Source of the DNA: a virus
IMG/VR virus record: IMGVR_UViG_3300008259_000132
Location: 1 to 28,183 of that record
Reading direction: 5' to 3' (one strand)
Length of the DNA stretch: 28,183 bases
The notes beneath the pieces are model-generated. The model did not search any database, was not told where the DNA came from, and saw only the letters and a program-made list of their open reading frames with translations. The translations under genes were made by a program, and so were the position numbers. Below are positions 1-28,183 of the stretch, in pieces (the first letter of the stretch is position 1; every line of letters starts with the position of its first letter).

Positions 1-108
1 AGTTACCCGAAGTTCCACTTGTACCTGATGTGCCTGAGTTACCCGAAGTTCCACTTGTACCTGAAGTACCAGAGTTACCCGAAGTTCCACTTGTACCTGA
101 TGTACCAC
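1..108. repeat. Three 36-bp tandem repeats coding 12-residue GTS/GNS units
   Basis: Three direct copies lie at 1-36, 37-72 and 73-108. They are nearly identical, differing only in the last dozen bases. There are no spacers. On the minus strand each copy encodes three Gly-Thr-Ser triplets and one Gly-Asn-Ser triplet. The array probably continues beyond the window. Confidence 0.9.
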
Positions 109-262
109 TCGTTCCCCCTGTGATACTTGCAGTCAAGGCAGAAAACGCGATTTGCCCCGAGGTACCTGATGTTCCCCCAGTATAGTCTGTTACTATATAT
201 AATACATCAGCGGGGGCTGCTGATAATACTATCGGTAAATCCGTAATTCTTGTTGTTGCCAT
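1..262 (-). CDS. Tail fibre/collar-like protein with GTS/GNS triplet repeats (3' part outside window)
   Basis: Partial gene: it starts with ATG at 260-262 and stays open to the window edge. I translated about 87 codons. The N-terminal part begins [17 protein letters not shown] and looks like a short globular head. After about residue 33 it turns into Gly-Thr-Ser and Gly-Asn-Ser triplets, at first interrupted by a short non-repetitive stretch and then continuous. Gly-X-Y triplets rich in Thr and Ser are common in phage fibres, where they form extended trimeric shafts, so a shaft of a tail or host-recognition fibre is the likely role. It is the last gene of the tail block and has its own leader with a TATTTATA element 4 bases before the start. 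The coding DNA is a 36-bp tandem repeat, which favours length variation by slippage. The C-terminal receptor-binding part is not visible. Fibre role is inferred from composition and position. Confidence 0.75.
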
Positions 263-266
263 AACC

Positions 267-274
267 TATAAATA
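267..274 (-). promoter_or_regulatory. TATTTATA element before the GTS fibre gene
   Basis: The minus strand reads TATTTATA, with 4 bases to the ATG at 262. It is one of six such elements in front of gene starts. It sits in the 43-base leader between the 294-aa gene and the fibre gene. Late-promoter function is inferred only. Confidence 0.4.
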
Positions 275-305
275 TTTTATTTTTTCTATTTCTTTTTTTT
301 ATTTT

Positions 306-1190
306 TTAACAGTTTGAACATATTAAACCAATTACAAATCCATCCGTTCCTATTTGCCACATTTCACATCCACCAACATCATTACTATAATACAAATTAT
401 TACCGTTGAAAGGAGTTGTTAGACCATTATCTGTATAGAAACTTACGGCTGTGGTCCAACTTGGGGATGCAGAATAAAGTGTCTGAGTCAGTGAATACGA
501 ACCAGACTGACAAATCGAATCACCACTGGAAACTAGATATGAATTTATTTCTTGTTGTAAAATCCAATTACTACCATCTTGACTTATCAACTCAATACCA
601 TCTTGAGTTATGATTGCAATTTCAAAAACTGATATTGTTGGAGTTGGTGTTGGTGTTGTGGTTGGAGTAGCTGTTTGTGTTGGAGTTTCGGTTTGAGTCG
701 GAGTTTGCGTCGTTGTCGAAGTTGGAGTTTCAGTCGGTGTTTCTGTAGGAGTTTCGGTAGGAGTCTCAGAAGGTGTATATGTTGGTGTTTGCGTTGGTGT
801 ACTTGTAAATGTAGGAGTTGGCGTTGGTGTTTCGCTTCCTGATGGCGTAATCGAAGGTGTGGGAGTGTTTGTCGGAGTTTCAGATGGGGTAGCTGTTTGT
901 GTTGGAGTTACATTAGGTGTTGGAGTGAAACTAGGTGTTGGTGTAGGAGTAGGTGTAATACAAGGACCCAATTGCACAACAACCCCATTTATCATTTGAG
1001 TTCTTGTCTGAGCAGAATACACTGGTGTTGAACCTGTTGTATCTACGTAAACATCAAAGGGACCTAACGCATTTGTATTCGGAGTAATCCGTACAATATA
1101 GTTATTACAGGTATCCGCCGAGATTTGTTGTTCTATTAAATTATCACAACCTGGCGCAGTATTGACAACTATAATGGATTGAAGGGGCAT
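306..1190 (-). CDS. Tail-associated protein with Pro/Thr-rich stalk (294 aa)
   Basis: No family recognised. Three parts are visible. An N-terminal domain (residues 1-77) contains three cysteines and short beta-like segments. A low-complexity stalk (about 78-186) is built almost only of Pro and Thr with some Ser and Glu, in TPTPTP and ETPT runs. A C-terminal domain (about 187-294) has a Cys at its middle and ends in CSNC. Pro/Thr stalks of this kind are extended linkers in surface and fibre proteins, here separating two small globular domains. There is no signal peptide or membrane segment. It lies between the 110-aa Cys-rich protein and the GTS fibre gene and has a leader of 90 bases with a TATTTATT element. 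A role in host contact or fibre attachment is inferred from composition and place. Confidence 0.75.
636..957 (-). repeat. Low-complexity Pro/Thr-coding tract
   Basis: About 320 bases made of degenerate repeats coding Thr-Pro, Ser-Pro-like and Glu-Thr-Pro units, read on the minus strand. It corresponds to the stalk of the 294-aa protein. Synonymous codons vary between units, which suggests selection on the protein rather than a recent DNA expansion, except around 735-775, where nearly identical GETPT-type units occur. Confidence 0.75.
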
Positions 1191-1201
1191 TAATTTTTAA
1201 T

Positions 1202-1209
1202 AATAAATA
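1202..1209 (-). promoter_or_regulatory. TATTTATT element before the Pro/Thr-stalk gene
   Basis: The minus strand reads TATTTATT and is followed by 11 bases and the ATG at 1190. It sits in the 90-base gap 1191-1280. I see no clear terminator hairpin in the rest of this gap. The function is inferred from recurrence at other late gene starts. Confidence 0.4.
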
Positions 1210-1280
1210 CCAATTCAAATCCTTTTTATGAAAATAAATGAAAAAAATTTGGATTATATTTCCATTACCATTGCACAGTT

Positions 1281-1613
1281 TTATTCTGTAGAGTAAATGT
1301 CAAAAGCACAAGAGGTTTCTTGGATGGAAATATTTACAATACAATCTACTAGGTCAACCGTGATGTTAAAAGCACAACCAAAAACACAATCTAAAATTTT
1401 AAATACAGAACAACCACTCGAATCAACCAAAGTCAACATTATTTGTGGGGCTGTTTGGAAAATTGATGGGATAGTAGAGTTATAATCAACAGTTGGTGGG
1501 ACAGTAGAATTGATAGTACCGAGCAGTGTTTGATAATTTCCATATACATCGGAAATAAAGACACTAACGGGGTAGGTTGCTCCAGTAATCGAATCAATTC
1601 TTACTTGTACCAT
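1281..1613 (-). CDS. Small Cys-rich protein of the fibre cassette (110 aa)
   Basis: Not recognised. It starts one base after the stop of the SprB-repeat gene (TGA, then C, then ATG), so it is probably translationally coupled to it. The first half looks like a small beta-rich domain that ends in the phrase LVDSSGC. That phrase echoes the VVDSSGC end of SprB-type repeats in the neighbour. The second half is unusual: four further cysteines, alternating with short hydrophobic stretches such as CAFNITVDLVDC. There is no signal peptide, so disulphides would have to form on the released virion. A fibre accessory or capping subunit that works with the upstream repeat protein is plausible, but this rests only on coupling and resemblance. 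Confidence 0.65.
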   Translation of the reverse strand: MVQVRIDSITGATYPVSVFISDVYGNYQTLLGTINSTVPPTVDYNSTIPSIFQTAPQIMLTLVDSSGCSVFKILDCVFGCAFNITVDLVDCIVNISIQETSCAFDIYSTE

Positions 1614-1614
1614 G

Positions 1615-3753
1615 TCAACAACTTATATCATATTCGATAGCAATATCGAAGTTTATTATTTGGTTATCCAAAAAGGTGTTTGCGGCATTTTTTTGTATTG
1701 TAATCTGATTATTCACTGTATCTACAATTACATTTGATACACCTGGAACTGATTGTAACAAAGAAGTTATCGAATCTATCCAAACATTGTCTGAAGGAAC
1801 ATCCACAAGAGTCTTACTTGTATAAAAAGAAGTCGATGCACTCAGACCCACAGGTTCAACATTTACAATTGCAAAAAATTCTGCCGAATTTAAAATACAG
1901 TTCGGGTCACCGTCAGTCAAATCAACAAAACCATCGTTCAACATCTGTAATAATCCCAAATTTACTTCAGCAGTGATTGGCATTTCTTGGTCCCCAATCA
2001 AAAATTCATAATATCCGCTCTTTTGACCCAAACAGGATATCTCTGTCGATTGTGAATAATAACATCCAACCGAATCACTAATTGTAAGACTATATGTACC
2101 ACCTGTCAAACCATTTACAGTTATAGATTGAGGATTCCCTGGTATATTATCTGACCAATTGAAGGTAAATGGCGGGGTACCTGATGATATAAATGCTGTA
2201 ATTACACCATCTGAACCATTACCACAACTTTCACTATAAAGACTGAACTGAAGAGTGGATGATTGTGAAATGAAAACTGTAGTACCCTTTGTACATCCAC
2301 TTGAATCAACTACAGAAATAAAGTGATTACCTGATGAAAGATTTGTAACTGTTACCGCAGATTGTGAAGTATCCAAGTCAACGGCCAAACCATCAACAAA
2401 ATAATTGAAAGGTTCGGTTCCACCTGAGGTTTTGAATATCTGTATTGCGCCATTATCCTGACCACAAGTTGTACCTGTAGATGCTATGTAGACATCAAAT
2501 AAATCGTTTGCAATTATATAGACATCTTGTGAATAAACGCAACTACTATCATCACTTACTACCACAGTGTAATCTCCTGTCACAAGACCATAAAATGTAT
2601 AAATTGGTGAATTTAACGTTAAACTCTCGGAACTACTATCAGGTTTTATTAGGGTATAAGTGAAAGGAGGATTTCCTTGGAACAAAGATATTTGTATACT
2701 ACCGTCAGAACTTGAACAATTTGAATTTGTTGTTGTAATACTAACAGAACCTATAGATTGTGGTGAACTTATAGAAGTGCCTTCGGCTATTGTACATAAT
2801 CCCGCATCAGTAACCTGAAATTGATAAGAACCTGATGGAATATTAGATATTGTAAAATTCTGTTGATAAGAAATTCCAACATTCCCTGTTGAAGCAGAAT
2901 AATAATAAGGCGCTGTGCCTCCTGTAACATATATTGTTAAAGACCCATCGGAACTGAAACAAGTTGGGGTTACAGCACTGAAATATCCAAATCCTAAAGG
3001 CTCCACCTCTCCGACATAAACGCTCTCTGATTTTTTACAATTATTTGCATCGGTTACTTCTAAAGAATAAACTCCCGTAGTTAGACCTGTTATTGTTGTT
3101 CCTGTACCACCATTACTCCAAACATATTTGAAGGGAGCCGTACCTGTTACTCCTGTGACATATAATTTTCCTAAAGGATTCGATGTACTAGAACAATATG
3201 AATTAGGAACAACATAAAAACCAAAATCAACAGGATTGGACTTTTCAATTATAAAATCAGAAGTTCTACCTGTACAACCTCCAAAATCCACAACTTCTAT
3301 ACTATATGTAGATGAAGATAATCCCTCAAATACTGCTATGTCTTCATCAGTAGTAACTGTTTGAATAATACTATAGGATTCATCAAGCAAGTTATAAATT
3401 GTGGAGGAGTAATCTGAAGTAGAAGTTGCAGATACTGAACCATTATTGGTATTACATGTTGTTGGGAAAATTGAAACTATTGAAGCAGTGACACCGCTTG
3501 AAACAGGTATATTTACGGTGAATGAATCATTCACAGGTAAACTACTATCATTCAACCTTATTGCATATGTTCCATAACCCAAATTTGTTCTTACAGAGGT
3601 ACCTATAATCAAATATTCAACTGGAGGTAACGGGGGGTCCACCCACTCGATAGTATAAGGAGGTGTTCCACCCGATGGAGTTATACTTATTGCCCCCGAG
3701 GAAGTATGGGAACAATCACCTGTAACCCCTAATATATAATTAAATTGAGCCAC
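1615..3753 (-). CDS. Tail adhesin with seven SprB-like repeats (712 aa)
   Basis: Residues 1 to about 565 form seven tandem units of about 80 residues. Most share a pattern: a Cys near the start followed by DG-S-I, then GGTPPF-Y-W or similar, then GL-G-Y-L-V-D, then GC. Clear examples are TGTAPFKYVWSNGG with TTGVYSLEVTDANNC, and SGTPPFTFNWSDN with TGGTYSLTISDSVGC. This is the pattern of the SprB repeat known from Flavobacterium gliding adhesins and other Bacteroidota surface proteins. The last 147 residues form a separate C-terminal domain rich in Asp, Val and Ile. The start is GTG at 3751-3753, sharing one base with the TAG stop of the 989-aa gene, so translation is likely coupled. It lies at the baseplate-to-fibre transition and probably forms an extended host-contacting fibre. 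The repeat call is made by eye, but the period and motif are consistent. Confidence 0.85.
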   Translation of the reverse strand: MAQFNYILGVTGDCSHTSSGAISITPSGGTPPYTIEWVDPPLPPVEYLIIGTSVRTNLGYGTYAIRLNDSSLPVNDSFTVNIPVSSGVTASIVSIFPTTCNTNNGSVSATSTSDYSSTIYNLLDESYSIIQTVTTDEDIAVFEGLSSSTYSIEVVDFGGCTGRTSDFIIEKSNPVDFGFYVVPNSYCSSTSNPLGKLYVTGVTGTAPFKYVWSNGGTGTTITGLTTGVYSLEVTDANNCKKSESVYVGEVEPLGFGYFSAVTPTCFSSDGSLTIYVTGGTAPYYYSASTGNVGISYQQNFTISNIPSGSYQFQVTDAGLCTIAEGTSISSPQSIGSVSITTTNSNCSSSDGSIQISLFQGNPPFTYTLIKPDSSSESLTLNSPIYTFYGLVTGDYTVVVSDDSSCVYSQDVYIIANDLFDVYIASTGTTCGQDNGAIQIFKTSGGTEPFNYFVDGLAVDLDTSQSAVTVTNLSSGNHFISVVDSSGCTKGTTVFISQSSTLQFSLYSESCGNGSDGVITAFISSGTPPFTFNWSDNIPGNPQSITVNGLTGGTYSLTISDSVGCYYSQSTEISCLGQKSGYYEFLIGDQEMPITAEVNLGLLQMLNDGFVDLTDGDPNCILNSAEFFAIVNVEPVGLSASTSFYTSKTLVDVPSDNVWIDSITSLLQSVPGVSNVIVDTVNNQITIQKNAANTFLDNQIINFDIAIEYDISC

Positions 3754-6722
3754 TAACTACAATTTATTGTTAGGTTTATTCCTACATTCAGATAAAGTGT
3801 TTGATTCACAAATGCTGGATTTGATGTTGTATTAAATACAGTTAGGGTATTACCATTCAAAGTAAAGTTATACCCGTAACTATTCATTTCTGGCAAATAC
3901 AAAACAAGTGCTTGTCTCCATTCCAAATTTGACGGGTAACCATTAGAACCATAACCTGTATAGAACATTTCATTCACTATTGTTTGGTTTCCAATTTTCA
4001 AATCCACGTACCACTCAGAAACCAAAGTATCAAGCACACATTCATTCAAAGAGATTCCTTGTTCAGCTAAAACTGAATTTAATGATGATAATAATATACT
4101 ACTAAAATTAGATACAGTAGGATTTCCGTTCAACCATGGATATATAAAAATACTAACATATTGTTGAGAAACTGTACCATTAAAAATTCCTGAAGTAATC
4201 CTACATGGGTCTTTGACTTTTGGAAGAATCAAACAACCCCTTTGTCTTCTATATACCAACTTTTGTCTGTGGAGAATTGAATTTTCTAATTTTATTCCTC
4301 CATTCCAAATTGTTGTTGCAGGTACCATTTGTTCGACTAACTTCATCCAAAACGGACCTAATCCGTCCACGTAATCAATTAGTTTTTGATATGTGTAATC
4401 ATAGTTAGGAAAACCGGTCTGTTGTTCTGAAAGAACATATTTCCACCACAAGGATTGTAAATTGGGATAACCACCGGTTTTACCATCGGTTATAAATTGT
4501 CTATTCCTTGTGTTTATCATATTTTGCCAAAAAGTTTGAGCAAATTCAAAAAAAGTTTTCTTTTTAGGTTCTGGGTTGACAAAAGTCCAATCTAAACCAC
4601 CAGGGCTTGGGTATCCTACCGTCAAACCTGATTCAGGTATTGGATAATCGTATTGTACAGACTCCCTCCAAACATCAAAAAGTAATCCTTGTGCTGGATT
4701 CAGGAATATATCTACGTTTTTGACATTTAACACCAACTTTTCATTACCTACAAAATAATACGAATTGAAATTGGCATCCCTTGAAATTCTGAATAGGTCA
4801 TCATCCGCTAACCAAGACTTTTTATTATCAACAACTCTCTCTAAAGAATATCCCAAAGTCATATATGGAAAATCTCTAAACCTATCCAAATATTGTTGAC
4901 CATATGTGAATGGAACAAGTTGAGTTTGTATGTCAAAATTTTGTCCTGTAAATACTTGTCCTGTGTTTACAACTTCGTCAGGACTTCTATGGTCAGGTGT
5001 TGTTTCATACCAACCAGCACCTAATTGGAAGAAGTAGGTTTCAGTGTTTACAGGTGCCTTTGGATAACCCTCGTCGTCGACAGGATATTCCCCTCTGAAA
5101 ACATTTACACTCTCATAGGTTGATGTGGCAGTAAAGGCACTGAAAACTTGCCCTTGAAATCTATAAGTTACATTAGATAATGTTGGTAATTGATTTGTAT
5201 ACGTTCCTCCTGATATGGATGCAAATTGAGACTCAAAATTCTCCATATTGATTCTTTGGTCTGCAAGGTAAATGTGTTCATTATATTCTATTAGTGAATC
5301 AGGGGCACCTATGAGTCTGAGTAAAAATTCTATAGATTTTCTTGTACCTTTAGATTTGAAAAGATACGAAGCATTCAGAATTAAATTTCTATAGAAAGCA
5401 TAATTCAATTCCGTTGGTGTAAGTGCTTTGGCGTATCCAGGGTAGTTCGGCTCGTTTGTATTTCCAAAAATGGATTGAAGAAAATCCTCATCAGTTATGG
5501 GAGAAAAATTAGAAGACCAACCCAAAGTTTGAGCTAAGTTTACTAATAGCTGTGACGGTATATCATTACCTGGATTGTAATTTACCGAATTCATGAATGC
5601 CAATCCATCAATGAATTGTTTTATTTGGTCAAAACTCCTACCATAAATCTGCAATATTTTTTCAACTTTTTGACCAAGAGTATCAAATTCTTTGAATGCA
5701 TCTGTAACCAAAAATCTTGATATCAAATTAGTTTTATAGGAATCTAGTTCTACCGCAATATCTTGTAATTGAGTTAGGTAATTATCAAAATTCACACCCG
5801 CAATATCTAAGTTCCAATTTCCGTTCTTAGGGAATGTTACTTGAGTATATTGTGTGAAGAATTGACCTGTACTATTTTGTTGTGGTAATTGGAAGAATGC
5901 TGTATATTCTGGTTGCGTAAAACGATTCATCAAGAATTGTTCTACCGTATCAAAACTTTCAGCAAAAACTTTGTCTACTATAAAATCGTTTGGTCTTATT
6001 AAAAAGTTATCATAAACAGTGGTTGCTGTTGTACCGAATGGTGCACCAGAAACGAAGAAAGATAAAGTTCCTGTTGTAAGCGAAGTCGATGGTGTAAAAG
6101 ATACAACTTTGAAAATGTCATCATTTATGTTTATACAATAATCTAAATAAGTTCTCGTTAGATTTCTAAGATATGATGTGGTAATTTCTCTAGCTGCAAT
6201 ATTTGTATCTGCACTGAAACTATAATCAATATCAAATGGATTGATGATTCTATCTAATGTAACATCAAATGAAGTTTCATCTGCAACTGGGTCATAGACA
6301 ACGTTTATTGCTGTTGCTCCTGTTGTAAAATCCAAATTAGTGAAAACTACCTCTAAAGCTGCAGGAAAATAATTTATAATATGTGTGACCGAAACCTCGA
6401 ACCTTTTTGACAAGGAACCATATAGAGAGAAGTTCAAAACTTGTGATACATCGTAATTCGGATAAACTCTGAATTGTGATGCTAAAATTCTTCTCGATTC
6501 AAAAACATCTTCGATGTTCATACTATCGAGAGTCATAGGTTCAGAAAAAGCACCGACATTAAACTTCCTGTTTACTTTCTCTGTGACTCCCGCAGTGAAA
6601 TCAAAATTACCCAAAGTCAAACCCCCTCCGTTGACAGTCTGTAAACCAACTATATTGTCAGCGAAGGTTCCTGAACCACTACCAGGCACAGGGGGATAAA
6701 AATATTTTTTTTCTTGTGCCAT
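3753..6722 (-). CDS. Large baseplate/tail protein with tail-protein-I-like region (989 aa)
   Basis: The central part, about residues 345-495, contains LFKSKGTRKSIEFLLRLIGA, preceded by helices with an L-A-LGW segment. That layout resembles P2 gpI-type tail proteins, which form the inner wedge with gpJ/gp6 and gp25. Such proteins are counterparts of T4 gp7 in simple contractile systems. The flanking 340 and 490 residues are beta-rich and unassigned and would be phage-specific additions. Residues 71-76 read EDVFES, a motif also found near the N-terminus of the 556-aa tail protein. The ATG at 6722 overlaps the previous stop by one base (TAATG), and the TAG stop overlaps the next GTG start by one base, so this is a coupled operon. 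The assignment to the inner baseplate is moderate in confidence; the protein is certainly structural from context. Confidence 0.75.
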   Translation of the reverse strand: MAQEKKYFYPPVPGSGSGTFADNIVGLQTVNGGGLTLGNFDFTAGVTEKVNRKFNVGAFSEPMTLDSMNIEDVFESRRILASQFRVYPNYDVSQVLNFSLYGSLSKRFEVSVTHIINYFPAALEVVFTNLDFTTGATAINVVYDPVADETSFDVTLDRIINPFDIDYSFSADTNIAAREITTSYLRNLTRTYLDYCININDDIFKVVSFTPSTSLTTGTLSFFVSGAPFGTTATTVYDNFLIRPNDFIVDKVFAESFDTVEQFLMNRFTQPEYTAFFQLPQQNSTGQFFTQYTQVTFPKNGNWNLDIAGVNFDNYLTQLQDIAVELDSYKTNLISRFLVTDAFKEFDTLGQKVEKILQIYGRSFDQIKQFIDGLAFMNSVNYNPGNDIPSQLLVNLAQTLGWSSNFSPITDEDFLQSIFGNTNEPNYPGYAKALTPTELNYAFYRNLILNASYLFKSKGTRKSIEFLLRLIGAPDSLIEYNEHIYLADQRINMENFESQFASISGGTYTNQLPTLSNVTYRFQGQVFSAFTATSTYESVNVFRGEYPVDDEGYPKAPVNTETYFFQLGAGWYETTPDHRSPDEVVNTGQVFTGQNFDIQTQLVPFTYGQQYLDRFRDFPYMTLGYSLERVVDNKKSWLADDDLFRISRDANFNSYYFVGNEKLVLNVKNVDIFLNPAQGLLFDVWRESVQYDYPIPESGLTVGYPSPGGLDWTFVNPEPKKKTFFEFAQTFWQNMINTRNRQFITDGKTGGYPNLQSLWWKYVLSEQQTGFPNYDYTYQKLIDYVDGLGPFWMKLVEQMVPATTIWNGGIKLENSILHRQKLVYRRQRGCLILPKVKDPCRITSGIFNGTVSQQYVSIFIYPWLNGNPTVSNFSSILLSSLNSVLAEQGISLNECVLDTLVSEWYVDLKIGNQTIVNEMFYTGYGSNGYPSNLEWRQALVLYLPEMNSYGYNFTLNGNTLTVFNTTSNPAFVNQTLYLNVGINLTINCS

Positions 6723-7630
6723 TATGTTGTTATCGTGGTAAAGTTTTTACTAAAATCAATGTTAGTACCTCTACTTTGTTTAACCTCATACAATAGAGCA
6801 TTGAATTCATTTCTAATCTCATACAGATTGTATTGTCTGTAGATATTGTTTTGTGAATCATAGATAGTATAGATACCATCGTCAATTGACTTAGTTTGAT
6901 TACCATATAGAGCAATACCAAGACTCGATATATCATACTCAACCATTTCAATTTCTATTGTAACAGGATTGAAATAGGTATTAGAAATAATAATCCCTTG
7001 TGTTGGTTGACCTATAAAAGGTGTGGCGTTAGGGTTGTTAGTTGGTGATGATGAAGGTGAAAGTGTTAGAAACAAAAGATTTGAAGTCCCATCTACATAT
7101 CTGTATCTAATTGCTTTTTGATTTGAGTTTGTTTCGTTTGTTACAACGGGCTCACAGAAAAAACAAGACGTAACCACTCTGAAAAAATTAGGTATTTTAG
7201 AACCATCAGGATTCAAATATTCAATTCTAAATCCAACCAATCCTTGTGGGACAAATTTATTTTGATACTCGGCTGGTACATTACCCAAATCTACAACTAT
7301 CCCTTTCACTGTTGGTAAAGCACTTAAAACTCCACAATCAGTAATAATAGTTCTGATTTGAGCAGGTCTAAGATAAAGAGTATAAATTCCTAAAGCATTG
7401 AATTGTTGTGCTGGTAAGCTCAAATTATATAAACCACCTAATACCTCAACACCGGCATTACCACCTGTCTGAGTGTTATTGAAATAAGGTCTCAATATTG
7501 TTGGTGCATTTAATTTTGTAAGAGTGAAATCATCTGTGACATCTCTTGATGGCGTATACACCATCAATATTTCCACATCTTCTGGAGAAACATCACTGGG
7601 TCTTATTGTACCATATGAACCTATTGCCAT
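6722..7630 (-). CDS. Putative baseplate/tail structural protein (302 aa)
   Basis: Family not recognised. It starts MAIGSYGTIRPSDVSPEDVE, a short N-terminal segment like those of other T4-type wedge subunits, then continues as a beta-rich protein with a CFFC pair at about residues 156-159 and a Ser/Pro/Asn-rich loop at about 190-205. The C-terminal 90 residues are rich in Tyr, Ile and Asn (SIDDGIYTIYDSQNN). There is no signal peptide or membrane segment. It is the first gene of a unit 302-989-712-110 aa whose members overlap or abut. It is preceded by a 35-base leader holding a TATTTATA element 13 bases before the ATG. A structural role follows from context only. The CFFC pair could bind metal or form a disulphide. 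Confidence 0.65.
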   Translation of the reverse strand: MAIGSYGTIRPSDVSPEDVEILMVYTPSRDVTDDFTLTKLNAPTILRPYFNNTQTGGNAGVEVLGGLYNLSLPAQQFNALGIYTLYLRPAQIRTIITDCGVLSALPTVKGIVVDLGNVPAEYQNKFVPQGLVGFRIEYLNPDGSKIPNFFRVVTSCFFCEPVVTNETNSNQKAIRYRYVDGTSNLLFLTLSPSSSPTNNPNATPFIGQPTQGIIISNTYFNPVTIEIEMVEYDISSLGIALYGNQTKSIDDGIYTIYDSQNNIYRQYNLYEIRNEFNALLYEVKQSRGTNIDFSKNFTTITT

Positions 7631-7643
7631 AATTTAGTTTTTT

Positions 7644-7651
7644 TATAAATA
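7644..7651 (-). promoter_or_regulatory. TATTTATA element before the 302-aa gene
   Basis: The minus strand reads AATAACTATTTATA and is followed by 13 bases and the ATG at 7630. Thirteen consecutive bases of it (7645-7657) are identical to 16084-16096, in front of the 1619-aa gene, with the same 13-base spacing. A late promoter or leader element is the likely meaning. Confidence 0.5.
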
Positions 7652-7665
7652 GTTATTTTTGATTT

Positions 7666-8757
7666 TTAGATGGCACTTGCCTTTTCCTCTACATTGAAAA
7701 ATCCGTATCCGTAATTTATCATGTCCCCTATATTATCGACCTCACCAAGTCTTTGAACCCTCTCATATGCACTATTCTTACCCCTCTCAACAAAAACGTC
7801 TGTCTGAATTTGAGGTTGGTCTACCGCTTTTATCAAAGTTTCATTTTTTGTAATAGGTTCTGCTGTTAAATTTTGATTCGTGAACCCCGATGAATCTTGG
7901 AAGTAGTTAGTAGTGCCGTCTATGTAATCATAGTAATTTATTCCTTGAATTGTATACCCTGTGTATGTGGAAGCAGTAACGAAAATATTACCCCAAATTT
8001 GACCATTAGCAATCACTGGTGTGAATAACTCATATTGATTGGGACCGTAGAGTTGGAGTTCAGTAAGTCTTGATTTAGATATACCAGAAATTTGGAACGG
8101 TACCGTTAAATAGTTGTTTGATGTTTGAGCCGCAACCGTGTTCACCGCATCACCTGAGAAAATGTAATCATAACTTATTGGTGTGTTAGCCCAACTACCA
8201 CCCTGTGGAATAAAAAACGCAGTTCCGTTGGGGTTAGGTGCAATTATGTTTGTAAATGGTGTTGTGATTTCTTTTTTCACCATAGTTTGTCCCCATGGAT
8301 TTGTCTGTTGTAAAGTGATGGTATAATTTGCGGAAGCGGTTGGATACGTATGGGACAAAAAGTTTGGAGTAAAATTACTGATGACTTGAAGAGGACTACC
8401 GTCTCCCCAATCTACAGTATAAACTGAAAGTTCCAAAAATTTCTGAAATTGATTAGAGGTATTATAAACATAATAAACATAAGGTGATGTTGTTGTTGAC
8501 GAAAATATAAAATTAGCCACAACGTCTTTTTGGAGTACAGCACCATCGAATGGGCTATAATATCCAACATCAACCGCAGTCTGAGTTATCAGGATTGGTA
8601 TTGTCAAACCAGTGAGTAATGAACTACCATTAGGACCGGCACTCAAAACCTGACTCATTCCTGAATACACACCAACTTCAATACCTCGGTAATTTACTTT
8701 GAATAAATCTCCTTGAATATTTTCGGGTGATATGATTATGTTATATACGTCAGACAT
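7666..8757 (-). CDS. Tail protein with PKD-like domain (363 aa)
   Basis: At about residues 109-160 the sequence reads VYTVDWGDGSPLQVISN, then a loop, then LSHTYPTASANYTITL. The pattern W-GDGS ... HTY ... YTITL is the hallmark of PKD (Ig-like) domains, which are common in Bacteroidota surface proteins and in phage tails, where they aid weak binding to cell-surface carbohydrate. The rest is beta-rich, and the C-terminus turns acidic and basic (FVERGKNSAYERVQRLGEVD). It starts two bases after the stop of the 266-aa gene, so it is likely coupled to it. It is the last gene of the 1619-556-266-363 unit. The exact place in the virion (tail tip, spike or baseplate rim) cannot be told. Confidence 0.7.
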   Translation of the reverse strand: MSDVYNIIISPENIQGDLFKVNYRGIEVGVYSGMSQVLSAGPNGSSLLTGLTIPILITQTAVDVGYYSPFDGAVLQKDVVANFIFSSTTTSPYVYYVYNTSNQFQKFLELSVYTVDWGDGSPLQVISNFTPNFLSHTYPTASANYTITLQQTNPWGQTMVKKEITTPFTNIIAPNPNGTAFFIPQGGSWANTPISYDYIFSGDAVNTVAAQTSNNYLTVPFQISGISKSRLTELQLYGPNQYELFTPVIANGQIWGNIFVTASTYTGYTIQGINYYDYIDGTTNYFQDSSGFTNQNLTAEPITKNETLIKAVDQPQIQTDVFVERGKNSAYERVQRLGEVDNIGDMINYGYGFFNVEEKASAI

Positions 8758-8759
8758 TA

Positions 8760-9560
8760 TTATGGGTTTATAAATTCATACCAAACGACTGGGTTATTTG
8801 GTTGACCGAATCTCACGTTATTCGAATCGAAAATTCTATAAGTCTGAGTCGGATAATCAATTTTCATTATATAATAAAAATATCTTGTTGTATCGAAGGT
8901 GAATTGGGAGTTTGGAAAAAAACTTTGTGGTTTGTTCATCATTCTTAAAAAGAAACCAGTCCGAGCATCATAAAATTTTGCCGACATATAAAAGGTACTG
9001 ATATCCAAAAAGTTTCTTTTCTTCAACCAATAAATGAAAAACCCTTCTTTGTCCCCAACGTAATCGAGTTTAAATTTTGGTTTTTTAATATCAACCAAAG
9101 CTCTTGGTAAAATTGCTGGTTGTTTTTCACCTTGTTGTGTAGGAATTATTGCTGTGAGATAATTTATTTGTTTTTTTTCATCAGGAGTATCGTAAAAATC
9201 CAACTTGAAAAATGAGTTCGCAAAAGCATTCCTATAATAATAAACATCAGGTACACTGAATCCAGCAGCCAAATAAGTGTTTACCCAATTAGTTACGTTA
9301 TTCAGTGAGGTTCCTGAATGAAAATTGAACTCATAATTTATTTCAGTTTTTAGATTATATGGTTGTCCTGTAAACGGTGCGTGAGCAAATCTTGATAACT
9401 CAAAGTCTCTTCCAACACCAATAACCTCAGTTATAATTTCTTCCTCATATAAATCTATACTTTGGTCAATACCCAAATAATCCCAAGACATTTCTATCGG
9501 AATTGTCAAAGATTCACTTGTTAAAGATGTGTTTGGGATTTTGTAATTATGCACACTCAT
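8760..9560 (-). CDS. Putative tail structural protein (266 aa)
   Basis: No family recognised. It starts at ATG 9560 and overlaps the end of the 556-aa gene by 14 bases. It is rich in aromatic residues (many Phe and Tyr) and contains NYEFNFHSGTSLNNVTNW followed by DVYYYRNAFANSFFKLDFYD and a basic segment KKPKFKLDYVGDKEG. No transmembrane segment and no signal peptide are seen. Overlap with a structural gene upstream and near-abutment with the PKD-domain gene downstream (2 bases) place it in the baseplate/tail assembly group, where stoichiometric co-translation is typical. Function beyond that is unknown. Confidence 0.6.
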   Translation of the reverse strand: MSVHNYKIPNTSLTSESLTIPIEMSWDYLGIDQSIDLYEEEIITEVIGVGRDFELSRFAHAPFTGQPYNLKTEINYEFNFHSGTSLNNVTNWVNTYLAAGFSVPDVYYYRNAFANSFFKLDFYDTPDEKKQINYLTAIIPTQQGEKQPAILPRALVDIKKPKFKLDYVGDKEGFFIYWLKKRNFLDISTFYMSAKFYDARTGFFLRMMNKPQSFFPNSQFTFDTTRYFYYIMKIDYPTQTYRIFDSNNVRFGQPNNPVVWYEFINP

Positions 9561-11217
9561 CGAATAATGGTTTGATTGGGAAGTTTATACCAAATAGATT
9601 ATCATTGAAATTCACACCTTCAGGAATCAATCTGAAAACTATTGATGTAAAAGGATAATGGGCACTGTTCAAAAATGGATAATCAACTCCTCTTCCTATA
9701 TTGTCGAAAAACCCGTAGTCATATAAATCTCTCCATCTGAATTGTCGGTCAGCACTTGAGTAGTAAGAATAACTCGGAACATTATCTACGGACCCGACAT
9801 TAGCGGTTTCGATGTAATCTGAAAAAATCCTCAAGGTCATCGAATGATGTGGTTTATAATAATAACCCTCTCTTATAGGTAAATGTGTAAATACGTTTGG
9901 ATTGAAATTTATCTTATGATAAAGTGGAGATATTACCCTTTCTATCTGTTCATAGTTATTCCATTCACAAAAATCCCCATCAATTATATCTCCTATGTTT
10001 AAATCTTTTGTAAATGCAAAAGTGTAGTTTTGTTTGGTGTATGTTGAAATTTGTAGATTTGAATTTGAGTTAGTATTATTTCTATCCCAATATGGGTTTG
10101 TTGGTGATGATAAATTAAACTCCCATCCTCTTTTTATTCCTATTGGATTGGAAGGGTCGTAGAAATATCCTGTATAACCTTTGTGAATAATTGTGAGGAA
10201 TAGTTCGCTTAAAGGTCTTTTTTGATTATCTATTAAAGTAGTAATATCTAAATCATAAGAAGAGGTAACATTGTAAGCATTACTACTAGTTTTTTGAGCA
10301 ATAGTAGTTATAAAATTAGGGGTCAAAGAACTTAGTTGTAATTGTTTTTCTTCTAAAAAAATATTTTTTTCGAAACCTGATTTAGTCATCAGAGCATCAT
10401 CAACACCTGTCAATATTTTATTCTGTCTGACATAATAATCTGATGTTGTTTCTAAAAGATTGTTAGGATTTCCAACTCTTTTAAAAGTACCAACTTTACC
10501 ATTATTAAATGTTGTACCTGTATATCCGTAGTTGAATATGTTAAAAATGTACTCATCAGAATCTGTCTGACCATTACCCAATGAATAAACCTCGAATAAA
10601 TCAACTATTCCATATTTGAACGACAATTTTACATATTCACCAACACTCAATCCATGTGGAGCAACACACTGGAACGCAATGACATTACTTCCATTGAAAG
10701 TGGTATTTTGGATACTGAATGGAATCCCATCTTTAGCAACCCAACTATTGATTGGAACCAAGTTGGTATATAAAACTTGATTAGGGTTATTTTGGAAGGC
10801 GTAAGAAAAATAATAATTCCAATTGTAGGTATAAGCACTTTTTGCGTAGTAGTCTAAATGTTGGTCATTTATATCAGGTCTATAAAAATCGAATTCGTAG
10901 TATTGTGGAAACCCCTTCCATATGTTTGTTTGTGTTGATTCAAGTGAATTCACATAAAACAAGTTATCTCTGAACGGTGTATAGTTAGTTGTACCTGTCA
11001 AAGTATTCGAATAGAGATAATTTATTTTGAAAGTTGGTCTATAAATTCTCGAAGCTTGTCTCTCGGATTCAAAAACATCTTCTAATGATATTGTGGCGTT
11101 TCTATCATATTCAGTTATTTGTTGTTGTTTTTCCTCCAAAGTCACTGTTACCTTTTGGTCCACTTTGGGTGCAGATTGGTAAGACAAACTAGCTGGTATG
11201 ATGGTGAATTTATTCAT
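9547..11217 (-). CDS. Putative baseplate/tail protein (556 aa)
   Basis: The start is placed at ATG 11217 (MNKFTIIPASLSYQSAPK). A longer reading to 11298 would run deep into the preceding gene and adds a non-typical N-terminus. With this start it overlaps the stop of the 1619-aa gene by 8 bases. Residues 46-51 read EDVFES, followed by an Arg/Ala/Ser segment, which matches residues 71-76 and the following segment of the 989-aa protein. This suggests a shared docking element. The rest is a long beta-rich, Tyr/Asn-rich protein without a recognisable domain. The stop overlaps the 266-aa gene by 14 bases. The structural role is from context; no enzyme motif is seen. Confidence 0.65.
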   Translation of the reverse strand: MNKFTIIPASLSYQSAPKVDQKVTVTLEEKQQQITEYDRNATISLEDVFESERQASRIYRPTFKINYLYSNTLTGTTNYTPFRDNLFYVNSLESTQTNIWKGFPQYYEFDFYRPDINDQHLDYYAKSAYTYNWNYYFSYAFQNNPNQVLYTNLVPINSWVAKDGIPFSIQNTTFNGSNVIAFQCVAPHGLSVGEYVKLSFKYGIVDLFEVYSLGNGQTDSDEYIFNIFNYGYTGTTFNNGKVGTFKRVGNPNNLLETTSDYYVRQNKILTGVDDALMTKSGFEKNIFLEEKQLQLSSLTPNFITTIAQKTSSNAYNVTSSYDLDITTLIDNQKRPLSELFLTIIHKGYTGYFYDPSNPIGIKRGWEFNLSSPTNPYWDRNNTNSNSNLQISTYTKQNYTFAFTKDLNIGDIIDGDFCEWNNYEQIERVISPLYHKINFNPNVFTHLPIREGYYYKPHHSMTLRIFSDYIETANVGSVDNVPSYSYYSSADRQFRWRDLYDYGFFDNIGRGVDYPFLNSAHYPFTSIVFRLIPEGVNFNDNLFGINFPIKPLFDECA

Positions 11218-14200
11218 TAGGTAGATATTTTGTTTTAAATAAATCCATAGCACTTTTACCTTTGAATAATCCAAAGTAAAAATGATTAGGAGCACCAATC
11301 ATAAATTTACTTTTCATTGAGTTCCAAACATTAGGGTCATAATTTCCAACTGAATCAACGTTGAAAATATATCCCCTTTGATAAATGTCAAAAGAAGTAT
11401 TTGACGGTACAAAATAATTTGGGGTTGTAACATTTCTCCTATTTAAATTTTGATACTCGGAGGTAACAATGTCAGGAATGTCTGTAGCCCAATTGTTCCT
11501 CTCACTACCAAATATTGTAAATATACTTTGCGGTTGATTCAATTGCCATTGATAGAATGGTACTTTTTGAGATTTAATCCCATATGGATATGTAATTGCT
11601 GGGACGAAAGGATTCGGTCTGAAATTTATAATTCCTGGTGAAATAAAATCTTTCGTTTGCAAGTCAAAGGTTGTGGATGAGAAAAATATTCCCATAAGAG
11701 CATTCTCTGCGGTAGTACCATAAATAACGACAGGATTTGTATTCACCGGACCAGTACTATCATAATATTCGGGGGTAAAAGGTACGACCCCGATTTCACA
11801 ATTGATTGACATCATTTGTGCTAAATCCGCATCAATTCTGTTTTTCGGAGGAATGTTTGGATTTCTACTGAATAACACATTCAACGAATCATTATTTGTG
11901 ATTCGCGTGAGGAAAGTAGAGTTAGCAATTCTAGAAATCACAAATAAATTCACGATGTTGGACGTATCTTGATAACTTGTTGAATTCAAATTATTCATAA
12001 CATAAGCCGCAGTAGAGGGTGTGAAAGTTATCTCATCATAAAATGAATCTTTCATACCCAAATTCATTATTGTCGTTGGAAATAATAAATTTCTAATGTT
12101 CATTGGAAATGATTGACCCAACGTTGGTTTCCCTATGAATGAGCCAGTCGTTGGTGTCCCTAACCACGGACTACTTCTGTAATAGAAATTATTTGTAGAC
12201 GCATCAAAATATATTAGATTTCTTGGATATCTAAGTTCTTTCAATCTATTATCTCTCCCCCATTTTCTGGTTATTTGTATTGGGAATGTAAAAAGTGACC
12301 CATTCAACCAATTATTTGTAAATGATTGAGCCAACACCCCTCTACATAATCCGAAGAAAAACCTATATCTGAAACCCCATTCATTAAAATTTCTTATGTC
12401 TTTTCCTAAATCACGAAGTGGTCTTCTCATAAAGACATAACAACCACTTTCAACATCATCTTTTGTGGCACAATTTCTATTTACACCAAAGCTAGTATTA
12501 TATTTTTCATAACAACCCAAAGAAACTGCATTTTCACAACTAAAGGAATCTAATACATTAGTCCAAGCAAGTTGTCCCTCAATGTCAGGGGGTATTATAT
12601 CCGCACCTTGACCGAAGCTAACCGTTGATATCCCTTGGTCTGTAGAACTTATCACATAAATTGCAAAATTTAAGTTTTGTTGTAGTAGGGCCGGGTTATT
12701 ATTCCAGCTGGACCCGTCTAAAGCATCTGATGATGGGAGCCTGTCTGTTCTCATCACGTTCAAGTTAGAGTTATTTATATTCAGAGGATTTGTAAGTAAA
12801 CTTGGTAATAATACTTTTGTATAGTAAAAAGTACTGACATCATTCGGTCTCCTACCCCCTTGTAAGTAATAATAAGCCGCGCCAGACAAATCTTCATATT
12901 GTTCATACTTTTTTACTTTAATCAATCCATTATTCGACGTTGTAAAAAAGTCATTCCATATTGACGATACTATTCCCTCATATTGGTTGTTTATCGTCGA
13001 ATTAAACATACTTGGTCCTGGGTTTTGAGCATCTAAAGAACTATAATATCCTACTTGAGATGTTGTAAAAGCAGAATAATCATTTCCAGGTCTAAAAAAG
13101 TGTGATGGATAAAATATGTTACTTTGGTTATTAAATTTTTGGACAGAAGTTGTTGTATCTGTGTTTTTTTGAATTGGTATATTTAATCTAGTTGAAGCTG
13201 TGACAACGTAGTCATTTTCATTTGGATACCCAAATAATTTACCAAGACCATACCTATTTACATAGTTTGGTGAATATGGGTCAACCCCTCTCTGAAGAAT
13301 GAGAACATATTGAGAATTGAAATCAGCAAACGTCGCTGAAACAGGGTAAGTAGTAATGCTCAATCCTCCCCAACTTGAACCAGTCCTTCTGTTCCATAGG
13401 ATATCGGTGTCAGAACTGAATATTGTTGGTAATAAACCATTTGTTGTATTACCACCCCAAATCTGTATAGCATCACTTATAGTGATAGCTGTTACAACCT
13501 GATAATACTCTATATCAGAGGGAAACTTATAATTTGTTATAGTTGAACCTGTACTAAGTATATAATTTACAGGCTGAGAATTTGTTGTTTGATTGATAGC
13601 ATACTCAACAGGGTATTGTGATAAACTTGGGTTTATTGATGTTCCCGATATCCCATTTGGGAATCCAGATGCGACAGTAGAACCAGTCGTTGTGTAGTTT
13701 ACATCTTGTGTTCTTGCAATATCAACAAATGTCATAAGTGTACCACTTTCAAAAGATGTTTGAGAAACTACTGTCAAGGTGTTATCAAAGTGTTGTAGTG
13801 CAGAATTTGCGGGATAATCAAATGAAACACTTATTTTATTTATTCCATCAAAGTATTTTTTTCTTGTATTGAAAACGTTGATTCTTTCACCAAAAGGTAG
13901 GTCTGGCGAATAAGCAAAAAACCTATCATTACCATCCACTAAATTTGTTTCAGGTGACACGGTAGTTTTATAATTATCCGCAGCCTCATCACCACCCACA
14001 GTTCCCATTGCTTGAGAGAATGAAAGTGCAACGATTTGAGCATCTTCACTTGAATATTGAGAGGTTAGAGATTGTAAAATTTTCTCATAATAAAAAAAAC
14101 TACTTGAAAATTGTGTCAATAAAGAAACTTTAGAACCTCCTACATCTGAATCTGAAAATGATTCACCACAAGAGCAGGATGAACAATCGGGGTAAGTAAG

Positions 14201-16069
14201 AATTGGAAGATAAAATCTGTTGAACGACCTTCTCCTCAAAAGTCTTGTCAATATATCAATACCTATAGTTATCCCTAATATTGTAAGACCTGTTGTTGTA
14301 AATGCGATAGCCTTTTTTAATACAACCAAACCTCCGAGTAACCCACCTGGATTTGTAAAAATTGAGGAGAATTGGGTACCGGCAAATATAACCTCAATTG
14401 CACCGACTAAAGTCATGAGACCACCAATTGCATATCCTAATGTTGTCAAACCGTTTCTAATATCAACAACAAAGTTCCAAAGTGCGGCAATAAGGTGATA
14501 TGTAATAAGAAGTGGGACACCTACAATCTGTAATATTTGTAGTAATATACTATAAACAAAGAAAAGAAGGTCGAAATTTCTGAATCCTTCATTCACAGGA
14601 ACTTTGTTTACTGTTTCCTCACAAGAATTGTTATCTATTTCTTTAATTCCTATAAACCTACCTCTTGAACCATCTTTATATTGGTCTATTAAACCTGAAA
14701 CCGTATAAACCCTGTTATATTCAAATTCGTAAAAAGTGTCTTCACAATTTATAATTTGGTCCAATTTATCAACCGCTTCTTGCCCTTGGAATCCTGAGGT
14801 ATATCCACTCCAGTCCAGTCCAAAATAATACGAACTTTGTAGTTGAGAGTTGAATATGTTACTGAGATTCGGGTCTTGTATATCACTCGGCCAACCGAAT
14901 TCTCTTATGTTAGGAATCAAATAATACGCCCTTCTATATTGCTCAGACGCATTAGAAGATTGTTGCCATTTAATCTTAAACCTATACTTCGATTTTGTTG
15001 GTATTCCTATTGATGGGTCGTATGAAATTATCCTTTCTCCAAATTCATTTGTTACTAGATACTCCAAATTCATAGGTAACTCAATCAACCAAGCACCGTT
15101 ACCATCGATTACATTACCATTTTTTTCTATCTCATATTGTTCTAAAAAAGGGTTACCACTTAAATCAACTTGTAATGTTTGACGTATAGCCAAAATTTGA
15201 CCTGGACCTGTTTCTAACTGACAAAGATTACCAAAATCATCTTTGGGTTTGGAATTTCTTTTGATTGCGTATTGTTCTGAAGTTGAAAAAATTGAACCCA
15301 TGAAAACTGCTGTGGGTTGAATGTCAACGTTAGCTTCATTTCTTAAATCAAAGTCAACTCTGTTTATAGCTATTTGACAAACAGCAGGTTCACCCCAAAG
15401 TGGAGAAACTTCAACAACTTTTGTTAAATTTATAATCTGAGGTAGGGAGTTCAAATCTGCAGATGTTCTGAATCTATTTCCCGCGACTTGGGCCTCTGTC
15501 GCTAGACCCATTCTAATAAGGTCTTGAGGTGTAAGAGAGAATTCTCCTATGTCAGATAAATCAACATCCATTACTATGGTTTGCTCACCAAGAGGAACTC
15601 CCATAATCATGTAATCCCCACTGTCATTAGTTTTTGCAGTTAGTTTGTAATATTTGTCATAAATTTCAACAGCGGTTTGTCCTGTCAACACGTCTAATCT
15701 TGAGGGTAGAGTACCTGTTGCAGCATGACCTGTATAAGATGGTTCGTAAGGTAAAAGATTATATCTATACCCATCTTCATTTCTATCAGATGGTGAATTG
15801 TAAGGATATATGGACGATATAACAGGATTTGATTGGTCAATTTGTTCTATTGGAACAAAAATAGCAACTCTGGCGTTTGGTATACCTAAGCCATTGTTTG
15901 CTGTAACCCTACCCACAACAACACCATAGTCCGCACACAATCTCGAATAAACATCTTGTTGTTGAAGTTTGAGAGATAGAATTTCTAAGAATTCAAATTC
16001 TTGAGTTAGCTCTACATTTATTGTTTTTGTAATACCAAGCTCGGTCCTTATACGATAAGATTGACCCAT
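11210..16069 (-). CDS. Giant tail/baseplate protein with split carboxypeptidase-regulatory-like domain and hydrophobic segment (1619 aa)
   Basis: Start is ATG 16069; an in-frame TTG just before it is not needed. N-terminal region: GVVVGRVTANNGLGIPNARV (about 49-68) and later NDSGDYMIMGVPLG (about 148-161). These are the two halves of a carboxypeptidase-regulatory-like Ig fold with an insertion of about 75 residues. Residues about 500-620 contain long stretches of hydrophobic residues (VYSILLQILQIVGVPLLITY, then GLMTLVGAIEVIFAG, then TGLTILGITIGIDIL), predicted as several membrane-type helices and ending in RLLRRR. A Cys cluster, CSSCSC, follows at about 629-634. The C-terminal 980 residues are beta-rich and unassigned. 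It follows gp25 and gp6, where T4 has gp7, and heads a unit with the 556-, 266- and 363-aa genes. It may be a peripheral wedge protein or a membrane-penetrating tail component. Confidence 0.7.
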   Translation of the reverse strand: MGQSYRIRTELGITKTINVELTQEFEFLEILSLKLQQQDVYSRLCADYGVVVGRVTANNGLGIPNARVAIFVPIEQIDQSNPVISSIYPYNSPSDRNEDGYRYNLLPYEPSYTGHAATGTLPSRLDVLTGQTAVEIYDKYYKLTAKTNDSGDYMIMGVPLGEQTIVMDVDLSDIGEFSLTPQDLIRMGLATEAQVAGNRFRTSADLNSLPQIINLTKVVEVSPLWGEPAVCQIAINRVDFDLRNEANVDIQPTAVFMGSIFSTSEQYAIKRNSKPKDDFGNLCQLETGPGQILAIRQTLQVDLSGNPFLEQYEIEKNGNVIDGNGAWLIELPMNLEYLVTNEFGERIISYDPSIGIPTKSKYRFKIKWQQSSNASEQYRRAYYLIPNIREFGWPSDIQDPNLSNIFNSQLQSSYYFGLDWSGYTSGFQGQEAVDKLDQIINCEDTFYEFEYNRVYTVSGLIDQYKDGSRGRFIGIKEIDNNSCEETVNKVPVNEGFRNFDLLFFVYSILLQILQIVGVPLLITYHLIAALWNFVVDIRNGLTTLGYAIGGLMTLVGAIEVIFAGTQFSSIFTNPGGLLGGLVVLKKAIAFTTTGLTILGITIGIDILTRLLRRRSFNRFYLPILTYPDCSSCSCGESFSDSDVGGSKVSLLTQFSSSFFYYEKILQSLTSQYSSEDAQIVALSFSQAMGTVGGDEAADNYKTTVSPETNLVDGNDRFFAYSPDLPFGERINVFNTRKKYFDGINKISVSFDYPANSALQHFDNTLTVVSQTSFESGTLMTFVDIARTQDVNYTTTGSTVASGFPNGISGTSINPSLSQYPVEYAINQTTNSQPVNYILSTGSTITNYKFPSDIEYYQVVTAITISDAIQIWGGNTTNGLLPTIFSSDTDILWNRRTGSSWGGLSITTYPVSATFADFNSQYVLILQRGVDPYSPNYVNRYGLGKLFGYPNENDYVVTASTRLNIPIQKNTDTTTSVQKFNNQSNIFYPSHFFRPGNDYSAFTTSQVGYYSSLDAQNPGPSMFNSTINNQYEGIVSSIWNDFFTTSNNGLIKVKKYEQYEDLSGAAYYYLQGGRRPNDVSTFYYTKVLLPSLLTNPLNINNSNLNVMRTDRLPSSDALDGSSWNNNPALLQQNLNFAIYVISSTDQGISTVSFGQGADIIPPDIEGQLAWTNVLDSFSCENAVSLGCYEKYNTSFGVNRNCATKDDVESGCYVFMRRPLRDLGKDIRNFNEWGFRYRFFFGLCRGVLAQSFTNNWLNGSLFTFPIQITRKWGRDNRLKELRYPRNLIYFDASTNNFYYRSSPWLGTPTTGSFIGKPTLGQSFPMNIRNLLFPTTIMNLGMKDSFYDEITFTPSTAAYVMNNLNSTSYQDTSNIVNLFVISRIANSTFLTRITNNDSLNVLFSRNPNIPPKNRIDADLAQMMSINCEIGVVPFTPEYYDSTGPVNTNPVVIYGTTAENALMGIFFSSTTFDLQTKDFISPGIINFRPNPFVPAITYPYGIKSQKVPFYQWQLNQPQSIFTIFGSERNNWATDIPDIVTSEYQNLNRRNVTTPNYFVPSNTSFDIYQRGYIFNVDSVGNYDPNVWNSMKSKFMIGAPNHFYFGLFKGKSAMDLFKTKYLPNE

Positions 16070-16082
16070 CAAATACTTTTAT

Positions 16083-16090
16083 GATAAATA
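16083..16090 (-). promoter_or_regulatory. TATTTATC element before the 1619-aa gene
   Basis: The minus strand reads AATAACTATTTATC and is followed by 13 bases and the ATG at 16069. It shares 13 identical bases (16084-16096) and spacing with the site before the 302-aa gene. It lies in the 89-base gap after gp6. Confidence 0.5.
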
Positions 16091-16099
16091 GTTATTGTG

Positions 16100-16116
16100 G
16101 TATTTTTACAAAATAC
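16100..16116 (-). terminator. Weak AT-rich hairpin after the gp6-like gene
   Basis: A 7-bp stem (GTATTTT / AAAATAC) with a 3-base loop lies between the gp6 stop (16159) and the next TATTTAT element. It lacks a GC core and a T tract, so it is at best a weak terminator or processing site. Confidence 0.25.
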
Positions 16117-16158
16117 ACACAACCTAATTATAGATTATCTCAAGGGAAAATAAACTTG

Positions 16159-17997
16159 TTAGGAGAATGTAATTGTTTGGAAGTTCTTCACTGACACTCG
16201 AATGTCTTTATTAGGGAATCTAATTTGATAGACCTGATTAGGTTGTGCAAAGATAGTGTCATCAACAGGTTCTATTTGTCTTGTCTCAGGGTCTGAATAT
16301 CTCATGGAAGTTTCAGCTGAAGAATATTGTCCACCAACCTCGTTAAAAATATCTAGTCCTGCCACGGTCAAAACTCCATTAGTATTTTGTATTTGACTTC
16401 TCAACTCAGACAAATAAACATTTTGACCTAATTGTCGTAACTGTGGATTGAAATATGTAGATACTTTATCGATTACAGAAGAAATCACTTGTCCTGAGTT
16501 TTGAGCTGAATCCAAAACAATAGATACATCTACGCTCAAATCAATCACCTCAGCACTGAAAATTGATATATAATCATTCATCATTCTATAATTTGACAAA
16601 TAATTCGCAATATTTTGTTTTAAGGTATTGGAGACAATATTCGTAAGTTTACCCTGTGTATCATACGATAGAATTTGAATCAATATTTTATTATCGTTTT
16701 CTGTTATTGATACTTTAGCCGGTGCACCAAATTGTGAAGGCATATTCCTGATTATGGATTCATAGTCTTGAACTGTTACAGCTCTTTTTTGTGCAGAAAA
16801 ATTGAATGATACATAGTTACGAATCTCATCGGTGCTTGGCATGTTAGCCCCACCGATTGCCGCAGTTACGTTTGTACATCTCAAAGAGTTTACAACAGCT
16901 GTATTGATTGTTTCAGATGGACCGTTCACAAAAAATGAAACTGTGCCAACTTGATTGATTACATTTGTACCTAAGTTAGTATTCAATCCTCCACCCACTC
17001 TATACTGAATGAACAAAGTGGAATTAGGTCTCAAAGCTGCACCTAAGGAAATATTATTAGAATACTTTTGGATATTCAAAGTGGTACCTAACGTAGTGAA
17101 TTGGTCCAAGGCATCCTGTGCAGTATTTGTACCACCACCGAAAGTCATTTTTTTAAAACCCTCAGAGGTGTATTCGGTAATAAACCTATTTTGAGTTTGT
17201 ATATATCTTCCAACTTTGATTCCTGGTTGGTCTGATACTTTAGTAGGGTCTTCTACAAATACTCTATCCTCAGCTAGGGCGTCAACTTCATACCATCTAT
17301 TTGCAGCACCAAGAAACTCAGCTGTTGTAGGAATGTTTGTATATTGTGTTCCATCCTTCAACAATACACTTGTAATACCCAAAACATTTTTTTCAGGTAG
17401 GAACAATTCAAAGAATGGTTTCACATCACTTGGTGTTATTACTCTTTTGAATACTTTTGTAATTCCGTTTACAACTATTTCTCTTTTGGTGATGGTATAG
17501 TTTACTAAAATCCCATTACTATTGAAATTTGGTATTTTAACTCTATTGGGAAAACCTTGAGAATTGTACGGAGATGAGAAATCAATATCCTCAACATTTT
17601 CAAATACCAATCCAGAACCTATAATTTGAGAACCTCTCACCAAAGTTCCTAAGTATCTCTCATCTTCTTTATCTCCAAACGCCGGAACCGTAATTGAAAA
17701 ATCCACTAATGATACCGATGGTCTCATACCAGGGATTTTCAAACCGTAGGTTCTCGCTATGTTATATATAGAAGTTTTTTGTTGTGCGTATTGTAGAACA
17801 GTCTCTTGAATACTTCTATCTATATGGTAATGTAAGTTATCGGCAACCGCAGCATTCAAATCTAAGAATACAGAAAATACTGATGCATCATTGAAATCTT
17901 GAATCAGTTCAGGGTAATAAGTCCTTACGTAATTTTGTAGTTCAACCCTGATTGACGCAAAGTCCCTTGACGTATATGATATTTGACGGTTAGCCAT
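16159..17997 (-). CDS. 6: Baseplate wedge protein, gp6/baseplate J family (612 aa)
   Basis: The N-terminus, ISYTSRDFASIRVELQNYVR, followed by a YPE-like segment and NDASVFSVFLDLNAAVADNL, is the conserved opening of T4 gp6-type wedge proteins. Further along come LGIYG-type features and an RAVTVQDYESIIRNMPS segment (about residue 415), typical of the baseplate J domain. Length (612) is close to T4 gp6 (660). In T4 the gp6 dimer forms the inner ring that joins the six wedges and transmits sheath contraction. It starts 5 bases after the gp25-like stop, the usual 25-6 order, which strongly supports the call. No odd features; the stop is followed by an 89-base gap. Confidence 0.92.
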   Translation of the reverse strand: MANRQISYTSRDFASIRVELQNYVRTYYPELIQDFNDASVFSVFLDLNAAVADNLHYHIDRSIQETVLQYAQQKTSIYNIARTYGLKIPGMRPSVSLVDFSITVPAFGDKEDERYLGTLVRGSQIIGSGLVFENVEDIDFSSPYNSQGFPNRVKIPNFNSNGILVNYTITKREIVVNGITKVFKRVITPSDVKPFFELFLPEKNVLGITSVLLKDGTQYTNIPTTAEFLGAANRWYEVDALAEDRVFVEDPTKVSDQPGIKVGRYIQTQNRFITEYTSEGFKKMTFGGGTNTAQDALDQFTTLGTTLNIQKYSNNISLGAALRPNSTLFIQYRVGGGLNTNLGTNVINQVGTVSFFVNGPSETINTAVVNSLRCTNVTAAIGGANMPSTDEIRNYVSFNFSAQKRAVTVQDYESIIRNMPSQFGAPAKVSITENDNKILIQILSYDTQGKLTNIVSNTLKQNIANYLSNYRMMNDYISIFSAEVIDLSVDVSIVLDSAQNSGQVISSVIDKVSTYFNPQLRQLGQNVYLSELRSQIQNTNGVLTVAGLDIFNEVGGQYSSAETSMRYSDPETRQIEPVDDTIFAQPNQVYQIRFPNKDIRVSVKNFQTITFS

Positions 17998-18002
17998 TAT
18001 TT

Positions 18003-18479
18003 TTAAATATTGATAATTATAAAATCACTTTCGGCAAATGTTTGAGCATTTGTGGAATAATCTATTTTTATTTTTGCAGTATACTCGGCTGTACCCCTTC
18101 CAGGTAGTCTGTAAACATCATAAAGTCTTGCAGTTTCATCCGCAGTTATTTGACCCATTTCCATGTTGACCTCCATAGATTCATCAGCCGGTTCGATGGT
18201 AATTTGATTCACCAATAAATTTGGCATAAATCTTTGTATCGCATCTCTTATATCTGACTCTATAGCTTGGAATGTCAAACCGTCCAAAGGTTCGAAAACG
18301 AATTCGTATATTCTAGTTCCGAATTCAGGTAAATAATATCTAGAACCCTTCCTCGTCAGAATAAGATGAATTAAATCAGCTCTTATTTGTTGAGAGGTAT
18401 ACTCAGTCAGCTCAAGAAAGTCCCCTCTGAAAGAATCGTTGAATGGGAATTTTATACCATAGGTTGTTCCGTCTGCCAT
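18003..18479 (-). CDS. 25: Baseplate wedge/sheath initiator, gp25-like (158 aa)
   Basis: Contains the gp25 (GPW) pattern: IRADLIHLILTRKGSRYYLP (about 32-51), then EFGTRIYEFVFEPLD, then a helix with IESDIRDAIQRF and a strand with LVNQITIEP. The EFG-R motif with a following hydrophobic strand is diagnostic. T4 gp25 is 132 residues; this one has an N-terminal extension of about 20 residues. The protein nucleates the tail sheath on the inner baseplate. It is the first gene of the structural block, and a TATTTATG element lies 4 bases before its ATG in the 20-base gap that separates it from the DUF5522 gene. It is followed closely by gp6. Confidence 0.92.
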   Translation of the reverse strand: MADGTTYGIKFPFNDSFRGDFLELTEYTSQQIRADLIHLILTRKGSRYYLPEFGTRIYEFVFEPLDGLTFQAIESDIRDAIQRFMPNLLVNQITIEPADESMEVNMEMGQITADETARLYDVYRLPGRGTAEYTAKIKIDYSTNAQTFAESDFIIINI

Positions 18480-18483
18480 ATCC

Positions 18484-18491
18484 CATAAATA
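18484..18491 (-). promoter_or_regulatory. TATTTATG element before the gp25-like gene
   Basis: The minus strand reads TATATTTATG and is followed by 4 bases and the ATG at 18479. It occupies most of the 20-base gap between the DUF5522 gene and the first structural gene, exactly where a switch from nucleotide metabolism to tail genes would be expected. Confidence 0.4.
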
Positions 18492-18499
18492 TACTTTGA

Positions 18500-18688
18500 T
18501 TATTTTTTTATTAAAGTATTACCCTTTTTCCACTTAGGGTCATATGGACAGTGTCTACATCCATTCCCACAACATTGTCCCCTTCGAATATGGAACTCTT
18601 CTGTGAAAATTATTCTGTCACCTTCGCTATAATACAAAGGGAGAAGTTTTTCTGACTTCTCCCCTTTATTTTTATCATTTTTTTTCAT
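18500..18688 (-). CDS. DUF5522-family Cys-rich small protein (62 aa)
   Basis: Residues 19-50 carry the family pattern: YYSEGDRIIFTEEFHIRRGQ, then CCGNGCRHCPYDP. Four cysteines (C39, C40, C44, C47) in a CCxxxCxxCP arrangement suggest metal or Fe-S binding, though the family has no established function. The family is widespread in cellular Bacteroidota, and eukaryotic relatives share the CRHCPY core. The first 17 residues are Lys/Glu-rich and less conserved. The ATG shares one base with the TAA stop of the ribonucleotide reductase gene (TAATG), so the two are coupled and probably work together. Possible roles are a metal or redox accessory to the reductase or a general host-like factor; both are inference. 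A strong hairpin lies inside codons 7-18. Confidence 0.85.
   Translation of the reverse strand: MKKNDKNKGEKSEKLLPLYYSEGDRIIFTEEFHIRRGQCCGNGCRHCPYDPKWKKGNTLIKK
18636..18667 (-). terminator. Hairpin within the 5' end of the DUF5522 gene, downstream of the reductase
   Basis: Nine paired bases (GGGAGAAGT / ACTTCTCCC) with a 7-base loop, extended by an AAA/TTT pairing past one bulge. On the transcript the stem is followed by only a short U run. It begins about 20 bases after the reductase stop. It looks like a terminator or an RNA 3'-end stabiliser that happens to lie inside the coding sequence of the next gene. Confidence 0.5.
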
Positions 18689-20550
18689 TAGACAAATTTT
18701 ACTTCACAAGCTCCACCGGCACAAGCCGCTTCGCCTGATAAGTCTGTATTATCATCTACTTCTACTATTTTTGATAAATCCACGTCGTGTAACGTTTTCA
18801 TCAACTCCTCGTATTTTTCTTTCGAACAATCTTCGAATGGTGCTTGAATATAAGTTCCTCCATCGTATGGTAATACCGATAATCCATTATAATACTCTTT
18901 ATTCTCCCACATCCACTCTCCTACAGCAGGCCACTCGTGTTCACGAATGGAAACTGTTGCAGATACGTTGTGAGCATTTGAACCACTTCTGTGACCTGGT
19001 TTAATCCACTCTTGTTGAACTCTTTTTACTCTTTCAAGAAGTTGAATTGGTGATTCGTTTCTCAGGATTGACCCTTCGGGTGCTTTTTGTGGAATACCAA
19101 TTACTGCAGTATCGTGTGGTCTGAAATATTCATCCTCAACTAACTCTGAGTGATTATCTTTTAAGTAAGAATAGATTGATTCATTTTTACCAACTCTAAC
19201 CCTTCTTATATAATAATCATTGTGCCAAGCATGGATTCCTGATGATGTACCTAATGTAAGTGAAGTTGTACCTGCTGGTTTAACTGTTGTTGTTCTCGCT
19301 GCAGGGTTGATACCAATAACGTCAGCAACTCTTTTATTTTCTTCTTTAACAACTTTCGCCGCTGCTTTCATATTTAAACCCAACACAGCTCCTGAACCAA
19401 TACCTGTCATTGAAATTCCAATCAAAGCATCTTTCTCTGTTGTTCTTTGCCAAATAGGTCTAAGATAATGGAAATCAGTATATCCTGCTTGTAGGGTTCC
19501 AATAAATGTTGCAGCCTTTACTCTGTCCTCATAATCTTCCTGTGATACAACATTCGATACGTTTACCTCTGTAAGATTACAGAATTGGAAAGGTCTTAGA
19601 GCAATTTCACAACATGGGTTTGTTCCCCAATCTTTATCGTTACTCAAGTAGATTCCAGGTTCTCCCGCACCACTAGCCTCGATTCTTTTCCAAAGGTCCA
19701 TAAAATAGTCTTTGGTAATCTTGTGTCTCATTAGTACTGCGGAATTATTAGCTCGTCCTCTTTGAGGGTTATGTTCCCACCAAGAACCACTCTTACAACC
19801 AATCATTTCCTCATCTGTTGCGGAAAATAATGAAATAAGTGCCGCTCTTCTGATACCACCAGCCAATACAGCGTCAGCAATATGACATACCATATCATGA
19901 ACTTCAATAGCTCTTAGTTTTTCACCATCTGACTTGGAATCCAAAATTCCTTCGAGTTTTATAAGACACTCTTTGAGGGGTTGAGGTCCAGGTGCTTTAC
20001 CACCTGAGGTTACCAACCGAGCCCCTTTTGGTCTGATGTCACTGAAATCAAACTGAATGTGAGAACCTCCATAAAAATAGGATTTAACCAATACTTTTAC
20101 AGCGTCAGCCCATCCTTCAATAGAATCTGCAACTAACCATCTTCTACCTCTATCCTTACTTGGTTTTCTAATTTCGGGAAGTTGTTCAACGTGATGATTT
20201 TGTACGGAATAACCAACCCCTGTACCTCCAAGTAATAAGAACATGATTTCAGAGAATACTCTCCAATCGTCTACGGGTGCGTATGCACAGTTGTAAATTC
20301 TGTTTGGTGAGATTTCGATTGGTTTTCCTGCGAACTGCATTGACCTCATCGATGGGAGAACTTGTTTCTTGTAAACATACATGTAGTTCTCACGGATTTC
20401 TTTTTCTAATTGGGGATACTTTTTGATGTGCATCTCCATGTTTCTTGTTACTAACTCTTGCCAAGTCTCTCTTCTCTTTAACTCAGGGATGTACTTTGCA
20501 TACTTCATGTACACCGTGATGTCTGATAAAATTCTGTTTGAAATGTCCAT
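18688..20550 (-). CDS. rtpR: Adenosylcobalamin-dependent class II ribonucleoside-triphosphate reductase (620 aa)
   Basis: Reduces ribonucleotides to deoxyribonucleotides with a cobalamin-generated thiyl radical. Key residues by position: C88 (in RIYNCAYAP) and C324 (in FQFCNLTEVN) form the redox pair; C313 in NPCCEI is the radical cysteine; E315 and N311 are the catalytic partners. The C313-C324 distance of 11 equals that in the Lactobacillus enzyme (C408-C419). C610 and C615 form a C-terminal CAGGAC pair, the same Cx4C used to re-reduce the active site. The motif GGTGVGYSVQ (108-117) is typical of the monomeric RTPR group. At 620 residues it is about 120 shorter than the 739-residue Lactobacillus enzyme. 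It is the first gene after a hairpin-bearing control region and is coupled to DUF5522. Triphosphate preference is inferred from resemblance to RTPR. Confidence 0.93.
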   Translation of the reverse strand: MDISNRILSDITVYMKYAKYIPELKRRETWQELVTRNMEMHIKKYPQLEKEIRENYMYVYKKQVLPSMRSMQFAGKPIEISPNRIYNCAYAPVDDWRVFSEIMFLLLGGTGVGYSVQNHHVEQLPEIRKPSKDRGRRWLVADSIEGWADAVKVLVKSYFYGGSHIQFDFSDIRPKGARLVTSGGKAPGPQPLKECLIKLEGILDSKSDGEKLRAIEVHDMVCHIADAVLAGGIRRAALISLFSATDEEMIGCKSGSWWEHNPQRGRANNSAVLMRHKITKDYFMDLWKRIEASGAGEPGIYLSNDKDWGTNPCCEIALRPFQFCNLTEVNVSNVVSQEDYEDRVKAATFIGTLQAGYTDFHYLRPIWQRTTEKDALIGISMTGIGSGAVLGLNMKAAAKVVKEENKRVADVIGINPAARTTTVKPAGTTSLTLGTSSGIHAWHNDYYIRRVRVGKNESIYSYLKDNHSELVEDEYFRPHDTAVIGIPQKAPEGSILRNESPIQLLERVKRVQQEWIKPGHRSGSNAHNVSATVSIREHEWPAVGEWMWENKEYYNGLSVLPYDGGTYIQAPFEDCSKEKYEELMKTLHDVDLSKIVEVDDNTDLSGEAACAGGACEVKFV

Positions 20551-20612
20551 TTTTGTAATTTTTTTGTAAAATGATTTTATTTAAAAAATCGGTGATTTTC
20601 TTATTAAATATA

Positions 20613-20633
20613 TGGTCGGCGATGAACCGACCA
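20613..20633 (-). terminator. Hairpin between helicase and reductase genes (terminator or 5' leader stem-loop)
   Basis: A perfect 7-bp GC-containing stem (TGGTCGG / CCGACCA) with a 7-base loop, in the 134-base gap 20551-20684. It is about 50 bases after the helicase stop and about 60 before the reductase start. On the minus strand it is followed by TATATTTAATAAG, which is not a clean U tract. A TAAATTTG box lies directly upstream, so it may instead sit at the 5' end of the reductase mRNA. Confidence 0.5.
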
Positions 20634-20641
20634 CAAATTTA
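20634..20641 (-). promoter_or_regulatory. Possible -7 box (TAAATTTG) of a host-type promoter for the reductase operon
   Basis: The minus strand reads TAAATTTG, a full match to the Bacteroidota -7 consensus TAnnTTTG. It stands in the 134-base AT-rich gap upstream of the reductase. No convincing TTG is seen at the -33 distance, which is occupied by a run of A and T, so it is a weaker candidate than the one before the SSB gene. Confidence 0.35.
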
Positions 20642-20684
20642 ATTAAAAAAAAATAAGTTTTTTTTGAAAAAAGTAGATATTTAA

Positions 20685-22064
20685 TTAGGGACTTTTTTGT
20701 TGTTCACGTTGTTTTCTTTTCTCCAACAGTTCTTTGACCCTATCTCTTTTTCTTTCTTCTTGTTGTTCTTCAAATCCTAGGAATGTGATTGATGATTCAG
20801 TGTCGATTTCAAGTAATTCATTATTGAATTTACAGTTCTCGAAAACAACCCCGTCTTTACCAAGACGAGATTTAGTGATGGCTATTGTTGCAAGGTTCAT
20901 CTCTTTTTGTTGTAATGTCTTTGCCACAGTAATAATAACGTGGCCTACTTGTGCTTTCTTGATTGAACCACCCATTTGGTCTGTTGTAACAACTTCAGAT
21001 GAAATTGAACTTCTATTTCCTTGGGTTGCAGTCCATCCCACAAGATTTAATTCGTGACACATGGCTTCGAATGCCCTCATAATTGAACCTTCGGCCTTCC
21101 ATTCGTCTTTAGCACTTTGTTCAGGTAGAACACAATCTATGTAATCTAATAGAATCAAATCAATTTTATTTCCCTCAGCAATCATTTTTCTCACCTGATT
21201 TTTGATATGATTCATAGTTACAGTGTCTGAAGCCAATTTCTTGAGAATCAATTTGTTCTTCATTGTATCTTGAATCTCTGAGATTTTATCCATTACTTTT
21301 TCTCTGTGTTCGGCTAATTTGTCAGGTTCAACGCCTGTCCAAATGGTGAAGTGTTTTCTCTGAATAATTTTTGGATTGTCTTCAAAAAAGATTTGTAAAA
21401 CGTTATAACCGTGATTAAATGCGGTATTGGCTATTTTAGTGAGGATTGTGGTCTTACCAACACCAGTGGGTGCAAGTATGACCCCAATCTCACCTTTGGC
21501 TAATCCACCCTTTAACAATCTATCAATACCTGTTATTCCCATAGGAATTGGATGTCTGTAATCATCTTCCAAAACAGTATCCAAACCTGAGAAAATATCT
21601 GTAACATTCTTTTCAACTTCTCCAACTTGAAGAGCTTCTCTTACTAAACCCTCAACTTTGTCATAAGACTCAAAGTCACCTTCAGTGATGATTTTCTGAG
21701 CTCTGTCCATAGCCTTTTTCAACTCTTGTTGTTTACAGAATTTCAAAGCTTTCTCTTGAACAAACTGAGCCCCTTCAACTGGTGCATCTTTGATTTGTTT
21801 TAAAGTATCCAAAACAATTTTGACAACCAATTCTTGGGTGACTTCAGCCCTTACAATCTGTTCAATTGTTTCAAAGTTAGGAGAAGCTTCATACTTTGAA
21901 TGATATTCTTTAATCATCTGAATGATGATTTTAAAATACTTGTTGTCAAAATACGATGGCTCAAGAACGTCGACAATTGAGGATGCAAAGTCTTTATCCT
22001 CTATTAGTTGGTTGATAAGTTGTATTTGAAACGTGTTACCTAAGTAGTCAAAGTTTTTGTTCAT
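20685..22064 (-). CDS. 41: Replicative DNA helicase, DnaB/T4 gp41 type (459 aa)
   Basis: A hexameric 5'-3' helicase is indicated. Numbering from ATG 22064 (a TTG two codons earlier is not preferred): an N-terminal helical domain (about 1-110) with the DnaB-type opening QIQLINQLIEDKDFASSIVD; a linker rich in Lys/Glu (110-160); a RecA-like motor with Walker A APTGVGKT (198-205), Walker B LILLDYID (303-310), an H4-type segment GNRSS and KSRLGKDG near the C-terminus. The tail KERKDRVKELLEKRKQREQQ-like region is highly charged. Length matches T4 gp41 (475). It starts 33 bases after the 153-aa gene. No primase gene is recognised in this window. Confidence 0.93.
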   Translation of the reverse strand: MNKNFDYLGNTFQIQLINQLIEDKDFASSIVDVLEPSYFDNKYFKIIIQMIKEYHSKYEASPNFETIEQIVRAEVTQELVVKIVLDTLKQIKDAPVEGAQFVQEKALKFCKQQELKKAMDRAQKIITEGDFESYDKVEGLVREALQVGEVEKNVTDIFSGLDTVLEDDYRHPIPMGITGIDRLLKGGLAKGEIGVILAPTGVGKTTILTKIANTAFNHGYNVLQIFFEDNPKIIQRKHFTIWTGVEPDKLAEHREKVMDKISEIQDTMKNKLILKKLASDTVTMNHIKNQVRKMIAEGNKIDLILLDYIDCVLPEQSAKDEWKAEGSIMRAFEAMCHELNLVGWTATQGNRSSISSEVVTTDQMGGSIKKAQVGHVIITVAKTLQQKEMNLATIAITKSRLGKDGVVFENCKFNNELLEIDTESSITFLGFEEQQEERKRDRVKELLEKRKQREQQKSP

Positions 22065-22097
22065 AGCCAAAGAAAATATCCCCTCTTATTTTAAATA

Positions 22098-22559
22098 TCA
22101 ATCTCTCAAATCAATTCCGCAATATTCGTAAGATAATTCGGAATTTGAAAAAATGTCAGTCAGTTCTTTAAGAACATCCTTCAAATATGGTCTTACGTCA
22201 ACGGTGTAACGAACTTTGGGTGGAAACTTTTTTCCATCGAAAATTCTCTGACAAATTGTCTGGTCTCCTACTTTCACAGAAAGATAGAAGTTTTCAGGAC
22301 CCTCGGTAAAAGACGTATCCATAATCTTGGGGTCATGAATGATTGCCTCCATGTTATCCATCATATAGATAACTGTTTTCATTTTGAGGTAATACTGTAG
22401 CTCCTCGGATAAGGATTTGATGAAATGATAAAACTCGGTAGAGTTTTTTGCTTCAGGGTTGAAACCTTTGACGTTGAAGAATCTTTGGACGACGATGTTG
22501 TCGTTCAGGGTCAACAAAAATTCCATCTTGATGCTGTCGTGTTCTTTCATGTTTTTCAT
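22098..22559 (-). CDS. Protein of unknown function with internal duplication (153 aa)
   Basis: Start set at ATG 22559, which overlaps the RNase H stop as ATGA, the usual coupling signal. A longer reading to 22622 would lie inside the RNase H gene. Not recognised. The two halves align: MEFLLTLNDNIVVQRFF with F(N)GF-P spacing, then a helix FYHFIKSLSEELQYYL, versus NFYLSVKVGDQTICQRIFDG with KKFPP, then a helix VRPYLKDVLKELTDIF. Each half is a beta hairpin plus helix of about 50 residues, separated by a 20-residue linker with Met/Asp. Position between the 5' exonuclease and the helicase suggests a role in replication or as a helicase- or nuclease-associated factor, but no evidence beyond place is available. 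Confidence 0.7.
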   Translation of the reverse strand: MKNMKEHDSIKMEFLLTLNDNIVVQRFFNVKGFNPEAKNSTEFYHFIKSLSEELQYYLKMKTVIYMMDNMEAIIHDPKIMDTSFTEGPENFYLSVKVGDQTICQRIFDGKKFPPKVRYTVDVRPYLKDVLKELTDIFSNSELSYEYCGIDLRD

Positions 22560-23554
22560 TTTTTTGTGTTTCGTTTTTCTTTTCTTGTTAGTTTCATAAA
22601 TGGTTTTAGGAAGTTTACCCACGCTTCGTCGTTTTTAGGTAGGTATTTAAATAGGCCGTCTTCCATCATCAGCCTCATAAGGTTTTTATAACCTCGGTCA
22701 GTAGGGTCCATGGTATCGGTATGAATCTGTTCAACAAGTTGTTTACCTTCTTGGTTTATGAGGGGATTATGAAGGTCAACAATCATTTGATTCACAACGT
22801 AAAACTCTTCTCCAAGTATACCACTTTTGGTCCGTCCTGTCAAAATATTTTCTAAAGATTTTGGTAATTTCTTTTGTTGGATATTTCGTGCATAATCCAA
22901 TATTTCTTGGATAGTGCATGGTTTTTCAAGCATAAACGGAAAAAGTTTAACCAAAGTTTTTTCTCCCAAACCTTCAATACCGTCAATATTGTCTGATTTG
23001 TCTCCTGTGAATATTTTTGTAACAGTGATGTTATAATGTGGGATGTCAACCTTGTTGATTGTTATCTTATCTCCATTCTTAAAATACCTCTTTGCCACAG
23101 GTGAATAGATAGTCACTCTTTGACTTATAAGTTGGGTGAGGTCTTTGTCTGCTGAGAAGATTATAATGTCTTCATCGGTCGCAATTTGACAATAGTAAGC
23201 TATTAGGTCATCGGCTTCATTATCTTTCATTTCAACCTGTCGGACGAAAACCTCCTCCAAATACATCTTTACTCTAGCTTTTTGTTGTAGGTAAGATTCG
23301 TATTTGTACTCATTCATATCTTGGCGACGGTTTCCTTTATATTGAGGATACAAACCTTTCCTTACGGATGAGTTCGAATCTCCGTCCCAAAATACTATAA
23401 CTTTGTCATGATTGTGTTCTTCAAGAAATTTCCGGATAGTGTTGATGAAATGGTATACCCCTCCTATGTGAGAACCATCGTTATAAAGTTCTTTGACTCC
23501 GTGAAAACCAATCTTGAAAAGGTTGTCACCATCTACTAATAAAGTCTTAGGCAC
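22556..23554 (-). CDS. rnh: RNase H / 5'-3' exonuclease, FEN family (332 aa)
   Basis: Removes primer RNA and flaps on the lagging strand, like T4 rnh. The start is GTG at 23552-23554: the in-frame TAA of the previous gene is 12 bases upstream, so no other start fits, and the catalytic LLVDGDNL motif begins at residue 5. Acidic metal ligands are visible at D8/D10, WDGD (56-59), EADD (113-116), FSADKD (133-138) and GDKSDN (184-189). A helix-3-turn-helix DNA-binding segment (GIEGLGEKTLVKLF) follows. RKGLYPQYKGNRR (65-77) is the conserved helical arch basic part. Length is near T4 RNase H (305). It overlaps the 153-aa gene by four bases. Confidence 0.92.
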   Translation of the reverse strand: MPKTLLVDGDNLFKIGFHGVKELYNDGSHIGGVYHFINTIRKFLEEHNHDKVIVFWDGDSNSSVRKGLYPQYKGNRRQDMNEYKYESYLQQKARVKMYLEEVFVRQVEMKDNEADDLIAYYCQIATDEDIIIFSADKDLTQLISQRVTIYSPVAKRYFKNGDKITINKVDIPHYNITVTKIFTGDKSDNIDGIEGLGEKTLVKLFPFMLEKPCTIQEILDYARNIQQKKLPKSLENILTGRTKSGILGEEFYVVNQMIVDLHNPLINQEGKQLVEQIHTDTMDPTDRGYKNLMRLMMEDGLFKYLPKNDEAWVNFLKPFMKLTRKEKRNTKK

Positions 23555-23563
23555 ATATTTGAT

Positions 23564-23965
23564 TTAGAGGTGATTGTTTTCCTTTCTGTAGTCCACATAT
23601 TCTTTAACTTCTCTGATTTCTGACGAAGTTATAGAATTGATTTGATTTTTCAAATCGAATCTTTTGTCGTTAGTGAAATAAACTTTTCTCGCCAAATTGA
23701 TAAATTCATCTTCGAACTTACCTTCTTTTTCTAATATTCTCAAGATATCTTCAATTTCCCATAAATTTGAATTAGTACTGACTAGATTATGATATAAGTT
23801 TTTAATTATCAAATTGTTCAAATACTCCGAAGATAAATTATAAAGAAGTTCAAATTCTTTATTGATGTAATCTAATTTTTCAGGATTTGAGATTTTATTC
23901 TTTTTAACTTGAAGAATTGATAACTTATCAATTAGTTCACCGACGCTTACAGGAATGTTTACCAT
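23564..23965 (-). CDS. DUF6165-family protein (133 aa)
   Basis: Matches the DUF6165 pattern by eye: VSVGELIDKLSILQVKKNKI at the start, then LWEIEDILRILE-x-E, then FINLARKVYFTNDKRFDLKNQIN and a closing EVKEYVDY. The family is all-helical, of unknown function, found in bacteria often near sugar and surface-polysaccharide genes, and also in phages. The ATG starts one base after the UvsX stop (TAATATG), so translation is coupled, and the RNase H gene follows 9 bases later in the same frame. No catalytic residues can be named. Being inside a recombination-replication operon suggests a DNA-metabolism function in the phage, or that it is a passenger; I cannot decide. Confidence 0.8.
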   Translation of the reverse strand: MVNIPVSVGELIDKLSILQVKKNKISNPEKLDYINKEFELLYNLSSEYLNNLIIKNLYHNLVSTNSNLWEIEDILRILEKEGKFEDEFINLARKVYFTNDKRFDLKNQINSITSSEIREVKEYVDYRKENNHL

Positions 23966-23966
23966 A

Positions 23967-24968
23967 TTACTCTTCTTTCTCTTCGGTCAAAGTGAAATCT
24001 CCTTCAGCACCAATAATATCCTTCCAATAGTCGGCATATTCTTTTTTGTATGCTTCGATAGATGCTTTTTCTTCTGTTGAATCTTTACCCGCCAAAAACC
24101 CATGAGGTGTTACAATAATTTTCCCATCATCGAATCCGAGTCCGTTGATGTGGTTTTTCATTACAGATATCTTACTCCTAACGGCAAATTTAACGGAACG
24201 TTTGTCTTTTGTCGCAGTAATTTTTGTAGTTCCAGCACCTTTCTGATTTCCGAACAAAAATACCAAAGACGAGTTCAACCAAACAGATTCACCACCTTTA
24301 GCTTTAATCTTCGGTTGTCCGAAAGGATTGTCCGGTAATTCAACCCAAGGTTGATTTATGATAATCAATGTATTTTCATATTCGGTATCCGCTTTTCTTG
24401 AACCAGAAATTCTTTGGTTGATACCCATTCCGATTTTATCGGATAAAACGGATGCGTTGTGTTGTTTACCACCTTTACCCTCATAGGTCATCTTACAAGG
24501 TACTGAACCTACAGAATCCCAAATGAAACATAGGCTATAGTTCAATTCCCCTTTTTCTTGAGCATCCAATAGTTGATTGATGTAATCGGTGATTTGTTCT
24601 ATGTAGCTAAAGTTGTTATTGAATAGAAAGAATCCGTCCCAATCCAACTCACCTGTTTCGGTATCAACAACCTCGTCACATTGGAACCCCATGAGTTTAG
24701 CATGGTCAAAACTCCACTTCTGTTCTGTAATGATGAACACAGGTAAGATTTCTTTCTTTTGAGCATCTACAGCAGCTTTGATTGCTGCAGTTGTTTTACC
24801 TGTATCTGAGTGACCCAAAAACATATTGATATGTCCAATAGCAGGACCAGGTAAACCAACGGCATCCAAGAAATCGGCACCTAAGTCCAAAAATCTTTGG
24901 GGTTTATATTTTGCAGAAGTTGAGAACTTCTTTTTCAGATTACTAAAATCGTTTTTCTTGATTGCCAT
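23967..24968 (-). CDS. uvsX: UvsX/RecA-like recombinase (333 aa)
   Basis: Strand-exchange ATPase for recombination-dependent replication. Residues: Walker A GHSDTGKT (52-59); Walker B LCFIWDS (147-152), followed by VGSVP; TLIIINQPW with a polar Gln after the L2-like region; AKGGESVWLNSSLVFLF, typical of UvsX/RecA cores. T4 UvsX has 391 residues, so this is a compact form. It starts 2 bases after the 70-aa gene and is coupled to DUF6165 by a 1-base gap. Together with the gp32-like SSB upstream it forms the presynaptic filament pair; a UvsY mediator is not recognised here (the 70-aa or 153-aa proteins are possible but unsupported candidates). Confidence 0.92.
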   Translation of the reverse strand: MAIKKNDFSNLKKKFSTSAKYKPQRFLDLGADFLDAVGLPGPAIGHINMFLGHSDTGKTTAAIKAAVDAQKKEILPVFIITEQKWSFDHAKLMGFQCDEVVDTETGELDWDGFFLFNNNFSYIEQITDYINQLLDAQEKGELNYSLCFIWDSVGSVPCKMTYEGKGGKQHNASVLSDKIGMGINQRISGSRKADTEYENTLIIINQPWVELPDNPFGQPKIKAKGGESVWLNSSLVFLFGNQKGAGTTKITATKDKRSVKFAVRSKISVMKNHINGLGFDDGKIIVTPHGFLAGKDSTEEKASIEAYKKEYADYWKDIIGAEGDFTLTEEKEE

Positions 24969-24970
24969 AA

Positions 24971-25183
24971 TTAAAAGTCTAAATCGTATGTTATAAAATC
25001 GTCCAATTCTTCATCGGGGTGAAACTCAAGCCAATCTTCATTCTCGAAAATAAAATACCCACCACCATTAGAGTCTTCCCATTTTCTGAGTTGAAGTTCT
25101 TTTCCGTTTTTATCTATTATTGTAAAATCGTAGGTGACGGCTTCGAAAACTTTTTTCGGATGTTCTTTTACTTTGAATGTCAT
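24971..25183 (-). CDS. Small acidic protein of unknown function (70 aa)
   Basis: Not recognised. Sequence features: MTFKVKEHPKKVFEAVTYDF, then a strand-turn-strand layout with KNGKELQLRKWEDSNGGGYF and a strongly acidic C-terminus (FHPDEELDDFITYDLDF). It is probably a single beta-rich domain. It lies between SSB and UvsX; its ATG is 13 bases after the SSB terminator hairpin and its stop is 2 bases before the UvsX start. It therefore begins the UvsX transcript or is reached by read-through. A recombination accessory role is possible from position only. Confidence 0.65.
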   Translation of the reverse strand: MTFKVKEHPKKVFEAVTYDFTIIDKNGKELQLRKWEDSNGGGYFIFENEDWLEFHPDEELDDFITYDLDF

Positions 25184-25196
25184 TATAAAAAAATAT

Positions 25197-25218
25197 AAGG
25201 GCGGTTTGACCCGCCCTT
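25197..25218 (-). terminator. Rho-independent-like terminator after the SSB gene
   Basis: An 8-bp stem (AAGGGCGG / CCGCCCTT) with a 6-base loop. On the minus strand it is followed by ATATTTTTTTAT, a good U-rich tail. It lies 9 bases after the SSB stop and 13 before the 70-aa ATG. It likely raises SSB over downstream genes. Confidence 0.8.
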
Positions 25219-25227
25219 GTTATAAAA

Positions 25228-26073
25228 TTAGAATGGTAAATCAGTGTCAGCTTCAGCGTCAGCTTGTGGGTCAGTAACTTTAGAAGACTTGGAACCACCA
25301 ATTGAGGTTTCAGATACTTCATCATCACCGTAGACATATCCACCTTTTTCGTTATCCCACTTTGGTGTTTTACCTTGTGCGATTGCTTCAAGATACTCTA
25401 CAGGTTTTTTACTATATACATCAGTCCAAGACAACTCATCATTTACCCACTCGTTAGCTTGGTCTTTATCTGTATGAACAGGTGTTGGGTCGTCGTACAT
25501 GATTGCTGAAACAGTTGTATACTCTTTTCCTTTTGGAGTTTTAGATTTAGCCAACTCGATGATTAGGTCACGACCTTTTTCAGCATCTGTAATATCACCT
25601 TTGTTTCTCCAAATGGGAATAATCTTGTCAAGAATACCCTCATTCTTATAGTTGTGTTTAAATCTCCAAAACTTTGGACCGTCAGCTTCGTTATCACGGT
25701 CGATAACTTTAACGATGTAAAACTTACGAGATTTGTATTGCTTTGCAAGTTCCTTATCGGATTCCTTACCTGTTGCCATCAACTCTTCGTAAACTTCGTT
25801 CAAAGGTGAACGTTCGTTGTCATTTTTTCCTGGGTCATAGAACTTCTGCCATTGACCACCTACTTGGATTTCATGATACCAAGCCTCTTTGAATGGTGAG
25901 GAACCATCTGTGGTAGGAAGAATTCTCACTCTTCTCTGACCTGATTTCTCTTTATCACCAAGGATTAAAGCGAAATACTTTTTCATTCTTTCGTCTTGCG
26001 ACATTTTCGATTGGGCCCCGCCCATTTGATTTTTTTCATACTGTGCCAATACGGCGTCTAATACATTACTCAT
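25228..26073 (-). CDS. 32: Single-stranded DNA-binding protein, gp32-like (281 aa)
   Basis: A gp32-type SSB is supported by the N-terminal segment LAQYEKN followed by MKKYFALILGDKEKSGQRRVRILP, an OB-fold region with PFKEAWYHEI, KSRKFYIVKVIDRDNEADGP, FWRFKHNYKNEG and a GRDLIIELAKS helix. A flexible Ser/Lys-Asp tail ends in DTDLPF, like the acidic tip of bacterial SSB (D-D-I/L-P-F) that recruits partners. Length is close to T4 gp32 (301). It contains no cysteine at all, so the zinc site of T4 gp32 is missing. It is a single-gene unit with a Bacteroidota-type promoter upstream and a terminator right after. High expression is therefore likely. Confidence 0.9.
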   Translation of the reverse strand: MSNVLDAVLAQYEKNQMGGAQSKMSQDERMKKYFALILGDKEKSGQRRVRILPTTDGSSPFKEAWYHEIQVGGQWQKFYDPGKNDNERSPLNEVYEELMATGKESDKELAKQYKSRKFYIVKVIDRDNEADGPKFWRFKHNYKNEGILDKIIPIWRNKGDITDAEKGRDLIIELAKSKTPKGKEYTTVSAIMYDDPTPVHTDKDQANEWVNDELSWTDVYSKKPVEYLEAIAQGKTPKWDNEKGGYVYGDDEVSETSIGGSKSSKVTDPQADAEADTDLPF

Positions 26074-26097
26074 TTTTTATAAATTTAGATTGTTTAG

Positions 26098-26129
26098 CAA
26101 ATATAATTGGGATTTCCCTATATGTCAAA
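26098..26129 (-). promoter_or_regulatory. Bacteroidota-type promoter of the SSB gene
   Basis: On the minus strand TTTG (26129-26126) is followed by a 20-base spacer and TATATTTG (26105-26098). This matches the -33 TTTG and -7 TAnnTTTG pattern of primary-sigma promoters in Bacteroides and Flavobacterium. The predicted start falls roughly 20 bases before the SSB ATG. It lies right after the terminator of the upstream unit. Confidence 0.7.
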
Positions 26130-26132
26130 TTT

Positions 26133-26156
26133 AAAAGGGACCAATCGGTCCCTTTT
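26133..26156 (-). terminator. Perfect-stem terminator after the 224-aa gene
   Basis: A 10-bp perfect stem (AAAAGGGACC / GGTCCCTTTT) with an AATC loop (GATT on the transcript). It ends in UUUU plus AAAUUU. It lies 3 bases after the stop of the 224-aa gene and just upstream of the SSB promoter, so it isolates the two units. Confidence 0.8.
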
Positions 26157-26158
26157 TA

Positions 26159-26833
26159 TTATTTAAATTTAAAATCTTCTCTATCCTCTCCACTCGGTTG
26201 AAATGAATTTTTTATATCGTTCACATTGATATCACTAACTTGGTCGTCAGTCAAAACATATTCATTTTTTCCCGTTTTTTCCATTTCTTCTTTTTTGTCA
26301 TCAAAAAAATCAGTGAGTCTTTGGTTATAAGGGTATGAATCATAGACTCTCAAATTCAATTTTTCTTCAGGACTCTTGGACCTATATTTTTCTAATTTAC
26401 TTTCCAAAGAGTTTAACTTACCCATGATTTGGTCCATCTCACCAAGTCTTTTCTCTAAATTAGATAATTGTCCAAAAAGGTTTTCAAAATATTCGTCTTG
26501 TTTTTGTTGGATATTTTTTTGAGCATCAACTAAATCCGTTATCTCTAATTCTTCAGTTCCACTCTCTTCATCTTTCTTCTCAGTTGTTTTACCCTTATCA
26601 TCTAATTTTTCTACATCGGGGTCTGACTCAACATCTAAAGGCTCAGGTGTTGGAATACCTTTCGGGATATCTGCAGCCGGTGTTTCTGCGGGTGGTGTTG
26701 CTGGTGCCCCCAAAGCCGCCGCCGCATCTGCCGCAGGGTCTGGTGGAGGAGGTTCAATAGCCTGTTCTTTGATATAATTTACAATTGAATTATATCTCTC
26801 TATTTCACTTAGAATTTTTTTATCTATACCCAT
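26159..26833 (-). CDS. Acidic coiled-coil protein with Pro/Ala linker (224 aa)
   Basis: Not recognised. Layout: helix (1-25, MGIDKKILSEIERYNSIVNY), Pro/Ala-rich linker (about 27-60), a strongly acidic segment (PDVEKLDDKGK ... EESGTEELE), a coiled coil (about 103-152, with heptad-like Leu/Ile: ENLFGQLSNLEKRLGEMDQI), and a polar C-terminal tail ending in EDFKFK. Coiled-coil, acidic, Pro-rich proteins of this length occur as head scaffold or assembly factors in T4-type phages, but also as other chaperones. It starts 2 bases after the 74-aa gene and closes a unit with a strong terminator. A morphogenetic role is a guess from shape and neighbours. Confidence 0.7.
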   Translation of the reverse strand: MGIDKKILSEIERYNSIVNYIKEQAIEPPPPDPAADAAAALGAPATPPAETPAADIPKGIPTPEPLDVESDPDVEKLDDKGKTTEKKDEESGTEELEITDLVDAQKNIQQKQDEYFENLFGQLSNLEKRLGEMDQIMGKLNSLESKLEKYRSKSPEEKLNLRVYDSYPYNQRLTDFFDDKKEEMEKTGKNEYVLTDDQVSDINVNDIKNSFQPSGEDREDFKFK

Positions 26834-26835
26834 TT

Positions 26836-27060
26836 TTACCCGTTTAAAAGTTGTTTAATTCCTTTGGCAGTTTCTACCTTTACTCTTCTGTTGGCTAAAT
26901 GTTGGTGACCTGCTCTCTCAATAAGACCATCTCTTTCTCTGACCATATAACACTCACCGGTGTCCAAATCACAAACCTCTTTGGAGCCGTCCCCATTGTC
27001 TTGCTCTGAAAACCTAACTGGTTTTCCCAAATAATTGTCGAGCATTGTTTTTAAATTCAT
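26836..27060 (-). CDS. Small protein of unknown function (74 aa)
   Basis: Start chosen at ATG 27060 (MNLKTMLDNYLGKPVRF). A longer reading to 27132 begins inside the preceding gene with an implausible hydrophobic leader that is in fact coding and spacer DNA. A TATTTATA element lies 13 bases before this ATG. The sequence has a compact CDLDTGECYMVRERDGLIER segment with two cysteines seven apart, then a basic tail ending in AKGIKQLLNG. No known family. Its stop is 2 bases before the 224-aa gene, so the two are coupled. With the 224-aa protein it may serve head or tail assembly. Confidence 0.7.
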   Translation of the reverse strand: MNLKTMLDNYLGKPVRFSEQDNGDGSKEVCDLDTGECYMVRERDGLIERAGHQHLANRRVKVETAKGIKQLLNG

Positions 27061-27073
27061 AGAATTGTTTTTA

Positions 27074-27081
27074 TATAAATA
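27074..27081 (-). promoter_or_regulatory. TATTTATA element before the 74-aa gene
   Basis: The minus strand reads ATATATTTATA, with 13 bases to the ATG at 27060. Spacing and core equal those of the sites before the 302-aa and 1619-aa genes. It lies in a 28-base gap. Confidence 0.45.
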
Positions 27082-27088
27082 TATTAGA

Positions 27089-28183
27089 TTAAATAAAAGT
27101 GAATACACCAGGTGCGGTAACAGGTACCGCATTTCCTGTTGTTGTTACTGATATTTGTAGTTGTTGTGGTGGTGTACTAACTATTTGTGGTATTGAGAAT
27201 TTTATTTTATTAGTTGATATAAATTGTACTGTTCTGAAATCCACTTGAGTTGTTCCAACCGTTATAGTTCTGACGTATTCTAAGTTTGTACCTGAAAGAC
27301 TCATTACAGTTCCAGTAGTACCTGTCAGTGGTGAGAATCCTGATAATACTGTTGGTGGACACGCCGGTATTGTTGTTTGTTGACCTCCTCCTCCTTGATT
27401 GAATGCGGTTCCTATATCAGTCCTCAATCCCACTCTTCCGGCACTTGCAATTGCCTGGTCAACTATACTTCCATAAATTCCCAAAAATCTATCTATGTTC
27501 GATTCATAATATTCTAGGGTAACCTGAGCAGCAGGGAATGCAGTACAATAATATTCAATAATTTTTTCTTTAAAAACTCCTCCTGTAATCTGTGAAATTC
27601 TCGGTGTTATAAGACCTGTCATAAATTTCAGGTAGGTATTTACATCATTAAATTTCGCTGCCGGTAATGATTTATCACCACTAATGGTTTTGGTTTTAAT
27701 ACATGCATATACGTTAGGTACAAAATCCTGTGTAAGCGATGATGCTATTGGTTTATCCAAAGTAATATTACTGAAGTTATTATCATACGCAACAAACTCT
27801 CCTTTAGGGTCACCAGCAATACTGAATGTTCGAATATAAGATAGGACATAAACTATAGTCTGAAGCTCTGCGTTAGGTGCGGTACCTGTATAGGTTTTGA
27901 GACTATTAGAGAAATCAGTTGCGGTCAATTTTGTAAGTTGTCCTGTAGTTGATTCAAGTCTATCAAATTGCGGTGATAGATTCGCTCTACAAGCATTTTG
28001 GGCATCTACAGAGAGGTTATTAGAATTTTGTATTAGGTTTGTTTCTTTTCCTTGGTTTGTGGTGGTTATTGTTGTGTTTTGGTCTGTCTTTTGTATAACT
28101 AAGTTTTCTAATTGAGTAAGAAGATTTTGATTTATCTTTTGAAGATAGTTGTCCTCCACAGGATAATCATATATACCCTGTCT
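27089..28183 (-). CDS. Structural protein with C-terminal IPT/TIG-like domain (5' end outside window)
   Basis: The frame is open to the window edge. The first possible start inside is a GTG at 28159, but eight in-frame codons precede it (RQGIYDYP), so the gene most likely starts upstream and is partial. The visible part has a Thr/Asn-rich helical N-region (about 1-60), a helical middle domain (about 65-250 of the 356 codons from the GTG), a Gly/Gln linker (GGGGQQ), and at about 270-356 an IPT/TIG-like Ig fold: PPTVLSGFSPLTGTTGTVMS, then LSGTNLEYVRTITVG and a closing VTTTGNAVPVTAPGVFTF. IPT/TIG domains occur in phage tail and head decoration proteins. Function is otherwise unknown; a virion protein is likely. 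Confidence 0.75.
   Translation of the reverse strand, partial: RQGIYDYPVEDNYLQKINQNLLTQLENLVIQKTDQNTTITTTNQGKETNLIQNSNNLSVDAQNACRANLSPQFDRLESTTGQLTKLTATDFSNSLKTYTGTAPNAELQTIVYVLSYIRTFSIAGDPKGEFVAYDNNFSNITLDKPIASSLTQDFVPNVYACIKTKTISGDKSLPAAKFNDVNTYLKFMTGLITPRISQITGGVFKEKIIEYYCTAFPAAQVTLEYYESNIDRFLGIYGSIVDQAIASAGRVGLRTDIGTAFNQGGGGQQTTIPACPPTVLSGFSPLTGTTGTVMSLSGTNLEYVRTITVGTTQVDFRTVQFISTNKIKFSIPQIVSTPPQQLQISVTTTGNAVPVTAPGVFTFI

Follow-up and report, generated by a model that had tools for sequence, protein, structure and literature searches.

The window, a 28,183-nucleotide stretch of viral DNA, encodes a 712-aa protein that consists of seven SprB-family repeat units followed by a C-terminal domain (CTD). 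On balance, we favour the reading that this protein is a baseplate-attached arm or adaptor of constant length in a contractile-tailed phage that probably infects Bacteroidota. The constant number and order of the units, together with their inheritance, point to a baseplate arm or adaptor with a structural role, for which weak glycan contact is possible. The seven beta-sandwich domains would form a chain of fixed length, which the CTD would dock to the preceding 989-aa baseplate-region protein (gp989) and to the downstream fibre. The array would then serve mainly as a spacer or adaptor to hold the variable fibres (Thr/Pro-stalk and collagen-like) in position, and would probably also touch surface polysaccharides at low affinity, with its N-terminal units outermost.

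Seven SprB-family units and a C-terminal domain

The Pfam SprB model (PF13573) matched the whole protein with 86.3 bits (cut-off 28, E 1e-24), and four stretches individually exceeded the cut-off. It also matched 18/18 aligned relatives and none of the 14 control genomes. So as not to rest on one short Pfam model, we made an HMM solely from bacterial SprB repeats (GTDB loci). This bacterial-only HMM detected 7/7 units, with i-E values from 2e-3 (R2) to 6e-18 (R3), while the best i-E among the controls (reversed window proteins and 20 shuffles) was 0.16. As this HMM finds all of the units and the controls do not match it, both the family assignment and the count of seven are firm. An earlier sequence-only reading had called SprB repeats, with seven units of about 80 residues; the two profiles bear out the identification and the bacterial-only HMM the count, and the unit length agrees with the 75–80 aa spacing of bacterial SprB repeats in our fetched set. 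The same reading had given the correct coordinates without a strand (the gene is on the minus strand) and a C-terminal domain of 147 residues, which exists but is slightly shorter by our delimitation. The features of the gene are as follows:

1615..3753, minus: SprB-repeat tail protein, 712 aa, GTG start (whole gene; IMG/VR relatives)
3481..3753, minus: unit R1, residues 1-91 (bacterial SprB HMM, i-E 5e-10)
3217..3480, minus: unit R2, residues 92-179, the most degenerate (bacterial-only HMM, i-E 0.002; a second HMM, 1.9e-5)
2983..3216, minus: unit R3, residues 180-257, the most canonical (bacterial-only HMM, i-E 6e-18)
2740..2982, minus: unit R4, residues 258-338 (bacterial-only HMM, i-E 5e-15)
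2488..2739, minus: unit R5, residues 339-422 (bacterial-only HMM, i-E 2e-9)
2248..2487, minus: unit R6, residues 423-502 (bacterial-only HMM, i-E 4e-11)
2035..2247, minus: unit R7, residues 503-573 (bacterial-only HMM, i-E 2e-15)
1618..2034, minus: alpha/beta CTD, about 139 aa, residues 574-712 (hhalign, hmmsearch and AF2 model)

The units follow the pattern C...G...GGTPPY.Y.W...GL..G.Y...V.D..GC in tandem at about 80 aa, and R1 begins directly at the N-terminus, with no separate N-terminal anchor domain. In terms of this pattern, units R1 to R7 start at C14, C99, C187, C265, C346, C430 and C510. Both Cys of each unit (window 1615-3753) are kept in >90% of lineages, though phage proteins fold in the cytoplasm; the pair may form disulphides after lysis or have another role.

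Position in the tail block

The other genes considered here are listed below:

16159..18479, minus: baseplate wedge genes Baseplate_J and gp25 (Pfam E 9e-8 and 2e-12), which anchor the tail-block assignment
3753..6722, minus: gp989, 989-aa baseplate-region protein and candidate docking partner (profile hits; its identity matrix tracks that of the SprB protein)
1281..1613, minus: 110-aa protein encoded downstream of the SprB gene and kept in synteny in nearly all relatives; a weak candidate for one additional, degenerate Ig-like unit
306..1190, minus: Thr/Pro-stalk fibre protein (sequence)

The proposal that the gene lies between baseplate and fibre genes was right, with Pfam matches to Baseplate_J and gp25 and with Thr/Pro-rich and collagen-like proteins downstream. 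The gene adjoins gp989, and its start shares one base with the gp989 stop (TAGTG), an arrangement that resembles a coupled operon. The order p1620-p583-p266-p363-p302-gp989-SprB-g7-fibre is kept in 91 loci if contig ends and the occasional fusion or loss downstream of the SprB gene are disregarded, so that the gene has the setting of a tail or baseplate operon member. In profile searches, the gp989 family included gp109 of Flavobacterium phage immuto and a 1336-aa protein of Microcystis phage Mel-JY01 (E 3.7e-5 and 1.5e-9), both of which are encoded near baseplate wedge genes. Only these profile searches tie gp989 to immuto and Mel-JY01, as tblastn with the 989-aa protein returned no close phage relatives. 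Neither the SprB protein nor its upstream neighbours had an informative match in PHROGs. For the 110-aa protein, comparison with the repeats gave an hhalign E of 0.003 but a probability of 11%, which is suggestive, not significant.

Two observations concern neighbouring genes in the relatives. First, L059 and L069 have the 989-aa gene in two separate frames, through either assembly errors or real breaks. Second, the collagen-like GTSGTSG protein (window 2-262 and relatives L009, L011 and L069) ranges from 106 to >1400 aa among near-identical relatives, partly owing to contig ends.

A fixed array inherited with gp989

At least 438 IMG/VR contigs encode a relative of the SprB protein, and 91 proteins and loci were compared in detail (90 relatives for the length count). 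The length is 710-727 aa in 84/90 relatives. With the bacterial-only HMM, seven units were detectable in 73/91 proteins, six in 17 and five in 1; because protein length is constant, the undetected units are probably degenerate ones like R2. Across 35 lineages (identity <80%), all 245/245 units best matched the same-numbered unit of another phage, and the median identity between units of one protein was 32.5% in the phages versus 44% in the fetched bacterial arrays. This positional orthology, combined with the internal divergence, indicates that the array was assembled once, before the clade diversified, with no expansion, shuffling or re-capture since. Pairwise identities of the SprB protein also track those of gp989 (Spearman 0.92) much more closely than those of the next downstream gene (0.55). 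By these comparisons, an old and fixed array has been passed on vertically together with its baseplate neighbour.

In six relatives (L017, L028, L065, L078, L088 and L094; several separate contig pairs), the SprB protein continues in frame into a Thr/Pro stalk, with further sequence beyond the stalk in 5/6. The fusions point to a single assembly that includes both the SprB arm and the downstream fibre. The ends of the L088 and L094 fusion proteins look like a putative propeller repeat. Separately, an 829-aa Thr/Pro-stalk fibre protein of a 326-kb relative (G002) contains a second SprB-type unit (L181 889-3378, minus).

The same comparisons bear on whether the array could instead be the primary receptor-binding fibre, with domains that recognise a host surface glycan and set the host range. 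Its domains come from an adhesin family, its gene is the last conserved one before the variable fibre block, R1-R2 are the most variable units among close relatives, and the tail-associated BACON arrays of crAss-like phages are thought to aid host binding (PMC6949934). Lower conservation of the SprB protein (mean identity 54%, versus 60-83% for its upstream neighbours) could likewise reflect receptor pressure. However, purifying selection prevails throughout, with dN/dS of about 0.1 (range over the domains 0.09-0.14, with the minimum in the CTD and the maximum in R1-R2, from closer relatives in pairs that are not independent). A receptor-binding fibre would be expected to carry a hypervariable or exchanged part, yet this is found in the genes further downstream, which differ far more in length and content across loci. 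The array itself lacks a hypervariable tip, has neither changed its unit number nor shuffled its units, and is tied in inheritance to a baseplate gene rather than swapped. We therefore regard a primary receptor-binding role as unlikely.

A C-terminal domain in common with gp989

By hhalign, the CTD shares homology with the final ~95 residues of gp989 (probability 95.5, E 1.6e-8), whereas the other tail-block profiles gave E >= 0.05 against it. When large relatives were searched with hmmsearch, three had a CTD match at the equivalent gp989 position (E 7e-4, 0.0015 and 0.01), and no other second site was found. Two adjacent tail genes that end in the same domain may reflect docking or a pseudo-symmetric contact, and the common domain offers a concrete hypothesis for how the arm is attached to the baseplate. 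The CTD was not found in 395 Bacteroidota genomes, a set that had no positive control, so its absence there is not proven. Modelled alone, the CTD reached a mean pLDDT of 80.8 in AF2. Its best solved matches, polymerase little-finger domains (Z 6.5, 108 residues, rmsd 3.8), are too weak for a family name.

In a bolder version of the structural arm, the widespread aquatic clade would have converted an adhesin array of Bacteroidota into a baseplate arm with seven fixed domains. This arm would bind the polysaccharide that SprB-family adhesins of the host recognise, and would dock through the domain common to the two neighbouring baseplate proteins. We consider this full combination quite unlikely.

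Predicted structure and comparison with virion proteins

An AlphaFold2 model built with 18 relatives has seven beta-sandwich domains followed by the alpha/beta CTD, with residues 1-573 predicted as all-beta (mean pLDDT 79, pTM 0.34). At these values, the single domains are credible, but the overall shape and inter-domain angles are unreliable. The top three Foldseek matches in the PDB were fragments of GhpA, the grappling-hook protein of Aureispira, a member of the Bacteroidota (E 3e-19 to 3e-18). VIA-align superposed 505 residues on GhpA (Z 10.3, rmsd 26.1, 16% identity), and other Ig and FN3 chains scored about equally. A confidently predicted fibronectin III fold had been put forward as grounds for rejecting the SprB assignment. 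The comparison does not discriminate: SprB repeats have a beta-sandwich architecture similar to that of FN3 and Ig domains, and the model has matches in each of these groups, so the SprB call would survive an FN3-like fold.

By sequence, the bacterial SprB profile matched solved phage virion proteins (neck whisker gp24, decoration proteins and, weakly, Hoc) and weakly matched the GhpA chain (E 0.002). SprB repeats thus fall within a broad Ig/PKD-like group whose members are already found on phage particles. Window 27089-28159 also encodes a protein that carries an IPT/TIG domain, likewise Ig-like in fold, at its C-terminus (Pfam E 1.4e-4).

These matches to virion proteins would suit a loosely bound decoration through which virions adhere to mucus or to polysaccharide in the environment rather than to the host receptor, as with other phage Ig-like proteins, and one published report (PMC13370021) describes phage Ig-like adhesins that bind epithelium. 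Against a loose decoration stand the strictly syntenic location of the gene in a baseplate operon, its translational overlap, and the homology between the CTD and a baseplate-region protein, all of which suggest an integral component. A decoration is thus quite unlikely.

The gliding connection raised by the sequence-only reading found no support, and mimicry of the host's gliding adhesins, or engagement with them (through SprB partners or by riding moving adhesins), is very improbable: the domain family is common to gliding adhesins, these travel over the cell surface (PMC12635249), and SprB and RemA may be phage receptors according to one paper (PMC13288928), but SprB repeats are widespread in Bacteroidota proteins (>50 repeat matches in each of three genomes), so that the domain by itself is not indicative, the locus holds no reference to gliding genes and the idea rests on the domain name, and the window protein has no type IX secretion sorting domain (Pfam and NCBIfam, up to E 0.1). 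A Por_Secre_tail match in relative L021 is internal (residues 119-156) and below the cut-off. As a whole, the protein also does not resemble an SprB gliding adhesin, which is very large, has many repeats and is linked to sprF, sprC and sprD; it has 712 aa and seven repeats and lies in a phage tail block.

Relation to known systems

The closest known parallel comes from crAss-like phages, in which tail-associated BACON tandem repeats are stable in number (eight in the main lineage), are divergent from the bacterial copies and have a suggested role in host binding (PMC6949934). Both cases involve a tandem array of a Bacteroidota surface domain in a tail-linked phage ORF, with a stable number of units that have diverged from bacterial copies. 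Unlike the BACON arrays, the window protein has seven SprB (PF13573) units and a CTD homologous to its baseplate neighbour, belongs to an aquatic uncultured clade, and gave no BACON match in a Pfam scan. The SprB array fits the known pattern of phages using such adhesin domains.

Bacteroidota SprB adhesins and surface proteins have the same repeat family, the ~80-aa spacing and the two conserved Cys per unit. They are often much larger, however (up to 48 repeats in one fetched frame), and their repeats are more alike; gliding adhesins are type IX-exported, whereas the window protein is short and ordered and lacks the sorting domain. GhpA (PDB 9flp, 9fly, 9flw and 9flv) provides the best structural matches (Foldseek E 3e-19 to 1e-12), but it is a bacterial protein of 5898 residues with no phage context, and the large whole-chain rmsd makes only single domains comparable.

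Among phage proteins, UniProt A0A6J5LD72 ('SprB repeat', uncultured Caudovirales phage) belongs to the same family: it has 714 aa, is 33% identical over the full length, and its CTD aligns. It is known by its database label, with no description in the papers that we found. A tblastn search with the SprB protein for close cultured phage relatives returned only LR756502.1, a 642-kb huge uncultured phage with an SprB array of 1675 aa and ~14 units (L180 13579-18604). As that array differs from the seven-unit clade in length and has more uniform units, it is probably a separate acquisition. A search of a literature library with few subscription journals found no papers on SprB repeats in phage proteins.

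SprB repeats are one of the building blocks that define Bacteroidota surface adhesins, and little is known of their ligands. Being short, soluble and evolutionarily fixed, a seven-unit array available in hundreds of phage contigs is a handy object for learning what an SprB repeat binds. It also brings a second domain family into the pattern first described for BACON arrays, in which Bacteroidota phages build tail parts from the adhesin domains of their host phylum.

Host and origin of the repeats

A Bacteroidota host is likely, judging from the relatives of other genes in the window. The window's UvsX is 43% identical to that of Flavobacterium phage immuto and had no other match in the phage collection, and the Baseplate_J protein has matches in immuto, in a Microcystis phage and in one uncultured phage. 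No tRNA genes were present as host clues. There is no SprB array at the equivalent gene position in Mel-JY01 or immuto; as immuto, the closest cultured relative, has no SprB match, tails of this type can do without the arm.

The sequence-only reading had raised the possibility that the repeats were taken from the host. An ancient Bacteroidota origin is plausible, since in most size-matched draws R1, R3, R4 and R7 resemble bacterial repeats more than they do their sibling units in the phage; as the bacterial set was picked by consensus similarity, this makes descent from a Bacteroidota adhesin array plausible and no more. Recent or repeated capture was rejected: GC is 0.358 versus 0.353 in the neighbouring genes, and all units are positional orthologues. 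In bacterial genomes, a search by patterns for a full-length homologue gave 94 matches, none of which was a relative. Elsewhere in the window (18688-20550), a 620-aa ribonucleotide reductase is 70% identical to that of Mel-JY01, while the other genes tested are far more distant.
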